Of a stretch of 64,000 nt of DNA, positions 1 through 64,000 are shown in pieces. This DNA is from Winogradskyella tangerina. Lineage in GTDB: Bacteria > Bacteroidota > Bacteroidia > Flavobacteriales > Flavobacteriaceae. The position numbers and the translations under genes are program-made. The first letter of the stretch is position 1. Each line of letters opens with the position of its first letter. The stretch covers positions 186,001 through 250,000 of the forward strand of contig NZ_QERF01000004.1 in the NCBI RefSeq assembly GCF_003260205.1. Direction: 5' to 3'. The notes under the pieces were generated by a model. The model was given only the letters and a program-made list of their open reading frames with translations. It was not told the origin of the DNA and ran no database searches.

Positions 1-150
1 GCAACCGCCTTCAGCTTATCTAATACAGGCTACATTAAGCCTGGATACACTGCTGATTTGGTATTGATAGATGGTGATGTTACCGAGGATATTTCGGCCT
101 TGAATAATTCTAAGATTATCTGGAAAAATGGCCAACTCGTAAAACAATAA
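1..150 (+). CDS. amidohydrolase family protein, C-terminal end (partial)
   Basis: The window opens inside a gene. Frame 1 is open from base 1 to a TAA at 148-150 and encodes the last 49 residues. The tail contains a GYIKPGYTADLVLID stretch, which is the usual C-terminal strand of metal-dependent amidohydrolases (dihydroorotase, adenine deaminase, imidazolonepropionase-like enzymes), where G-x-I-x-x-G-x-x-A-D-L precedes a final beta-sandwich. The substrate cannot be told because the metal-binding barrel lies upstream of the window. The next gene starts 4 bases after the stop, so it may head the operon that continues to 1712. Confidence 0.7.
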   Translation, partial: ATAFSLSNTGYIKPGYTADLVLIDGDVTEDISALNNSKIIWKNGQLVKQ

Positions 151-154
151 GACG

Positions 155-484
155 ATGAAATCTAATTATACAGAACAAGAAAAATACCTTAAAGCACAGC
201 AAATTTTAAGACGCACGCGTTTATTCTACCTTCATTTGGTAGGTTATATAATTGTGGTGCTACTCATTCTGCTTAATTTTTATGTGCTCGAAGACGGTCC
301 ATATAAAAATACTATTACAGCTTTAAACTTAAGTATTCTTTGGGCCTGGACGGTAGTCATTATCATTCATGGCGTAGATGTTTATCGTCGTAGGCGATCC
401 TTTTTTAAACGAAGCTGGGAAGATAAAAAGACAGAAGAATATCTAAAAACGCAAAACAAAGCTGAAGACAATCTTTGGGAATGA
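155..484 (+). CDS. 2TM domain-containing protein
   Basis: A 109-residue membrane protein. A charged N-terminus (about 1-22) is followed by two hydrophobic helices at about 24-41 and 55-72, then a basic stretch (YRRRRSFFKRSWEDKK) and an acidic tail. This matches the flavobacterial 2TM domain, which occurs alone or as the membrane part of sensor kinases. It overlaps the next gene at ATGA and lies two genes upstream of a LytTR response regulator, so a sensory or accessory role with that regulator is an inference. No histidine kinase domain is present in this protein. Confidence 0.75.
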   Translation: MKSNYTEQEKYLKAQQILRRTRLFYLHLVGYIIVVLLILLNFYVLEDGPYKNTITALNLSILWAWTVVIIIHGVDVYRRRRSFFKRSWEDKKTEEYLKTQNKAEDNLWE

Positions 485-957
485 GCTATTTAAATGATAT
501 AATACATAGTAATATCGGATGGTTTCATTTTATTGTAGCCGTGTTAGCCATGCTCACAGGTGCCATAGTAATTTTGAATAAAAAAGGCACTGTTTTTCAT
601 AAACGAACCGGATATGTATACGTAGCGTCCATGTTACTAATGAATATCTCCTCATTTTTTATCATGAATTTTGATGGATTTAGCATATTCCATTTTTTTG
701 CCTTAGTTAGTCTCATTACTATTTTTGGTGGTATGATTCCAACCATAAAAAAGTCGAAGAATTGGTTTGGCTATCATTTTTATTTTATGAGTTGGTCTGT
801 GGTTGGCTTATATTGTGCATTTTGGTCGGAAGTAGGAACGCGCTTTGTATCTAATCGCCAACAATTTTGGTGGATGGTGCTAATTGCAACATTAGCAACA
901 GTCGCCGTAGGAAGTAGAATTATTAATCGAGAAGCAAAAAAACTGAATTTAAAATAA
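481..957 (+). CDS. DUF2306-like integral membrane protein
   Basis: A membrane protein of 158 residues if started at the ATG at 481, which forms an ATGA overlap with the preceding stop. A TTG at 475 would add two residues and is less likely. Four or five hydrophobic helices can be seen. A conserved-looking HKRTGYVYV segment follows the first helix pair and a GYHFYFMSWS segment precedes another. The pattern resembles DUF2306 membrane proteins (HxxxG and H/W residues in helices), whose function is unknown. Translational overlap on both sides (ATGA before, TAATG after) ties it to the 2TM protein and the response regulator. Confidence 0.6.
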   Translation: MSYLNDIIHSNIGWFHFIVAVLAMLTGAIVILNKKGTVFHKRTGYVYVASMLLMNISSFFIMNFDGFSIFHFFALVSLITIFGGMIPTIKKSKNWFGYHFYFMSWSVVGLYCAFWSEVGTRFVSNRQQFWWMVLIATLATVAVGSRIINREAKKLNLK

Positions 958-1712
958 TGAGAACAATCATCATCGAAGACGAAAAACCATCTGCAAGGCG
1001 TTTACAACGAATGCTACAATCACTTAATGTTGAGGCAGAAACCTTATTACATTCAGTTGAAGAGTCTATCGAATGGTTTCAGAATAATGAGCATCCAGAT
1101 CTAATCTTTTTAGATATTCAATTAAGCGACGGTCTGTCTTTCGAAATTTTTGAAGCCGTAGAAATAAATTCGGCAGTAATTTTCACAACGGCCTATGACG
1201 AATATGCTTTGCAGGCTTTCAAACTTAATAGCATCGATTATTTATTAAAACCTATTGATGAAGATGATCTTAAGATTGCGGTAGAGAAGTTTAACGACAG
1301 AGCACCAAAAAGGCAAGCGGTAACTTTAGATTTTAACGATATTAAAAAGTTATTGGTCAATCCGATAGAACGTGAATATAAAAAGCGATTTTCCGTAAAG
1401 GTTGGGCAACACTTAAAACTCATTAATATCGAAGATATTGAATGTATTTATAGTGAAAACAAAGGGACTTATGCCCACACTACTGAAGGTCGAAATTATT
1501 TGCTAGATATGACCTTAGATCAGCTTGAAGATGAGTTAGAACCTCATGTATTCTATAGAATAAGCCGAAAGTTTTACGTAAATATAAATGCCATAAAGGA
1601 TATTATTAGCTATACAAACTCTAGGCTGCAGATCAAATTAAATCACTATAATGAACAAGAGGTTATTGTTGCTAGAGAACGTGTGAAGGACTTCAAGAAT
1701 TGGTTAGAATAG
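957..1712 (+). CDS. LytTR family DNA-binding response regulator
   Basis: A 251-residue protein of LytR/AlgR type. The N-terminal receiver domain (about 1-118) has the acidic pair E7-D8, the phospho-acceptor Asp at about 53 in the LIFLDIQL strand, the switch Thr in FTTAYDEYA and the Lys of LLKPID. The C-terminal LytTR DNA-binding domain covers about 140-250 (F-S-V-K-V-G, then E-C-I-Y-S-E-N-K-G and F-Y-R-I-S-R-K-F-Y-V-N). The start overlaps the upstream stop by one base. The usual partner in Bacteroidota is a LytS/YpdA-type histidine kinase with a His_kinase domain, and none is encoded next to it here. The last 9 bases overlap the convergent J-domain gene. Confidence 0.9.
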   Translation: MRTIIIEDEKPSARRLQRMLQSLNVEAETLLHSVEESIEWFQNNEHPDLIFLDIQLSDGLSFEIFEAVEINSAVIFTTAYDEYALQAFKLNSIDYLLKPIDEDDLKIAVEKFNDRAPKRQAVTLDFNDIKKLLVNPIEREYKKRFSVKVGQHLKLINIEDIECIYSENKGTYAHTTEGRNYLLDMTLDQLEDELEPHVFYRISRKFYVNINAIKDIISYTNSRLQIKLNHYNEQEVIVARERVKDFKNWLE

Positions 1713-2129
1713 ATCAAAAATATCTTCCAAACTATCAAAAATTCCGTCTGTTCCGGAAAGTAGTCCATCTAGAAAATCGCCATTCAAAACAAAAATATCA
1801 AGCAGAAGTAAATCTTCGAGTTCAATACTATTATACTTTTTCGACTTTTTCTTGGCTTCTTTTTGCCAATCTTCATATTGCTGTTTTTGTTCTAAAACTA
1901 CTGGCTTATTGTTAGCTTCAAACGCCAACATTTGATCGTATTCCCTGCGTTTATCTTCGTTTGATAATATATCAAATGCTTCTACAAGTTGCTCAAATTT
2001 TTCCCTGGCTTCGGGTGATTTATTATTGTCAGGATGGTAAATAGCAATTTCTCTTCGGAAGGCTTTCTTAATAGTTTCTAAATCGGCTGATTGGTCGATG
2101 TTAAGCAACGTATAATAATTGACGATCAT
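1704..2129 (-). CDS. J-domain (DnaJ-like) protein
   Basis: A 141-residue protein starting with a J domain (about 1-65). It has the YYTLLNI opening, a basic helix II, the diagnostic HPD tripeptide in IAIYHPDNN, and the helix III/IV signature ending FDILSNEDKRREYD. There is no Gly/Phe region, zinc-finger or C-terminal client-binding domain. The remainder is an acidic, Leu-rich tail, so this is a type III-like J protein that probably recruits DnaK to a specific client. I chose ATG 2129 because the J domain begins there; an upstream TTG at 2159 adds ten unrelated residues. The 3' end overlaps the convergent response regulator gene. Confidence 0.85.
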   Translation of the reverse strand: MIVNYYTLLNIDQSADLETIKKAFRREIAIYHPDNNKSPEAREKFEQLVEAFDILSNEDKRREYDQMLAFEANNKPVVLEQKQQYEDWQKEAKKKSKKYNSIELEDLLLLDIFVLNGDFLDGLLSGTDGIFDSLEDIFDLF

Positions 2130-2172
2130 ATTATTGCGGTTATGCCTATGAGTCAACAAATTTTATAATTTG

Positions 2173-3351
2173 TTACACATCTTCATTCTCAATGCGATTG
2201 TCATCAAATGCTGAAGGCAATAATTTTGGTATAAATTTCACGAAGAGTGGCAGTAATATCATCCCACCAGGCAGCATAAATATCGCTAAGCTTGGTATAG
2301 ATTTAAAGATATCTAACAATTGCGATTGTATTTTTTTCTGTTCCTCATCCGTTAAATTTCGCTGTGTAGATTGTGCTAAAAGTGACATGGCTTCCTTACT
2401 TTCAGAAAGTTCTTTTATCAATCGCTTACTGTTGCGTTTAATTAATTTTGAAACTACCTTACTACTATTGTCGTAAAAACTCTGTGCCAAATTTTTAGAT
2501 TGTAAAAAAGCTACATCATCTTTATGTTTGTTATAAAACGTATTGATATCATCTACTGATTTAGTGATGTCTTCATTTTGAAGTTCCAAATCGGTTTTCA
2601 GTCGATTTAGATAATCGCGTTCCTCCTTATCAATTACCTTATCACTCCACGAGGCCATGCACACCAAATCGATGAGGTAGAGTTTTTCAAGTGGTTCTGA
2701 AATGAATTTAACCGCATCCGAATACGACGGCAACACCGAATTTTTGTGGCGTACAGATTCTTCAAAAAGTTTAATAAGATTATTATCGTATTTGGTTTTT
2801 TTAGATTTTGCTTCAATGGCAGTAAATACAATAGTTTCTAATGCTGATTCAAGATTGTTTACATAATCTCTAATGTTACTTTCGTCTTTCAAAAAACGTT
2901 GATATCCTAAAACATCAACAAATAAAAAAGCATTTATTAAAAAGTAATTGAAGCTTTTAGAGATAATATTATCCTCAATGTAAATGCGTTTATGAATCAT
3001 TTTCTCTAATAAACTATCAGAGGATTTATCTCCAAATAATTCATCAAAAATCGATCGCTTTTTGTTACTGATCGCCTTGTAATATCGAATTAAGCTATCC
3101 GTTAAATTTTCTGTGCAAGCCTCTTTTTCGTGAATAAAATAATAGGTGACCAATAAATTAATCTTACAGCGCTCTTCGTCTGTAAAATCGAAGGGTTTCG
3201 CAATATCTAATACAACACTAACATTGCTTCCATAAATGAATCCAGTTTGTTTTAATCTATGGTAGAATTGTGAAGTTTCGAGTTCAGTACAGGACGTCTC
3301 TGAAACTTCTATGAGTAGTTTTTTTATCCAGCCGCTGGCCGATGGGTTCAT
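2173..3351 (-). CDS. LETM1-related protein
   Basis: A 392-residue, mainly alpha-helical protein. The C-terminal part carries a hydrophobic, Pro/Gly-rich helix (about 355-378, SIPSLAIFMLPGGMILLPLF followed by VKFIPKLLPSAF). It closely resembles the membrane-proximal core of LETM1, the mitochondrial cation/proton carrier, in which the P-F-x-P-x-L-P motif is hallmark. In Flavobacteriia such proteins are annotated as LETM1-related biofilm-associated proteins. The middle part (about 225-250, DLVCMASWSDKVIDKEERDYL) resembles a TerB-like acidic helical segment. Only one membrane segment is predicted, and transport activity is not shown by the sequence. Confidence 0.7.
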   Translation of the reverse strand: MNPSASGWIKKLLIEVSETSCTELETSQFYHRLKQTGFIYGSNVSVVLDIAKPFDFTDEERCKINLLVTYYFIHEKEACTENLTDSLIRYYKAISNKKRSIFDELFGDKSSDSLLEKMIHKRIYIEDNIISKSFNYFLINAFLFVDVLGYQRFLKDESNIRDYVNNLESALETIVFTAIEAKSKKTKYDNNLIKLFEESVRHKNSVLPSYSDAVKFISEPLEKLYLIDLVCMASWSDKVIDKEERDYLNRLKTDLELQNEDITKSVDDINTFYNKHKDDVAFLQSKNLAQSFYDNSSKVVSKLIKRNSKRLIKELSESKEAMSLLAQSTQRNLTDEEQKKIQSQLLDIFKSIPSLAIFMLPGGMILLPLFVKFIPKLLPSAFDDNRIENEDV

Positions 3352-3392
3352 AGGTCGATTATTATACCATAAAGATAAATTTTATCTGTAAA

Positions 3393-4310
3393 CTACGAGT
3401 TAAATGCTTTTCTAAATTCTAAGGGCGACATTTCGGTTTTGCTTTTGAATAGTTTTGTGAACGAAGCAGGTTGCTCAAAACCAAGATGATAGGCTATTTC
3501 ACTTACCGATAGCGTTGTTGTTGAAAGTTGAACTTTTGCCTTATCAATTAGTTTTTGATGAATGTGTTGCTGTGTGCTCATACCTGTAAGAGATTTGAGC
3601 ATGCTACTGAGGTAGTTTGGTGAAAAATTCAACTGATCAGCCACGGATTGAACAGTAGGTAATCCATTATTAATTAAATCGTCATCATTGAAATAGGATT
3701 TCAATAAAGTTTCCAATTGGTCTAAGATCTTATGATTAACGATCTTTCGAGTTATGAATTGTCGTTCGTAAAATCTTTCAGCATAGTTGAGGAGCAATTC
3801 AATCTGAGAAATGATGATATTCTGACTGAACTTGTCAATATTAGATTGGTATTCGCGCTGTATATTCCGAAGGAGATCAGCGATCATATTTTCTTCCTTT
3901 TCAGAAAGGAATAGCGCTTCATTTATGGTATACCCAAAAAACTGATATTGTGCTATCTTTTCGGCCAAAGAGGTATTCCACATAAAATCAGGATGAATTA
4001 ATAACAACCAGCCCGAAGGTGTATGACCCACATTTGGATTATCACTAACACTGAGCACCTGATTGGGCGCAATGAAGGTCATGAGACCCTCATCGAAGTC
4101 GTATTCTTGTTGGCCGTAGAAGAATTTATATGGAATATTCCGTTTCAATCCAATAGCAAAATAGTCCTGTGTCCAGCTCATTTCATTAATATGATCTGGA
4201 TAGCGCACCTTTGAATAGTCGATAAGGCTAATCAATGGATGTTCAGGTGGTGGTAATTGTGCCAGTTTATGATAATCGCCTACTTTCTTTAAACGCGTAA
4301 TGTCTTTCAT
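3393..4310 (-). CDS. AraC family transcriptional regulator
   Basis: A protein of 305 residues from the ATG at 4310; an in-frame ATG at 4334 adds eight hydrophobic residues and is less likely. The C-terminus (about 205-303) holds two helix-turn-helix motifs of AraC/XylS type: VQSVADQLNFSPNYLSSMLK, then VSEIAYHLGFEQPASFTKLF ending in a P-L-E-F-R-K-A stretch. The N-terminal half resembles a cupin-like effector domain. It lies 54 bases downstream of the SDR gene on the same strand, and AraC-SDR pairs are common in Bacteroidota. It may control the SDR gene, which is an inference from position. Confidence 0.85.
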   Translation of the reverse strand: MKDITRLKKVGDYHKLAQLPPPEHPLISLIDYSKVRYPDHINEMSWTQDYFAIGLKRNIPYKFFYGQQEYDFDEGLMTFIAPNQVLSVSDNPNVGHTPSGWLLLIHPDFMWNTSLAEKIAQYQFFGYTINEALFLSEKEENMIADLLRNIQREYQSNIDKFSQNIIISQIELLLNYAERFYERQFITRKIVNHKILDQLETLLKSYFNDDDLINNGLPTVQSVADQLNFSPNYLSSMLKSLTGMSTQQHIHQKLIDKAKVQLSTTTLSVSEIAYHLGFEQPASFTKLFKSKTEMSPLEFRKAFNS

Positions 4311-4364
4311 TGTATTAAAAATAAGAAAAAGCATCGGGACGAATAACTCCCAATGCTTGAAGTT

Positions 4365-5120
4365 TTAAACTAACATGCCTCCCGACACTTCTATGCGCTG
4401 ACCGTTTACCCATCCTGCATCTTCAGAACATAAAAAAGCGACAACACCACCTATGTCCTCAGCCTCACCCACACGTCCTAAGGTGGTGATGCTTGCGATC
4501 ATTTTGGCTTTTTCTTCGTCTTTATTACTACCGCCAGCAAAATCTGTAGCAATTGCTCCAGGTGCAACAGTGTTTGCAGTTATTTTACGCCCACCCAATT
4601 CTTTTGCCAGATATCGTGTAAATACTTCAATGGCACCTTTCATAATGGCATAGGCAGACATTCCAGGTAGACTGAATCGTGCTAAACCGCTTGAAATGTT
4701 TATAATTCGACCACCGTCATTAAGGTGTGGAATAGCATCTTGCGTCATAAAGTACACACTTTTTAAATGTACATTCATCATTTCATTGAATTGATCTTCA
4801 GAAGTATTGGCTACCATATTGAAGGTGCCTGTTCCTGCATTATTAATCAGAAAATCAAAATTGGAGTTACCATTTTTCTCATTTAAATAAGAGGTAGCAC
4901 TTTTAATAAATGCCGTACCCGAGGTATGGTCGTTAGCATCAAAAGGAAATGCCTTTGCATCTTGCCCGATGCTTTTAATTTCGTCGATCACTTCCTGGGC
5001 TTTATTTGTATTGCTATGGTATGAAAAGATGATATCTATACCCTTCTTGGCAAGGCTTAGAGCCATGTCTCTTCCTAACCCACGACTTCCTCCTGTGATA
5101 ATTGCTGTTTTAGTATTCAT
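4365..5120 (-). CDS. SDR family NAD(P)-dependent oxidoreductase
   Basis: A 251-residue classical short-chain dehydrogenase/reductase. The Rossmann motif TGGSRGLGRD lies at about 9-18, the N-N-A-G strand follows mid-protein (FLINNAGTGTF), the catalytic Ser is in IINISSG and the Y-x-x-x-K pair is in SAYAIMKGA. The C-terminus has the usual substrate-loop region (NTVAPGAIATDF) and a VNGQRIEVSGGM ending. Overall it is like 3-oxoacyl-ACP reductase/glucose dehydrogenase-type SDRs, but the substrate is not predictable. It is the upstream member of a two-gene unit with the AraC regulator. Confidence 0.9.
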   Translation of the reverse strand: MNTKTAIITGGSRGLGRDMALSLAKKGIDIIFSYHSNTNKAQEVIDEIKSIGQDAKAFPFDANDHTSGTAFIKSATSYLNEKNGNSNFDFLINNAGTGTFNMVANTSEDQFNEMMNVHLKSVYFMTQDAIPHLNDGGRIINISSGLARFSLPGMSAYAIMKGAIEVFTRYLAKELGGRKITANTVAPGAIATDFAGGSNKDEEKAKMIASITTLGRVGEAEDIGGVVAFLCSEDAGWVNGQRIEVSGGMLV

Positions 5121-5245
5121 AATTGTATGTTTTTTTGATTACAGTACAAAGTTGAAACTAAACAGGCATTAAAAATTTGCCAAATCTAAGATTGGTTTAT
5201 CCAAATCTTAGACTTTATGCAATTCGAAGGATTTTTAATGAATTT

Positions 5246-6601
5246 TTAATCTTGAATTTCAATGAAATCATATTTAGATAAAAACTCAATTATTGAAACT
5301 TGAACGATTGGCGAAATTCTAAAAAAACGCCAATAGGAATGATTGTCGTCCAAGCTCACATACTTATCCTTGGTTTCTGTTCCGTGTTCAGCATCGTATG
5401 CGATAGTTATGTTTAGTAGATCCTTTCGTTCACCAGTGAAGTATTCTTTTAAGCGTTCTACGTTTTCTTTATAAGGAACAATCCAATCGATTTCACCATA
5501 GATGGCTAGAAACGGTTGGTTAAAAGCTTGAAGTGTACCTTTTGGGTCGTAATTGTGCCGTCTTACCCAAAGATTATTAATGTCTTCAGCATTCTCTGGA
5601 ATATCAGTATCATCTAATAGTTCGAACCAACCATCGCGTTTACTGGCTTCAAGTAAGGTTGAAAATCGTTCAAAACTTTTAGAATTGGCCTTCGCATCGA
5701 ACATCAAATTGGTATATTCAACAAGGTCCTTTTTGGCAGAATCTTTCAACTTGTAAAAATCAAAACCATACTCCATTGATTGTAGTTGTTGATCTAGAAC
5801 CGAGGTTGCTGGTCCAACAATTCCTATCATAAAATCAAAATCTGTAGATTCCTCTGCTTTTGTCATTACCCAGCCACCAGCACTGCTACCTAAAATTCCT
5901 ATTTTATTAAAGTTATTGGGGTGATTAGCCAAAAAGTTCTTACAAGCTACTACGTCATCTGCTAAATCACCTACAGTGGCAATACTACAATCGCCTGTAG
6001 ATTTACCAGTACCTCTTTTATTGAAGACCAAGACGGTGAGTCCGTATTGTCTTAAAAGCTTTGCGTATAGGTCATATTTGGTACTTCCTGCGTAACAACT
6101 CCGACCACCGATGACTATGATTGCGTTGTTGTTCGTTTTTAATTTTGGCTGATGCAGATGTCCAAATAAGGAAACATCTCCATTTTGAATAGTTACTTCC
6201 TCAACCGTATAATTGATTTGTGGTGGCGTAGGAATCTTTTTCAGATGTACGTAGATGGTGGGCGATTTACCTTCGATTTGGCCAACCATTTCTAGTGCAT
6301 TTTCGTCAAGTTGCATTATGGCTTTGCCCAGTCCGGTATTGAATGATATGCGTTTGAGCGAGTCTATTTCAACTGGTATAACAAACTCGCCAAATTGCGG
6401 ATGCCATTCCTCAAGAATTTGTAAGGACTTAAAACCATCATTGTCATTATAAAACTTGATTTCCAGTTTTTGTAAACTATTGTCTTTTATAAAACCACCT
6501 TCCCAATGGCCAATGATTTTCGAGGGTAATTCTGCTGAGTCTTGAGAGTACAATGACATTGAAACAAAAAAGATCAGTAGAGTTATTAAATAGTTTTTCA
6601 T
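5246..6601 (-). CDS. secreted alpha/beta hydrolase
   Basis: A 451-residue protein with a signal peptide (about 1-19, ending SLYSQ). The N-terminal ~120 residues form a beta-rich domain with a lipocalin-like look (GHWEGG start), common in flavobacterial secreted hydrolases. The alpha/beta-hydrolase domain follows. A nucleophile elbow G-S-S-A-G lies around Ser240 (ILGSSAGGW), an FNKRGTGKS loop around 194-201 corresponds to the strand-4/helix-B turn, an Asp is in YGEIDWIVP and a late His is in AEHGTE, which completes a plausible Ser-Asp-His triad. It is probably a periplasmic esterase or peptidase of the dienelactone-hydrolase/S9-like group. The substrate is unknown. Confidence 0.8.
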   Translation of the reverse strand: MKNYLITLLIFFVSMSLYSQDSAELPSKIIGHWEGGFIKDNSLQKLEIKFYNDNDGFKSLQILEEWHPQFGEFVIPVEIDSLKRISFNTGLGKAIMQLDENALEMVGQIEGKSPTIYVHLKKIPTPPQINYTVEEVTIQNGDVSLFGHLHQPKLKTNNNAIIVIGGRSCYAGSTKYDLYAKLLRQYGLTVLVFNKRGTGKSTGDCSIATVGDLADDVVACKNFLANHPNNFNKIGILGSSAGGWVMTKAEESTDFDFMIGIVGPATSVLDQQLQSMEYGFDFYKLKDSAKKDLVEYTNLMFDAKANSKSFERFSTLLEASKRDGWFELLDDTDIPENAEDINNLWVRRHNYDPKGTLQAFNQPFLAIYGEIDWIVPYKENVERLKEYFTGERKDLLNITIAYDAEHGTETKDKYVSLDDNHSYWRFFRISPIVQVSIIEFLSKYDFIEIQD

Positions 6602-6625
6602 AGAATATATTAAATCAGAGTAAAA

Positions 6626-8020
6626 TTACTTTAGTTTTAATTTTTCAATGGGGACACTGTAAATATCGTCTCCATTTGTATAAATAAATTGAGATCCATT
6701 ATTAATGATGTTAGCACTCCAGCCATAGGGTAACATATTTAGTTTTATTGGTTTTTCCCATTTAGGACTTATAGCATTACCACTGTTATGACTAATGAAA
6801 AACCCTTGATTTTGAATATCACCTTCAGTATATCTAGTGAAAATGATATACGCTCTGTCTGGTGCTATATATGGGCTGAATTCAGTGCCTTCATTCGTGT
6901 TTAGCGTATCTAGGGAATCGGTTATAATCAATTGGTCATTTTTGATCTCGGCAAAAACCAAATCACCGTTGTTTATTTTATTTTGAAAGCAGACTTCGGA
7001 ATTGTTCAACCAGAAAAAATAACCACCTTGTATTTTTGATATGTTATTAAACTTTACATGTTTATACCAGTTTGACTTGACTCTCGACATGAGATGAATT
7101 GAAGTACTATCTCCATGGCGCTTACTATATATTATTTTGTTTCCTGAAGGTGAAATGGCACCATTATAAATAGTGTCTAATGCTTCAAAGGAGTTGGTAA
7201 CAGTATAAATGCCATTTTTCTTTTCAGCTGTAAATGCGAATTGATTTTCCCAATCGCTTGTTCTGGTGAGGAAAATTACCGATTCATCTTCAGTAAAGCT
7301 GATGACGTTTTCAGACCATTTTCCTGAACTAATAATGCCTTCCAAATATTTCCCATGTTCACTGGTAAATTGTTTATCGTAATAGGTCTCACGCTTTTGG
7401 ATTTCCTGAATGGTATCTCCCATAATTTTTTTCCGAATCACCCAATCCCCATAAGCATTAACCGAATCATACTCAAAACGTCTATCATTATAAACCTTCC
7501 CTTTGGTATTGGTGAAAAAGATGCGCTTCGGAAAGCCTTCTGTTGTATAAAACGTTGAATCATAACCATGTGTAGTATCACCGATAAATTCCGCTCTGTA
7601 GGTTTTTCCTAATTTATTCAGGTTGTCAATCATTGTATAGTAAACAGTACCAAGAGAGTCTAGCCATTCGGTTACCATTGTGCTGTCATTTTTATAGGTG
7701 ACCTGTTCAATAGAAAATTCCTCCGTGCCATCCTCACGATAACGAGCACCAATGTGTTGCCAATTTTCGTTGTAAGCGTAGATGTAATCGGTCATCATAG
7801 TACCAGTGGAATCTAATTCGAGCCAACGGTGTGGTTTACCATTATCAAAATAATATTCAAGGCGATATTTATATGGCTTAGAGTTAGAGTCAATAGAATA
7901 CCTGTAATAATTGATTTTTTCAAAAGTGAGTTGCTTCGCCTGGTTGGTATTAGGTGTTTCCTTTTGGCATGATGATAATATGATGAATGCCAGACAAAAT
8001 AGGAGGGATAACGATTTCAT
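6626..8020 (-). CDS. PD40-type beta-propeller lipoprotein
   Basis: A 464-residue lipoprotein. The signal peptide ends in a lipobox (IILSSC, Cys18). The N-terminal third (about 35-215) shows repeated YxxxG...W/Y motifs resembling MORN/YwqK-type repeats. The C-terminal half contains WD40-like (PD40) blades with motifs such as SPSGNKIIYSKRHGDS and SPYIAPDRAYIIFTRY, as in TolB-like periplasmic propellers. It is followed on the same strand by no close gene, while the PD40 lipoprotein upstream (8065-9240) is 44 bases away, so the two may be co-transcribed. A binding or scaffold role at the outer membrane is possible. No enzyme motif is seen. Confidence 0.7.
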   Translation of the reverse strand: MKSLSLLFCLAFIILSSCQKETPNTNQAKQLTFEKINYYRYSIDSNSKPYKYRLEYYFDNGKPHRWLELDSTGTMMTDYIYAYNENWQHIGARYREDGTEEFSIEQVTYKNDSTMVTEWLDSLGTVYYTMIDNLNKLGKTYRAEFIGDTTHGYDSTFYTTEGFPKRIFFTNTKGKVYNDRRFEYDSVNAYGDWVIRKKIMGDTIQEIQKRETYYDKQFTSEHGKYLEGIISSGKWSENVISFTEDESVIFLTRTSDWENQFAFTAEKKNGIYTVTNSFEALDTIYNGAISPSGNKIIYSKRHGDSTSIHLMSRVKSNWYKHVKFNNISKIQGGYFFWLNNSEVCFQNKINNGDLVFAEIKNDQLIITDSLDTLNTNEGTEFSPYIAPDRAYIIFTRYTEGDIQNQGFFISHNSGNAISPKWEKPIKLNMLPYGWSANIINNGSQFIYTNGDDIYSVPIEKLKLK

Positions 8021-8064
8021 TGATTTAGTAATGTTCTCTAAGTTACTAAAATTCGTGCTAATGG

Positions 8065-9240
8065 TTACTTCCCTGAATTAAAGGCGTCTATCTCTGAAAG
8101 TGGTATTCTATAGATGTCAGAAGTGCCACGCCTAAAGCTATTGAAGTATAAAAAACTATTTTCAACATCTACCCATGCACCATATTCGTAGGCATATGAA
8201 TTTACTTTTGAGCCAAGGTTTTTTGGTGTGCTCCAACCAGAATCTCTATTAAAACTAATATAAATATCATCAGCACCATAGCTATCTTCGCGACCAGTTG
8301 AGGCAAATAAAATATAGTCTTCATTGGGGTCAACATAAACATCCGCCTCACTTAATTCTGAATTAATCATTGAACCTAAATTTTCAACCTCGTACATCCC
8401 TGAATTTGACTCTACAGCCTTGTATATATCCGATCTTCCATATCCGTCTTTGCGATTATAAGATATAAAATAGATAGAACCATTTTTAGCGATACTGGGA
8501 TGGTAATCACCAATACTGTCAATATTTATGGGATAAGGAAGGGCTGAAGGTGTATCCCAAATGCCATTAGAGTTGTTGACTTTCCAGATATTTTTCTTGT
8601 TAAAAGAACTGTCTAACAATCTATTGGAAGAAAAAATTAGCGAATTACCATTATTGTAAACATAAGGTGCAATGTCATTATCATTTTGTGAGAAGCTTAA
8701 TTGCTCCGGTACTTGCCATTGATTATTGTTGAATTTACTCGACCATAATTTTTGGTCTCTTGTGAAATAAAGTATTTTATTCTTAGAGTCAAATGAGGGG
8801 AAGCTTTCCTCTTTTTCTGTAGAAATGATTCCTTTACCAAGTGGTTTGAGATTTACCAAATCTTGAAGTTCAGAAGAAGGGTCTCCAATTTTCTTGGCTT
8901 TTAATGCAGCTTTTATTCCGAAATATTTAAAGTTGCCTTTCCAAAGACTGTCCTGTTTCTTTAAACTTAAAAACCCATTATTTCCCGGTAGTCTGAAATG
9001 CAATGAGTCTTCACTTTTGTGGCTTAATCCAATTTCGTAAACCCGAGGGCGATTGGCATTAAAGGTGATTCGACCAAAATAATCATCAGGCTCACCAACA
9101 ATCTCTAATTGACCTGTTGTTACATTTTTAAGCTCAGTGACTTCTAAGGTATATTTACCAATTACAGGGTCTTTAAATTTGGTGCAGGAGAATGTTGTAA
9201 CTAAAATAAAATAGACTAATGCACCAATTATTTTTTTCAT
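8065..9240 (-). CDS. PD40 domain (TolB-like) lipoprotein
   Basis: A 391-residue lipoprotein with lipobox TTFSC (Cys19). Residues 20-125 form an N-terminal beta domain. From about 140 onward there are WD40-like PD40 blades: PSFDSKNKILYFTRD, APYVYNNGNSLIFSSN, HPSIAKNGSIYFISYNRKDGYGRSDIY, and DPNEDYILFASTGREDSYGADDIYIS. The last patterns are typical of propellers in flavobacterial gliding/T9SS and OmpA-associated proteins, but no OmpA domain is present here. The start codon overlaps the stop of the upstream membrane protein gene (ATGA), so the genes are translationally coupled. Confidence 0.75.
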   Translation of the reverse strand: MKKIIGALVYFILVTTFSCTKFKDPVIGKYTLEVTELKNVTTGQLEIVGEPDDYFGRITFNANRPRVYEIGLSHKSEDSLHFRLPGNNGFLSLKKQDSLWKGNFKYFGIKAALKAKKIGDPSSELQDLVNLKPLGKGIISTEKEESFPSFDSKNKILYFTRDQKLWSSKFNNNQWQVPEQLSFSQNDNDIAPYVYNNGNSLIFSSNRLLDSSFNKKNIWKVNNSNGIWDTPSALPYPINIDSIGDYHPSIAKNGSIYFISYNRKDGYGRSDIYKAVESNSGMYEVENLGSMINSELSEADVYVDPNEDYILFASTGREDSYGADDIYISFNRDSGWSTPKNLGSKVNSYAYEYGAWVDVENSFLYFNSFRRGTSDIYRIPLSEIDAFNSGK

Positions 9241-9593
9241 TTTTTACTATTCAACAAGGTCAACTGTTTGCCAAAAATTGCAGCTATTCCAGCGGCTAAT
9301 CCACCTATAACTCCAGTAATCAGAATGAGGAGATAGGGATTACCACCAATTTTTAGTAATTGAGAAATCTGCTTTGCAAGAATAAAATCATTAGCGCTAC
9401 TTAAAACGAAACTATGTCCTGCCCAGAAAACTAAAATTGCTAAAAAGGGCACAAAAAATACCGCAGTCTTTTTTAGTGGTATAAATAATGAAGTTGCCAA
9501 AGCAGCGGTCATCACCGACCACCATGGTAGAAATAAGGATAGGATAACTGCTAAAATTATGGTTGCTGTAAAGTTGGTGATATTCTTAGTCAT
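9237..9593 (-). CDS. small integral membrane protein
   Basis: A 118-residue hydrophobic protein with three or four predicted membrane helices (about 7-25, 28-40, 46-68 and 88-108) and a short basic tail. There are no recognisable catalytic motifs. It sits between the penicillin-acylase gene (overlap of 8 bases) and the PD40 lipoprotein gene (overlap of 4 bases), so the three form a tight operon. Similar small proteins next to penicillin acylases occur in Flavobacteriaceae, but I cannot name a function. Confidence 0.6.
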   Translation of the reverse strand: MTKNITNFTATIILAVILSLFLPWWSVMTAALATSLFIPLKKTAVFFVPFLAILVFWAGHSFVLSSANDFILAKQISQLLKIGGNPYLLILITGVIGGLAAGIAAIFGKQLTLLNSKK

Positions 9594-12009
9594 TAGAGGC
9601 TGGTGTTAGGGTTTGTGTTCCAATAACGGCTTTGGTGGCTTCATTGGTTTGCATAAAATTGAGATTGTAGTAGTTTCCAGCTGCCCAATCATCAATAAAG
9701 TTGTCATAATATTGGCTCCCTGGATTTCCAGACTGGCCACCAGGATAAATTCCGATGGCGGTTGGTGGTGAGGTCATTTCAACAATCATTCGCCACGAAG
9801 GCCCGTGATCTTCCGAGGTGGCATTCACAATATTGCGATCACCACCAATTGGAATATCAAATCGTGAAAAGGCAGGTAAGGCCTGTAATAGGTGTCCGGC
9901 ATAAGTTGCCTTATACTTTAACCAGGTATAATCGCCTTTTTCTTCTTTAATTTCTTTTAAACGTTTTGCTGCTGCTTTAAATGCTAGTAGAAATAAATCT
10001 TTAGCGGTTTCCTTTTTGTCTTCAGTTTCAACGATATCCATAAGTTCGTGCGCGCCATGATTTTTCAAAAGATAAATGGTCTGATAGGCATACGGCGCAG
10101 CCATGGCAGTGTCTTCAATATCAAATTCGTCCCAAGTCATATTATACAATCTTCCATACCATTGACGCCAAATACTTGGACCTACTTCATCAATATCATT
10201 ATTAAATTTCCAGGCTTTCATTTCTTCATATACGATCCTTTCATCCTCCGTAAGTGAAGATGCATCCATATTTTCGAGCATATATGGTACAAGTTCTGCA
10301 GCCTTAAGATTATGATTGTTATTATGTAGATCTTTAAAATCCTGAACACTAATCTTTTCTTTTGAATTAAAAAAGTCGTTGATGACGCGATTTCGGTAGG
10401 TTTCATAGCCGTCGTTAAAAACGAAGAACGGATAATTTTCATCCACTGGATGTTGATTCGCGGAACTTACAAAACCGCGTTCAGGGTTTTTGGTATGCGC
10501 ATTAAATTCTTGCGGGATGTACGACTGCCAGTCGTTTTCCGGATTACTGCCGTCCATTAAGAACTTACCTTGTCCTTCCCATTTATTAGCAAACTTCCCT
10601 TGAATCCATAAGGCAATATCGCCTTCAGTTGACGCAAAAACGAAATTTTGTGCTGGTGCATTCCAGTATTTCAAGGCACTTACGTAATCATTGTAGTTTT
10701 TGGCCTTATTCAACTCAATAAAGGTTTTTTGATTATTACCACCTTGGTGTCCTATCCATTTCATGGCATAACCTTCAAGCTCATTATCTGACTTGAAATT
10801 TTTATCAAAAACTACTGGTCCATGATGCGTATATAAAACAGAGTCTTTATAATTTTCTCTTCCTTTGATTTTGATGTCTTCAACTCTTACCGTGACATCC
10901 TTCCAATCGCCATCGTATTTATATTTGGTTCGGTCTTCATTAAATTCCACCTTATACCAATCAATAACATCTCGTGTAGCATTAGTCTCTCCCCAAGCGA
11001 TATGCTGATTAAAACCTGAGATAACTGCTAAAGCTCCAGGAATTGTGGCTCCGAAAGCATTGTGTTCTGGCGTACTCAATTGCATTACAAACCAAATGGC
11101 CGGGAGATTTAACCCTAAATGCGGATCGTTTGCGAGAATAGGGTTTCCTGTTGACGACTTCGCTCCTGAGATTGCCCAGTTGTTACTTCCGTTAGCCGGA
11201 TTTGGCTTTTCTATAGTTTCTTGAATGGTATCTAAAACGGCTTGACTCTCGGGTAATTCCGTCTGAGGAACATCGATAAAACTCCAGTCCGTATTTTTAG
11301 GAATTACAGGGTCGGTGATATCAAAAAAGTCTGGAAATAGGAGATTAAAATTATCTTTTCCTAGTATTCTTAAAACGTTAGTATATTCTAAATCTTCATC
11401 ACCACCAGCTAACATTTTGGTCATATACATTAGAAGTAAAGCGGTTTTTTTTGGTGACCAGCTTTCGGGCTGGTAGTCTAGTAACTTGTATTCAACAGGA
11501 TAATCAGCAGGATCGAGTTGGTCAATATAGGCATTAACCCCATCTGCATAATCTTGCACATAACCCAAGGTTTCAGTATCGTATTGCTCCATGTAAGCGA
11601 TGGCTTGATCAGCGCCGTAACCCATACCACGTCGGCGCTCTGTACGATCATAGTTTAGTGCTCCTTCGCCAAAAATCTCTGAAAGGCGTCCGGCTGCAGC
11701 GTGCGTCTGAAATTCTAATTGCCATAAACGATGCTTTGCCGTAAGATATCCTTGTGCTTTATAGAGATCGTGTTCATTTTGAGCAAATACATGAGGAATC
11801 ATGTGTTCGTCGTAGTGCACAGTTACTTTGTCTGATAATCCTGGAATACGAATTTCACCAGTGACCGATTCGTTGGTTTCATTTTGCCATATACCGGATT
11901 GCGGATTTAAGAATTTGCCTAGCGGTGGAAGGTCACCGAGCTTAGTATTTAAAACGAAAAAAATTCCAATGACGAGTGCAAAGGAAAGAAGGAGTTTAAG
12001 GTATTTCAT
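9586..12009 (-). CDS. penicillin acylase family protein (Ntn-hydrolase)
   Basis: An 807-residue precursor of the penicillin G acylase/acyl-homoserine-lactone acylase superfamily. An N-terminal hydrophobic segment (about 5-21) targets it to the envelope. The alpha-chain region contains the typical AQGYLTAKHRLWQLEF and AAAGRLSEIFG motifs. The beta-chain nucleophile is Ser275 in GSNNWAISG, which becomes the N-terminus after autocleavage, followed by DPHLGL. The family hydrolyses amide bonds of acylated substrates in the periplasm. Whether this one acts on beta-lactams, acyl-homoserine lactones or peptides cannot be read from sequence. It is the first gene of a three-gene overlapping operon. Confidence 0.9.
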   Translation of the reverse strand: MKYLKLLLSFALVIGIFFVLNTKLGDLPPLGKFLNPQSGIWQNETNESVTGEIRIPGLSDKVTVHYDEHMIPHVFAQNEHDLYKAQGYLTAKHRLWQLEFQTHAAAGRLSEIFGEGALNYDRTERRRGMGYGADQAIAYMEQYDTETLGYVQDYADGVNAYIDQLDPADYPVEYKLLDYQPESWSPKKTALLLMYMTKMLAGGDEDLEYTNVLRILGKDNFNLLFPDFFDITDPVIPKNTDWSFIDVPQTELPESQAVLDTIQETIEKPNPANGSNNWAISGAKSSTGNPILANDPHLGLNLPAIWFVMQLSTPEHNAFGATIPGALAVISGFNQHIAWGETNATRDVIDWYKVEFNEDRTKYKYDGDWKDVTVRVEDIKIKGRENYKDSVLYTHHGPVVFDKNFKSDNELEGYAMKWIGHQGGNNQKTFIELNKAKNYNDYVSALKYWNAPAQNFVFASTEGDIALWIQGKFANKWEGQGKFLMDGSNPENDWQSYIPQEFNAHTKNPERGFVSSANQHPVDENYPFFVFNDGYETYRNRVINDFFNSKEKISVQDFKDLHNNNHNLKAAELVPYMLENMDASSLTEDERIVYEEMKAWKFNNDIDEVGPSIWRQWYGRLYNMTWDEFDIEDTAMAAPYAYQTIYLLKNHGAHELMDIVETEDKKETAKDLFLLAFKAAAKRLKEIKEEKGDYTWLKYKATYAGHLLQALPAFSRFDIPIGGDRNIVNATSEDHGPSWRMIVEMTSPPTAIGIYPGGQSGNPGSQYYDNFIDDWAAGNYYNLNFMQTNEATKAVIGTQTLTPASND

Positions 12010-12047
12010 TAAGTGTAATGGTATTTTGCACTTAAAAATACCAAATA

Positions 12048-12572
12048 TTATTCTAAAGTAATGCTATCGATAAGTAGTTTAAAACTTTCTTTCTTTTTGT
12101 TTCCAATTAAAAAAGCAACTTCCTCCATTTGTTTGCCTTCAAAATTTGGGATATCCAGGCGATATCCACGAAAGGAAGCATACATATCTTCGAAAGGAAT
12201 TTCTATAGTTTGCCAATCTTCGGTAGTTTCAAACTTAAAAATGTACGAGTAGCGATCATATCGATTGCTTTTCACTCTAAACTGATACGATTTTCCGTCG
12301 CCTTTAATTCTAATTTTGAATTTGGTGTAATCTGAAGAATCTACAGTTTCGAAATAATAACGTAAAGACGAAAATCCACCATTATTTTCTAAAGATACAT
12401 TACCTGTATACTCACCATGCCCATCTTTATTAATTTTGAAATGCCCGTCGGAACGACCACCCATCACCACGTCATCTAAAATTTGCCAGTTATCAATATT
12501 GCTTTCGGCACTAAATTCAAAAAGTGTCATAGATTTTAAGAATAGGATAATTACTAATAGAAAAGGTCTCAT
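12048..12572 (-). CDS. CIA30 family protein
   Basis: A protein of 174 residues from ATG 12572 (a TTG one codon earlier is an unlikely start). A hydrophobic N-terminus is followed by a carbohydrate-binding-like jelly-roll domain that matches the complex I intermediate-associated protein 30 family. The markers are N-I-D-N-W-Q-I-L-D-D-V-V-M-G-G-R-S, the S-L-E-N-N-G-G-F-S-S-L-R stretch and a central R-I-K-G-D-G-K-S-Y-Q-F-R-V. In bacteria these are generally NADH:ubiquinone oxidoreductase-related by name only, with unknown role. It lies 38 bases upstream of the penicillin-acylase gene on the same strand. Confidence 0.85.
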   Translation of the reverse strand: MRPFLLVIILFLKSMTLFEFSAESNIDNWQILDDVVMGGRSDGHFKINKDGHGEYTGNVSLENNGGFSSLRYYFETVDSSDYTKFKIRIKGDGKSYQFRVKSNRYDRYSYIFKFETTEDWQTIEIPFEDMYASFRGYRLDIPNFEGKQMEEVAFLIGNKKKESFKLLIDSITLE

Positions 12573-12646
12573 CAATGCTTTTTGTAAAGATACTAACAGG
12601 GTGTAGGACCTTATTTAGATTTTTGAAAACTTTAGCAGTTTGAAGC

Positions 12647-12943
12647 TTAGCGAAGCACTAGTTTTTTTACGATGTCTTTACCGAGTGATTCGTTGAGCAT
12701 TTTCACGATTTTCTCATTGCCATAGCTAAGTTCTTCGCGCAGAACACTCGAACTTAATTGTACGTAAAGGGTTTCATTTTTTAATTCGATGGCGGTTGTA
12801 TAATTATTAACGCCATTACCCATAAGATTGGCCCAGGCTTCACGCACGTTGACTTTATCTAATCCGGATTGCAGATTGTTTGTTTCTACGAATTCTTTTA
12901 GAATCTCTTCAATGGGGCGATTATCATTACTGCGCTTTGCCAT
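12647..12943 (-). CDS. DUF721 (DciA-like) protein
   Basis: A 98-residue protein with the DUF721 pattern: an N-terminal helix I-E-E-I-L-K-E-F-V, a V-R-E-A-W-A-N-L-M-G core and a beta strand L-Y-V-Q-L-S-S-S-V-L-R-E-E-L. DUF721 includes DciA, the ancestral replicative-helicase operator found next to dnaA/recF in many bacteria. It lies on the recF strand with one lipoprotein gene between, which agrees with the common DUF721-recF neighbourhood. A role in replication or repair is an inference from family and context. Confidence 0.85.
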   Translation of the reverse strand: MAKRSNDNRPIEEILKEFVETNNLQSGLDKVNVREAWANLMGNGVNNYTTAIELKNETLYVQLSSSVLREELSYGNEKIVKMLNESLGKDIVKKLVLR

Positions 12944-13106
12944 GTTTATTTCCTGTGAAAACAGGAATTTTTTTGGTTTTTGTTCTTACAAAGGTCGGTA
13001 TTTAAAATGGACTTTAGTTCTAATAAAACGTGAAAGTTCGACTTTGTTAACGATCTACTCAAGATCTCATACTTGTCGAATCTCTGGTAATTATGGCCTA
13101 AGTAAA

Positions 13107-13526
13107 TTATTCTACAGAAAGATTAATGGGCGTATACCGTTTGTAGAGATAGATGTCTTTTCTTTGATTAACTACCTTTAAAAGTGATGGCGTTGCCTCT
13201 AAAACAGATTCTTTCCATTCGGCATAAGGTGTGGTATAATAGATGTGAAGGCTGTCGTTTTCTATCTTCAGAACAAGAGCTTCTGCATCGTCTGAAGTAA
13301 AATACGTATCGTTTATGCCAGGTTTTAGTTTCTTTCTAAAACCTTTCAAGCTATCATTAATACTGATGTAATCTATGGTTTCATTAAATTGATATTGTTT
13401 TACAGAACCATTCGCCAAGGTTACTTCTTCAATTTCCCAATAGCCATTAAGATGTTCGATATAAGTTTCAGGATTTCCAGAACAACTAAAAATGAAAAGA
13501 CATAATAGTCCTAGATACTTTTTCAT
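13107..13526 (-). CDS. lipocalin-like lipoprotein
   Basis: A 139-residue lipoprotein (lipobox FIFSC, Cys15). After the lipid anchor comes a small beta-barrel-like domain starting [12 protein letters not shown], with alternating hydrophobic strands, as in flavobacterial lipocalin-like proteins. The ATG overlaps the recF stop as ATGA, so it is translated from the recF message. No binding-site motif allows a ligand to be named. Confidence 0.7.
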
Positions 13527-14602
13527 AGCTTGAACAATTTATAAGATTGGTGAATTTGTTTTACCACATTTTCGGTTCTGTCAGCGTGGGTATCGCTAAT
13601 GAAGATCTGACCAAAATGTTCGTCATCAACAAGGCTAATAATTTGTGCTACTCGGTTTTCATCAAGTTTGTCAAAAATATCGTCTAACAGTAGAATAGGA
13701 GACACGCCACTTTGTTGTTTAATAAAATCGAATTGTGCCAATTTTAAGGCAATTAAAAATGACTTTTGTTGCCCTTGGCTACCAAACTTCTTGATTGGAA
13801 AATCATCGATCAAAAACGTGAGATCGTCTTTATGTGTTCCAACGCTTGTGTATTGCAAAGCCTTATCTTTATTGAGATTCGCTTCTAAAAGAGAGATCAA
13901 ATCACCATTAAAAAGATCGCTTTTATACTTTAGGTCGATAAGCTCTTTACTTTGACTTATGGCTTCATAACGTTCCTTGAAAATTGGAATAAATAACTTC
14001 AAAAATTCATCACGTTTCTTGAAAATCTCCTTGCTAAAGGTGTCGAGTTGTTCATTATAAATTCCTAAAGTATCCGCGTTAAAAGTATTGTTCAAAGCGA
14101 AATATTTCAGTAGTGCATTCCGCTGAGAAAGCACCTTGTTGTAGGCAATAACACTACTGAGATAACTTTTATCACTTTGCGAAATAACGCTATCTATAAA
14201 TTTTCTGCGTGTGTCACTACCTTCAATTATGAGGTCGCGATCTGCAGGAGAGATAATCACCAAAGGAATAAAACCGATATGCTCACTAAACTTTTCGTAA
14301 GCCTTTCCGTTGCGTTTAATGATTTTCTTTTGTCCGCGTTTTAGAGAGACTATGATCTTCTCAGACCGATCGTTTTTTGTAAAACTTCCATCAATTACAA
14401 AGAACTCTGTACCGTGTTTTATATTCTGAAGTGCGATCGGATTGAAGTAACTTTTTCCGAAAGCCAAATGATAAATTGCATCTAAAGCATTGGTTTTGCC
14501 AATACCATTAGCGCCTACAAAACAGTTGATCTTTGTGTCGAATTCGAAAACCTGACTTTCAAAATTTTTGTAATTAACTAAAGATAATGTGTTTAGGATC
14601 AT
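13523..14602 (-). CDS. recF: DNA replication/repair protein RecF
   Basis: A 359-residue SMC-like ATPase that loads RecA with RecO and RecR at gaps. Walker A lies at about 30-38 (GANGIGKTN). The signature region [15 protein letters not shown] is at about 272-286, and Walker B is at about 302-312 ([12 protein letters not shown]) followed by the D-loop. A C-terminal ISDTH segment completes the ATP site. Length and architecture match the family. It begins a minus-strand unit with the lipoprotein and DUF721 genes, and is divergent from the TPR protein gene at 14744. Confidence 0.95.
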
Positions 14603-14713
14603 AAAAGAAACGCGCTATTGGCTGTGTTCAGAACTGCGATTGATGCTATTAATAATCACGCAAATTATTGAAAAATAACAAATAATTAGTCTTTTAAATC
14701 CCAATAAAAATTT

Positions 14714-14721
14714 TATTTTTG
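14714..14721 (+). promoter_or_regulatory. Bacteroidota -7 promoter box
   Basis: TATTTTTG fits the Bacteroidota sigma-ABfr -7 consensus TAnnTTTG exactly. It lies 22 bases before the ATG of the TPR protein in the recF/TPR divergent intergenic region. A convincing -33 TTG element at standard spacing is not visible. Confidence 0.55.
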
Positions 14722-14743
14722 CGCACGCATTAATAGACAAGAT

Positions 14744-15511
14744 ATGGCAACCTATAAGAAAAGAGGTTATAAACCAAAAACGAAAAAGGAAAAGGAAGAA
14801 ATTGCTGAGGAAAATTCAGCAACGGCAGAGGTATTTAATACACTAGATGAAGGCGCTTCGAAGACGGAAGAGTGGTTTGTGAAAAACCAGAACTTTATCA
14901 TTGGAGCAATTGCGGTTGTAGCTTTAGTGGTTTTAGGCTTTATGGGTTACAACAAATACATCGCTGAGCCACAACAAGAAGAGGCAATGAATGAGATGTA
15001 TCAGGCTAAAAAATTCTTCGAAGAAGCATCTAGCGGAATAGCACCAGATTCGTTATACACATTAGCCCTTGAAGGTGGTGAAGGAAAATTTGGTATGTTA
15101 GATATTATCGATCAATACGGAAGTACACCGGCAGCTAACTTGGCTAACTATTACGCGGGTATTTCTTATTTAAATTTGAAGAAGTACGAAGAAGCTATCA
15201 AGCATTTAAGTGATTTTTCTGGAGATGCTGAGATACCAACCCCAGTTGCCAAAGGTGCAATTGGAGATGCATTTGTTCAGCTTGAACAGTATGCGGACGG
15301 ATTAGAATATTACGAGAAGGCATTCAATGCAAGTGATAATGATTTCACAACTCCGATGTACTTAATGAAGGCGGCAAGAATTGCAATACGTTTAGATCAG
15401 AATCAAAAAGCATTAGATTATCTAAATCGTATTAAGTCTGAATACGACGGTTCTACGCAAGCTAGCCAAATTGATGTACTGATCGGAATGGTGGAAGCAA
15501 AACTTCAATAA
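14744..15511 (+). CDS. TPR-containing membrane-anchored protein
   Basis: A 255-residue protein. A highly basic cytoplasmic N-terminus is followed by one membrane helix (about 51-69) and a periplasmic domain with tetratricopeptide repeats: NLANYYAGISYLNLKKYEEAIKHL, GDAFVQLEQYADGLEYYEKAF and MYLMKAARIAIRLDQNQKALDYL. The layout (short cytosolic end, one TM, TPRs) is like YfgM/BepA-type envelope chaperone partners. It overlaps ribH by one base (TAATG), and this TPR-ribH order is common in flavobacteria. A scaffold role at the Sec translocon or in envelope assembly is inferred. Confidence 0.8.
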   Translation: MATYKKRGYKPKTKKEKEEIAEENSATAEVFNTLDEGASKTEEWFVKNQNFIIGAIAVVALVVLGFMGYNKYIAEPQQEEAMNEMYQAKKFFEEASSGIAPDSLYTLALEGGEGKFGMLDIIDQYGSTPAANLANYYAGISYLNLKKYEEAIKHLSDFSGDAEIPTPVAKGAIGDAFVQLEQYADGLEYYEKAFNASDNDFTTPMYLMKAARIAIRLDQNQKALDYLNRIKSEYDGSTQASQIDVLIGMVEAKLQ

Positions 15512-16017
15512 TGGCTACTGCAAATCATAATTTATCAAATTACGATAAAGCTACAATCCCAAACGCGAAGGACTTTCGGTTTGGGATTGTTGTTTCAGAA
15601 TGGAATGACCAGATCACAGAAGGACTTTGGCAAGGGGCTTTTGATGCTCTGATTGATTGTGGTGCATTGAAGGAAAATATAGTGCGTTGGAATGTGCCAG
15701 GGACTTTCGAACTTACCTATGGCGCTGCCAGAATGTCTAAAAGCATCTATGCCGAATCTGGTATGTTAGACGCCATTATTGTTATTGGTTGTGTTATCCA
15801 GGGTGAAACCAAACATTTCGATTTTGTCTGTGAAGGCGTTACCCAAGGAATTAAAGACCTTAATTTAAAAGGTGATATTCCGGTTATCTTTTGCGTACTC
15901 ACAGATAACAATATGCAACAATCTATTGAGCGTTCAGGTGGTAAGCATGGCAATAAAGGCACTGAAGCTGCTATTACTGCTATAAAAATGGCACAGTTAC
16001 GCAAGGATACTAAGTAG
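15511..16017 (+). CDS. ribH: 6,7-dimethyl-8-ribityllumazine synthase
   Basis: A 168-residue lumazine synthase. It condenses 5-amino-6-ribitylamino-uracil with dihydroxybutanone phosphate in the penultimate step of riboflavin synthesis. The substrate motif VVSEWNDQIT near the N-terminus, NVPGTFELTYGA, the GCVIQGETKHFDFVCEGVTQG core carrying the catalytic His, and VIFCVLTDNNMQQ are all present. The C-terminal KGTEAAITAIKMAQL helix is also normal. Its 3' end runs directly into a tandem repeat array. Confidence 0.96.
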   Translation: MATANHNLSNYDKATIPNAKDFRFGIVVSEWNDQITEGLWQGAFDALIDCGALKENIVRWNVPGTFELTYGAARMSKSIYAESGMLDAIIVIGCVIQGETKHFDFVCEGVTQGIKDLNLKGDIPVIFCVLTDNNMQQSIERSGGKHGNKGTEAAITAIKMAQLRKDTK

Positions 16018-16021
16018 TTTA

Positions 16022-16255
16022 CAGTCGCAGTATTCAGTCGCGGTTTTCAGTCGCGGTTTTCAGTCGCAGTATTCAGTCGCAGTATTCAGTCGCAGTTTTC
16101 AGTCGCAGTAGTCAGTTGCAGTTTACAGTCGCAGTTTGCAGTTGCAGTTTGCAGTCTCAGTTTGCAGTTGCAGTTTGCAGTCTCAGTTTGCAGTCGCAGT
16201 AATCAGTCTCAGTTTGCAGTCGCAGTTGTCAGTCTCAGTTGTCAGTCTCAGTTTG
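16022..16255 (+). repeat. 18-copy 13-bp tandem repeat array
   Basis: Eighteen consecutive 13-bp units follow the ribH stop by four bases, with consensus CAGTCGCAGTTTG. Units vary mainly at positions 5-6 (CG, TG or CT) and 11-13. Early units end in ATT or TTT and later ones in TTG. Each unit is itself a near-duplicate of CAGTNN. The period is not a multiple of three and the array lacks stops on the plus strand, which produces a meaningless open frame. There is no homology to coding sequence; it looks like slippage-born intergenic DNA. Confidence 0.9.
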
Positions 16256-16258
16256 TTT

Positions 16259-16336
16259 CCACTTAACACTTACAACTTTACACTTGCAACTTTCAACTTG
16301 CAACTCATAACTCATAACTCATAACTTGTAACTTGG
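16259..16336 (+). repeat. AGTT-type short degenerate tandem repeat
   Basis: A run of seven- to nine-base units built around CACTT/AACTT, ending in a triplicated AACTCAT, directly follows the 13-bp array. On the minus strand it reads as AGTTATG/AGTTGCA-type units. The same kind of sequence on the opposite strand occurs after the gene ending at 55494. No gene is visible between 16018 and 16432 apart from these repeats and the promoter box at 16395. Confidence 0.7.
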
Positions 16337-16394
16337 CATCTTTTTTGTTGATAATTTTAAGGAATCCTTAGGCAATAGTTCCTTGTATTTTAAG

Positions 16395-16402
16395 TACTTT
16401 TG
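16395..16402 (+). promoter_or_regulatory. Bacteroidota -7 promoter box
   Basis: TACTTTTG matches TAnnTTTG and lies 30 bases upstream of the TTG start of the small membrane protein gene. It may start transcription of the small-protein/mutL/rhomboid unit independently of ribH. Confidence 0.5.
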
Positions 16403-16432
16403 AGATATTCAAGTTATAATTAACGAGAGCAT

Positions 16433-16648
16433 TTGTTTAATCAAAGAAAAAATAAGCGGTTTAGTTATAAGCCTCGTTTTCAGGATTCTGAAGAAGAAAA
16501 GTCGAAAGAACGCCTAGAAGCACGATGGGATGAGTTGAGAGGTAATACCAAGCGTAGAGGAAATATGTTTACCTCATTACCTTTCTTGATTATAGTTTTG
16601 GTGGCGCTTTTTGTTTTAATCTATGTCCTAAACGGATATATTAAATAA
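16433..16648 (+). CDS. small single-TM protein, paralogue of next gene
   Basis: A 71-residue protein. A basic N-terminus (RKNKRFSYKPRF) is followed by a charged linker and one membrane helix (about 48-67). The N-terminal K-R-F-x-Y-x-P-R motif is shared with the next gene (NKRFNYTPRYYKG), so the two are paralogues. The only start consistent with the motif is TTG at 16433, since a TAA stop lies four codons upstream. A GAGAG stretch just before it may serve as ribosome binding site. Members of this family are sometimes mislabelled riboflavin synthase subunit beta because they sit next to ribH. The function is unknown. Confidence 0.65.
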   Translation: MFNQRKNKRFSYKPRFQDSEEEKSKERLEARWDELRGNTKRRGNMFTSLPFLIIVLVALFVLIYVLNGYIK

Positions 16649-16655
16649 TTGAATT

Positions 16656-16961
16656 ATGGGTCCAATTAAATTTACACTTATTAAGAAGTTACCTCGAAAT
16701 AAAAGGTTTAACTACACACCGCGCTATTACAAAGGTAAAGAAGGGACAGATACAACCAAGTATGCTACAAAGTTCGATGCGTATGCCGACACCTACAATA
16801 AAAATGATTTTTCTGGGCAGTGGCACGACCAAAGGGTGAGTAGTAGAAATAGAAATAACTCCGGTTTTAACAGAACCATTTTAGTCCTGATCGGTATCTT
16901 CGTTTTGATCTTTCTTTATATTATAGATTTTGATCTCTCTATTTTCTCCCTCAAGCGCTAA
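16656..16961 (+). CDS. small single-TM protein (often mislabelled riboflavin synthase beta)
   Basis: A 101-residue protein with the KRFNYTPRYYKGKEG motif at about 15-29, a polar middle and one C-terminal membrane helix (about 73-90). It shares the motif and topology with the preceding gene, 7 bases upstream. The stop overlaps the mutL start (TAATG), so it is coupled to mutL. The riboflavin label used for relatives has no support in the sequence, because there is no enzyme fold. The basic motif facing the cytoplasm suggests interaction with nucleic acid, lipid or a protein partner, as inference only. Confidence 0.75.
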   Translation: MGPIKFTLIKKLPRNKRFNYTPRYYKGKEGTDTTKYATKFDAYADTYNKNDFSGQWHDQRVSSRNRNNSGFNRTILVLIGIFVLIFLYIIDFDLSIFSLKR

Positions 16962-18820
16962 TGACAGATATCATACAACTTTTACCAGACCATGTTGCCA
17001 ACCAAATTGCAGCTGGGGAAGTGGTACAGCGACCTGCTTCTGTAGTTAAGGAACTTTTAGAAAATGCAATCGATGCAGGCTCAACTGAAATAAAGCTTAT
17101 AATTAAAGATGCTGGTAAAACGCTGGTTCAGGTCATTGATAACGGCAAAGGCATGAGTGTTACTGACGCTCGCCTAAGTTTTGAACGCCATGCAACTTCC
17201 AAAATAAAATCGGCCGAAGATTTATTTCAAATTAATACAAAAGGATTTAGAGGCGAAGCTTTAGCAAGTATTGCAGCCATTGCTCATGTTGAACTGAAGA
17301 CAAAGCGACCTGAAGATGAATTAGGAACCGCGATCGTTATTGAAGGCAGTAAGGTAAAGTCTCAAGACGTATCGGTTACTCCTACAGGGACTTCCGTTGC
17401 AGTGAAGAATCTATTTTTCAATATACCGGCTAGGCGCAATTTTTTAAAATCTGATACGGTTGAGTTGCGCCATATCACGGACGAGTTTCATCGTGTGGCA
17501 TTGGCACATCCAAACATAGCTTTTATGTTTTATCACAATGGAAGTGAATTATTTCACCTTCCACAGGAGAATTACCGTCAGCGTGTTGTGCATATCTTCG
17601 GAAACAAAACCAATGAGAAATTAGTTCCGGTTGAAGAAGATACTGAAGTGTTGAAAATTTCTGGTTTTGTTGGCAAGCCCGAATACTCGAAGAAAACAAG
17701 ATCAGAACAGTTCTTTTTTGTAAATCAGCGCTTTATTAAAAGTCCATATCTCAATCATGCTATTGGTGCAGCTTTTGAAGGTTTACTAAAAACAGGATAT
17801 CATCCTAGTTATTTTCTGAATTTAACAGTAGATCCAAAAACTATCGATATCAATATTCATCCTACAAAAACCGAAATTAAATTTGACGACGAACATACCT
17901 TGTATGCGATTTTACGTTCTGCAGTGAAACATAGTTTAGGACAATTTAATATTGCACCTGTTTTAGATTTTGAACATCAAAGTAGTTTCAATACGCCTTA
18001 CAGTTATAAAGATAAGGCAGGTAAAGCACCAACCATAGAGGTAGATCGAAGTTTTAATCCGTTTTCTGAAGATACTCAAACCCATAAATCTGGGACATCA
18101 GGTTTTTCGAAAGTAAAAAAGGCTCCTGCGGCGCACTGGGAAAGTCTTTACGTGGGATTAGAATCAAAAGAAAACAATTCAGGAAACGATTTTAGCGAGG
18201 TAACTTTTGAAAGTGATCCTGAAACTGCTAAAATGTTTGATGATACGCATGTAGAATCACGCAAACCAACGTTTCAATTACAACAGAAATACATTGTTAG
18301 TACGCTTAAATCCGGAATGCTTATTATCGATCAGAACAGAGCTCACCAACGTGTATTGTACGAAAACTTTCTAAAGCACGTTACCATAAAGGAGGCCACG
18401 AGCCAACAATTATTGTTTCCGCTGCAATTGCATTTTACACCTAACGAAACTAAAATCATTAAGGATTTAAAATCAGAATTGGAATATACAGGCTTTGTAT
18501 TTTCAGAAGCAAACGAAAAAGAAATCACTATCACAGGTGTACCAGTTGGGGTACCAGATAGCGAAGTGTCGATAATTTTGGAGCAATTGATCAGTGATGT
18601 TGAAAATGATGTGCCAGATGCAAATTTCAGTGCTTCAGATCTTTTGGCAAAGTCTATGGCAAAAAGCCTAGCGATAAAAACAGGGCAAACACTAAATCAG
18701 ATGGAACAGGAGCATTTGATCAATAGTTTGTTTGCTTGTAAAGAACCAAATATGTCACCTGCTAACAAACCAACATTTATCACAATGTCTGCAGATGATA
18801 TTGAAACTAAATTTTTATAG
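16961..18820 (+). CDS. mutL: DNA mismatch repair protein MutL
   Basis: A 619-residue MutL. The N-terminal GHKL ATPase has all motifs: ELLENAIDAG, VIDNGKGMS, the ATP-lid FRGEALASIAA, and then the transducer domain with INIHPTKTEIKF. A poorly conserved linker covers about 335-430. The C-terminal dimerisation domain follows, but its endonuclease motifs are altered. The DQHA(x)2E(x)4E motif reads DQNRAHQRVLYE from Asp457 (His to Asn, first Glu to Gln), and the usual CPHGRP metal motif reads SPANKP. The protein is probably ATPase-competent, and nuclease competence is doubtful. It overlaps the upstream small protein gene by one base. Confidence 0.95.
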   Translation: MTDIIQLLPDHVANQIAAGEVVQRPASVVKELLENAIDAGSTEIKLIIKDAGKTLVQVIDNGKGMSVTDARLSFERHATSKIKSAEDLFQINTKGFRGEALASIAAIAHVELKTKRPEDELGTAIVIEGSKVKSQDVSVTPTGTSVAVKNLFFNIPARRNFLKSDTVELRHITDEFHRVALAHPNIAFMFYHNGSELFHLPQENYRQRVVHIFGNKTNEKLVPVEEDTEVLKISGFVGKPEYSKKTRSEQFFFVNQRFIKSPYLNHAIGAAFEGLLKTGYHPSYFLNLTVDPKTIDINIHPTKTEIKFDDEHTLYAILRSAVKHSLGQFNIAPVLDFEHQSSFNTPYSYKDKAGKAPTIEVDRSFNPFSEDTQTHKSGTSGFSKVKKAPAAHWESLYVGLESKENNSGNDFSEVTFESDPETAKMFDDTHVESRKPTFQLQQKYIVSTLKSGMLIIDQNRAHQRVLYENFLKHVTIKEATSQQLLFPLQLHFTPNETKIIKDLKSELEYTGFVFSEANEKEITITGVPVGVPDSEVSIILEQLISDVENDVPDANFSASDLLAKSMAKSLAIKTGQTLNQMEQEHLINSLFACKEPNMSPANKPTFITMSADDIETKFL

Positions 18821-18823
18821 TTT

Positions 18824-19594
18824 ATGAGACCAGGAATAACCGATGCGGTTAAACATTTATTGATAATCAATGTCATAATGTTCTTAGGGACATTATTCAT
18901 TGGGAATGGCGTATTTTATGAGTGGTTTGCCTTGTATTTTCCGAAAAATGAAGCGTTTCAACCATGGCAACTATTAACGCACATGTTTATGCATGGAGGG
19001 GCATTATTGAATAATTTGAGTATTCTACATATACTTTTTAACATGTTCGGATTGTGGATGTTTGGGACGGCTGTAGAACAAATATTTGGAACTAGGAAAT
19101 TTGTGATCTTCTACTTGTTATCAGGTTTCGGTGCGGCTCTAATTCAGTTGGCATTTTTGTACAATCAGTTTAATTCTGGATTAACGATTTTAATTGAAAA
19201 CGGATTTTCTCAGACTGAAATTTTACGTATCCTTGGTGAAGGAATGTATAATACCGCTTGGCCACAGATTCTTGGTAATGATTACATCAATTTTCGTGAT
19301 GCTTATATGTCAACTATGGTAGGTGCTTCTGGTGCTTTATTTGGAGTTTTGGTAGCCTTTGGAATGTTGTTTCCAGAGTCGAAACTTATGCTGATCTTCT
19401 TACCAATACCTATTAAGGCGAAGTATTTTATCCCTGCAATTATTGGGTTAGATATATTCTCAGCTCTATCTGGCCAATCTGTCTTTAGTCCAAGTAATAC
19501 AGCCTATATGGCTCACGTTGGTGGTGCTTTAACAGGATTTTTACTCATGTACTTTTGGAAGAAAAATGAACGTGATAAATACCGTTGGAATTAG
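18824..19594 (+). CDS. rhomboid family intramembrane serine protease
   Basis: A 256-residue polytopic protein with six or more membrane helices. The catalytic dyad is clear: Ser169 in VGASGALFG and His231 in AHVGGALTG. The conserved HxxxN-type HILFNMFGLW helix is at about 69-79 and the L1-loop WQLLTHMFMHGG is at about 48-59. Rhomboids cleave substrates within or near membrane segments; no substrate can be named. It follows mutL by three bases and is followed by a second rhomboid gene two bases later. Confidence 0.93.
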   Translation: MRPGITDAVKHLLIINVIMFLGTLFIGNGVFYEWFALYFPKNEAFQPWQLLTHMFMHGGALLNNLSILHILFNMFGLWMFGTAVEQIFGTRKFVIFYLLSGFGAALIQLAFLYNQFNSGLTILIENGFSQTEILRILGEGMYNTAWPQILGNDYINFRDAYMSTMVGASGALFGVLVAFGMLFPESKLMLIFLPIPIKAKYFIPAIIGLDIFSALSGQSVFSPSNTAYMAHVGGALTGFLLMYFWKKNERDKYRWN

Positions 19595-19596
19595 CA

Positions 19597-20469
19597 ATGA
19601 ACACCTTTCAAAATTTAAAATATAAATATAACAATCTGAATGTCTTCGGTAAGATCATTACGGTTAATATTATTATTTTCCTACTAAGTGTCTTACTAAA
19701 GAGAATCTTAAAGTTAGGTATAGTTGGGTACTTCGAGTTACCTCCTGATTTTGGTGATTTTATTTTTCAACCATGGTCGTTGATCACTTATGGTTTTTTA
19801 CATTCAGGGATATGGCATGTTGTGTTTAATATGTTGTTTTTATTTTACCTCACTAATACAGCCTGTAATCTATTTAGAACCAAAATGGTTTTGAATATTT
19901 ATTTGCTTGGTATTATTTGTGGCGGATTAGCATTTTTAAGCGTCGCCAACATTTTACCATTTGTAATTCCTGTTTCTGGGTATGGTAATCTGGTAGGAGC
20001 TTCAGCGGGTGTCGCTGCATTGTTGATGTTTATTGCTGTTTATATGCCAGATTCACAGATAAGATTGTTCAACACATTTAATGTGAAATGGATGCACATT
20101 GCCATTTTTTTCTTAACTATAGATGTGATTAGGTTAGTTTCCGGGATGAATCAAGGTGGCGTTGTAGCGCACATGGGTGGTTATCTATTGGGCTATGCTT
20201 ATGCACTTAATTTGAAGAAAGGCAAGGATATTGGTACTAGTTTTGAACGCCTTATGGATTCTGTGGCCAGTTGGTTCAAGCCTAAATCGAAGCTTAAAAC
20301 GGTGCATAAAACCCGTCCAACCAAAACAACCATAAATCAAAAACAGAAAGATACCAGTGACAAGCAAAAACAGATAGATGCAATACTAGATAAGATTAGT
20401 AAAAGTGGATATGATAGCTTAACGGCGAAGGAGAAGAAATTTTTGTTTGAAGCTAGCAAAGAGGATTAA
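19597..20469 (+). CDS. rhomboid family intramembrane serine protease
   Basis: A protein of 290 residues from ATG 19597. A TTG at 19585 lies inside the preceding gene and is less likely. It is a rhomboid core with Ser136 in NLVGASAGVAA, His192 in AHMGGYLLG, the W-x-x-x-F-N-M-L-F-L-F-Y helix and the PWSLITYGFLHSG L1 segment. A basic, Lys-rich cytoplasmic tail (about 208-290) extends beyond the last helix and ends in an acidic helical motif (LTAKEKKFLFEASKE). This tail motif is typical of flavobacterial rhomboids. It is a tandem relative of the preceding rhomboid rather than a recent duplicate, since sequence identity is low. Confidence 0.92.
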   Translation: MNTFQNLKYKYNNLNVFGKIITVNIIIFLLSVLLKRILKLGIVGYFELPPDFGDFIFQPWSLITYGFLHSGIWHVVFNMLFLFYLTNTACNLFRTKMVLNIYLLGIICGGLAFLSVANILPFVIPVSGYGNLVGASAGVAALLMFIAVYMPDSQIRLFNTFNVKWMHIAIFFLTIDVIRLVSGMNQGGVVAHMGGYLLGYAYALNLKKGKDIGTSFERLMDSVASWFKPKSKLKTVHKTRPTKTTINQKQKDTSDKQKQIDAILDKISKSGYDSLTAKEKKFLFEASKED

Positions 20470-20476
20470 TTGTAGC

Positions 20477-21508
20477 ATGAAGTCATTGAAATTTTTTGGT
20501 AAACTTGTGTTTATTGTCAATTCTTTGGCAGCATTTTTACTATTGATCGCTTACCTCTTACCTTATGTGCCTCCTCAGAAATTTGCAACCTTATCGGTAC
20601 TTAGTTTAGGTGTGCCATTATTGATTATTCTTAATGTTCTGTTTTTCTTGTATTGGCTAATAAGATTAAAAAGACAATTGCTTTTGTCTTTATTCATTTT
20701 GGTATTAGGTTGGAGTTATATTGGGTCACTTTATAAATTTTCATCCACTACGGCAATCGAAGACAGTAACAATTTCTCAGTGATGTCATTTAATGTGCGA
20801 CTGTTTAATCGATTTGAATGGTTACCGATAAAAAACGTAAAGGAAAAGATCATTGATTTCATAAAAACTGAGCAACCAGATATTATTTGCCTCCAAGAAT
20901 ATCGCCAAGGAAACCCAATTACCTTAGATGGTTATTACAATTTCAATGCCTTACCTGAAGACCCTAATGTTAAAGGTGGACAAGCAATATTCTCAAAATA
21001 TCCTATTGTTAACTCTGGTTCACTTGAGTTTCCAAATACCTATAACAATGCCATTTTCGTGGATATTGTGAAACAAAAGGATACCATCCGTGTTTACACA
21101 TTGCATTTAGAATCTTCAAAAATTGACACGGATGTTGAAAAGCTAAAAAAGGAAACTTCAAGTCAGCTTTTTAAGCAAGTTGGTAGAACTTTCAAAGCGC
21201 AACAAAGTCAGGTTGAATTAATTTTGAAACACAAATCTCAGAGTCCGTATAAAACTATAATCACAGGTGATTTTAATAATACGGCTTATTCATACATCTA
21301 TAAGGAACTTTTAAGCGATGATCTCAGGGATACTTTTGAAGAAGCCGGCCATGGTTTTGGAAAAACTTTTGATTTTAAATTCTTTCCTTTACGTATAGAT
21401 TTTATTCTTGCACACGAAGATTTTGAAGTGAATGGATTTACAACCTACTCGGATATAAAACTTTCAGATCATCATCCTATTATTGCTCATCTAAAATTAG
21501 AGCAATAA
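20477..21508 (+). CDS. endonuclease/exonuclease/phosphatase family protein
   Basis: A protein of 343 residues from ATG 20477; an in-frame TTG at 20447 is inside the preceding gene. Two or three N-terminal membrane helices (about 6-75) anchor a C-terminal EEP-fold domain. The metal ligands and active-site motifs are SFNVRLFNR, ICLQEYRQG, the GGQAIFSKYPI segment, the ITGDFNNTAYS loop and a final LSDHHPIIAH. The fold acts as a Mg-dependent phosphodiesterase or nuclease, and the membrane-anchored flavobacterial type has unknown substrate. The last 12 bases overlap the convergent DUF6122 gene. Confidence 0.88.
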   Translation: MKSLKFFGKLVFIVNSLAAFLLLIAYLLPYVPPQKFATLSVLSLGVPLLIILNVLFFLYWLIRLKRQLLLSLFILVLGWSYIGSLYKFSSTTAIEDSNNFSVMSFNVRLFNRFEWLPIKNVKEKIIDFIKTEQPDIICLQEYRQGNPITLDGYYNFNALPEDPNVKGGQAIFSKYPIVNSGSLEFPNTYNNAIFVDIVKQKDTIRVYTLHLESSKIDTDVEKLKKETSSQLFKQVGRTFKAQQSQVELILKHKSQSPYKTIITGDFNNTAYSYIYKELLSDDLRDTFEEAGHGFGKTFDFKFFPLRIDFILAHEDFEVNGFTTYSDIKLSDHHPIIAHLKLEQ

Positions 21509-21805
21509 GCAATCAGCGCCATCAGCAATAAGATGAGCCAAGAGTCCTAGTGCGAATACACGCGTAAATTTTGGAATTAACATAACAAAATAAACTGCTA
21601 AGGCATAATAGGAGTGAAGAGGGTGATAGTTGATACTACATCGATTAGGATCAAATATAGGATCAGCTAACAAATGATCTAGATCGATAATAAAGGCAGT
21701 TAACATTAAAAGATAGGCTTTCAACCAGTTCTTTCTAAAAAACAATATTGCGATAATTAGAGGTAGCCCAAAATGCAATCCATAATGTATCCCTAATCGC
21801 AACAT
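21497..21805 (-). CDS. DUF6122 family membrane protein
   Basis: A 102-residue protein with about three membrane helices. His and Asp residues are embedded near them (GIHYGLHFGLP, FIIDLDHLLADP, HPLHSYYAL and LLAHLIADGADC). The H/D-rich pattern resembles metal-dependent membrane hydrolases of the YdjM/DUF457 type. Here it matches the short family DUF6122 of Bacteroidota. No experimental role is known to me. It lies one base downstream of the WbqC gene. Confidence 0.8.
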   Translation of the reverse strand: MLRLGIHYGLHFGLPLIIAILFFRKNWLKAYLLMLTAFIIDLDHLLADPIFDPNRCSINYHPLHSYYALAVYFVMLIPKFTRVFALGLLAHLIADGADCLLL

Positions 21806-21806
21806 A

Positions 21807-22418
21807 TCAAAGGGTTTGTTGCTTCAAATATATTTCAGAATTAGGACCCTCATTAAATAATAAATCAAGGATACTCAGGTTTGAAATAAACCCGTTTTTT
21901 TCCATGAAGACCTGTGTGTAGGTGTCAAAATTAGGAGCCTCATAATTGCGTTTAACAAGATGTCTCATGTCTTTTTTGTTCACAATAGATTTTTCAAAGG
22001 AATTAGTTTTTGAATATGATATTTCACCTTGAAGGCTATCGTTTAATATTTCGAAACAAGTGAGATTAAGGTCTAAAATATACTGAAATCGCTTTTCAAA
22101 AATTGGCATAAGGTCGTCGATGTAAAACTCGAAAAAAGGCGACATACTATAGGCGGATTGTAAAGATTTAAAATGTTGTAATTGCCATTTATCCTCATTG
22201 GCGATTTTCACGTCTTTATAAAGTTGTCTGTTTTTCTGAGTATAACTCACAGGTACCGTAAGGGCAATCTTTCCATTTGCTCCATAGATTTCCGCACGAT
22301 TTCTAAAGGATTGTTTTTGGTAATTATCGCAAATTTCAAAGTGAACAGAGTCTGCATTAGCCATCGCAACACTATGTGCAATGTTCGGAAAATAAGTCGG
22401 ATAAATAAGGCAATCCAT
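21807..22418 (-). CDS. WbqC family protein
   Basis: A 203-residue protein of the WbqC-like family. The opening YPTYFPNIAHS, the ENxxxxxxQSFRNRAEI strand, the L-T-V-P-V region and the WQLQHFKSLQSAYSMSPFFEFY helix are all family marks. Some members act in O-antigen or amino-sugar biosynthesis, and in Flavobacteriaceae a copy lies regularly beside lepB, as here. The biochemical reaction is not established for this subgroup. Confidence 0.85.
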   Translation of the reverse strand: MDCLIYPTYFPNIAHSVAMANADSVHFEICDNYQKQSFRNRAEIYGANGKIALTVPVSYTQKNRQLYKDVKIANEDKWQLQHFKSLQSAYSMSPFFEFYIDDLMPIFEKRFQYILDLNLTCFEILNDSLQGEISYSKTNSFEKSIVNKKDMRHLVKRNYEAPNFDTYTQVFMEKNGFISNLSILDLLFNEGPNSEIYLKQQTL

Positions 22419-22435
22419 ACCTTTAAGATTAGCAG

Positions 22436-24187
22436 TTATGATGCTGGTTTAGCCTTCTTTTTTTTACGCCATTTGGTAAAGGCATAAATTCCAATTACAA
22501 CAACCCAAAACGGAATAAAATAAGATGTTCTTTCACCGCTACCACTAACTGTTGTAAAAATACGATCCCATCTAGGACTCCAGTTTTTTATACCATCATT
22601 AATACCATCGATACTCATCCAAATAAACACCGGTTTACCAAAAATATGGTTGTAGGGTACAAATCCCCATGCTCTGGCATCAATTGAGTTATGGCGATTA
22701 TCTCCCATCATCCAATAATAATCTTGTTTAAATGTATAAGAAGTAGCCGGTTCGTTATTGATGAAAATTTGGTCGCCGCGCGTAACAATTGAGTTCCCTT
22801 CATATTCACCTATTGCTCGTTTATAAAGGGGTAAGTTTTCTAAAGATAATTCAATTGTTTCTCCAGCTTTTGGAATCCAAAGCGGCCCAAAATTATCATA
22901 ATTCCAGGAGAAATTAGGATCCATCGGGAAGGTTTCGTGATTGTAGTTTGGATTTACATACTGAACCAGACTCTTAGTTTCTGGTTGAACCTTAACCTTA
23001 TTTATATCACTAGAAGCCAAATTTAGAATATACTTATCACTAATAGGATTAAGCTCCCTTGCGAGATTAATAGACCCATCGAAAATACCAAAAACAGTAA
23101 CATTTAATGAATCTCTCTCAACTTCCTTCAAAATCGGAATTCTATCATCATTCGACTTAATGAATTCCTTAATTTTTGGATTATCCCAAATACTTGCTTT
23201 GATAGAATAGGTAGGATAATAGTTTTCTACGTCAAACTTATCTAAGAACTGTTGTGTAAGTTGCCTTTTGGTAGTTAATACATAAAAATGTTTTAAATCA
23301 GTTCTGTTAGGTAATTCATTTTGTACGCCATTGGTAAATACATAGCCATTTCTGATTTCTAAAGTATCTCCAGGAAGGCCTACACAACGTTTTACCAGAT
23401 TTGTTTTTTTGTCAATAGGCTTATAATAATTACGATCTGGTGTGAAGTCGTTCATATTAATCAACGTATCAGCAGGCTGATTAAAGACCACAATATCGTT
23501 ACGCTCTACGCTTTCAAAACCTGGTAATCTGAAATAAGGTAACTGAAGCTTATTAATTAACGACGTGTTTTTCTTTTCAAAATTATCGTCATATAAATAC
23601 GACTTCATGCCTAATTTTGGAATAGTATCATGTACCATTGGTGCAGCCACCGTCGTCATTGGTGTTCTGGCACCATAGTGAATTTTACTTACTATTAGAA
23701 AGTCGCCAACTAAAAGTGATTTTTCTAAAGATGAGGATGGTATTACAAATGGTTGAAAGAAATAGGTATGAACTATAGTTGCCGCTACAATGGCGAACAA
23801 AATTGAAGTGATCCATTCACCTGCTGATGTTTTTGGCTTGAGTTGTCTGTTTTCTATATAGTTAACATTAGCGACATAGTTTAAGTAATACAGGTAAAAC
23901 CCAAGGGTAACTATGCAAATGAGTGCATCTAATTTTTTGTCCTTTCCGAATGCTCTAGCCGTTTCTACCCAAGCGGCAGGTATCATTATTAGATTTACTA
24001 TAGGCAAAAACATTAGTATCACCCACCACCAAGGGCGAGTTATTATTTTCATAAGAACAACGGCATTATAAACAGGTATAAAGGCTTCCCAAGCTTTGCG
24101 TCCTGCTTTAACATATAATTTCCATGTGCCTAGTCCATGAACGATCTGTAAAATGAGTAAAAAAATAAACCACTCGGTCCAAGTCAT
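22436..24187 (-). CDS. lepB: signal peptidase I (large Bacteroidota form)
   Basis: A 583-residue type I signal peptidase that cleaves Sec and Tat signal peptides at the outer face of the inner membrane. An extra N-terminal multi-helix region (about 5-110, DUF5684-like) precedes the usual anchor. The catalytic Ser is in FVIPSSSLEKSLLVGD (about Ser153) and the general-base Lys is in LVKRCVGLPGD. The box E motif MMGDNRHNSIDARAWGFV is also present. A ~190-residue insertion between the Lys box and box E, typical for this phylum, accounts for much of the length (E. coli LepB is 324 residues). A C-terminal membrane helix and a KWRKKKK tail end the protein. Confidence 0.93.
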   Translation of the reverse strand: MTWTEWFIFLLILQIVHGLGTWKLYVKAGRKAWEAFIPVYNAVVLMKIITRPWWWVILMFLPIVNLIMIPAAWVETARAFGKDKKLDALICIVTLGFYLYYLNYVANVNYIENRQLKPKTSAGEWITSILFAIVAATIVHTYFFQPFVIPSSSLEKSLLVGDFLIVSKIHYGARTPMTTVAAPMVHDTIPKLGMKSYLYDDNFEKKNTSLINKLQLPYFRLPGFESVERNDIVVFNQPADTLINMNDFTPDRNYYKPIDKKTNLVKRCVGLPGDTLEIRNGYVFTNGVQNELPNRTDLKHFYVLTTKRQLTQQFLDKFDVENYYPTYSIKASIWDNPKIKEFIKSNDDRIPILKEVERDSLNVTVFGIFDGSINLARELNPISDKYILNLASSDINKVKVQPETKSLVQYVNPNYNHETFPMDPNFSWNYDNFGPLWIPKAGETIELSLENLPLYKRAIGEYEGNSIVTRGDQIFINNEPATSYTFKQDYYWMMGDNRHNSIDARAWGFVPYNHIFGKPVFIWMSIDGINDGIKNWSPRWDRIFTTVSGSGERTSYFIPFWVVVIGIYAFTKWRKKKKAKPAS

Positions 24188-24222
24188 AATCTATATAATG
24201 TTAATTGTCTAATGACAATTGA

Positions 24223-24471
24223 TTAATTTTTAAGATTCAAATTTGCAGTTTTTCTTGATGAAATAAAAATCCTTGTCAATTCATCAGCTTCATTTAACAA
24301 AGTTTTACAACTCTCTTTCGTCAAAAGGTTTTCGTCAGTTAAAAATTCTAACCAGAAATGACTTTCATCAATTTCTTCAATCACGATGCTAATTTTTGAT
24401 ATAAAACTAGCTTTTGATTGAGCCACGCAGCATGCTCGATAATTGGCAGCTACTGAAGTAGAGCAGGTGTA
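24223..24471 (-). pseudogene. four-helix-bundle (23S IVS-type) protein, 5'-truncated remnant
   Basis: The minus strand encodes STSVAANYRACCVAQSKA followed by SFISKISIVIEEIDESHFWL. This is the central and C-terminal part of the four-helix-bundle family known from 23S rRNA intervening-sequence ORFs. Intact members have about 120 residues with an N-terminal helix, which is missing here. The recognisable region begins only about six codons after the dapB stop, in the same reading frame, and the best remaining start is a GTG at 24426 in the middle of the fold. I therefore read it as a remnant whose 5' end was lost. Translation of a short product from GTG cannot be excluded. Confidence 0.65.
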
Positions 24472-24486
24472 AATTATACATTTTGA

Positions 24487-25188
24487 TCAACCTATGTTTA
24501 ACACATCTCGCATAGTGTAAATGCCTTTTTTATCTTTTATCCATTCAGCTGCAATAACAGCACCCATTGCAAAGCCTTGCCTACTATGGGCTGTATGTTT
24601 AATCTTTATTGAATCAATTTCTGAATCATAAGTAATTTCGTGTGTCCCTGGTACATCTGGTATGCGCTTGGCTTCAATTTGAATTTCTTCAGAATTGGGT
24701 GTATCTAAAGTCCAGTTTTTATACTTTGTATTTTCAATGATCTGTTCAGCCAGTGTAATTGCTGTACCACTTGGTGCATCTAGTTTTTTGGTATGGTGAA
24801 TTTCCTCAATATGGGTGGAATATCCTTCAACCGAGGCCATTAAGGCACTCAATTTTTTATTGATTTCAAAAAAGATATTTACACCCAGACTGAAATTAGA
24901 CGCATACAGAAATGTACCATTTTTCGCTTTACAATAATTCACCACCTCATCATAGTGATCTAACCAACCTGTGGTACCAGATATGATAGGAATACCAGTG
25001 TCTAATGATTTTTTGATATTTGATACTGCTGCTGTGGGTATACTGAAATCGATGGCGACATCTGCCTTTGAAAAATTAAATTCATCAGAAGCATCTTCTA
25101 CTTTTAGTACGATACTATGTCCGCGCTCGAGAGCAATGGCTTCAATACTTTTTCCCATTCTGCCATATCCGAGTAGTGCGATATTCAT
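24487..25188 (-). CDS. dapB: 4-hydroxy-tetrahydrodipicolinate reductase
   Basis: A 233-residue dihydrodipicolinate reductase, the second committed step of the diaminopimelate/lysine pathway. The nucleotide-binding motif GYGRMGKS is at about 7-14. The signature IEEIHHTKKLDAPSGTA carries the catalytic His and Lys and the substrate-binding Gly-Thr. It is at the short end for the family, as usual in Bacteroidota. It lies one base downstream of the DUF5683 gene within the parA-parB unit, and a truncated four-helix-bundle sequence follows its stop. Confidence 0.95.
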   Translation of the reverse strand: MNIALLGYGRMGKSIEAIALERGHSIVLKVEDASDEFNFSKADVAIDFSIPTAAVSNIKKSLDTGIPIISGTTGWLDHYDEVVNYCKAKNGTFLYASNFSLGVNIFFEINKKLSALMASVEGYSTHIEEIHHTKKLDAPSGTAITLAEQIIENTKYKNWTLDTPNSEEIQIEAKRIPDVPGTHEITYDSEIDSIKIKHTAHSRQGFAMGAVIAAEWIKDKKGIYTMRDVLNIG

Positions 25189-25189
25189 A

Positions 25190-25795
25190 TTAAAATTTGA
25201 AATTTAACGTTACGCCCAAATCAGAAGAATTCTCCATTTGATTGTACTGATAATGCGGACTTAGCGTAAGATTTTCATCTACATTAAATTGAAGAAGGTG
25301 CGCGTCAACATTAGCATCTATAATGTTTAATGCATATAAGCCAATAGTCACCAATAGTGATATTTCCTTATTACGCCTAAATTGTTGCTGAGCACGAATT
25401 AACCCATCATTAGAAATGAGAGCATTTCCATTTTCATCAGAAAACTCATCGTCAGTAAAACCGGCTAATCGACGTTTATATGCATCGCGATAGCGATCGA
25501 ATTGCCTGTCATTTCGAAGGTAAAAATATACACCTGTACCAATGGCGCCCCAAACGATAGGAATCTTCCAGTATTTTTTATTGTAAGCTTGTCCGGCACC
25601 TGGCAATATCGCTGAATAAAATGCGGCTTTTGAAGGTCGAAGCGGATCTATTTCCGTGCGCTTTACCAGTGGTTCTTCAATGACGACCATTTCGTTTTCA
25701 ATACCAATGCTAGTGCTGTCATTTTTTACTTGTGCAAATGAAAACATGACTGAAAACAGACAAAGTAAAAATGTGATATTACTTTTATTTAGCAC
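25190..25795 (-). CDS. DUF5683 domain-containing protein
   Basis: A 201-residue secreted or membrane protein. The start is a GTG at 25795, overlapping the parB stop by 11 bases, and it gives a clean signal peptide (about 1-21, MFSFAQ end). The domain opens P-S-K-A-A-F-Y-S-A-I-L-P-G-A-G-Q-A-Y-N-K-K-Y-W-K-I-P, the characteristic DUF5683 glycine-rich membrane segment. The FDRYRDAYKRR motif and a helical hydrophobic segment (ISLLVTIGLYALNIIDA) follow. Members sit between parB and dapB across Flavobacteriaceae. The function is unknown, though envelope localisation is clear. Confidence 0.85.
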   Translation of the reverse strand: MLNKSNITFLLCLFSVMFSFAQVKNDSTSIGIENEMVVIEEPLVKRTEIDPLRPSKAAFYSAILPGAGQAYNKKYWKIPIVWGAIGTGVYFYLRNDRQFDRYRDAYKRRLAGFTDDEFSDENGNALISNDGLIRAQQQFRRNKEISLLVTIGLYALNIIDANVDAHLLQFNVDENLTLSPHYQYNQMENSSDLGVTLNFKF

Positions 25796-26684
25796 GCTGA
25801 ACTAATTTTTTAATTCTATTGAAGTCTTCTTCGGAATGAAATGGAATGGTAATTTTACCGCTTCCATTTTTGGCTACTTTAACCTCTATTTTGTGGCCAA
25901 AATATTCTGAAAATTCTTTAACGCCCTTTTTTATGTACTTCGGAACTTCAGTAGGTGCGTCTTCAGTAACAGAGTCATTAGAATTCAGTTTTTTAACCAA
26001 TTGTTCCGTAGCTCTAACTGAGAGTTTATTACTGATGACCTTTTCGTACACTTCAAGCTGATCTACCTGATCTTCAATATTTACCATAGCTCTACCATGA
26101 CCCATAGAAATGAAGCCGTCACGCATGCCGGTTTGTATGATTGGATCTAATTTTAGAAGACGTAAATAGTTGGCAATTGTAGAACGTTTCTTTCCAACAC
26201 GTTCACTCATTTGCTCTTGGGTTAAATTGATTTCATCGATTAATCGTTGGTAGGAAAGCGCTATTTCAATAGGGTCTAAGTCCTGGCGCTGAATATTTTC
26301 AACAAGTGCCATTTCTAATGACTCCTGGTCATTAGCGATTCTTATGTAGGCAGGAATGGTTCCTAAACCAATTAATTTTGAAGCTCTAAAACGGCGTTCA
26401 CCTGAAACTAATTGGTATTTATTGAAGGCTAGTTTTCTAACTGTGATCGGCTGAATAACGCCCAATTCTCTTATTGAAGATGCTAATTCCTTAAGTGTAT
26501 CTTCATTGAAGTTTGTTCGCGGCTGAAAAGGATTAACTTCGATGCTGTCTATATCCAATTCAACAATACTACCAACTACTTTATCTGCATTTTTATCTTC
26601 TGCAGATTTAATATCATTTTCAGGATCTTTTAATAATGCTGAAAGTCCTCTTCCTAGTGCTTGTTTTTTAGTAGCCTTCGCCAT
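25785..26684 (-). CDS. parB: ParB/Spo0J family chromosome partitioning protein
   Basis: A 299-residue ParB. The N-terminal ParA-interacting stretch (KKQALGRGLSALL) is followed by the CTPase domain: IEVNPFQPR, SIRELGVIQPITVR, and the arginine-rich box VSGERRFRASKLIG. Next come the ALVENIQRQDLDPIEIA segment and a helix-turn-helix (MSERVGKKRSTIANYLRLL). The C-terminal dimer domain closes the protein. It binds parS sites near oriC and slides as a CTP-gated clamp. The start overlaps the parA stop by one base. No canonical parS palindrome is visible in this window. Confidence 0.96.
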   Translation of the reverse strand: MAKATKKQALGRGLSALLKDPENDIKSAEDKNADKVVGSIVELDIDSIEVNPFQPRTNFNEDTLKELASSIRELGVIQPITVRKLAFNKYQLVSGERRFRASKLIGLGTIPAYIRIANDQESLEMALVENIQRQDLDPIEIALSYQRLIDEINLTQEQMSERVGKKRSTIANYLRLLKLDPIIQTGMRDGFISMGHGRAMVNIEDQVDQLEVYEKVISNKLSVRATEQLVKKLNSNDSVTEDAPTEVPKYIKKGVKEFSEYFGHKIEVKVAKNGSGKITIPFHSEEDFNRIKKLVQRAK

Positions 26685-27451
26685 TATAATTCATTTTTCT
26701 TGATCAGTTCTTTGGCTAAATTTAAATAATTTACAGCGCCTTTACTGCTCACATCATAATTAATGATACTTTCTCCATAACTCGGTGCTTCACCTAATCT
26801 CACATTACGCTGAATAATGGTTTCGAAAACCATATCACTGAAATGCTTCTGCACTTCTTCAACTACCTGATTCGATAAACGTAAACGTGAATCGAACATG
26901 GTTAGAAGCATACCTTCAATGTCTAACGCTTCATTATGAATTTTCTGTACACTTTTAATAGTATTTAACAGTTTTCCTAAGCCTTCGAGTGCAAAGTATT
27001 CGCATTGAATAGGAATTATTACTGAATCCGATGCGGTTAAAGCATTCAGAGTTAATAATCCTAAAGATGGTGCACAGTCGATTAGTATATAATCATACTC
27101 TGATTTTAACTCAGAGATGGCTTCTTTCAACATGTATTCGCGTTGATCCTTATCTACAAGTTCAATTTCAATAGCAACAAGATCTATATGCGCTGGTATT
27201 ACATCAACATTTGGTGCATTAGATGTTGTAACTGCATCTTTTGCTGATTGTGTATGTTCTAGTACCTGATACGAACCGATCTGAACGGCATCAACATCGA
27301 TACCCAAACCCGAACTCGCATTGGCTTGTGGATCTGCATCTATAAGTAGGACTTTCTTCTCTAATACACCAAGAGACGCGGCTAAATTGACAGAGGTTGT
27401 TGTTTTACCAACACCACCTTTCTGATTAGCAATTGCAATGATTTTACCCAT
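26684..27451 (-). CDS. parA: ParA family chromosome partitioning ATPase
   Basis: A 255-residue Soj/ParA-type ATPase. The deviant Walker A motif KGGVGKTTT lies at about 11-19. Walker A' LLIDADPQANASSGLG and the Walker B strand YILIDCAPSLGLLTLNAL also match the family. No N-terminal HTH is present, so it is the short chromosomal type rather than a plasmid ParA. It forms the start of the unit parA-parB-DUF5683-dapB. Confidence 0.96.
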   Translation of the reverse strand: MGKIIAIANQKGGVGKTTTSVNLAASLGVLEKKVLLIDADPQANASSGLGIDVDAVQIGSYQVLEHTQSAKDAVTTSNAPNVDVIPAHIDLVAIEIELVDKDQREYMLKEAISELKSEYDYILIDCAPSLGLLTLNALTASDSVIIPIQCEYFALEGLGKLLNTIKSVQKIHNEALDIEGMLLTMFDSRLRLSNQVVEEVQKHFSDMVFETIIQRNVRLGEAPSYGESIINYDVSSKGAVNYLNLAKELIKKNEL

Positions 27452-27533
27452 TAAATGATTTGGTTTTAATAGGTCTTAAAAATACGATTATTTATGAGTT
27501 TAAGAAATCGAAGTTGTTAACATCGGTTAACAA

Positions 27534-27573
27534 AAAAGCTACCTGAAATAATGCGTCCAGGTAGCTTATTTTT
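27534..27573 (-). terminator. rho-independent terminator of the M16 peptidase gene
   Basis: An inverted repeat GCTACCTG / CAGGTAGC encloses a 12-base loop. Read on the minus strand it is followed by a T run (TTTTTT) and preceded by A residues. It lies between the M16 peptidase stop (27591) and the parA start. Confidence 0.8.
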
Positions 27574-27590
27574 AAGTGTTTATATAAAAA

Positions 27591-30449
27591 TTATTGTTTT
27601 TCTGGCATTAGAACAGCCTTAATATATCCATTTGTTAAATACTTCTTGGCCACGTTATGAATATCAGTTGCTGTTACAGCATTAATATTAGCCTCGTAAT
27701 TAACGACATTGTTAAGATCACTTTGGTTATAATCTGCACCTCTAATAGCACTTAACCAAAAACGATTTTGTTCTAATTGTTCTTTTCTTGTGAGCAACAG
27801 TGCTTTTTTAACCTTATCTAGATCGGTTTCTGTTGGTCCGTTCTCAATGATCTTATCTAATTCAGCAACGGATGCCGCAGCCAGCTTCTCTGCGTTATCA
27901 GGGCCACATGGGAAAGACACGCTAAAATTATATCTGCCGTAAGGTATCTTAGACAACGATCCTCGTGCCCCAGCACCATAAACACCACCTTCTTCCTCTC
28001 TAAGTTTTTCAATGAGTTTTATGCTTAAAATCTCACCAAGGATTCTCATGGCGCGAGCTTCTTTTTCATTGTACTCAGCGTCGCCAGTCCAAGATAAATT
28101 AACCTGACTTTTTGGTTCTGTTCCTTTATTGAAAACAAATTCGTGTGAACCAGATTTTGGTCTAAAATCGTAAGTCTTATACATTTCCTTTTTGTCAGAA
28201 CCTGGTAAAGAAGCAATGTAAGTTTCGGCCAAAGAAGCTAGTTGTTCTTCATTAACATTACCCACAAAATAGAAATGGAAATCTCCTGCATTGGCAAAGC
28301 GTTCCTTGTATTTTTCATAAGCCAAATCATAATTTGCTCTATCTAGAGCTGCTTCATCTGGGAAGCCAAAATAACGTGGGTTTCCTTCATTTATGAATTC
28401 ACCTAAAGCAATTTGAAATGAGATGTTTGGATTAGATAATATATTACCTAAAAATGCTTTCTGCTTGCTTATAAAGGATTTAAAAGCTTCAGGATCTTTA
28501 TCAAGTTTTGTAAAATATAAATGAATCATTTGGAACATCATCTCCATGTCCTTCGGTGATGCTGAACCTCTAAATCCTTCAGAATTCCCACCAATAAATG
28601 GTCTAACACTGACAATCTTACCTGACGTCATTTTCGCCATTTCGTTTTTATCGATCCCATCAATACCAGCTTCGAATAAACCACCATTGGCACTTGACGT
28701 TTCTTTTAATTCTGAATCTGAGTATAAGGATGTACCACCGTAGCTAAACGCATCAAGTAATACTTCATCATTTTTGAAGTCGGTCTTTTTGAAAGTCACT
28801 TTGGCACCGTTACTTAAAGTAAGCGTGGTTGTTTCGTTTATTTGCCCTTCGTGATTGATGGTTTTATTAACGATACTTCCTTTAGTAGGCTTTACTGGCA
28901 TTAATTCTTCTCTAACCTCTTCGTCTTTGTAATCTTCAATATCAGCTTTCTTAACAGCATCTAAAAGGTCAATAACTTCCTGCTCTGTAACTTTGGTAAG
29001 TCCTTCTTTCTTTGGTCCTGTTAGAATTACAAGTCTGTTGTCATCATGTAAGAAATCCGCAATAAGGCCATTAACTTCTTCCAAAGTAATATTTGGTAAT
29101 TCAGATTGTGCGTAGTTGTAAGACCATTCGATACCAGGAATTGGACTTTCGGTTAAGAAATTTTGAATATAGCTATTTACGATTCTGCCAGATTCGCGTT
29201 TGTCTTTGTTTTTAAAATTGCGCTCCATTCTTGCCAAATAATCCTTTTTGGCACGCTTTAATTCTGAAGCTTTGAAGCCGTAACGCTTCACACGCTCGTT
29301 TTCTTCCAATAGGGTTTTTAAAGCTTCCATCTGTCCAGTTTCATTGGTTTGAGCAAATGATTGATACGCTTCTTTGTTTCCAATGATCTGGCCTTTGTAA
29401 GAAAACCCAAAAATGAACGGTGGATTAGGTTTATTACTGTATTCGGCTAGTCTGTTATTGATCATCTGATCAAACAAACCTTCAACCATATTATCGCGGT
29501 AATCCGCCACTGTTCTGGTTTTTTCAGGATTGCCTTTGTCCTTGTAATAAATTTGAACCTGAGAGCCTGTTGCTTCTTCGTCCCACTCAATGGCTACAAA
29601 TGTTCCTTCATGGTTTTCAGAATAAAATTCTTCTCTAGGTTTTGCATTTTCAGGATTCTTTAGTTCACCAAAGTTTTCTTTAATCTTCTTTTCTAACGTT
29701 TCAACATCGAGATCTCCCACAGCAATTACAGCCATTAGATCTGGTCTGTACCAGTCGTTTTTGAATCTTCTCAGACTTTCATATTTAAAAGTTTCAAGAT
29801 TTTCTAGAGTTCCGATAGGTAAACGGTCGGCGTATTTAGATTTGTAAGCGATCTTGTCTAAATATTTAGATTGCATTCTTGTAGAAGCTCCTAGACGTGT
29901 TCGGTATTCCTCAATAACAACGCCACGCTCATCATCAATATCTTGGTCGGTTAAAAGTGCGCCGCCTGCCCAATCTTTGAGGATCAAAAACCCTTTGTCT
30001 AATTTTTCAGGGTCGTCGCTAGGGATCGGTAATATATAAACGGTTTGATCGAATCCTGTATAGGCATTAAGGTCAGCCCCGAATTCAACACCAATGCCTT
30101 GAAGATAATCAACTAATTCATTTTTTTTGAAATTGGTAGTTCCGTTAAAATTCATGTGTTCCATGAAGTGCGCTAAACCAACCTGATCGTCAGTTTCTAA
30201 TATTGAACCAGCTTTTATTGCTAATCGTAGTTCTACTTTGTCTTCTGGCTTACCGTTATTTTGAATGTAATAAGTAAGTCCGTTAGATAGTTTTCCGATC
30301 TTAACCTCTGGTGTGATCGGTAGTGCGTCTGATGGTACTGATCCAGTGGTTTGTTTTTCTAATGTCGTAGTTTGAGCGTTCGTTGTGAATGTCACGAACA
30401 AACAACCTACTAATAGTGTTTTAAACACTCGAGATAATTTTGGTGTCAT
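27591..30449 (-). CDS. M16 family metallopeptidase (pitrilysin-like)
   Basis: A 952-residue zinc peptidase with a signal peptide (about 1-25, TTNAQ end), so it is periplasmic or outer-membrane-associated. The inverted zinc motif HxxEH is complete (H94, E97, H98 in GLAHFMEHMNFNGT). The distal Glu is in the DDERGVVIEEYRTR segment. The second M16 half lacks the zinc motif, as normal for the two-domain clamp, and contains the R/Y-type KLREEEGGVYGAGARG loop that contributes to the active site. It probably degrades peptides or processes envelope proteins. It stands alone between a terminator and a 130-base gap in which I see nothing. Confidence 0.93.
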   Translation of the reverse strand: MTPKLSRVFKTLLVGCLFVTFTTNAQTTTLEKQTTGSVPSDALPITPEVKIGKLSNGLTYYIQNNGKPEDKVELRLAIKAGSILETDDQVGLAHFMEHMNFNGTTNFKKNELVDYLQGIGVEFGADLNAYTGFDQTVYILPIPSDDPEKLDKGFLILKDWAGGALLTDQDIDDERGVVIEEYRTRLGASTRMQSKYLDKIAYKSKYADRLPIGTLENLETFKYESLRRFKNDWYRPDLMAVIAVGDLDVETLEKKIKENFGELKNPENAKPREEFYSENHEGTFVAIEWDEEATGSQVQIYYKDKGNPEKTRTVADYRDNMVEGLFDQMINNRLAEYSNKPNPPFIFGFSYKGQIIGNKEAYQSFAQTNETGQMEALKTLLEENERVKRYGFKASELKRAKKDYLARMERNFKNKDKRESGRIVNSYIQNFLTESPIPGIEWSYNYAQSELPNITLEEVNGLIADFLHDDNRLVILTGPKKEGLTKVTEQEVIDLLDAVKKADIEDYKDEEVREELMPVKPTKGSIVNKTINHEGQINETTTLTLSNGAKVTFKKTDFKNDEVLLDAFSYGGTSLYSDSELKETSSANGGLFEAGIDGIDKNEMAKMTSGKIVSVRPFIGGNSEGFRGSASPKDMEMMFQMIHLYFTKLDKDPEAFKSFISKQKAFLGNILSNPNISFQIALGEFINEGNPRYFGFPDEAALDRANYDLAYEKYKERFANAGDFHFYFVGNVNEEQLASLAETYIASLPGSDKKEMYKTYDFRPKSGSHEFVFNKGTEPKSQVNLSWTGDAEYNEKEARAMRILGEILSIKLIEKLREEEGGVYGAGARGSLSKIPYGRYNFSVSFPCGPDNAEKLAAASVAELDKIIENGPTETDLDKVKKALLLTRKEQLEQNRFWLSAIRGADYNQSDLNNVVNYEANINAVTATDIHNVAKKYLTNGYIKAVLMPEKQ

Positions 30450-30579
30450 CGATTGATGGTTTGTGAATAATTAAACAATGATTTTATAAGAAATTTCCTC
30501 TAATTTACATTTTTAGTGACGTTGTAAGTAGGGAATAACAGTATTTTAACTAATTAATTGGACGGATATTGTTGAATAC

Positions 30580-31665
30580 TCAATCTCTATTCATTTCTTG
30601 AAGATTGAAATTTTCATTTATAGCATCGAAAACAGCGTCTTGCTCTATGGTACGTTTCCAACCTTTTTGTGCCAAATGATGGCGCATCTGACTTAGGCCG
30701 CTACCTTTTTCTAGATGATAAATTGTGAAGTCGATCACTTCCAGAGGAATTCTACGAAGTATAAGTTTGAGTTGTAACTCAGAAATTTTGAAAATTGCGA
30801 TTATATAGCAAATCCAGAATAAGAAGGCTTTAAGTGCCATAAATAAAATCCATTCTATTTTTATCTTTTCAATATTAAAACGAATTGCAAACCAATAATC
30901 TAGATATTTGAAAAAGTTTGTAAAGCTACTTCTAGAATAATTTAAAATGAGATATTCGGTACAGAAACTCGTTACAAAGGTTAAGGCAATAACACCTATA
31001 GTCATGACCTTTATAATTTTATAATTTGTGTAATTCGCTTTAACTAGCACTTTGCCAAAAAGATAACCAATTGCTAAGCCCAGAAAAACTTCGCCAATTC
31101 CACCTATTTTGAAAACACTGTAATCAAATAGACCATATGTAGTGCCTAAGATTAGTGCAATTAGTACGCCACCAATCAAGGATAATTTTAAATTAGGATT
31201 TTTAATTTCAGGAGGAGGAGGTAAGGTGTCGGGGACTTTATAATTTTCCCAATTAAATTGTTTGTTGAACTCTTCTTCGAGCTGATCTAATTGATCATTA
31301 GCTTCATATTCTTGTCTCAGTTTTTGGAAAACTGCTATAAATAAACCAGTGCGTTTTGAGTTCTTTCCTAAGTCGGTAAAATGACCTTCAAGTGAATTGC
31401 TATGCACTTCAATCTTGCCGCCACCTTTTTTCGTAACTGTAATTTTAGCTGTTAATTTCCCCCAGGAATTTTTCCGTTTGGCCTCTAAAGATCTTTTATC
31501 TAAGTAAACGATTGGCCAATCTAATTTTTCAAAAACCTCCTGTGCAATTGGAATGATTTGTCCATCAGAAATATTCGTTTTGAAAGTTTCTGTGAACTGT
31601 GGTTTAAACCTGAAACTAAATTTTCGTTTTACGGCATATTCTAGGTTTTCTAGCTCTCGATCCAT
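30580..31665 (-). CDS. uncharacterised membrane protein
   Basis: A 361-residue protein that I do not recognise. Residues 1-150 are soluble, with a beta-rich part (TAKITVTKKGGGKIEVHSNSLEGHF) and a coiled acidic helix (YEANDQLDQLEEEFNKQF). A Pro-rich stretch (DTLPPPPEI) precedes five or so membrane helices between about 158 and 295. The C-terminal 60 residues are soluble and resemble a short helical module (HHLAQKGWKRTIEQDAV) that may be a small DNA- or protein-binding helix-turn. It lies 18 bases downstream of the mutase large-subunit gene, so it is likely co-transcribed with it. Confidence 0.6.
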   Translation of the reverse strand: MDRELENLEYAVKRKFSFRFKPQFTETFKTNISDGQIIPIAQEVFEKLDWPIVYLDKRSLEAKRKNSWGKLTAKITVTKKGGGKIEVHSNSLEGHFTDLGKNSKRTGLFIAVFQKLRQEYEANDQLDQLEEEFNKQFNWENYKVPDTLPPPPEIKNPNLKLSLIGGVLIALILGTTYGLFDYSVFKIGGIGEVFLGLAIGYLFGKVLVKANYTNYKIIKVMTIGVIALTFVTSFCTEYLILNYSRSSFTNFFKYLDYWFAIRFNIEKIKIEWILFMALKAFLFWICYIIAIFKISELQLKLILRRIPLEVIDFTIYHLEKGSGLSQMRHHLAQKGWKRTIEQDAVFDAINENFNLQEMNRD

Positions 31666-31683
31666 TCAAAATACATTACGATT

Positions 31684-33800
<2,117 letters not shown>

Positions 33801-33804
<4 letters not shown>

Positions 33805-34445
33805 ATTATCATTTTTTCTAAAAATGGATCAAATTCAATTTGAAATGGTGCCATTAGATTAATAAGTGCAGTTTTCTTTTTTGAAGACAAGACATACACA
33901 TGTTGAAAAGCCTGTTGGTTAAGCTCTAAGTCTTCTAGTTTGAAAATAGCCTTAAAAACCTGAACCTTTCCGTTATCATTATGTTTTGCCGTTATCTTGG
34001 TGTATTTAAGATCGGTATATTCGGACACTTCGTCCTGACTCTGCCTAATAATACCTAAAAGATACTTGGCATCTTGTCTAGTTAATGGTGTATGAGGAAT
34101 CGTGTTGATGGTATAGGTAGCATTCAAAGTATTATCAAAAAACACATAATGATTGCCTTCCATTTCTCTAATATTTCTGAATCTTTCACGCTCTAGTTTT
34201 AGTTCTTCATTATCTGTGATTAAAGAATCTAGTAATGCTATATATTCTACTGAGGTGTATTTTTTGAAAGAGCTAGGGAGAAAAATTTTTATACCGTCGT
34301 CACTAAGAAAATGTGTCTTGCCTTCAATGGTATTTATATCCTCAACTTCAGCCCAGTTTTTAACTTCTTTGGCGACTTCTAGGCAGGATACCAAAATGGT
34401 GGATAAAAAACCTAAAACAATCACTATAGATTTTCTCAATACCAT
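33801..34445 (-). CDS. lipoprotein of unknown function between mutase subunit genes
   Basis: A 214-residue protein with a signal peptide ending LVSC (lipobox, Cys at about 21). The mature part is mixed alpha/beta with no recognised motif. It opens with an acidic segment, and a [27 protein letters not shown] stretch looks helical in two parts. Its stop overlaps the start of the mutase large subunit (ATGA) and its start is 3 bases after the small-subunit stop, so it is translated in the same operon. A lipoprotein between two cytosolic mutase subunits has no obvious functional link. Confidence 0.65.
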
Positions 34446-34448
34446 GTT

Positions 34449-35804
34449 TTATTCTTTATTTAAACGATTCATTTCCAATTGTTCAGAAAGTCTAACTGAT
34501 ATAATTGGTTCAATAAGAGTTTTTCGTTTTTCGACCTTCATAAACGGACTGATTTCGAGGTCATTTTTCATTTTATCTGCAGGATTTGGATGTTTATTAG
34601 TACCTAGAAGTACTAGTTTTTCAGCATCGAATTCTGCCTGCTCCTTGGCTGCACTCTCCTTAATTTTCCGTTGGATCGTTCCTTCTTTTAATTGTTTCAA
34701 AAGTCCGCCATTAGATTCAATATCTTTAAAAAGTGCTAAGGCTTTTTCTGAAAGTTGAGCGGTTAAACTTTCAATATAATAAGCGCCGTCGGTTGGGTTA
34801 TTTACTTTATCGAAATAGCTTTCGTTTTTCAAAATTAAAAGTTGGTTTCTTGCAATGCGATCTCCGAATTCATTGGGGTGATGATATAAACTATCATATG
34901 GCAAATTACAAACCGTATCTGCACCACCTAAAACAGCACTCATGCATTCGGTAGTTGTTCGAAGCATGTTTACGTTGTAATCGTAAATGGTTTTATTTCG
35001 TCTACTCGGAATGGCAATTACATGGCAATCTGAATTTACATTATAGGCTGAAGCTAGGGTTGCCCAAAGTTGTCTTAAGGCTTTTAATTTTGCAATTTCG
35101 AAGAAATAGTTAGAGCCCACCGAAACATTAAATGTGATTTTCAATGAAGCCTTTTGCTCATCACTGAGTTGATCATCAAAGTGGTTTAAATACTCATTAG
35201 CTTGAGCTAAACTATAGGCCAATTGTTGTACAATATTGGCACCAGCATTTTGGTATAAGCTGAGGTTAACTGTGAATTGACCAGCATTTTTTACTATGGT
35301 TTCAAACTTAGAATGATCATCTTTTAGGTTCGTATACCAGTTGCCTGTTTCTGCCAGGTGCCCAATTATGTCAGTTTGAATATTCGCCGAGGTTTTGTGA
35401 TCCTCTAGATAATCCGTTGAAAGAAATTCGCATTTAATTTCAACAGGAACTTTATTAAAATCAATATTTTGTAACAAATCACTCGTCGAGATAACTTCAG
35501 AATTAATATTGAAAATAATACTCTCAGCACCTCTTTCTATGGCATCTAAAGCTTTTTTATTGGCTTCATCTGCGTTATTTACGTTGATGATCTGGCCAAT
35601 TTTCCAATTAGTGGTTTTACTAGCTGATACATTTGGAAGTGTAGCAAATTCGTCTGAATGATAAAAGGGTTTAACATCGATACCTTCGTTGGTTTTCCAG
35701 ATCAATGTGTCGTTATAATCTGCTCCCTTAAGGTCAACTTGAATTTTTTGTTTCCATGCTTTTGAAGAGACACCTTCAAATTCATTAAATAATGAGTTAC
35801 TCAT
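34449..35804 (-). CDS. methylmalonyl-CoA mutase small subunit (short form)
   Basis: A 451-residue homologue of the mutase barrel. The signature RQLWATLASAYNV, TTECMSAVLGGADTVCNLPYD and RIARNQLLILKNESYFDKVNNPTDGAYYIESL are recognisable in sections. It ends shortly after the barrel and lacks the C-terminal, degenerate cobalamin domain found in classical ~620-residue small subunits. It is the non-catalytic partner of the large subunit downstream. It overlaps the FtsB-like gene by 8 bases. Confidence 0.9.
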   Translation of the reverse strand: MSNSLFNEFEGVSSKAWKQKIQVDLKGADYNDTLIWKTNEGIDVKPFYHSDEFATLPNVSASKTTNWKIGQIINVNNADEANKKALDAIERGAESIIFNINSEVISTSDLLQNIDFNKVPVEIKCEFLSTDYLEDHKTSANIQTDIIGHLAETGNWYTNLKDDHSKFETIVKNAGQFTVNLSLYQNAGANIVQQLAYSLAQANEYLNHFDDQLSDEQKASLKITFNVSVGSNYFFEIAKLKALRQLWATLASAYNVNSDCHVIAIPSRRNKTIYDYNVNMLRTTTECMSAVLGGADTVCNLPYDSLYHHPNEFGDRIARNQLLILKNESYFDKVNNPTDGAYYIESLTAQLSEKALALFKDIESNGGLLKQLKEGTIQRKIKESAAKEQAEFDAEKLVLLGTNKHPNPADKMKNDLEISPFMKVEKRKTLIEPIISVRLSEQLEMNRLNKE

Positions 35805-36123
35805 CTTTTTTTTGTTTAGCTATGCTGTCTTCGTACTCGATGATAAAAATATCTTCTTCTGGTTTCTTCATGTAGTAGTTTTCGCGTGCAGCTCTTTCTA
35901 CGCCTTCATCTGTGCTCAATTCTTTGATGGCTTTTTGGTCTTTTCGCATTTCACTTTTGTAATGTTCTTTTTGATATTCTAATTCTTTTCTATCAGAATT
36001 CAATTCGTTGTGAAATAAAAGCGAGTGTGAGTCAAAAAACAGCATCCAAATAGCAAAAACTATGAATACCAGGAGATATATATTTTTAAATGGCTTTAGA
36101 TATTTATTGTCAAAAATTCCCAT
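35797..36123 (-). CDS. septum formation initiator (FtsB/DivIC-like) protein
   Basis: A 108-residue bitopic protein. A short cytoplasmic N-terminus, one membrane helix (about 15-30) and a periplasmic coiled coil (ELNSDRKELEYQKEHY and on) are followed by the family end motif GVERAARENYYMKKPEEDIFIIEYE. This is the FtsB/DivIC pattern, in which the (E)xxARE(K/N)Y segment precedes the terminal strand. It would work with FtsL/FtsQ in the divisome. It starts one base before the end of udk (TAATG) and overlaps the mutase small subunit gene. Confidence 0.88.
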   Translation of the reverse strand: MGIFDNKYLKPFKNIYLLVFIVFAIWMLFFDSHSLLFHNELNSDRKELEYQKEHYKSEMRKDQKAIKELSTDEGVERAARENYYMKKPEEDIFIIEYEDSIAKQKKDE

Positions 36124-36728
36124 TATAACCGTTCATTTATTATGGTTTTAACGATATCTACTGCCACAGTGTTGTATTTATTATTCGGAATTATAATATC
36201 CGCGTATTCTTTCATCGGTTCAATAAACTGTTCATGCATTGGTTTTAAGGTATTTTGATATCGGGTAAGTACTTCATTGATATCTCTACCTCGTTCAGAA
36301 ATATCACGTTTTAAGCGACGAATGAGGCGCTCATCGGAATCTGCATGAACAAATATTTTTATATCAAATAATTCTCTTATTTCGGGATTGGTAAGGATTA
36401 AGATACCTTCAACAATCATTACCTTACGAGGCATGGTCTTAATGGTATCACCAGTTCTATTGTGTTTAACAAAAGAATAGACAGGTTGATCTATAGATTT
36501 CCCTTCTTTAAGTTGCTCCAGGTGCTCAACTAGCAGGTCAAAATCTATGGATCTAGGGTGATCAAAGTTTATATTAACACGTTCATCGTAACTTAAATGT
36601 GAGGTGTCTTTGTAGTAGGAATCTTGGGAAATTACACCAACTTCTCCCTCAGGAAGTTCATTGAGTAATGTATTTACAACCGTGGTTTTTCCACATCCTG
36701 TACCACCTGCAATTCCGATTATAAGCAT
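36123..36728 (-). CDS. udk: uridine kinase
   Basis: A 201-residue P-loop kinase that phosphorylates uridine and cytidine for pyrimidine salvage. Walker A is GGTGCGKTT at about 8-16. SQDSYYKD, the NFDHPRSIDFDLL segment, PVYSFVKHNRTG, the VEGILIL strand and the DSDERLIRRLKRDISERGR lid all match the family. A TAACTTTG promoter box lies 28 bases upstream of its start, so this gene heads the division/mutase operon. Confidence 0.94.
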   Translation of the reverse strand: MLIIGIAGGTGCGKTTVVNTLLNELPEGEVGVISQDSYYKDTSHLSYDERVNINFDHPRSIDFDLLVEHLEQLKEGKSIDQPVYSFVKHNRTGDTIKTMPRKVMIVEGILILTNPEIRELFDIKIFVHADSDERLIRRLKRDISERGRDINEVLTRYQNTLKPMHEQFIEPMKEYADIIIPNNKYNTVAVDIVKTIINERL

Positions 36729-36755
36729 TAGAACAAATAGATTTAATTAGTTGTG

Positions 36756-36763
36756 CAAAGTTA
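36756..36763 (-). promoter_or_regulatory. Bacteroidota -7 promoter box for udk operon
   Basis: The minus strand reads TAACTTTG, an exact TAnnTTTG match, 28 bases upstream of the udk ATG. It would drive udk, the FtsB-like gene and the mutase genes. A clear -33 element is not seen. Confidence 0.5.
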
Positions 36764-36774
36764 GCCAATTGGCT

Positions 36775-37230
36775 CTATTTTTTAATGACATTTGTCACTT
36801 CTTCGGTTGTTAAATATTTACCATATTTATTTCCCCAACTATTATTGATGTAATTCATAACATCTGCTACCTCTTCATCAGAAAGTCCTAAAGGAGACAT
36901 TAGGCTGTTATAGGTTATTCCATTAACTACCATTTCTCCCTTCATACCGTTTTTGATTCCTATAATACTTTCCTCCTGATTGTTCTCGAGGTAATCTGAA
37001 TTTGCTAATGGAGGAAATACTTGTGGTGCACCTTTTCCATCGGCCATATGACAAGTAATACATAAACTATCGTAGACTAATTTGCCTTTCGCCATGCTTG
37101 CTTTTAGCTCAGGGCTTTGATTTGAAAATGTTGTTTTTTCTGGATATTCAACTTTGGTGGATTTTTTTTCTTTTGAATTACAAGATGTAATAAGCAACAT
37201 AACAGTTGCGAGTCTAAGTATTCTTATCAT
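36775..37230 (-). CDS. class I cytochrome c lipoprotein
   Basis: A protein of 151 residues from ATG 37230, which overlaps the stop of the dehydrogenase gene (ATGA). A longer upstream frame is not needed. The signal peptide ends in a lipobox (LITSC). The haem-binding CxxCH is C-I-T-C-H, followed by MADGKGAPQVFPPLANSDYL, and the distal Met is probably in the NSLMSPLGLSDEEVADVMNYI segment. This is a mono-haem cytochrome c of the cytochrome c551/sugar-dehydrogenase partner type. Co-translation with the PQQ-type dehydrogenase suggests that it accepts electrons from it. Confidence 0.87.
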   Translation of the reverse strand: MIRILRLATVMLLITSCNSKEKKSTKVEYPEKTTFSNQSPELKASMAKGKLVYDSLCITCHMADGKGAPQVFPPLANSDYLENNQEESIIGIKNGMKGEMVVNGITYNSLMSPLGLSDEEVADVMNYINNSWGNKYGKYLTTEEVTNVIKK

Positions 37231-38327
37231 TTTCTTATGAGCTTTACTATTCCTAAATTTTCTATTCCGACGTAAATATAACCATCTGGACCCTGTTCTA
37301 CACATCTCACCCTGCCCAATCTATCGAGCAATCGTTCTTCTTTTACCACTTTACCATTTTTGATGGTACACATATCTAGATATTGAAATTTTAATGATCC
37401 GATCAATAAATTCCCATTCCAATCACCGTATTTATCGCTGTTAATAAATGCCATGCCGCTTGGTGCAATTGATGGATCCCAATAATGAAGCGGTTGCTCC
37501 ATACCTTCTTTTTCGGTTATTTCTGTAAATTTTGTTCCGCTGTAATTAACGCCATAACTTATCACTGGCCATCCATAGTTTTTACCAGCATCGATAATAT
37601 TAATTTCATCGCCGCCTTTTGGTCCGTGTTCATGGGTCCAAATCTCACCAGTTTTAGGATGTAGTGTCATGCCTTGAGGATTACGATGACCATAAGAGTA
37701 AATGGCTTTTTTAGCCTTTGGTTCGTCATAAAAAGGATTATCTGTCGGTATGCTTCCATCATCATTTATACGGTATACTTTTCCGCAATCTATTGTAATA
37801 TCCTGAGGATTAACATCTCTATTACCGCGATCACCAATAGTAAAATAAAGATAACCATCCTTGTCAAACACTAAACGAGAACCAAAATGTTGGCCACGCC
37901 TACTATTTGGTTCGGCCTTATAGAGCACTTGCCATTCTGTAATTTTGAAATTACTGTATTTAGCCCTTGCAATAGCAGTATTTCCTCCGCTTCCTTCTCC
38001 GTCGGAAGATGCAAAAGAAAAAAAGACAAATTGATTTTCCTTAAAATTTGGATGTAGAACAATATCCATAAAACCGCCTTGTCCTCTCAAATAAATTTCA
38101 GGAACACCCGTAACCGAAACTTTTTCACCGTTTTTAAAATGAATAAGTTCTCCCGATTTTTCTGTGATTAGCATTGCGCCATCTGGTAGAAATGTGAATC
38201 CCCATGGAATATTTAGTTCAGGGACCACAATTTGGTATTCATTATCAGTATTTGTAGGGTTTTTATCTTGAGCACAAGTCAAAACTATGATAAGGATAAG
38301 GCCAATTATTGGAAGTTTTAATTTCAT
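37227..38327 (-). CDS. PQQ-dependent sugar dehydrogenase (sorbosone/aldose type)
   Basis: A 366-residue exported lipoprotein (lipobox IVLTC) with the six-bladed propeller of the glucose/sorbosone dehydrogenase family (soluble GDH, YliI). Markers are the opening PWGFTFLPDGAMLITEKSGEL, LDIVLHPNF-type MDIVLHPNFKENQ, RGQHFGSRLVFDKDGYLYFTIGDRG, the catalytic-region SYGHRNPQGMTLHP and WTHEHGPKGGDEINI, and the closing DGYIYVGIE. It oxidises aldose sugars in the periplasm, using PQQ if the organism has any. The cytochrome c gene downstream overlaps its stop. Confidence 0.9.
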   Translation of the reverse strand: MKLKLPIIGLILIIVLTCAQDKNPTNTDNEYQIVVPELNIPWGFTFLPDGAMLITEKSGELIHFKNGEKVSVTGVPEIYLRGQGGFMDIVLHPNFKENQFVFFSFASSDGEGSGGNTAIARAKYSNFKITEWQVLYKAEPNSRRGQHFGSRLVFDKDGYLYFTIGDRGNRDVNPQDITIDCGKVYRINDDGSIPTDNPFYDEPKAKKAIYSYGHRNPQGMTLHPKTGEIWTHEHGPKGGDEINIIDAGKNYGWPVISYGVNYSGTKFTEITEKEGMEQPLHYWDPSIAPSGMAFINSDKYGDWNGNLLIGSLKFQYLDMCTIKNGKVVKEERLLDRLGRVRCVEQGPDGYIYVGIENLGIVKLIRK

Positions 38328-38395
38328 GTTTAAATGTCGTAAAGAAAAGAGTCTCTAAAGTTAGAAAAATGTTGTTGGTTTCTAAAGAAAAACTC

Positions 38396-38403
38396 TATAT
38401 TTG
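38396..38403 (+). promoter_or_regulatory. promoter of the tRNA-Pro/GIY-YIG array
   Basis: TATATTTG matches TAnnTTTG exactly. A TTGTTGG sequence 18 bases upstream (38372-38378) supplies a -33-like TTG at suitable spacing. It lies 31 bases before the first tRNA-like copy. No other promoter is obvious before the intact tRNA, so the whole array is probably transcribed from here. Confidence 0.6.
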
Positions 38404-38434
38404 CAGTCCGAAATTTGATTTTAACAAATCAATA

Positions 38435-38511
38435 CGGGGTGTAGCGTAGCCCGGTTATCGCGCCGCGTTTGGGACGCGGAGGTCGTCACGCTGAAGGCGT
38501 GACCACCCCCA
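38435..38511 (+). other. tRNA-Pro-like sequence with replaced T arm (copy 1)
   Basis: The first 51 bases equal those of the intact tRNA-Pro (acceptor 5' strand, D arm, anticodon arm with UGG, variable loop). Instead of the T arm, a 7-bp stem with a five-base loop (GTCACGC-TGAAG-GCGTGAC) follows, then CACCCCC. The latter pairs with six of the seven acceptor positions, leaving a C-C mismatch at the end. The TTCGA T loop is absent, so it is unlikely to be a working tRNA. It could still fold as a tRNA-like structure. Confidence 0.75.
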
Positions 38512-38524
38512 CTAAAAAGAATTA

Positions 38525-38767
38525 ATGTATATAGTTTATATACTTTTTAGTAAAAAAAGTTCTAGATATTATGTAGGTCAGACCTCTGATATCGAAAAGA
38601 GATTGAAAAGACATAACCAAGGTAGAGTTCCTTCAACCAAAATTGGTATACCTTGGGAAATTGTTTTGCAAATTGAAGTTGAGAGTAGATCTGAAGCAGT
38701 TCAGCTAGAATCGAAAATCAAGAAGCGAGGAGCAAAACGATATATAGATAACTATTTCGGGGTGTAG
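38525..38767 (+). CDS. GIY-YIG nuclease family protein (copy 1)
   Basis: An 80-residue single-domain GIY-YIG protein, the size of the small UPF0213/YhbQ-like group. The motif appears as YIVYIL ... RYYVGQTSDIEKRLKRHNQG: VYI in place of GIY, YVG in place of YIG, then the catalytic Arg helix. A Glu helix follows (AVQLESKIKKRGAKRYI). The fold cuts DNA by one-metal hydrolysis. The start ATG lies 14 bases after the tRNA-like sequence. The last three codons and the TAG stop lie inside the second tRNA-like copy. The downstream copy at 38848 is identical. Confidence 0.85.
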   Translation: MYIVYILFSKKSSRYYVGQTSDIEKRLKRHNQGRVPSTKIGIPWEIVLQIEVESRSEAVQLESKIKKRGAKRYIDNYFGV

Positions 38768-38834
38768 CGTAGCCCGGTTATCGCGCCGCGTTTGGGACGC
38801 GGAGGTCGTCACGCTGAAGGCGTGACCACCCCCA
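38758..38834 (+). other. tRNA-Pro-like sequence with replaced T arm (copy 2)
   Basis: This is identical to copy 1 because it lies in the second 323-bp unit. It begins 10 bases before the end of the first GIY-YIG gene and contains that gene's TAG stop at tRNA positions 8-10. It has the 5' half of tRNA-Pro(UGG), the substitute hairpin at 38808-38826 and the CACCCCC end. It lacks the T loop and is probably not a functional tRNA. Confidence 0.75.
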
Positions 38835-38847
38835 CTAAAAAGAATTA

Positions 38848-39090
38848 ATGTATATAGTTTATATACTTTTTAGTAAAAAAAGTTCTAGATATTATGTAGG
38901 TCAGACCTCTGATATCGAAAAGAGATTGAAAAGACATAACCAAGGTAGAGTTCCTTCAACCAAAATTGGTATACCTTGGGAAATTGTTTTGCAAATTGAA
39001 GTTGAGAGTAGATCTGAAGCAGTTCAGCTAGAATCGAAAATCAAGAAGCGAGGAGCAAAACGATATATAGATAACTATTTCGGGGTGTAG
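38848..39090 (+). CDS. GIY-YIG nuclease family protein (copy 2)
   Basis: Identical in DNA and protein to the gene at 38525-38767. It is an 80-residue GIY-YIG endonuclease-like domain with the YYVGQ core, Arg helix and Glu helix. Its last three codons and TAG stop (39088-39090) lie inside the intact tRNA-Pro gene, at tRNA positions 8-10. RNase P cleavage at the tRNA 5' end would therefore remove the stop codon from the message. Perfect identity of the two copies points to a very recent duplication or ongoing gene conversion. Confidence 0.85.
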   Translation: MYIVYILFSKKSSRYYVGQTSDIEKRLKRHNQGRVPSTKIGIPWEIVLQIEVESRSEAVQLESKIKKRGAKRYIDNYFGV

Positions 39091-39155
39091 CGTAGCCCGG
39101 TTATCGCGCCGCGTTTGGGACGCGGAGGTCGCAGGTTCGAATCCTGCCACCCCGA
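39081..39155 (+). tRNA. tRNA-Pro (anticodon UGG)
   Basis: A complete cloverleaf. The acceptor stem is CGGGGTG / CACCCCG with discriminator A. The D arm is GCG...CGC with a GG-containing loop. The anticodon arm is CCGCG-TTTGGGA-CGCGG (anticodon TGG, proline), the variable loop is AGGTC and the T arm is GCAGG-TTCGAAT-CCTGC. CCA is not encoded. It is the only copy in the array with a true T arm. The first ten bases double as the end of the second GIY-YIG gene. Confidence 0.95.
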
Positions 39156-39156
39156 C

Positions 39157-39472
39157 AAAAAGATGAGAAACCTTGATGATGATAATCGTTGAGGTTTTTT
39201 TTTTGAAGTATTTGCAATGGTATTGCGATGAGATCGTCAAGCTGAAGGCGTGACCACCCCGACAAAAAGATGAGAAACCTTGATGATGATATTCGTTGAG
39301 GTTTTTTTGAAGTATTTGCGATGGTACTGAGATGAGGTCGTCACGCTAAAAGCGTGACCACCCCGACAAAAATATGAGAAACCTTAATGATGCCAATCGT
39401 TGAGGTTTTTTTTGAAGTATTTGCGATGGTACTGAGATGAGGTCGTCACGCTAAAGGCGTGACCACCCCGAC
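39157..39472 (+). repeat. three ~105-bp tandem repeats after tRNA-Pro
   Basis: Units cover 39157-39263, 39264-39367 and 39368-39472, with a few differences between them. Each starts AAAAA(G/T)ATGAG, has a 12-13-bp hairpin with a T run, then GAAGTATTTGC(A/G)ATGGTA. Each ends in a copy of the hairpin GTC(A)ACGCT(G/A)AAGGCGTGAC plus CCACCCCGAC, the 3' acceptor strand of tRNA-Pro. The same hairpin and end occur in the two upstream tRNA-like copies. No gene is visible in this stretch. Confidence 0.88.
39168..39204 (+). terminator. tRNA-Pro terminator (first of three)
   Basis: AAACCTTGATGAT-GATA-ATCGTTGAGGTTT forms a 13-bp stem with three G-U pairs, followed by a run of ten T (counting those in the stem). 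Repeated versions lie at about 39274-39308 and 39377-39412. In the third, one G-U pair has become A-U and the stem is kept. Confidence 0.75.
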
Positions 39473-39486
39473 CAAGAAAAATTTAG

Positions 39487-39528
39487 GCTCTTATAAGATG
39501 ATTAGTTTCTTATGAGAGCTTTTTTATT
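39487..39528 (+). terminator. terminator between the tRNA array and the araC-type gene
   Basis: GCTCTTATAAG / CTTATGAGAGC forms an 11-bp stem with one mismatch, followed by a T-rich tract on the plus strand. It overlaps the last codons of the convergent AraC-type gene (39502-40362). Confidence 0.75.
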
Positions 39529-40362
39529 TTTCACTTTTCGAAAATGAGATGGGCTACAACCTTTTAAAGACTTAAAGGTTCTATTGAAGTGACTTATTGT
39601 TTCAAACCCACATGAGAACGCAATATCTTGAATCGATTCGGAAGTGGTCAAGAGGTAATGACATGATCGTTCTATTCTTGTTCGATTTAAAAAATTAATA
39701 AATGAATGGCCTGAATGCTTCTTAAACCAACGACAGAATGACTGCGGAACCATATGCGTAATTTCAGCCATTTGATTCACTGATATACTTGAATTTAGGT
39801 GTTCCAACACATAGTTAGTCACTCTGGAAAACTTAGCTTCAGCGAGATTACTCTTATTCATCGGAACATAGTTATTTGAGGTTAAGAGCACTTTATTTTC
39901 TAAACACAATTCCTGAAGAATCGTCAAAAAAGCAATCAATTGTTCAAAGCGAGATAAGGACTCAAAACTTAAAATTCTAGTGATGATCTCTTTAGACGGA
40001 TTTTCAAAATAAATTCCACGTAAAGCCATTTCAAATAGAGATCTAAAATGCTCACATTCTTTAATATCAGTAAATATATGTTCATTAAATTGAAAAATAA
40101 TAGCCTTTTGTCTATCAAGATTTTCATCAGACACACTCACCCAATGATGTGGTAAGTTTTTCCCTATTAAAACCAGATCGAAATCTGAAAATGGAGCGAT
40201 TGAATCTCCAACAAATCTCGTGCCTTCTCCTCTGATGATCAATGTTAATTCTAATTCTGGATGGTAATGCCAGTAGGGAACAAAAGCATCAAGTTCTGTT
40301 TTAAAAAACCGAAAGGACTGCTCCGAACTTTGGAGATCAACCTGTTCTAATTCTGGCTTCAT
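39502..40362 (-). CDS. AraC family transcriptional regulator
   Basis: A 286-residue regulator with an N-terminal cupin-like sensing domain (about 10-95, with FVPYWHYHPELELTLII and the FDLVLIGKNLPHHWV strand). The C-terminal double helix-turn-helix has VNQMAEITHMVPQSFCRWFKK and IQDIAFSCGFETISHFNRTFK, ending SPSHFRKVK. The cupin form is common in regulators of carbohydrate genes. It is divergent from the dioxygenase-isomerase-GH127-sulfatase operon across 132 bases, which suggests that it controls that operon. Its 3' end forms part of a terminator hairpin. Confidence 0.88.
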   Translation of the reverse strand: MKPELEQVDLQSSEQSFRFFKTELDAFVPYWHYHPELELTLIIRGEGTRFVGDSIAPFSDFDLVLIGKNLPHHWVSVSDENLDRQKAIIFQFNEHIFTDIKECEHFRSLFEMALRGIYFENPSKEIITRILSFESLSRFEQLIAFLTILQELCLENKVLLTSNNYVPMNKSNLAEAKFSRVTNYVLEHLNSSISVNQMAEITHMVPQSFCRWFKKHSGHSFINFLNRTRIERSCHYLLTTSESIQDIAFSCGFETISHFNRTFKSLKGCSPSHFRKVKNKKALIRN

Positions 40363-40464
40363 GTTATATTATATTAACTTTATTTTATTTAAAAATACAA
40401 TAATAATGTTTAAATACGCATAGTATATGTTTAGATGTAAAAAATGTAAATGACTTAAACCTCA

Positions 40465-40472
40465 TAATTTTG
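40465..40472 (+). promoter_or_regulatory. Bacteroidota -7 promoter box of the sulfatase operon
   Basis: TAATTTTG matches TAnnTTTG and lies 22 bases before the ATG of the dioxygenase gene. The AT-rich region 40375-40460 between the two divergent genes would hold the regulator site, but no clear repeat is seen. Confidence 0.5.
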
Positions 40473-40494
40473 TGATGTAATTAAATGGTAAATT

Positions 40495-41301
40495 ATGGAA
40501 ACTAAAACGGTATTAGACGAACAGTATACCTTAACTGAGGAGCAAATTGCATTTTATCAGAAACACCGATATATCAAACTAAAAAATGTACTAGATGCCG
40601 AAACCTTGGCCTACTTTAACAAGGTTATTTCAAAAAAGGTAAATGAACTGAATGAGGAAGATCAGCCACTTGAGGATCGTACAACATATGGTAAGGCCTT
40701 TCTACAACTCTTTAATTTATGGACCAAAGATGAAGCAATTAAAGATTTGATATTTAGCCCAAGAATTGCAAAAATTGCTGCTGATCTTATGGAAGTACGT
40801 GGTGTGCGATTGTATCACGATCAGGCATTGTTTAAAGAAGCTGGTGGAGGAATAACACCATGGCATGCCGATCAGCATTATTGGCCATTATCTACGGACA
40901 AGACCATCACGGCTTGGATTCCCCTTCAAGAAACACCTCTAGAAATGGGCCCTTTAGAGTTTAGTGCCGGTAGTCATAAAATTAAGGAAGGACGCGAATT
41001 ATCGATAAGTGATGATAGTGAAAACCAAATTGAAAAGCGTCTGAGGGTAACCGATTTTGAACATGTTATCGAACCATTTGATGCAGGTGAGATTAGTTTC
41101 CACTCAGGATGGGTATTTCATCGCGCAGGGGCAAACACAACAGACGAAATGAGAAAAGTTATGACCATTATTTATATGGATAAGAACATGACACTGAAAA
41201 AGCCAACCAATCCGGGCCAAGAAAATGATTGGGAAACGTGGTGCCCAGGTGTAAAAATAGGTGAGGTTATTAACTCTCCAATAAATCCAGTGTTGTATTA
41301 A
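40495..41301 (+). CDS. phytanoyl-CoA dioxygenase (PhyH) family protein
   Basis: A 268-residue Fe(II)/2-oxoglutarate oxygenase. The facial triad is visible: H124 and D126 in PWHADQHYW and the distal His in WVFHRAGAN (H209). A downstream Arg (about 220, TDEMRKVMTI) binds 2-oxoglutarate. The rest follows the PhyH jelly-roll (ITAWIPLQETPLEMGPLEFSAGSH in parts). Bacterial PhyH proteins hydroxylate many small molecules, and in sugar operons the substrate is usually unknown. It is the first gene of the sulfatase operon. Confidence 0.88.
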   Translation: METKTVLDEQYTLTEEQIAFYQKHRYIKLKNVLDAETLAYFNKVISKKVNELNEEDQPLEDRTTYGKAFLQLFNLWTKDEAIKDLIFSPRIAKIAADLMEVRGVRLYHDQALFKEAGGGITPWHADQHYWPLSTDKTITAWIPLQETPLEMGPLEFSAGSHKIKEGRELSISDDSENQIEKRLRVTDFEHVIEPFDAGEISFHSGWVFHRAGANTTDEMRKVMTIIYMDKNMTLKKPTNPGQENDWETWCPGVKIGEVINSPINPVLY

Positions 41302-42113
41302 TGCAATTAAAATTTCTATATCCTCATTGGGGCAGTGAACACCTCGATTTTAATGCATTTCTAAATGTCGTTCAAACAAAGGGGTTTGACGGTATCGAAA
41401 TAAATATTCCTAAGCATTCACAATTTAATAAGGCACTAAATAAAGTTAGAAATGAAAATCCTGACTTTATTTGTGTTTTACAACAAGTATTAGGAATTCA
41501 AACAGAAACATCTGCTAATTACCTTCAACGCGTAAAGTCGCGCCTCGAAGAACTAGTCCCTTTTGAGCCAGATTTTATTAATTCTCATACAGGAAGAGAT
41601 TATTTTACGTTTGAAGAGAATTGCCAAATTATTGAAGTTATAGAGAATTTTTCGGCACGAAGAAATATTCCAGTGTTTCACGAAATCCATCGTGGTCGTT
41701 TCACTTTTCACTCCTTAACCACATTAAAATATCTCGAGAAATTTCCTGAATTGAAACTGGTAGGAGATCTTTCACATTGGTGTGTTGTTTCAGAATCTAT
41801 GCTTCAAAATCAAAATGAAATTATTCAAAAGGTAACACCTCATATTCATCATCTCCATGCACGTGTAGGATTTGAACAAGCCCCACAAGTTAACCACCCA
41901 TTTGCACCAGAGTGGGAAACTTATCTCAATCGATTTATCGCTTGGTGGAAAGATATTTTGAACTACCATAGCGATAAAAATCAGTATACTATTACTCCTG
42001 AATTTGGTCCGTATCCTTACATGCCACAGCAGCCATTTACTAAAGAACCGTTGGTCGATCAGCATGCCATCAATGTAGAAATGAAGGATTACCTTAAAAC
42101 AAAGTTATCATGA
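41301..42113 (+). CDS. sugar phosphate isomerase/epimerase family (TIM barrel) protein
   Basis: A 270-residue xylose-isomerase-like TIM barrel. Typical features are the GFDGIEINIPKH strand with an acidic ligand, the INSHTGRDYFTFEE segment, VFHEIHRGRFTFHS, LVGDLSHW (metal-binding Asp/His), HHLHARVGFEQAPQ and TPEFGPYPYMPQQP near the end. Such enzymes isomerise or epimerise sugars or polyols. It starts at the last base of the dioxygenase stop and overlaps the next gene by four bases. Confidence 0.82.
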   Translation: MQLKFLYPHWGSEHLDFNAFLNVVQTKGFDGIEINIPKHSQFNKALNKVRNENPDFICVLQQVLGIQTETSANYLQRVKSRLEELVPFEPDFINSHTGRDYFTFEENCQIIEVIENFSARRNIPVFHEIHRGRFTFHSLTTLKYLEKFPELKLVGDLSHWCVVSESMLQNQNEIIQKVTPHIHHLHARVGFEQAPQVNHPFAPEWETYLNRFIAWWKDILNYHSDKNQYTITPEFGPYPYMPQQPFTKEPLVDQHAINVEMKDYLKTKLS

Positions 42114-44176
42114 AAAGATTTATAATTATTGGTTGTCTGTTGGTTAGTTTTTCATGTAAAGAAGCGCGTGAAAATTCGCAAGGGGAAAACTTTTCTAGCA
42201 ATGTAGATAAGGTAGCCGCATCTATTATTGATGATAGTGATCAACTAACTTTTTTTGATCAACCGAGGTCACCATTAAAACCTGAATTTGAACAATTTTC
42301 AACAGGAAGTGTTGCACCAAAAGGCTGGATTCTAAAGATGATGAAAAGTGATCTTGAAACGGGTGTCGTCGGTGCTTTAGATGAACTTTACCCCGGCATA
42401 AAGTCAGATGATATTTATAATACTGCTCGACGAGGTGGCTTAGAAGATGTTCCTGAAATGGGAGATCTGGTCTTAACTGGTGCTGCTTGGGAAAAGTCAA
42501 TAATGTGGTGGAATTCCGAAACAATTGGCAATTGGTGGGATGGTTTTATTAGACATGCACTTTTAACTGAAGATGATGAAGCTATTGCGCAATCACATAA
42601 GATTATTGCTAATCTATTAGACTCGCAAGATGAAGATGGATATATAGGAATTTATAAACCTAATTTGAGGTATCAGCATGAAGGTTCAAATGGTGAGCTT
42701 TGGGCGCAGACTACTGCCTTCCGAACCATGTTGGCTTATTATGAATTTACCCAAGACGAACGTGTCCTTGAAGCTGTAGAAAGGGCAATGAAAGTGACCA
42801 TGAATAATTATGGAGAAGACTCGACCAATCCATTTTATTTGAAAAACGCATTTGGTGGTGTAACACACGGTTTAATGCTAACTGATGTCTGTGAGACCTT
42901 ATTCAGAATTACAAAGAATGCAGCTTATCAGGATTATGCAACCTATTTGTATAAGGCCTTTTCCACGTATTCGGTTAACCGATCATTCAATGACTTACGC
43001 TATCCATATTTAATACAAAAAGACTCCATGTTTGAGGGTCACGGTGTTCATACTTACGAGCATCTTAGGACTATGGTTAATGCCTATTACAATACGGGTT
43101 ATTCAGAAATGAAAACGGCATACGACAATATGTTAGATAAACTTGAACCCTGCATTTTACCCAGTGGTGCTGGTCATGGTAATGAATGGATTGCAAAATT
43201 AAAGGCCCATCCTACGCAAACAAGTAGTGAATATTGCACCATGGTAGAATTGCGTAATTCTTATGGTAGTCTTATTCAGAAAACAGGAAATTCAGGATTC
43301 GCTGATGCAGCTGAAAAACTAACTTATAATGCCATGTTAGGCTTCAGAAATAGAAAAGGAACAGCGATCACTTATGGAAAACCAGATAACTGCTATGTGT
43401 TGGATGGGCATCACCATGAAAACGGTGAAGCAAAGGCCGATCCTCGTTATAAGTATTCGCCAACCCATTCTGAGCCAGCAGTTTGTTGTGTGCCAAATTA
43501 CGGAAGAAATTTTACGTATTTCCTTGAACAAATGTGGATGAAAAAAGAAGACGGTATTGTTGCTGTAATGTTTGGCCCATCTCAATTAACCACACAATGG
43601 CAGGGTAATGCAATTTCTATTGAACAAGTCACTAATTATCCAATGTCAGATGAGGTGACTTTCAAATTGACTATGGATGCGCCAACTACTTTTAAACTCT
43701 ATGTAAGACAGCCTGGTTGGTCTGACGGATTAGTTGATGACAGTAGATTTGACGGAATAGAAAATGGGTATTATGTAATTAATAGAGAATGGAAGGATGG
43801 TGATCAATTAACCATTAATTTCAAGAATAGCATTAAGATCAATTCGGCTTTAAATGATGAAGTTTACATTCAGAAAGGACCACTAGTTTACGCCTTTGAA
43901 ATTCCTCATAAAGAAGAATCAATAAAGGACTATGAAAATGGATTTAGAGATTATTATTGTTTTCCAACGGATAAGTCTTTTGAAGGATTGAAATTTATTG
44001 ATGATTCAGAATTTAATTTTAATGTTTCAAATGAGACACCGTCTTTTTATAATTCTGAAATGTACATTCAGGGCGAAATGTATGATACAGCTCGAAATAG
44101 AGATGTAACCGTTCGGCTCATTCCCATGGGAAAAACCGTTCTAAGGCGAGTAACTTTTCCGAAAAATAAATCGTAA
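42110..44176 (+). CDS. GH127-like beta-L-arabinofuranosidase family lipoprotein
   Basis: A 688-residue lipoprotein (lipobox VSFSC, Cys16). An (alpha/alpha)6-barrel and beta-sandwich arrangement is suggested by helix-rich repeats from about 75 to 440, followed by strands. The SEPAVCCVPNYGRNF segment holds the Cys cluster used with zinc in GH127/GH146 (former DUF1680), and a GHHHENGE loop lies before it. The family removes beta-L-arabinofuranosyl and related units. The exact linkage cannot be told. The lipid anchor places it at the outer or inner membrane surface. It is an operon member between the isomerase and sulfatases. Confidence 0.82.
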   Translation: MKRFIIIGCLLVSFSCKEARENSQGENFSSNVDKVAASIIDDSDQLTFFDQPRSPLKPEFEQFSTGSVAPKGWILKMMKSDLETGVVGALDELYPGIKSDDIYNTARRGGLEDVPEMGDLVLTGAAWEKSIMWWNSETIGNWWDGFIRHALLTEDDEAIAQSHKIIANLLDSQDEDGYIGIYKPNLRYQHEGSNGELWAQTTAFRTMLAYYEFTQDERVLEAVERAMKVTMNNYGEDSTNPFYLKNAFGGVTHGLMLTDVCETLFRITKNAAYQDYATYLYKAFSTYSVNRSFNDLRYPYLIQKDSMFEGHGVHTYEHLRTMVNAYYNTGYSEMKTAYDNMLDKLEPCILPSGAGHGNEWIAKLKAHPTQTSSEYCTMVELRNSYGSLIQKTGNSGFADAAEKLTYNAMLGFRNRKGTAITYGKPDNCYVLDGHHHENGEAKADPRYKYSPTHSEPAVCCVPNYGRNFTYFLEQMWMKKEDGIVAVMFGPSQLTTQWQGNAISIEQVTNYPMSDEVTFKLTMDAPTTFKLYVRQPGWSDGLVDDSRFDGIENGYYVINREWKDGDQLTINFKNSIKINSALNDEVYIQKGPLVYAFEIPHKEESIKDYENGFRDYYCFPTDKSFEGLKFIDDSEFNFNVSNETPSFYNSEMYIQGEMYDTARNRDVTVRLIPMGKTVLRRVTFPKNKS

Positions 44177-44186
44177 ATTATAACAC

Positions 44187-45563
44187 ATGAAACCATTCAT
44201 CAGAATCTTATTATGCTTACTCATTATTAGCTGTAAAAACGAATCGAACGAAAGATCCATAGATAACACAGAAACCGAAAAACCAAATATTATTCTTCTC
44301 GTCGGCGACGATCAAGGCTATCCTTACTTCGGTTTTATGGGTGCAGATTATGTGCAAACACCAAACATGGATGCTCTCGCCGCAAGTGGAACTTTATTCA
44401 CTGAAGGTTATGTGCCTCAAAACCACTGTAGACCTTCACTTCAGACGTTAATGACAGGCACTTTACCTACAGACTATGAGGCAGAAGTAAACCAAATGGT
44501 AAGAGATACTTTGAATGCTCAGAGGATACCATTTCAAGATTCAGATCAATGGGCAGTGAATTTTAAACACCATGCCATGAAATACTTTGAAACCCTTCCG
44601 CGAATCTTAGCCAAAGAAGGTTATAAAAGTTTTCAAGGTGGCAAATGGTGGGAATTCAATTATCAAAATGGAGGCTTTGATGAAGGGATGACTAAAGGAT
44701 GGAAAGAGGAAGATAAAGGTAAAAATGAATGGTTTTTACAATTCATGGGTGGCGATGGACGACAGTTAGCTAGGGCAACAATGCAACCCGTTTATGATTT
44801 TATAGAGGCCTATAACGAACAACCGTTTTTTATTTGGTTTGCTCCGGAATTGCCACATTATCCATTTGATGCTCCAGATAAATATTACAACATTTATAAA
44901 GACAAGGACATGACTGAATCTGCAAAACGTTATTATGCGAATTGTACCTGGTTTGATGATGGTGTAGGAGAACTTGTGAGATACTTAAAAGAGAAGGGTG
45001 AATTTGATAATACACTTTTTGTTTATGTTAATGATAATGGCTGGGAGCAAGAGCCACATCAGGAGTTTAGGCACGACTCGTTGCGTTGGCATAATGGTGG
45101 AGATAAAGGGAAATTGTCGGTGTACGATCAGTCATTTAGGACACCAATCATTTTTTCATGGAAAGATAAAATTGAAGCAGGTGCGACTTCAAAAGCATTG
45201 ATGCATAGTGCAGATATACCTGCAACTATTCTCGATTATATTGATGTTGAAATACCCGAGAACTATTTTGGTAGATCCTATAAATCTTTAGTTAAAGACA
45301 CTGATAAAACAGATCGCGATATTATTATTGGTAAAGCTACTCAAATGCGTTCTGAGGAAGATATGATGGGTATGAAGATTGAAGCTTATTGGGCGAGGAG
45401 CAATGATTGGTTTTTCCAATGGAATCTTACCACCGAAACCATAGGTTTGTTTGATATGAATGAGGATCCTAGAAATGACAATAATTTGGCAGATACACAT
45501 CCTGAAATGGTGAAAGACTTTCAACAGAAAATTGAAAAATGGAAATCAGAACGCTCTAAATAA
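44187..45563 (+). CDS. sulfatase lipoprotein (CRPSL active-site variant)
   Basis: A 458-residue S1-type sulfatase with lipobox LIISC. The metal-binding start IILLVGDDQGYP (D41, D42) and the core GKWWEFNYQNGGF follow. The formylglycine site is NHCRPSLQTLMTG around Cys81. The consensus is C-x-P-S-R, and here the Arg is replaced by Leu. The late metal site is DNGWEQEPHQEFRHDS. FGE conversion of Cys81 is required for activity, so the Leu deserves a check. It lies 10 bases after the GH127-like gene. Confidence 0.88.
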   Translation: MKPFIRILLCLLIISCKNESNERSIDNTETEKPNIILLVGDDQGYPYFGFMGADYVQTPNMDALAASGTLFTEGYVPQNHCRPSLQTLMTGTLPTDYEAEVNQMVRDTLNAQRIPFQDSDQWAVNFKHHAMKYFETLPRILAKEGYKSFQGGKWWEFNYQNGGFDEGMTKGWKEEDKGKNEWFLQFMGGDGRQLARATMQPVYDFIEAYNEQPFFIWFAPELPHYPFDAPDKYYNIYKDKDMTESAKRYYANCTWFDDGVGELVRYLKEKGEFDNTLFVYVNDNGWEQEPHQEFRHDSLRWHNGGDKGKLSVYDQSFRTPIIFSWKDKIEAGATSKALMHSADIPATILDYIDVEIPENYFGRSYKSLVKDTDKTDRDIIIGKATQMRSEEDMMGMKIEAYWARSNDWFFQWNLTTETIGLFDMNEDPRNDNNLADTHPEMVKDFQQKIEKWKSERSK

Positions 45564-45564
45564 T

Positions 45565-47184
45565 ATGAATAAATTAATAGGCTTATTTGTACTGTGTATT
45601 GCACTATCTGCGTGTTATGAAAATACTTCAACTAAAAATGTAAACGAACGCCCAAATATTGTGTTCATCATTACCGATGATCATGCCTATCAGGCCTTAA
45701 GTGCTTATGATGACAAACTCATTGAAACACCTCATATCGATCGTTTGGCAAGAGAGGGAATGTTGTTTAAAAAAGCATATGTAACCAATTCAATTTGCTC
45801 GCCGAGTAGGGCAGTGGCATTAACAGGAAAGTTTAGCCACCTCAATAGTGTTCGCGATAATCTCGATGTTTTCGACACAACTCAAGTTACCTTCCCTAAG
45901 TTACTTCAGAAGGAAGGTTATGAAACAGCGATTTACGGAAAATGGCATTTAAAATCGCGTCCAAAAGGGTTTGATTATTGGGAAGTTTTACCCGACCAAG
46001 GCCATTATTATCATCCAGAATTACTAACTCCAAATGGCGAGATAAAAACCCTAGGTTATGTTACGGATGTTATTACTGATAAGGCGATTTTCTATTTAGA
46101 TTCTTTAAGAGATACGAGCAAACCATTCATGTTGATGTATAATCATAAGGCACCACATCGTCAATGGTGGCCTTCAATGCACGATTTGGAGGATTTCAAA
46201 TTTAAAAAGATACCCGTGCCAGAAACTTTGTTCGACTCATATAAAACAAAAAGTAAGGCGTCTGTTGAAGCTGAAATGCGAATAGCCGACCACATGGCAT
46301 TGAGTGCGGATAATAAAATAGCACTAGAGATTTTAGAAAAACTGAATTATGAAGAATTTCTCGATTGGTACGAGGGTGCCTATAAAGAACGTTTTGCTCG
46401 ACTCAATGCAGAAGAAAAGGAGCAATGGCAAAAGGTTTATGGTCCAATAAACGATGATTTTTTAAAGAATTCACCAAAAGGCCAAGCGCTGACCCTATGG
46501 AAATATCAACGCTATATGGAAGATTACCTCGGCGTCATTAAAAGTGTAGATAGAAATATAGGGCGATTACTAGACTACTTAGATGCTAACGAACTCACCG
46601 AGAATACTATGGTAGTTTATACCTCAGATCAAGGATTTTTCCTAGGTGAGCATGGTTGGTTTGATAAACGATTTATGTACGAAGAGTCCTTTAGAACACC
46701 TTTGCTGATTAGATATCCGAATAAAATTCAACGCGCAAGTTTAAACGACGAATTGGTTCAGAATATTGATTTTGCGCCTACAGTATTAGATGTTGCAGGT
46801 ATTGCTATTCCTGAAGATATGCAGGGTAAAAGTCTTGTGCCTCTTTTTGAAGGTGATACAAGTAACTGGAGAAATGCCTTATACTATCATTACTACGAAT
46901 ATCCCGGGATTCATATGGTGAAGCGACATTACGGAGTTCGGACAGATCGCTATAAACTCATTCATTTTTATTACGACACAGAAGCATGGGAAATGTATGA
47001 TCTAAAGGAAGATCCTCAAGAACTCAACAATATTTACGATGATCCTAAGTATAAAACCATTCAAGCTGATATGCATAAGCGGTTAAATGAGCTGAGGCTT
47101 CAGTACAAAGATGCTTCCGATAGCTTAAATCAGGAATGGATAGATAAGGATATTGAGCGACTTAAATCTCTGGGTTGGTATTAA
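45565..47184 (+). CDS. sulfatase lipoprotein
   Basis: A protein of 539 residues from ATG 45565; a TTG upstream lies inside the previous gene. The lipobox is ALSAC. NIVFIITDDHAYQ (D38, D39) and the perfect formylglycine motif NSICSPSRAVALTGK (Cys78) are present. IYGKWHLKSRPKGFDYW supplies the conserved Lys-His pair, and TSDQGFFLGEHGWFDKRFMYEESF supplies the second metal site and an Arg/Lys, read in parts. The C-terminal domain ends with WEMYDLKEDPQELNN. It resembles N-acetylglucosamine-6-sulfatase/arylsulfatase subfamilies active on sulfated glycans. It is the last gene of the operon. Confidence 0.93.
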   Translation: MNKLIGLFVLCIALSACYENTSTKNVNERPNIVFIITDDHAYQALSAYDDKLIETPHIDRLAREGMLFKKAYVTNSICSPSRAVALTGKFSHLNSVRDNLDVFDTTQVTFPKLLQKEGYETAIYGKWHLKSRPKGFDYWEVLPDQGHYYHPELLTPNGEIKTLGYVTDVITDKAIFYLDSLRDTSKPFMLMYNHKAPHRQWWPSMHDLEDFKFKKIPVPETLFDSYKTKSKASVEAEMRIADHMALSADNKIALEILEKLNYEEFLDWYEGAYKERFARLNAEEKEQWQKVYGPINDDFLKNSPKGQALTLWKYQRYMEDYLGVIKSVDRNIGRLLDYLDANELTENTMVVYTSDQGFFLGEHGWFDKRFMYEESFRTPLLIRYPNKIQRASLNDELVQNIDFAPTVLDVAGIAIPEDMQGKSLVPLFEGDTSNWRNALYYHYYEYPGIHMVKRHYGVRTDRYKLIHFYYDTEAWEMYDLKEDPQELNNIYDDPKYKTIQADMHKRLNELRLQYKDASDSLNQEWIDKDIERLKSLGWY

Positions 47185-47358
47185 TATTTAGTGTCATATA
47201 GCCACATTTAATATGTGATTTCTATTTTTAAAAGTATCTTTCTTTAACAGTTTTTCGACTTATTTCAGTCATTTACCCTTATCTTAGGCATGTAATCGAT
47301 AGAATTGGGCTATGATTAATTATTCTATTTATTTTGAAATTACCAAATCTATTGTAAT

Positions 47359-48147
47359 ATGTTAACCTTCATTATTCCTGTGAAGAGCAAGTCTGTGGCT
47401 TCTAATTGGACTAATTTTTGCCAGCTATTCGAGAGGACTTTGAAATCAATCTGTAATCAGACAGTTTCAGATTTTAAGGTGGTTGTGGTTTGTCATGAAA
47501 TACCAGACATAGAATTTACCCACGAGAGTTTGCATTTTATTCATCCAGAATTTGATCCACCATCATTGGAAAATGATGACCGACAAGATTTGTTAATAAA
47601 TCAACGCATTGATAAAGGAGATAAAATAAAGTTGGGAGTAGATTATGCCATTAAGGAGTTTAATACCGATTATGTGATGATGGTTGATTCTGATGACCTA
47701 ATCAGTAACAAAATTGCTGCATATGTCAATAAAAATGGTAATGGATTATCTGGTTGGTATGTACGTAGAGGCTATTTAAACTTTAATTGGAATAACATAT
47801 TGGTAGTCACAAAAAAGTTTAGCTATCTCTGCGGAAGCTCTTTAATTGTTAAACCAGAGCTAGTTAAATACTTCTTTGACCAGGGTGAGATCAAATTATA
47901 TTTTAATCACCAATTAACAACTTTGAATTCAGATATTGAATTGAAACCCTTTCCATTTTCGGGAGGAATCTATAATATTGGGAATGGTGAAAATATTTGG
48001 ATGTCCTTTAGAAAAGTTAAAAAATTGAATAATCACGGAAACTGGGTGTCTTCCCAAAGTCTGAAAAGATTATACACTAAATTTAAAAATTATCGTTTCA
48101 GATTGATTACTCCAGGTCTGAGAGAAGAATTCAATTTTTATAATTAG
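47359..48147 (+). CDS. glycosyltransferase family 2-like protein
   Basis: A 262-residue GT-A fold protein. The opening LTFIIPVKSKSVASNW is followed by TLKSICNQTVSDFKVVVV and the DxD-type metal motif MMVDSDDLIS at about 113-120. A Gly/aromatic-rich acceptor region (NGLSGWYVRRGYLNFNW) and a basic C-terminus follow. It is close to GT2-like sugar transferases of capsule or LPS loci, but stands alone here. The 174 bases before it hold no gene. It converges with the lipoprotein gene at 48150 with two bases between stops. Confidence 0.75.
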   Translation: MLTFIIPVKSKSVASNWTNFCQLFERTLKSICNQTVSDFKVVVVCHEIPDIEFTHESLHFIHPEFDPPSLENDDRQDLLINQRIDKGDKIKLGVDYAIKEFNTDYVMMVDSDDLISNKIAAYVNKNGNGLSGWYVRRGYLNFNWNNILVVTKKFSYLCGSSLIVKPELVKYFFDQGEIKLYFNHQLTTLNSDIELKPFPFSGGIYNIGNGENIWMSFRKVKKLNNHGNWVSSQSLKRLYTKFKNYRFRLITPGLREEFNFYN

Positions 48148-48149
48148 TA

Positions 48150-48626
48150 TTATTCTATTCTCACGTAATTCTCAGACCAAATTCTGTTACCATCTTCATC
48201 GATCTCAATCTGCTCAAATCCATTGGGTTTTAGGTCAAACTGAAAGGTAAATTCCTTTTGTTCAGCAATGACTTCGTTCATAAACGCGGAGCCAAATTCT
48301 AAAGTTTCGGTGAGTGTGCCATCCTCATAAACATAAGAACCATACCCAAAAAACTCTATTGAATCTGTCTTTAAAAGTTTACACCACATCACCTTGGTAT
48401 CGGTGTACATTTTTACCTGTCTAGAAATGGTGTTATTAGAAAATGAGTCTACAACCACGTTGTCTTTGTAGTTGTAAAAACCTTTCAATTCCCAGGCACC
48501 TATCAAAGGATTTTTAAGTTCTACAACCTCTTCGGTCTCTTCTGAAGAAGACGTATCTGTATCGGCTTCTTTACATCCCGAAATTGTTAAAAATAGGAGG
48601 GCTAAAATGATGGAATACGCTTTCAT
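48150..48626 (-). CDS. lipoprotein with lipocalin-like fold
   Basis: A 158-residue lipoprotein (lipobox TISGC, Cys18), followed by an acidic linker (TDTSSSEETEEVVE). The mature domain opens NPLIGAWELKGFYNYKDN and has regular beta strands (SRQVKMYTDTKVMWCKL, FFGYGSYVYEDGTLTE), a pattern seen in Bacteroidota lipocalin-like or DUF4488-type proteins. The function is unknown. It faces the glycosyltransferase gene tail to tail. Confidence 0.65.
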   Translation of the reverse strand: MKAYSIILALLFLTISGCKEADTDTSSSEETEEVVELKNPLIGAWELKGFYNYKDNVVVDSFSNNTISRQVKMYTDTKVMWCKLLKTDSIEFFGYGSYVYEDGTLTETLEFGSAFMNEVIAEQKEFTFQFDLKPNGFEQIEIDEDGNRIWSENYVRIE

Positions 48627-48756
48627 GATTTAGTGGTGTTAGTGTTTAAACACTTAAAAATTAATAAATTATCACGAGAAAAAGAAGTGATTTGGAATAT
48701 TTATGATACCATAGTTAGTGTTAATAACTTCTATGTAAGGATTTATACAAAAAACC

Positions 48757-48764
48757 TACTTTTG
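48757..48764 (+). promoter_or_regulatory. Bacteroidota -7 promoter box of trxB
   Basis: TACTTTTG matches TAnnTTTG exactly and lies 22 bases upstream of the trxB ATG. No -33 element is clear. Confidence 0.55.
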
Positions 48765-48786
48765 TTGAGGAACAAATAAGAAGATA

Positions 48787-49770
48787 ATGTCTGATACGAT
48801 TGAAAAATTAAAATGTTTAATAATAGGTTCTGGACCTGCAGGTTATACTGCTGCAATCTATGCAGCTAGAGCTAATATGGAACCAGTTTTATATCAGGGC
48901 GAACAACCTGGTGGACAATTAACAACAACTAACGATGTTGAGAATTTCCCGGGATATCCTGATGGCATAACCGGTCCGGAAATGATGATACAACTTCAAA
49001 AGCAAGCCGAGCGATTTGGAACCGATGTACGACATGGATGGATCACTAAGGTTGATTTTTCTGGAGATATTCATAAGGTATGGGTTAACGATGAAAAGGA
49101 AATTCATGCTTCTACAGTGATCATTTCTACAGGTGCTTCAGCCAAATATTTAGGATTACCGTCAGAGCAGAAATACTTGCAATTAGGTGGAGGTGTTTCA
49201 GCATGTGCTGTATGTGACGGATTCTTTTACAGAAATCAAGAAGTAGTGATCGTTGGCGCAGGTGATTCTGCCTGTGAGGAAGCACACTATTTATCGAAGC
49301 TTTGTAAGAAAGTTACCATGCTTGTGCGACGTGATCAGTTTAGAGCATCGAAGATTATGGAAGCTCGTGTTCGAAATACAAAAAATATCGAGATACTTTT
49401 GAATACGGAAACCGAAGAAGTTTTAGGTGACGGACAAGTAGTAACAGGAGTGAAGGCAAAGAATAATGTTACGGGTGATGTTTTTGAAATTCCGGCTACA
49501 GGGTTCTTTGTGGCTATTGGTCATAAACCAAATACTGATATTTTTAAGGACTATTTAAATCTAGACGAAACAGGTTACATTATTAATGCTGAACCCGGAA
49601 CTAGCAAAACTAATGTTGAAGGTGTATTTGTGAGTGGTGATGCTGCTGATCATGTTTACAGACAGGCGATTACTGCGGCAGGTACGGGTTGTATGGCTGC
49701 ATTAGATGCCGAGCGTTATTTAGCGGCAAAAGAAGCGGATTTTGAAGTGTCAACTTCAACTTATAATTAA
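48787..49770 (+). CDS. trxB: thioredoxin-disulfide reductase
   Basis: A 327-residue flavoprotein that reduces thioredoxin with NADPH. The FAD motif GSGPAGYTAAIYAAR is at about 14-28. The redox-active C-A-V-C is at 140-143 (SACAVCDGFFYR). The NADPH motif GAGDSACEEAHYLS and the FAD tail GVFVSGDAAD close the protein. Size and domain order are those of the low-molecular-weight bacterial type. The gene is monocistronic between its own promoter box and a terminator. Confidence 0.96.
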   Translation: MSDTIEKLKCLIIGSGPAGYTAAIYAARANMEPVLYQGEQPGGQLTTTNDVENFPGYPDGITGPEMMIQLQKQAERFGTDVRHGWITKVDFSGDIHKVWVNDEKEIHASTVIISTGASAKYLGLPSEQKYLQLGGGVSACAVCDGFFYRNQEVVIVGAGDSACEEAHYLSKLCKKVTMLVRRDQFRASKIMEARVRNTKNIEILLNTETEEVLGDGQVVTGVKAKNNVTGDVFEIPATGFFVAIGHKPNTDIFKDYLNLDETGYIINAEPGTSKTNVEGVFVSGDAADHVYRQAITAAGTGCMAALDAERYLAAKEADFEVSTSTYN

Positions 49771-49788
49771 GAAGACTAACATAAATGA

Positions 49789-49818
49789 AAAAGCCGAAGT
49801 ATTAATTTCGGCTTTTTT
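49789..49818 (+). terminator. bidirectional terminator, trxB / GIN gene
   Basis: AAAGCCGAA / TTTCGGCTTT with a short loop, with A residues before and a T7 run after. It lies between the convergent trxB and the GIN-domain gene ending at 49831, so it can serve both. Confidence 0.85.
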
Positions 49819-49830
49819 TATGAGTTTTTA

Positions 49831-50661
49831 TTATCGTTTTTTCTTCTGAAGCTTGGCTGTATCTTCAAACTTGGTAATGGTAATTGCCGGATTACCAAAA
49901 AGGTAAATTTCACTGTTGCCTGAAGCAGCGATAGTGATAGTTTCAGTAGCTTCTAAAGTGAGATCACTGTTATCTTCTAATTCAGCCTGAACATTGGTTA
50001 CATCAAATTTAGGACCGTTAAAATTGGTAGAGTTATCTAGTCTTATGAAAGAACTCGTTGCTGAACCTTCAATAACAGCATCTGAACGCTGATATAGATC
50101 AAAGTTTGCCACCTTACTATTTATAAGTGCATCTAACTTACTATTATCGCTCAATTCTATCGTAGTTGAATCTGCTGAGAGGTTAAGACGTGTTTTCGAC
50201 TTTCCAGAGCTTTTATACATAAAACTCTTTGATTTAATATTTAAATAAGCTCTTGCATTTCCTGTGGTTGTGAGTGTGGCGTCACCAAGTTCCATAGAAG
50301 TGAGAGATCTTATCTCACCATCTCCACGAGCCTCAATGTGTTGCAGGGCTTCACCGTAATTAACGGTAATATTTAAACGTTTCTTTGAAGTAATCCGGAC
50401 GGCTTCTTTAAATGTGAGAACACCGTCAACGACATCAAATTCAATAACATCGTGCAAATTATCATCAGCTTCTATATTCACAGATGGCTTACTGTTGTAT
50501 ACGATCTCTATCGAAAAGTCACCATCAACAATAATGGTGTCAAAGTCATCGATGTAGGTTTGTCTAATGGTTACATTTCTGTCACCTTTAATTTTTTCTT
50601 GGGCTGAAATGACTGATGAGGTCATCACCACTAAAACCAAAATAAGTAATACCTTTTTCAT
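49831..50661 (-). CDS. GIN domain (DUF2807) protein
   Basis: A 276-residue exported protein with a signal peptide (about 1-20, SVISAQ). The body is a right-handed beta-helix-like domain of the GIN family: IKGDRNVTIRQTYIDDFDTIIVDGDFSIEI (in parts), then repeated short strands rich in S/T/N/D. The family is common in Bacteroidota envelopes and is mostly encoded beside PspC or PadR genes. The ligand is unknown. A terminator-separated second GIN gene lies upstream. Confidence 0.85.
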   Translation of the reverse strand: MKKVLLILVLVVMTSSVISAQEKIKGDRNVTIRQTYIDDFDTIIVDGDFSIEIVYNSKPSVNIEADDNLHDVIEFDVVDGVLTFKEAVRITSKKRLNITVNYGEALQHIEARGDGEIRSLTSMELGDATLTTTGNARAYLNIKSKSFMYKSSGKSKTRLNLSADSTTIELSDNSKLDALINSKVANFDLYQRSDAVIEGSATSSFIRLDNSTNFNGPKFDVTNVQAELEDNSDLTLEATETITIAASGNSEIYLFGNPAITITKFEDTAKLQKKKR

Positions 50662-50744
50662 TTGTATATCTTAATTACACTATTAATAGGACACAAATCA
50701 AAGTTTATGTCACATTAAGGGCTTTAAACAAAGATATACAAAAA

Positions 50745-50776
50745 CCGCCCCAAACTCTATAAAGAATTTGAAGCGG
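50745..50776 (-). terminator. terminator of the second GIN gene
   Basis: On the minus strand CCGCTTCAAATT pairs with AGTTTGGGGCGG (12 bp with three G-U pairs) and is followed by TTTTTG. It lies 69 bases beyond the stop at 50846 and separates the two GIN genes. Confidence 0.75.
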
Positions 50777-50845
50777 ATCTTAATTGATTGGTTTTGAGCT
50801 ATTTATTAGTCAAAAATAAATGCTTTTGAAAGAGTTATGATGGGC

Positions 50846-51574
50846 TTAATTTCCTCTTACACTTCCTGAAGAACTATCCGATTTGTTTACTTTTTCTGGG
50901 CTTCCAGAATATCTAATGTCTGCACCACTAGAAGCGCTCGCAGTTAGTTCTTTTGAAGTATTCACCGATATATCAGCGCCACTACTTGCTTTCACCTTTG
51001 ATATTTCAGCTTTTAAGTTTGCGGCCTCAATATCGCTTCCACTGGTAGCTTCAGCAATTAAAAGTTTTGTTGTTCCGCTTAATTTAATATCACTACCACT
51101 AGATGAATGGCAGTTAAGTGATTCAGTTATTACATCTATATTTATGTCGGCTCCACTTGAACAGTTAACTTCTAATTCGTCTGCTTCTATAGTATTTGTT
51201 GAAAAAACATCGCTCCCACTGGTGGCTTTAATAGCAGACAGATCTGCTACATTTAGTTTGATCTTTTTTGAAGCTGCTCTTCTAATGTTTTCAGTAGTGT
51301 AAATGCTTAATACGCCATTTTCAACCTCGGTCATAATTAACTCGTGAAGGTTTTCATCGGCTTCAACAGTTAGCGCTACATCGTTACTTTGCGTAATGTA
51401 AAGATCTAGTCCCTGACTAACTTTTACAGATTCAAAGTCGTCTGAAATCGTTCTGTCCTGAACGACTACATTTCGATCTCCATCGATTCCGTCACCAAAA
51501 CCCATTGAAAAATTACACGAAAACATTAAAATGCTTACAATGCTGGTTACTACAATTCTTACTAAAGTGCTCAT
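50846..51574 (-). CDS. GIN domain (DUF2807) lipoprotein
   Basis: A 242-residue lipoprotein (lipobox LMFSC, Cys20). GDGIDGDRNVVVQDRTI opens the GIN domain, followed by a beta-helix with S/A/G-rich repeats of the type SSGADI/SGSDI (about 130-235). The repeats make the antisense strand look open, which is only a composition effect. It resembles the downstream GIN protein in order and spacing. It lies 29 bases downstream of the NTF2-like gene, in the PadR-PspC operon direction. Confidence 0.88.
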   Translation of the reverse strand: MSTLVRIVVTSIVSILMFSCNFSMGFGDGIDGDRNVVVQDRTISDDFESVKVSQGLDLYITQSNDVALTVEADENLHELIMTEVENGVLSIYTTENIRRAASKKIKLNVADLSAIKATSGSDVFSTNTIEADELEVNCSSGADINIDVITESLNCHSSSGSDIKLSGTTKLLIAEATSGSDIEAANLKAEISKVKASSGADISVNTSKELTASASSGADIRYSGSPEKVNKSDSSSGSVRGN

Positions 51575-51603
51575 GATTTTTTTGTTTTTACTTGATTGAT
51601 ATT

Positions 51604-52125
51604 TTAATTTTCTTCAACATCTTTCGATGTGTGATTATAACTTATAACGCGCTTTATTTTCCATTGGCCATCGTCGTCAATGATCCATAAATGTGAAAAC
51701 AACGCATAATTATTGCTCTGTTTGTAGGTCGTGTTCTCATCTGTGGAAAAGAAATGTTTTCCGTTTTGCAAGGCGCCATATAGCTTACCGTTGTTATACA
51801 TTGGAAAAACTTCTAAACTTTCTGCGACAAGATGTCTGTAGACTTTTTCGGGGTTGTTTGCTCTGCAAATACCATTGTTCATTATTTGAACAAATTCTTC
51901 TTTTGAATTGGTGATTCCACCTTTATCATGGTAGAATTCAAGATCGTCATACATTAATTCTGCACTACGATCCACCTCACATTTATTAAAACCGATCTTG
52001 AATAGAATACTATCTTTTTCTTTTAAGGTTTTAAATAGGTCTGAACTTTTGTCCACCTGAGCCGAAGCAGTACCGAAAAGTAATCCGATACTGCATAGCA
52101 AAAGTGTTTTGATTGATTGGTTCAT
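51604..52125 (-). CDS. exported NTF2-like (SnoaL/DUF4440) protein
   Basis: A 173-residue protein with a signal peptide (about 1-22, FGTASA). It has an NTF2-like cone fold of the DUF4440 type: LFKTLKEKDSILFKIGFNKCE, LMYDDLEFYHDKGGITNSKEEFVQIM, AESLEVFPMYNNGKLYGALQNGKHFF and LFSHLWIIDDDGQWKIKRVISYNH, all conserved elements. No catalytic residues can be assigned. It lies 82 bases from the PspC gene, so it may be in the same regulon. Confidence 0.78.
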   Translation of the reverse strand: MNQSIKTLLLCSIGLLFGTASAQVDKSSDLFKTLKEKDSILFKIGFNKCEVDRSAELMYDDLEFYHDKGGITNSKEEFVQIMNNGICRANNPEKVYRHLVAESLEVFPMYNNGKLYGALQNGKHFFSTDENTTYKQSNNYALFSHLWIIDDDGQWKIKRVISYNHTSKDVEEN

Positions 52126-52207
52126 TTTTTGATTGATTGCTCTACAAATTTCTGTAGATTTTTGATTGATTTCTATTAATTATGACTGAACTGTCGAATT
52201 GTTAGCT

Positions 52208-53989
52208 TCAATTGTCATCATTTACTTCAAGATCAACGCCATCCTCATCGATCGTTAAGTTAACTTCTGGTTTTTCATCATTAGACGACGATTCTGTTGT
52301 TGAGGTTTCAATAGTTTCTTCTACTACTTCCTCTTCACAATTCAAACATTCAACACTGTCTTTTCCAACGAGGTAATAATTACCGTACTTCATTTCGTTG
52401 AGCAGGTTGCTGCCATATCTGAGATATCCATAGCGCCATGATCTTGTAAATTTTCTATCGAGATAGAGAATGGTTCCTTCTGGCACATATAGTGTTACTC
52501 TAACTTCTTGTTCGCTAAACTTGTTCTCAATATCTGTTTGAAGGAACTTGTCTAAGCTAAGCTTGTTATCCGTTAACTTAAAGTTATAAATTATGTTTTC
52601 GGCCCTATTCTTGGCGCGGTCATAATTGCGTCCTGTAGCTTCTTTGTCTACTGATATAGATGCGATTGAATCGGTGGTTGATCTCACTACAAATCTAACA
52701 TTAGAAGAAACTAAACTTCTGCCATCATCGTCTTCAACAATTCTCAAATAACCGTTATTATTATAGCGATAGCTATTGTAATTATCGAGTGCAACACTTG
52801 TTAGGGTTAAGGTATCGGCTGCAGTGATATTCAATTCGCTCTTATCAGTGACTTTTGCTTCAAATGCATGCTCAGAAGCTTGTCTCAGGCCAATAACCAC
52901 AAGACCAATTATTGCCATTAACCACAGGCCAAGAAGTGTGAATTTAGCTATATTTCCAATCGACTTCAGGTTATTCACTAGGATTTTAAGACCTAAATAG
53001 AATACAAAGAAGAACGGAATTCCTACCGCTAAAAACACTAGCATTGAAATTAACCAGAACGGAATATTTGCTGCATTTGTAACATAGAGTATGTCCAATC
53101 CTGGGAAATCAATAAAGTCCGTGATTCCGACTGTAAACAGCGCTACAATTAGAGATATTAAAGTGCTTATACCAACAATGATCAGTATAACTCCTATGAA
53201 TTTTGCTGCTACTTTGAGAAAGAACATTAGGATGTTTCCTATGGTATCGAAAAAGGTCTGTGAACTCGACTTTATACGGTTACCCTGTTTTTGAAAATCG
53301 ACATTTTTTACCTTTTCAGAAATGTTGTCAGAAACATTATCAAAGCCTTCTTTTATTTTTTCACCTTGTTTTTTAAAATCAACATTTCTTACAGTTTCTG
53401 AAACCGATTCAATGCCGTCTTTAATTTTTTTTTCAATGTTACTGATGTTCACTGCATCACCAGTCATTGTCAATTTCTCAGCGGTGGTAAGAGCTTCAGG
53501 AACCAACGCCCAGAAAATAAGGTAAATGAAGATAAAGGTACCTCCAGATCCAATGGCTAATATTAACCAAATAAGTCTCATCCATAATGGATCAATTCCA
53601 AAATAGTGACTTAAACCAGCCGCAACACCACCAATATAGGAGTTGTCCGTATCTCTAAATAATTTTTTAACTGGTCTGGATGTATAAGCAGTTTTTGATC
53701 TTGGTTCATCTTCGAAGATTTCATCATCTACTAAATAATCTTCAGGTTGCCCCATGATGGTAATGACCTCGTCAACGAGCTTAATACCTACTACTTGCTT
53801 TTCATTTTGTATACGTTCAGCAAATAATTCAGCGATACGTGCTTCGATATCGGCAATTATTTCTGAACGGCCTTGAGAGTCTGTAAATGAACGTTTTATA
53901 GCCTCAAGATAGCGTGATAATTTAAGATATGCATCTTCATCTATATGGAAGAATATACCTGCTAAATTTATATTGACTGTTTTATTCAT
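52208..53989 (-). CDS. PspC domain-containing protein
   Basis: A 593-residue membrane protein. The N-terminal about 85 residues resemble the HAAS/DUF1700-like helical region. The PspC domain follows at about 108-165 (SYIGGVAAGLSHYFGIDPLWMRLIWLIL in parts). Amphipathic repeats VDFKKQGEKIKEGFDNVSDNI precede three to four further membrane helices (about 245-370). A periplasmic C-terminal domain ends with an acidic tail. PspC domains act in envelope stress. The start overlaps the PadR stop (ATGA), so the two are coupled. Confidence 0.9.
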   Translation of the reverse strand: MNKTVNINLAGIFFHIDEDAYLKLSRYLEAIKRSFTDSQGRSEIIADIEARIAELFAERIQNEKQVVGIKLVDEVITIMGQPEDYLVDDEIFEDEPRSKTAYTSRPVKKLFRDTDNSYIGGVAAGLSHYFGIDPLWMRLIWLILAIGSGGTFIFIYLIFWALVPEALTTAEKLTMTGDAVNISNIEKKIKDGIESVSETVRNVDFKKQGEKIKEGFDNVSDNISEKVKNVDFQKQGNRIKSSSQTFFDTIGNILMFFLKVAAKFIGVILIIVGISTLISLIVALFTVGITDFIDFPGLDILYVTNAANIPFWLISMLVFLAVGIPFFFVFYLGLKILVNNLKSIGNIAKFTLLGLWLMAIIGLVVIGLRQASEHAFEAKVTDKSELNITAADTLTLTSVALDNYNSYRYNNNGYLRIVEDDDGRSLVSSNVRFVVRSTTDSIASISVDKEATGRNYDRAKNRAENIIYNFKLTDNKLSLDKFLQTDIENKFSEQEVRVTLYVPEGTILYLDRKFTRSWRYGYLRYGSNLLNEMKYGNYYLVGKDSVECLNCEEEVVEETIETSTTESSSNDEKPEVNLTIDEDGVDLEVNDDN

Positions 53990-54327
53990 TTTTTTGTTGT
54001 TTTTGTACTTGTTACTAGGTTGACTGCATTTTGTAATTCACTCCAAGTCGTGTTTAATTCCTTCAGAAACAATTTTCCTGTTTCAGTAAGACCATAATAT
54101 TTTCTTGGTGGTCCCGATGTGGATTCTTCCCAGCGATAACTGAGCAACCCAGCATTTTTTAATCTTGTTAATAGGGGATATATAGTTCCTTCTACAACAA
54201 GCATTTTAGCGTCCTTAAGCGTTCCTAAAATTTCTGCGACATAAGCATCTTCGTCTTTTAAGATGGATAAGATGCAGTACTCTAGAACGCCCTTACGCAT
54301 TTGTGCTTTTGTGTTTTCTATCTTCAT
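53986..54327 (-). CDS. PadR family transcriptional regulator
   Basis: A 113-residue winged-helix regulator. The order MRKGVLEYCILSIL, the recognition helix AYVAEILGTLKDAKMLVVEGTIYPLLTRLKNAGLL (in parts), the wing SYRWEESTSGPPRKYYGLTETGKL and the C-terminal dimer helix are all typical. It is the first gene of the envelope operon and probably represses it, as known for PadR-PspC pairs in Bacteroidota by context. Confidence 0.93.
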   Translation of the reverse strand: MKIENTKAQMRKGVLEYCILSILKDEDAYVAEILGTLKDAKMLVVEGTIYPLLTRLKNAGLLSYRWEESTSGPPRKYYGLTETGKLFLKELNTTWSELQNAVNLVTSTKTTKK

Positions 54328-54417
54328 ATCAGTAAGGTCTTTAATTCTATTAAACTGTTCATTTTTTGATTTTTATGCTCCATAGCTTTAGCGTAGGTGC
54401 GTTGATGATTTGATTGA

Positions 54418-54437
54418 CCCTTCGACTTTGCTCAGGG
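54418..54437. repeat. CCCT...AGGG intergenic repeat
   Basis: CCCTTCGACTTTGCTCAGGG is a copy of a short inverted sequence (CCCT/AGGG ends) that recurs in intergenic DNA of many bacteria, usually as a REP-like element. It stands between PadR (54327) and the DUF4870 stop (54447). Only one half is present here. The rest of the 119-base gap shows nothing. Confidence 0.45.
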
Positions 54438-54446
54438 CAGGTGATT

Positions 54447-54893
54447 TTATTTTAAAAAATTAATGGTCAGTGGATATTTATAAACATCTCCATCTCTTGC
54501 AGATAGGCTTGCTTTTACAATTAATGCCAATTCAATAATGAAGGCTAAAACAGCAAGTGCTCCTAAGCCACCGCCGATATATAAAAGTGGTGAGGGTTCA
54601 CCGATATTTATGTGGAAGTTGTTAAAGCCATGGAAATCGATTACATCTAGACCTCTGAAAAGTTTAAAAATGAAAAACGGTACACTGATGGTTCCGATAA
54701 TAATAGCATAAAGTAAAATGCTAATCTGAAAATTAATGGCTTGCTTTCCATTCTGATCTATAAATTCTGATTTGTCCTTATTCGCAGCCCATAAAACAAT
54801 AGGGCCAATAAAATTTCCAAACGGAATTATAAATCTCGAGAACGTTGACAAATGTATAAACGTTGCTAAATTTTTATGGTGGTTATCGATCAT
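54447..54893 (-). CDS. DUF4870 domain-containing membrane protein
   Basis: A 148-residue protein. It opens with the typical LATFIHLSTFSRFIIPFGNFIGPIVLW and DKSEFIDQNGKQAINFQIS segments. Two further membrane helices (about 54-75 and 100-125) follow, with an IELALIVKASLSARDG stretch near the end. It matches DUF4870 (Tic20-like in fold). The biological role is unknown. A TATATTTG promoter box lies upstream, and the gene points toward the PadR operon. Confidence 0.88.
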   Translation of the reverse strand: MIDNHHKNLATFIHLSTFSRFIIPFGNFIGPIVLWAANKDKSEFIDQNGKQAINFQISILLYAIIIGTISVPFFIFKLFRGLDVIDFHGFNNFHINIGEPSPLLYIGGGLGALAVLAFIIELALIVKASLSARDGDVYKYPLTINFLK

Positions 54894-54921
54894 TTTAAAA
54901 AGTATATAATAGTTTCTTATG

Positions 54922-54929
54922 CAAATATA
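54922..54929 (-). promoter_or_regulatory. Bacteroidota -7 promoter box (DUF4870 gene)
   Basis: The minus strand reads TATATTTG, an exact TAnnTTTG match, 28 bases upstream of the ATG. No suitable -33 element is seen. Confidence 0.5.
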
Positions 54930-55038
54930 TGTCCAAAAAAAGGTATTATGTTACACATAGTACTAAAAATTAACATTTTTTTAACATTGGTAAGCCTGAA
55001 TTATTTGAACTATTTTAGTGCATTACAAAACCTATTAT

Positions 55039-55494
55039 ATGACCATTTCGCCTTCTAAACTCAATACTTATTTGCTGTTTAAGTTACCATCCGCTTATTT
55101 AACTGGTGTGAGAACAAAACATATTGATGATTCTACTTGTGTAGTTACTGTTAAACATCGGTGGATCAATCAAAACCCATTCAATTCTATGTTTTGGGCC
55201 GTACAGGGAATGGCAGCAGAGCTCACAACTGGGGCCTTAGTAATGAAAAAGATTAAAGAAAGTAGAAAAAGAATTTCCATGTTGGTGGCTAATAATAATG
55301 CGTCCTTTAGTAAAAAGGCAACGGGACGAATCACTTTTAAGTGTGAAGAAGGGCATAAAATTGATGAGGCAATACAAAAGGCTATAGATACAGGTGAAGG
55401 TCAAACGGTATGGTTGAGTGCTACTGGAATTAACAAGGACGGAGTGGAAGTGTCATCATTTAATTTTGAATGGACTCTTAAAGTTAAGAGTTAA
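55039..55494 (+). CDS. DUF4442 (hotdog fold) protein
   Basis: A protein of 151 residues from ATG 55039; a GTG at 55018 gives a longer, less likely form. The hotdog-type order includes LLFKLPSAYLTGVRTKHID, VTVKHRWINQNPFNSMFWAVQGMAAEL (the central helix with Asn/Gln), SRKRISMLVANNNASFSKKATG and a C-terminal strand. It matches DUF4442, a thioesterase-like family. Catalytic activity is not proven. The last codons and stop run into a repeat of AGTT units. Confidence 0.8.
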   Translation: MTISPSKLNTYLLFKLPSAYLTGVRTKHIDDSTCVVTVKHRWINQNPFNSMFWAVQGMAAELTTGALVMKKIKESRKRISMLVANNNASFSKKATGRITFKCEEGHKIDEAIQKAIDTGEGQTVWLSATGINKDGVEVSSFNFEWTLKVKS

Positions 55495-55525
55495 AAGTTA
55501 GAAGTTGAGAGTTAAAAGCTTTAAG
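55484..55525 (+). repeat. AGTTnnn short tandem repeat
   Basis: AGTTAAG-AGTTAAA-AGTTAGA-AGTTGAG-AGTTAAA units (seven bases) start inside the last codons of the DUF4442 gene and continue about 30 bases past the stop. They are the reverse complement in type of the repeat at 16259-16336. The remaining 110 bases up to 55635 hold nothing recognisable. Confidence 0.65.
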
Positions 55526-55634
55526 TGTAGAGATTCCGACTCCTTTGTAACAAAACTCGAAACAAAACAACAAATAATCGAATACGCAAAGCTTAGACTT
55601 TGGTAAACAATATCAACTTAAAACGAAAAATAAT

Positions 55635-56462
55635 ATGGAAAGATTACCAGATTTTACAGATAGAAATGCACACGAAATTGACTACCGTATTTACGGAGAA
55701 GAAATGCAATATGTAGAAATTGAATTAGACCCTCAAGAAGCTGTAATTGCTGAGTCGGGAAGCTTTATGATGATGGACGATGGGATTAAAATGGACACCA
55801 TTTTTGGTGATGGCTCACAGAAGGATAAGGGGTTTTTGGGTAAAATTTTAGGCGCTGGTAAACGAATTTTGACTGGTGAGAGTTTATTTATGACGGCCTT
55901 TTATAATGATCTAACAGGAAAGCGTAACGTTTCGTTTGCATCGCCATATCCAGGAAAGATCATCCCAATAGATCTCAATGAATTCAGAGGTAAGTTTATC
56001 TGTCAGAAAGATGCCTTCCTTTGTGCAGCTAAGGGTGTTAGTGTAGGTATAGAATTCTCTAAGAAATTAGGAAGAGGCTTATTCGGCGGTGAAGGATTTA
56101 TTATGCAAAAATTAGAAGGCGACGGTATGGCATTTGTTCATGCTGGAGGAACCATGGCAGAGAAAACCTTACAGCCCGGAGAAACCCTGCGTGTAGATAC
56201 CGGATGTATTGTCGGATTTACCCAAGATGTAGATTACGATATCGAATTTGTTGGAGGCATTAAGAATTCAATATTCGGTGGTGAAGGTTTATTTTTTGCA
56301 AAATTAAGAGGCCCAGGAAAGGTATATATTCAGTCCTTACCATTTAGTAGATTGGCCAACAGAATCATAGCCTCAGCACCGCGTACCGGTGGAAAGGATC
56401 GAGGTGAAGGAAGTATCCTAGGAGGTCTAGGAGATCTGCTTGATGGCGATAATAGATTTTAA
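55635..56462 (+). CDS. TIGR00266 (AIM24-like) family protein
   Basis: A 275-residue cytosolic protein with the AIM24/TIGR00266 double-psi-like beta fold: [37 protein letters not shown] at the N-terminus and [11 protein letters not shown] in the middle. Gly-rich repeats follow ([27 protein letters not shown] and [34 protein letters not shown], in parts). The Gly-rich C-terminus ([20 protein letters not shown]) is also typical. Eukaryotic AIM24 is mitochondrial, and the bacterial role is unknown. Confidence 0.9.
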
Positions 56463-56679
56463 TATAAAACTAAGGGAATCAGAGATTTAAGCTGTGAGAA
56501 TTCCCTTTGTTATTTTAATATATTCATCGATTGAATTTTACATTTAACATAATAAGCTGTTAAACTTTATACGAAGTTTGAACAACAAAACGTTTTTTTT
56601 CTATCTTTAGATTAAGAATTGAAACAGTAGCCTATAGAGAAAATTACCTTTTTGTTGAACCTAAAACTTAGAATTACCT

Positions 56680-56877
56680 ATGGCGAGAGCAATGTTTGAG
56701 TACACCAAAACTGTACTTAAAAAGGTGAGTTTTGATGCGACATTATTCTGTAAAGAAGTGGAAAAAGCGGTAAAGCGTTTACTGCCTCACGAACTAGAAG
56801 AATTGAGAATTTTTATTCTGTCCCTAATCAATCAAAACCCAGAATTAAATCAAAGTTTAATTTACTTAAAAGCATAA
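56680..56877 (+). CDS. small conserved flavobacterial protein
   Basis: A 65-residue protein. MFEYTKTVLKKVSFDATLFCKEVEKAVKRLL and LELEELRIFILSL-like segments form two or three short helices, with a Leu-rich, charged amphipathic look. Such short proteins occur across Flavobacteriaceae without a known function. It ends just before a strong terminator shared with oxyR. The 216-base gap before it (56463-56679) has a TATCTTTA sequence near 56604 that only partly fits a promoter. Confidence 0.7.
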   Translation: MARAMFEYTKTVLKKVSFDATLFCKEVEKAVKRLLPHELEELRIFILSLINQNPELNQSLIYLKA

Positions 56878-56880
56878 AAG

Positions 56881-56907
56881 AAAAGCGACGTAACCGTCGC
56901 TTTTTTT
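56881..56907 (+). terminator. terminator between small protein gene and oxyR
   Basis: GCGACG-TAAC-CGTCGC with flanking A and T7 runs forms a compact rho-independent terminator. It lies between the convergent genes ending at 56877 and 56906 and can act in both directions. Confidence 0.88.
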
Positions 56908-57844
56908 ATTTTGGTAATGGACTAATGATCTCTACGTCACTAAAGGCTATGGCACCTCTTATTATTCCTGAAATTACATTGTGCATAGCATCAATGATCT
57001 GCATTTTCAATTCGCTTTTGTGATAAATGATGCTCACCTCTCGAGCTGGTGAAGGCTCTGAAAAATGCCTGAGATTAGGATTGAGTTTTTCCTTGATATC
57101 TAAGGTATGTAAATAGGGTAGTAGCGTCATCCCCATGCCTTCATTTGAAAGTTTGATCAGGGTTTCTATACTACCACTTTCTAATTGAAAATTCTCATCA
57201 ATTTGATCTTTGAATGTCTTACATAAGTTAATGACACCTTCGCGAAAGCAATGGCCGTCTTCAAGCAATAACATGTCTTCAATTTCGAGATCAGCGACTT
57301 CAATAGTCTTCTTGTCACTCAAGCGATGATTATTCGGAACATAAGCTACAAACGGTTCGTAATATAATGGGCGTTCTTTTATGTTTTCATTTTCCAACGG
57401 TGTAGCCGCAATTGCTGCGTCTAAATGCCCATCGTTAATACGGGTTAAGATTTCTTCCGTAGTTAACTCTTCAATTTTTAATTTCACCTTTGGATATTTC
57501 TTGATAAAGTTTTTGAGAAACATGGGAAGTAGCGTGGGCATAATCGTTGGAATAATCCCTATTCGAAACTCACCACCAATAAATCCTTTTTGTTGATCAA
57601 CTATATCTTGAATGCGCTCAGCTTCATTGACAATATTGCGCGCCTGAAAAACTATTTTTCGACCGACATCCGTTAGTTCAATGGGTTTTTTACCTCTATC
57701 GAAAATAACAACATCGAGCTCGTCTTCTAATTTTTGTATTTGCGTACTGAGAGTGGGTTGTGTTACAAAACACTTCTCTGCAGCTTTTGTGAAATTTTTG
57801 TGCTCTGCTATTGCAAGCGCATATTTAAGTTGTGTGATTGTCAT
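56906..57844 (-). CDS. oxyR: LysR family hydrogen peroxide sensor OxyR
   Basis: A 312-residue LysR-type regulator. The N-terminal HTH reads MTITQLKYALAIAEHKNFTKAAEKCFVTQPTLSTQIQKLEDEL (in parts). In the effector domain, GHCFREGVINLCKT carries two Cys eight to nine residues apart, like the peroxide-sensing Cys199-Cys208 pair of OxyR (GHC...C). The LPYLHTLDI and REVSIIYHKSELK segments are also usual. It would activate catalase/peroxidase genes, none of which is in the window. Confidence 0.9.
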   Translation of the reverse strand: MTITQLKYALAIAEHKNFTKAAEKCFVTQPTLSTQIQKLEDELDVVIFDRGKKPIELTDVGRKIVFQARNIVNEAERIQDIVDQQKGFIGGEFRIGIIPTIMPTLLPMFLKNFIKKYPKVKLKIEELTTEEILTRINDGHLDAAIAATPLENENIKERPLYYEPFVAYVPNNHRLSDKKTIEVADLEIEDMLLLEDGHCFREGVINLCKTFKDQIDENFQLESGSIETLIKLSNEGMGMTLLPYLHTLDIKEKLNPNLRHFSEPSPAREVSIIYHKSELKMQIIDAMHNVISGIIRGAIAFSDVEIISPLPK

Positions 57845-57906
57845 TTCAATTGATTTAGGCTATAAAATTACTAAAACCATTGTTATTATCTATAGTAATG
57901 ATTGTA

Positions 57907-57938
57907 AAAAACCTTCAAGAATTAACTTGAAGGTTTTA
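57907..57938 (-). terminator. terminator of the Kazal-like lipoprotein gene
   Basis: AAAACCTTCAAG / CTTGAAGGTTTT form a 12-bp stem with a six-base loop. On the minus strand it is followed by a T run. It lies 59 bases past the stop at 57997. Confidence 0.82.
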
Positions 57939-57996
57939 AATCAACTTACTAACTTAAAATGTTATCACATAACCCTAACTGTAAATGATAAACAGA

Positions 57997-59517
57997 TTAG
58001 TCACATACATTCTCAAATGCTAAGAAATCATTATTTGATTGTAAGCCTATGAAATATTCACTGCATTCAAACACGGTCCAGTCTAAACTTGATATACCAC
58101 CAAATGGGTCTGGTAATGAAATAAACATAAATACCTCGCCACTTGGGTTACTTGTTACCTCCCATTGTCCGGTAACTGTTGTGTCATTTTGATCTGTTGT
58201 TACGGTTACTGTACCATCAGCATTGAAGGTAAATAAACCTAAAGGTTCGTTTGGAGTATCACCAACACTAGATACAGCGTACCATTCGCATTCGGTTAGG
58301 TAGTCTGCAATATCTTCTGCGGTACATTCTTCAGGCTCGTTATCATCTTCACAATCTACAACGTTGCTTTCGTCATAACCTAAACATTCTGCAAAACACA
58401 TATTTGGGAAAACTACGATTTCAATATCACCAGAACCTGAGGTTATTTCAATACATACAGGATCAAATTCTTCATCTTCACATTGTTCACATTCATTCGG
58501 ATTGTTGTCGTTTTCACACTCAATTACATCTTCTTCAGAAAAGCCTTCGCAGATGGCGTAACAAAGATTTGGGAATACTATAGTTTCAGAAACTCCATTA
58601 GGCGTTGTAAATTCAATACAAACAGGATCGAATTCTGCGTCTTCACACTCTTCGCATTCTTCATCATAATCATCATCGTAATCGTCAAAACAGTCTTCTA
58701 ATAAATCTTCAAAGTCGTCTTCGTCTTCTATGGTTTCAATTTCACCTTCTACGGTTACATTAAATGGATAAACAAAATTGAAATCATAAACATCATAAAT
58801 GGTGTTTCCTAAATCTTCAAAAGAATCAACGGTTACAACGGTATCACCATTAATTACAATATCTAATGGGAAAACAAATTCAAAACAGAACAGATCGCCT
58901 GTATAATAATCGTCCTCACAGTCTTCTATAAAATCATCTTCGTCGAATCCGTCACAAATGGCGTAGCACTCATTTGGATAGGTAATAGTAAAGGTAGTGC
59001 CGTTTGGATCAGTAACTTCAACACACACCGGATCGTAAACTTCGTAACATGCACAATCATCATCACCATCGAAATCACAATCATCAAGAAGATCAATAAA
59101 TTCGTCTTCATTGTTAATGGTAACAACCTCTATGGCATCAGAATCGTCGTTATACACTTCAACATCAAATGGAAAAGCAATTCCATTTATATATAATTCG
59201 TTGGTTGAGGCAATAATAACGTCTACAAGTTCATCTAAACTATTAACGGTAACGGTGGTTCCGTTGTTATAAGATAAGGTCAACGGATAAACAAAATCGA
59301 AACAAAAATCGAATACAACATTACCTGCTGGATTGTTTTGTGCTGAGAAATTTCCGTTTGAATCTACCTGTTGACTCAACTGATCTAAAGAAGTTATAAT
59401 AGATTGACTCTCCTCAGTTACTTGTTGGTCTACAACAACAGGCTCATTATTAGTACACGAAGTAAATGCCAGTAAGGCAATGGTGAAGCTTAAAAGGCCT
59501 AATTTAATCTTTTTCAT
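57997..59517 (-). CDS. acidic lipoprotein with three Kazal-like modules
   Basis: A 506-residue lipoprotein (lipobox AFTSC, Cys21) rich in Asp and Glu. There are two copies of a domain opening CF-x-F-x-(Y/F)-P-L with a V-T-V-(N/D)-S-(L/F)-(D/E)-(D/E)-L strand (about 72-150 and 205-270). Three Kazal-like modules have C-x-DPVC...YPNECYAICDGF, FDPVC...FPNLCYAICEGF and FDPVC...FPNMCFAECLGY. A C-terminal ~110-residue domain looks lipocalin-like (TECEWYAVSSV ... NADGTVTV). Kazal domains inhibit serine proteases; here it is unclear whether the reactive loop is kept. The gene is divergent from the ECF sigma gene. Confidence 0.75.
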   Translation of the reverse strand: MKKIKLGLLSFTIALLAFTSCTNNEPVVVDQQVTEESQSIITSLDQLSQQVDSNGNFSAQNNPAGNVVFDFCFDFVYPLTLSYNNGTTVTVNSLDELVDVIIASTNELYINGIAFPFDVEVYNDDSDAIEVVTINNEDEFIDLLDDCDFDGDDDCACYEVYDPVCVEVTDPNGTTFTITYPNECYAICDGFDEDDFIEDCEDDYYTGDLFCFEFVFPLDIVINGDTVVTVDSFEDLGNTIYDVYDFNFVYPFNVTVEGEIETIEDEDDFEDLLEDCFDDYDDDYDEECEECEDAEFDPVCIEFTTPNGVSETIVFPNLCYAICEGFSEEDVIECENDNNPNECEQCEDEEFDPVCIEITSGSGDIEIVVFPNMCFAECLGYDESNVVDCEDDNEPEECTAEDIADYLTECEWYAVSSVGDTPNEPLGLFTFNADGTVTVTTDQNDTTVTGQWEVTSNPSGEVFMFISLPDPFGGISSLDWTVFECSEYFIGLQSNNDFLAFENVCD

Positions 59518-59623
59518 TTTTGAATAAAATTTGAATGGTTAAAACTAATTTATTGAGGTTAATCACTGATAAGACAACCAAGAAAATAAATACCCTACTT
59601 TTTTCTCAAAATTTTTTTTTCAT

Positions 59624-59631
59624 AGTTTTGA
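59624..59631 (+). promoter_or_regulatory. Bacteroidota -7 promoter box of the sigma/anti-sigma operon
   Basis: TAGTTTTG matches TAnnTTTG and lies 22 bases before the ATG of the ECF sigma gene. It would serve the sigma, FecR and TonB receptor genes. Confidence 0.5.
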
Positions 59632-59653
59632 AACATTAACCTCAAAACGGCTG

Positions 59654-60166
59654 ATGTCATCCGAAAATCGTAATATTTGCAACACTGAGACTTTCGAGCA
59701 TATCTATAATACCTATGCCAAAGATATAAGACGATTTCTTTTTTTTAAGACCCAAGACATCGATAAGGCGGAAGATCTTATGCAAGACGTATTCATAAAA
59801 CTTTGGGATAATTGTTCTAAAGTGGATTACGACAAAGTGAAATCCTATATGTTTAGTATTGCCAATAATATGTTTCTCAATGTTGTTAAACACGAAAAAG
59901 TGGTTAATGAATATTCTAAGATCTCTAAAAAAGGTGCTACTAACGAATCGCCAGAATTTATTATGTTAGAGCAAGAATTCATGGAAAAATTAGAAAACAC
60001 TATTGCTAATTTACCCGAAAAGCAACGCGAAGTGTTTTTGATGAATCGAATAGAAAAGAAAAAATACAAAGAGATTGCAGAGCAGTTAAATATAAGTGTA
60101 AAGGCCGTAGAAAAGCGAATGCATCAGGCACTTGTGACGATGCGAAAAGAAATCGGTAATATTTAG
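59654..60166 (+). CDS. ECF RNA polymerase sigma factor (sigma-70 family)
   Basis: A 170-residue ECF sigma. Region 2 is EHIYNTYAKDIRRFLFFKTQDIDKAEDLMQDVFIKLWDNC (in parts) and region 4 is LPEKQREVFLMNRIEKKKYKEIAEQLNISVKAVEKRMHQAL (in parts). It is of the Bacteroidota FecI type that works with a FecR anti-sigma and a TonB receptor. It is followed after 56 bases by the FecR gene, the standard cell-surface signalling layout. Confidence 0.93.
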   Translation: MSSENRNICNTETFEHIYNTYAKDIRRFLFFKTQDIDKAEDLMQDVFIKLWDNCSKVDYDKVKSYMFSIANNMFLNVVKHEKVVNEYSKISKKGATNESPEFIMLEQEFMEKLENTIANLPEKQREVFLMNRIEKKKYKEIAEQLNISVKAVEKRMHQALVTMRKEIGNI

Positions 60167-60222
60167 TTTTGAAAATGAAAGTAGGGTTTTTTAAAACGAA
60201 GTTGTCTTAATAACAGAAGCGC

Positions 60223-61143
60223 ATGAAAAACGACGATATACATAATAATTCAGACACGTATTTAGCCAAGTGGCTAGACGGTGAACTTACAGATCAGCAG
60301 TTGCAGGATTTGGTGAGTGTGGATGATTATGCCGCTTATTTAAAAATTAGAAAAGGATTGAGTATTAATGAACAACTCAATGCGCCGATAGATGCAACTT
60401 TCAAGAATATCCAAAATCGTATATCAAAAAAGCAGACTAAAGTAAAACCCCTTTACACATCTTGGTATTTAGGTGTTGCAGCATCTATAGTTCTGATCTT
60501 TGGAATTTTCACTTTTTTACCTTCAGATATTATTGTTGAAACCGGATACGGTGAAAGCAAAACTGTAGCACTTCTTGACGGTTCTGAAGTTATTCTTAAC
60601 GCCAAGTCCAAACTGAGTTATGACGAAGGCAACTGGGATAAAGAGCGTAAATTATCATTAGAAGGAGAAGCTTATTTTAAAGTGGCAAAAGGAAAAACGT
60701 TTAGCGTAGAAACCGAACATGGTACGGTCTCCGTATTAGGAACTCAATTTAATGTTATTGCAGACGAAGTTTATTTTAGCGTAGTTTGTTACGAAGGCAA
60801 AGTAGCCGTAACAACCTCTGAAACCGAAAATATTTTATTACCTGGTGACGGTATAAAAAACAATAATAACGCCTTCGATCTTACGAAGACTACCGATAAG
60901 ATGCCATCCTGGATTTTTGGTGAGAGTACCTTTAGAAGTGTGCCTCTTCGCCAGGTTATTAAAGCATTAGAAGATCAATATCAAATAGGTTTCGATACCG
61001 AGGGTATTGACGATTCTGAAATATTTACAGGAAGTTTTCCGCACGACAGTTTAAATATCGCCTTGAAGACGGTCTTTGAGACCCTTAACATTACTTATAA
61101 TGAAAAAGAAAAACGTAACATTAAACTGAGGTATAAAGAATGA
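60223..61143 (+). CDS. FecR family anti-sigma factor
   Basis: A 306-residue protein. The cytoplasmic N-terminus (DTYLAKWLDGELTDQQLQDLV) binds sigma. One membrane helix (about 84-102) follows, then the periplasmic FecR domain with VETGYGESKTVALLDGSEVILNAKSKLSY (in parts) and LSLEGEAYFKVAKGKTFSVETEHGTVSVLGTQFNV (in parts). A DUF4974-like C-terminal module (SWIFGESTFRSVPLRQVIKALEDQYQIGF) ends it. It transmits the receptor signal to the sigma factor. It overlaps the receptor gene by four bases. Confidence 0.92.
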   Translation: MKNDDIHNNSDTYLAKWLDGELTDQQLQDLVSVDDYAAYLKIRKGLSINEQLNAPIDATFKNIQNRISKKQTKVKPLYTSWYLGVAASIVLIFGIFTFLPSDIIVETGYGESKTVALLDGSEVILNAKSKLSYDEGNWDKERKLSLEGEAYFKVAKGKTFSVETEHGTVSVLGTQFNVIADEVYFSVVCYEGKVAVTTSETENILLPGDGIKNNNNAFDLTKTTDKMPSWIFGESTFRSVPLRQVIKALEDQYQIGFDTEGIDDSEIFTGSFPHDSLNIALKTVFETLNITYNEKEKRNIKLRYKE

Positions 61144-63440
61144 GGTTAATATGTATCTTGGCCTTAATGTTACTTCCTACACTAGCCTTTTCACAAGAAG
61201 AGGCTTTTTACATTGAATTTGACGACCTTAGTTTACAAGACGCCATAACCGAAATTGAGAACACATTTGATGTTCTTTTTTCGTATAAGGATGATTATGT
61301 CAAGGATAAAAGGATAAGTCTTAGTGGCAAAGATCGCACGCTATCTGAAGTTTTAGTGGCGTTGCAACAGCGAACAAATTTGTACTACCAACTTGTTGAA
61401 AGGCGGTACATAATTGTTAGTGTATCCGAAGAAATTACCATGCCTACCGAAAGTTTAGAGAAGGTAGTTGTGAAGAGTTATTTGGCAACAGGAATTGAAA
61501 AAAATAGTGATGGCAGCTACAAACTTTATCCTTCGCGATTAGGAATTTTACCCGGACTTATTGAACCCGATGTGTTGGAAAGTATTCAGTTATTGCCTGG
61601 GGTTTTAAGTCCTAATGAAACTGCTTCTGGTTTTTTTGTGCGTGGAGGTTATGCCGATCAAAACCGCGTTATTTGGGATGGGATAAACATTTATCATAAA
61701 GGGCATCTCTTCGGAATGATCTCGCCCTTAAACCCTAATGTAGCTTCAGAAATAAGATTTATAAATAAAGGGACACATGCGCGTTATGGTGAGCGATTAT
61801 CGAGTGTTATTGATATTAGTTCGAAGACAACAGTTTCTAATGATATCCATGCCGAAATAGGTATTAACGGCGTAAATGCTGATGCGATCTTAGAGCTTCC
61901 TATTATTGAAAATAAACTGAGTTTACAAGCCTCCTTAAGACATAGCTATACTAATGTTTTAGAAACTTTTACCTTCGATCAATTGGCAGATAAAGTGTTT
62001 GAAAGTACCAAGATCAGTCAGAATGAAAACGGTGATAACGACTTTTCCTTTCTAGATTATAATTTGAAATTGAATTACACACCTAATGCTTCAAATTCGT
62101 TTTACCTGAGCGTTATTAATATTGATAATCAACTTGATTATATTTCGAATGAATCTGAAACCGATAGAGATTTTAACGATGTATTATCCATCCGAAATAC
62201 TGGTTATGGTATAGGATGGAATGTGATTTGGAACGATAAATTACGTCAAACCACCCAAGCCTTTTTCTCGGATTACGCCTTCAATTACAATTTTATTACA
62301 TTCGAAAATGAAATTCAAGTTTCAGATTTTGAAAAGCGAAATACCATTTTTGACTCCGGTATTTCAACAGAATTAAATTATAGAGCTTCAGAACAGTTAA
62401 GTTATGATTTTGGCTATCAATACACGCTGAAGGATGTAGCTTATGCTTTTATAAATACAACCAATTCGAGTTTCATTTTAGACACCGAAGAACAAATTGT
62501 TCAAACACATAGTGGCTACGCAAACGTTGATTATAAAAACCCAAAATTTCTAGATGTTTCATTCGGCCTAAGAACGACCTATTTTCAAGAACTCGACGCG
62601 GTAAGATTCGAGCCAAGGTTGTTACTCTTTAAGGAACTCAATGAACGCTTTAAACTTCAGGCGAGTGCAGAGATCAAAAATCAGATCATCAATGAAATTG
62701 ACGAAACAGTCTTTAGCGACCTATCGCTTGAAAACCGTGTGTGGCGACTTTCAAACGGTGATAATTCACCTATAATAAATAGTAAGCATGCTTCATTAGG
62801 CTTTATCTATTCAAAGAATGGAGTTAATATTGATACTGATGTGTTTTATAAACGCTCTGAAAATGTATCCGCCTTAACACTTGGTTTTCTCAACCCTAAT
62901 AACATCGGTTTTAACATTGGCGACCAAACAATTTATGGTGCGGACGTTTTTGTGAAGAAACAGTTTAATGGTTTTAACTCCTGGATTAGCTATTCATTTA
63001 ATAGAGCACGAAGTCAGTTCGATAATCTTAACGAAGGGCGATCATTCAAATCTAAATCGAATGTAACACATGCAGTATCGACGGCGTTAAGTTACAAATC
63101 GAATGGCTTTCAGGTGGCGCTAGGTTGGAAATGGCAAACCGGACGACCCTTCACAATTGCCGAAGAAGGTGACAATGGTTTAGAATTTAATGATGGAGTA
63201 AATACCGGGCAGTTGCCAGTTTACCATCGATTAGATTTATCGTCTACTTATAGTTTTAAATTTTCTGAGAAAAATAAATTGAGAGGTAAAGTCGGACTTT
63301 CAATCCGGAATCTCTACAACAGAAATAATCTTATATCTCGCGAATATAGAGGTAATAATAGTTTGGATGATCCCATTGAACTTATTGAGCGTTTCTCTAT
63401 TGGGATTACACCAAATTTTATGTTCAGATTGTATTGGTAG
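61140..63440 (+). CDS. TonB-dependent outer membrane receptor with STN domain
   Basis: A 766-residue transducer. The signal peptide (about 1-19, LAFSQ) is followed by an STN domain (about 22-105) that contacts FecR. The plug domain has VLESIQLLPGVLSPNETASGFFVRGGYADQNRVIWDGINIYH (in parts) and ARYGERLSSVIDISSK. A 22-strand barrel ends in FMFRLYW with the aromatic outer-membrane C-terminus. There is no carboxypeptidase-like (CarboxypepD_reg) domain and no SusD gene follows. With FecI and FecR it forms a complete signalling set. The ligand is unknown. Confidence 0.92.
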   Translation: MRLICILALMLLPTLAFSQEEAFYIEFDDLSLQDAITEIENTFDVLFSYKDDYVKDKRISLSGKDRTLSEVLVALQQRTNLYYQLVERRYIIVSVSEEITMPTESLEKVVVKSYLATGIEKNSDGSYKLYPSRLGILPGLIEPDVLESIQLLPGVLSPNETASGFFVRGGYADQNRVIWDGINIYHKGHLFGMISPLNPNVASEIRFINKGTHARYGERLSSVIDISSKTTVSNDIHAEIGINGVNADAILELPIIENKLSLQASLRHSYTNVLETFTFDQLADKVFESTKISQNENGDNDFSFLDYNLKLNYTPNASNSFYLSVINIDNQLDYISNESETDRDFNDVLSIRNTGYGIGWNVIWNDKLRQTTQAFFSDYAFNYNFITFENEIQVSDFEKRNTIFDSGISTELNYRASEQLSYDFGYQYTLKDVAYAFINTTNSSFILDTEEQIVQTHSGYANVDYKNPKFLDVSFGLRTTYFQELDAVRFEPRLLLFKELNERFKLQASAEIKNQIINEIDETVFSDLSLENRVWRLSNGDNSPIINSKHASLGFIYSKNGVNIDTDVFYKRSENVSALTLGFLNPNNIGFNIGDQTIYGADVFVKKQFNGFNSWISYSFNRARSQFDNLNEGRSFKSKSNVTHAVSTALSYKSNGFQVALGWKWQTGRPFTIAEEGDNGLEFNDGVNTGQLPVYHRLDLSSTYSFKFSEKNKLRGKVGLSIRNLYNRNNLISREYRGNNSLDDPIELIERFSIGITPNFMFRLYW

Positions 63441-63448
63441 AAAGAAAA

Positions 63449-63486
63449 AAGCCTTCAAAACATATGATACTTTGAAGGCTTTATTT
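63449..63486 (+). terminator. terminator between the receptor and DUF2141 genes
   Basis: AAAGCCTTCAAA / TTTGAAGGCTTT with an 11-base loop and an ATTTTTT tract. It lies between the convergent genes ending at 63440 and 63508 and works in both directions. Confidence 0.85.
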
Positions 63487-63507
63487 TTTGATTGATGTGG
63501 TTGTATT

Positions 63508-63924
63508 TTAGAATCTTATGTTTAAATCTAAATCTTTGTCTTCCACTTTGAATTTGGCATCGTCGTACTGTGGTGGTCCCATAGCCATGACATTGTTAGA
63601 CATTCCGAAAGATTCCTTTGGCATACCGTTTTCCTGAAAATCCATACGCTTGTTGTCATTGGCATCGTGCATGGCAAGAATTGCATATTCTCCTGGAAGT
63701 ACATTTTCAAAAGTAATAGTTACTTTTCCGTCTTTGATCTCTGTTTCGGCATCCATAACACCGTTTCCTTTCATGAATGTTTCGGCGGTATGAAGCGACA
63801 TTAATACTTTTCCTTCGTCACTAATAACATTATCTATTGTTACTGTGATTGTGATTCCTTCTTCCTGAGAAAAACCAAATAAAGTGGTTAAAGCTAAAGC
63901 TAAAGTTAAAACTAGATTTTTCAT
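63508..63924 (-). CDS. DUF2141 domain-containing exported protein
   Basis: A 138-residue protein with a signal peptide (about 1-19, LFGFSQ). The DUF2141 beta-sandwich includes TITVTIDNVISDEGKVLMSLHTAETFM, the VTITFENVLPGEYAILAMHDANDNKRMDF motif (in parts, with a D-x-N-x-N/D calcium-like loop), the NGMPKESFGMSNN loop and a DLDLNIRF end. The family is common in Bacteroidota near envelope proteins. Its role is unknown. The last 76 bases of the window hold no visible gene. Confidence 0.9.
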   Translation of the reverse strand: MKNLVLTLALALTTLFGFSQEEGITITVTIDNVISDEGKVLMSLHTAETFMKGNGVMDAETEIKDGKVTITFENVLPGEYAILAMHDANDNKRMDFQENGMPKESFGMSNNVMAMGPPQYDDAKFKVEDKDLDLNIRF

Positions 63925-64000
63925 TTTAATAGTGTTTTAATGGTTATTGTTTTTTGATTAACAGTTCAAATATCTAACAATCTTGAAGATACTGGTAATC

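What the first reader, a model, noticed from the sequence alone, without database searches (positions are those of the whole stretch)
38396..39472. GIY-YIG cassette that appears to split and rebuild a tRNA-Pro gene
Two tandem units each carry the first 51 bases of tRNA-Pro(UGG), a substitute hairpin for the T arm, an acceptor-like 3' end and an 80-residue GIY-YIG nuclease gene. Read as a cassette [substitute 3' half - nuclease - tRNA 5' half], an insertion just after tRNA base 51 would leave the original 5' half fused to a decoy 3' half. The original T arm would be rejoined to a new 5' half, so the tRNA stays functional. This would be a homing-like element targeting a tRNA and protecting its host from loss. 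The sequence shows the layout; the mechanism is inferred.
Basis: partly seen in the sequence, partly recalled or inferred. Interest (0 to 1): 0.85.

Follow-up and report, generated by a model that had tools for sequence, protein, structure and literature searches.

The report
Selfish nuclease that rebuilds tRNA genes
A tiny nuclease gene sits inside a transfer-RNA gene and brings a spare copy of the part it displaces, so the tRNA stays whole; relatives in other Bacteroidota do this to many different tRNA genes, which looks like an undescribed family of selfish DNA.

Summary
At window 38435-39156 two identical 323-bp units (tRNA-Pro(UGG) bases 1-51, a hairpin in place of the T arm, an acceptor-like end, an 80-residue GIY-YIG gene) precede one intact tRNA-Pro. 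It is an insertion: 11 syntenic same-genus loci have promoter plus intact tRNA and no nuclease. It is also one case of a large family. Of 107 Flavobacteriaceae loci fetched by nuclease similarity alone, 95 have a same-strand tRNA within 400 nt (control gene: 0 of 30). Nuclease lineages are tied to one tRNA species (21 label changes in 119 rows; shuffles at least 68). In most loci a partner-tRNA fragment lies on the far side of the nuclease, usually broken by a palindrome at positions typical of that tRNA. Three genomes carry related copies at two tRNA-Pro loci, with homology confined essentially to the tRNA-bounded cassette. Best reading: a homing-like selfish element that inserts into tRNA genes by recombination, carrying a replacement tRNA part and leaving a palindrome-marked decoy. 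Insertion and rebuilding are shown by comparison; cleavage is inferred. Nearest known analogues are phage SegB and fungal mobile ORFs. Nine full-text searches listed no description.

The parts
38372..38403 (+). promoter-like site (TTG ... TATATTTG) that would transcribe the whole array and the tRNA
   Evidence: pattern found; the consensus is recalled, not from a call; a like stretch lies before the intact tRNA in the empty sites
38435..38757 (+). unit 1 (323 bp): decoy tRNA-Pro and nuclease gene up to the next tRNA copy
38435..38485 (+). decoy 1: bases 1-51 of tRNA-Pro(UGG)
   Evidence: family D4
38486..38502 (+). palindrome TCACGCTGAAGGCGTGA in place of the T arm
38503..38509 (+). acceptor-like 3' strand CCACCCC of decoy 1
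38525..38767 (+). GIY-YIG nuclease 1 (80 aa); stop codon lies in the next tRNA copy
38758..39080 (+). unit 2, identical to unit 1 (decoy 38758-38808, palindrome 38809-38825, CCACCCC 38826-38832)
38848..39090 (+). GIY-YIG nuclease 2, identical; ends in the intact tRNA at bases 8-10
39081..39156 (+). intact tRNA-Pro(UGG)
   Evidence: Rfam RF00005 67.8 bits for 39081-39155
39168..39203 (+). intrinsic-terminator-like hairpin and T run after the tRNA
   Evidence: read from the sequence; no terminator scan was run
39177..39489 (+). three ~104-nt nuclease-less 3' decoys: palindrome (39236-39254, 39340-39358, 39445-39463), tRNA 3' end CCACCCCGAC, terminator-like stretch

Best explanation
This is a chromosomal selfish element of homing-endonuclease type that parasitises tRNA genes. 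SHOWN BY COMPARISON: the cassette is inserted in a tRNA gene; it carries a copy of the tRNA part that it displaces, so one intact tRNA remains; in most loci the other fragment is left as a decoy, usually interrupted or remodelled by a palindrome at a site typical of that tRNA species; units amplify in tandem; related copies occupy different loci of the same tRNA species with homology bounded essentially by the tRNA; nuclease lineages mostly keep to one tRNA species across genera. INFERRED: the GIY-YIG protein cuts an intact tRNA gene at or near the palindrome position (for this lineage the T stem, base 51/52), and the break is repaired from an element-bearing copy through short tRNA homology on both sides. 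This leaves the old 5' half fused to the palindrome and the old 3' half joined to the new 5' half. Recombination between neighbouring repeats gives arrays, deletions and nuclease-less fossils. The palindrome probably spoils the cut site in the decoy and shortens the direct repeat that would otherwise delete the element.
For: Empty sites: 11 syntenic loci with a like promoter and an intact tRNA. tRNA linkage: 95 of 107 family loci within 400 nt on the same strand, 84 within 100 nt; control CSD genes 0 of 30; phylum sample 27 of the 30 loci returned, the window's own included. Partner fragment on the far side: exact match of at least 12 nt in 92 of 127 loci, against 0 of 127 for the reverse strand and 5 of 127 for another isotype's tRNA. 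Hairpin (stem at least 6) where the fragment departs from the tRNA: 53 of 77 against 4% of shuffles. Isotype-typical junctions, e.g. Asn after base 14 in 6 of 6 5'-type rows. Target fidelity: 21 changes in 119 rows, 200 shuffles min 68, mean 77. Two-locus pairs in three genomes with homology that lies between the left tRNA copy and the tRNA 3' end, and unrelated flanks. Y5, Y16, R26 and E62 invariant in 45 proteins. Arrays in single-contig genomes: six 427-bp units beside tRNA-Asn in G034, three 337-bp units beside tRNA-Arg in G225. A related mechanism is demonstrated for phage T6 SegB, which cuts tRNA genes and amplifies a tRNA-segB unit (PMC13096335, passages).
Against: No cleavage data. The intact copy beside the element should be cut too if the target is tRNA sequence alone, and the window genome's second tRNA-Pro locus carries no nuclease (only a decoy remnant, L236), so activity must be weak, regulated or dependent on more than the tRNA. 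7 of 107 loci have no tRNA nearby and 5 lie at contig edges. 21 of 127 loci show no fragment of 9 nt or more, and only 18 of 36 3'-type loci show 12 nt or more. One lineage can use several junctions (Pro(UGG): 51, 9, 11, 28 and others), which is loose for a single cut site. One clade for all elements at the PQQ locus is not quite rejected (AU p 0.053), so movement between loci rests mainly on the within-genome pairs.
Confidence: 0.72

Rival explanations
1. The nuclease is a structure-specific (SLX1/UPF0213-like) enzyme that acts on the palindromic hairpins, as RAYT proteins do for REP sequences. Hairpin-plus-nuclease units insert by fork processing at structured DNA such as tRNA genes, and the tRNA is only a structured landing site.
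For: Nearest folds are UPF0213 1zg2 and Slx1. Some palindromes are dispersed repeats in other genomes (4-63 copies of TCCCGATNNNNATCGGGA in 7 of 8 genomes). Some related GIY-YIG genes without tRNA lie among palindromic repeats (L065, L071, L072, L076; placed near each other in the tree).
Against: Nuclease clade predicts tRNA species and junctions are typical per isotype, which suggests sequence recognition. The window palindrome occurs nowhere else in its genome, and in G121 and G307 the exact 20-mer occurs only in the element (in G011 the single copy is not at an element that I examined).
Confidence: 0.15
2. Local tandem duplication of a tRNA with a passenger gene; no mobility, and palindromes are decay products.
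For: Units are tandem and identical; nuclease-less repeats exist downstream.
Against: Nuclease relatives in 100 of 236 genera searched, most fetched loci at tRNAs of many species, empty sites, two-locus pairs with tRNA-bounded homology, hairpins at the junction.
Confidence: 0.06
3. A host- or phage-derived device that supplies decoy or extra tRNA against tRNA-cutting toxins, as SegB amplification does in phage T6.
For: SegB raises tRNA-Tyr dosage against Septu (PMC13096335, passages). The window decoy keeps the anticodon arm.
Against: One intact tRNA stands beside 2 units in the window and beside 6 in L037, so arrays do not raise the dose of whole tRNA. 72 of 77 5'-type fragments depart from the tRNA before base 34, though some resume after the palindrome. 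Only the last copy in the window reaches the Rfam tRNA threshold.
Confidence: 0.04

Closest known systems
Phage T4/T6 SegB, free-standing GIY-YIG homing endonuclease of the tRNA region (PMC13096335 and PMC2988022, passages read; Brok-Volchanskaya 2008 not held, known from citation)
   Same: GIY-YIG nuclease, cuts in tRNA genes, promotes inheritance of the tRNA region, drives tandem amplification of a tRNA-nuclease unit, short homology between tRNA 5' end and the nuclease gene 3' end
   Different: SegB sits between phage tRNA genes; here the gene sits inside cellular tRNA genes, carries a replacement tRNA part, leaves a palindromic decoy, and lineages specialise on tRNA species; this protein has 80 aa; no tblastn match to it in the phage collection at 1e-5
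Fungal mitochondrial mobile ORFs that insert into atp6, atp9, cox2 or nad3 with a replacement C-terminus (PMC3630166, passages read)
   Same: endonuclease gene plus a copy of the gene end that it displaces, so the host gene is rebuilt and the native end is left as a remnant
   Different: protein genes of organelles; the copied part is a C-terminus; the passages mention no palindromes and no tRNA
tRNA-targeting integrative elements that restore the tRNA 3' end at the junction (recalled)
   Same: insertion in a tRNA with a carried copy that keeps it whole
   Different: no integrase in the unit; ~320 bp; 5' and 3' types; different junctions for different tRNAs
REP/RAYT systems (search listing only: PMC8266576, PMC6006769)
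   Same: small palindromes tied to a nuclease gene
   Different: RAYTs are HUH/Y1 enzymes (recalled); here GIY-YIG, and the palindrome sits inside a tRNA copy
UPF0213 / SLX1 GIY-YIG nucleases
   Same: fold
   Different: those are not known as tRNA-linked mobile genes (recalled)

Membership tests
GIY-YIG nuclease superfamily | Pfam domain above cut-off | tested here: met
   PF01541 60.2 bits, cut-off 22.6
GIY-YIG nuclease superfamily | core fold and conserved Tyr, Tyr, Arg, Glu (catalytic roles recalled) | tested here: met
   model pLDDT 95.7; UPF0213, Slx1 and, more weakly, I-TevI matches; Y5, Y16, R26, E62 invariant in 45
Homing endonuclease gene | inserted and empty alleles of the same site | tested here: met
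   11 syntenic empty sites; W. luteola occupied at the same locus
Homing endonuclease gene | cuts the empty allele at or near the insertion point | not testable with these tools
   no biochemistry
Homing endonuclease gene | element-bearing allele resists cutting | not testable with these tools
   decoy is interrupted, but the intact tRNA copy keeps its sequence
Homing endonuclease gene | spread to homologous sites with unrelated flanks | tested here: met
   three within-genome pairs; phylogenetic test of locus mixing p 0.053, not decisive
Group I intron or intein | self-splicing element around the nuclease | tested here: not met
   no Rfam intron in the window; the nuclease lies between tRNA copies
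SegB family | close sequence kinship to a phage Seg protein | tested here: inconclusive
   no tblastn match in 50,697 phage records at 1e-5; remote kinship not tested
tRNA-integrating island | integrase carried by the element | tested here: not met
   the unit holds one 80-aa gene only; the rest of the window was not searched for integrases

The most novel reading that the evidence does not exclude
A class of bacterial selfish element, widespread in the Bacteroidota, in which each nuclease lineage is locked to one tRNA species, rebuilds the tRNA it breaks, and marks the discarded half with a palindrome that works as immunity mark or operator, letting the nuclease bind but not cut its own locus.
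Probability: 0.5. Interest if true: 0.93.

Novelty: new variant of a known kind. Interest (0 to 1): 0.85.

Why it matters
tRNA genes are essential, conserved and shared between species, so an element that can break and rebuild them has an ideal target and a built-in reason to be tolerated. The family turns an anecdote from T-even phages into a natural experiment across many genomes: many tRNA species, two insertion polarities, empty sites, fossils and live arrays. It could explain many small 'GIY-YIG nuclease family' annotations and tRNA remnants in Bacteroidota, assembly breaks at such loci, and the origin of some palindromic repeats. If the proteins prove to be sequence-specific, they would be unusually small (about 80 residues) site-specific nucleases.

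Tried and rejected
Phage or plasmid cargo: no tblastn match in the phage or plasmid collections at 1e-5. Dispersed palindrome in the own genome: only at this locus, with up to 2 mismatches. tRNA-dosage or decoy device: see rivals. Group I intron: no Rfam hit. Locus mixing by DNA tree of the Pro(UGG) nucleases: 3 changes, but AU p 0.053, so not decisive. The 65-bp gene-start duplication at a FabF-like gene (L005) belongs to a different GIY-YIG group and was not pursued.

Rows dropped or re-assigned: L111 (same as L039) and L156 (inside L162) before the counts; 9 of 164 loci without an ORF of 60-150 aa before the tree; labels of L132 and L047 as ambiguous. L049 and L053 carry an ARAGORN 'tRNA-SeC' call that is really a decoy, so two of the 94 loci called 5'-type are 3'-type; they were labelled Val in the trees (where they also entered the 5'/3' count as 5'), skipped and re-assigned. 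Of the matches printed, G280:C18 (at a contig end) was not fetched, and matches below the printed list were not seen. One search gives 91 rows of 125 loci tried; those without a recognisable tRNA end are not in it. The hairpin count uses 77 of 91 5'-type loci; its shuffles keep base composition only.

Full report
WHAT IS THERE. Window 38435-39080 is two 323-bp units, identical at every base, each with bases 1-51 of tRNA-Pro(UGG), the hairpin TCACGCTGAAGGCGTGA where the T arm should be, CCACCCC, and an 80-aa GIY-YIG gene whose last codons and stop lie in the next tRNA copy. An intact tRNA-Pro follows (39081-39156), the only copy above the Rfam threshold. The decoy RNA still folds as a cloverleaf with a longer T-side hairpin (-37.6 kcal/mol, z -2.5). 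Three further repeats after the intact tRNA carry hairpin, tRNA 3' end and a terminator-like stretch, but no nuclease.

IT IS AN INSERTION. All 60 same-genus genomes searched hold a tRNA-Pro(UGG), mostly two. Of the 30 loci returned, 11 besides the window's own (L107) have the PQQ-type dehydrogenase gene that flanks the window's locus directly upstream; all 11 show a like promoter, one intact tRNA and no nuclease. One of them, L110, has an extra stretch of about 60 nt between promoter and tRNA. W. luteola is occupied at this locus (L112). The window genome's own second tRNA-Pro locus, in a Ser-Pro-Arg tRNA cluster, has an intact tRNA with a nuclease-less decoy remnant upstream; the same kind of locus is empty in W. 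wandonensis (L242) and in G030 (L240) (read from the sequence).

IT IS ONE OF A FAMILY. The nuclease hits 114 of 299 family genomes at E 1e-6 (100 of 236 genera). I fetched 107 loci from that list, chosen by similarity only (several per genome in places). 95 have a same-strand tRNA within 400 nt, 84 within 100 nt; 5 lie at contig edges and 7 have none; of 30 loci of an unrelated small gene (CSD) none has a tRNA within 400 nt on either strand. In a phylum-wide search 189 of 296 genomes match a profile of these proteins at E 1e-8, and 27 of the 30 loci returned are at a tRNA; that sample is biased, because the profile was built from tRNA-linked members, and it includes the window itself. Partners include Pro, Arg, Ala, Met, Asn, Asp, Leu, Val, His, Phe, Gly and, in the phylum sample, Thr. 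Not every relative is tRNA-linked: in the first 40 stretches fetched, a side group (L060, L061, L064-L072, L074-L076) has no tRNA nearby, and a 7-copy array in G011 has its nearest detected tRNA about 1.5 kb away (L038).

THE LAYOUT IS LAWFUL. In the 5' type the nuclease precedes the intact tRNA and a 5' fragment lies upstream; in the 3' type the mirror image holds. A partner-tRNA fragment of at least 12 nt lies on the far side in 92 of 127 loci (74 of 91 5'-type, 18 of 36 3'-type), against 0 of 127 for the reverse strand and 5 of 127 for the tRNA of another isotype. The fragment departs from the tRNA at positions typical of the tRNA: Asn after base 14 in 6 of 6 5'-type rows, Arg(TCG) after 22 in 9 of 15, Leu(CAA) after 24 in 2 of 3; Pro(UGG) is spread over 51 (5 of 17), 9 (5), 11 (2), 28 (2) and three others. 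A hairpin of stem 6 or more starts there in 53 of 77 scored loci against 4% of shuffles. In several Arg loci the tRNA resumes at base 23 directly after the palindrome, so the palindrome is a clean insertion. Of 94 loci called 5'-type, 39 nuclease genes end exactly on tRNA bases 8-10 and 14 on bases 21-23. Two or more nuclease ORFs, whole or broken, occur in 42 of 164 loci, among them arrays in single-contig genomes: six 427-bp units beside tRNA-Asn (L037, G034) and three 337-bp units beside tRNA-Arg (L170, G225).

TARGET FIDELITY AND MOBILITY. On a tree of 155 nucleases the amino-acid label of the partner tRNA changes 21 times in 119 rows; 200 shuffles gave at least 68, mean 77. The tree has few columns and many weak forks. 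The 5'/3' type changes 12 times (shuffles at least 24), so one lineage can use either polarity. Three genomes (G329, G341, G258) hold related elements at two tRNA-Pro(UGG) loci. In each pair the alignment lies between the left tRNA copy (with up to about ten leader bases; in G341 from about base 21) and the 3' end of the right tRNA; outside it the flanks are unrelated. For G258 one partner ends at a contig end and could not be followed to the tRNA 3' end. In G341 one copy (L134) has a native, intact 51-base left half while the other (L160) has a degenerate left half and a broken nuclease, as expected if a new insertion uses the resident 5' half. A DNA tree of the Pro lineage mixes loci but does not firmly reject one clade for the PQQ locus (AU p 0.053).

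THE ENZYME. Y5, Y16, G18, R26 and E62 are invariant in 45 aligned proteins, so selection has kept the catalytic type (roles recalled). The model (pLDDT 95.7) resembles UPF0213 and Slx1 and, more weakly, I-TevI. No tblastn match at 1e-5 in 50,697 phage or 72,556 plasmid records.

HOW IT MOST LIKELY WORKS. See Best explanation. Cutting of an intact tRNA gene and repair from an element-bearing copy is inferred from the comparative pattern and from SegB: in phage T6, SegB cuts within tRNA genes and is needed, with its catalytic residues, for tandem amplification of a tRNA-Tyr/segB unit joined through short homology between the tRNA 5' end and the segB 3' end (PMC13096335, passages). The logic of carrying a replacement gene end is known from fungal mitochondrial mobile ORFs (PMC3630166, passages). 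The palindrome may spoil the cut site in the decoy, reduce deletion between the direct repeats, or serve as an operator, as I-TevI binds its own operator (PMC2988022, passages); these are not told apart here. An open problem is why the intact copy next to the nuclease is tolerated.

PALINDROMES. The window palindrome is private to this locus. Those of other lineages are dispersed in some genomes, but in G121 and G307 the exact 20-mer CCTGCCTGCCGGCAGGCAGG occurs once, in the element. So the palindrome can travel with the element, and may also seed repeats elsewhere.

NOVELTY. Nine full-text searches of the held library (one search was aimed at the fungal analogue) listed no description of GIY-YIG genes inside bacterial tRNA genes. 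I saw the listed titles and abstract starts only, some lists were capped, and subscription papers and preprints are not held, so this is not proof of absence.

Noticed in passing
L005 / L072 (G000:C10:243.5k): A longer GIY-YIG gene lies in a FabF-like gene (name by eye, no family search): about 65 bp of the gene start is duplicated on both sides, and palindrome-like arms of opposite orientation (GTCATGCTGAGCTTGTCGAAG type) flank the nuclease.
   Followed up: partly
L065, L071, L072, L076: GIY-YIG genes not linked to tRNA lie among palindrome-like repeats; possible REP-like system with a GIY-YIG enzyme.
   Followed up: partly
window 39177-39489: Three nuclease-less repeats of hairpin, tRNA 3' end and terminator-like stretch after the intact tRNA; W. 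wandonensis (L039) has one.
   Followed up: partly
L003 / L044 (G000:C11:318.9-319.5k): A second tandem pair in the window's own genome, after tRNA-Leu(GAG), 3' type.
   Followed up: yes
L042, L045, L046, L040, L133: Draft contigs end inside or near these elements, so short-read assemblies may break or collapse there.
   Followed up: no
alignment A1, after E62: The segment after the invariant Glu differs by partner tRNA (KKRGAKRY in Pro, LKSAAGRRW in Ala and Arg, KKMKSKTYI in Asn) and may be the DNA-reading part.
   Followed up: no
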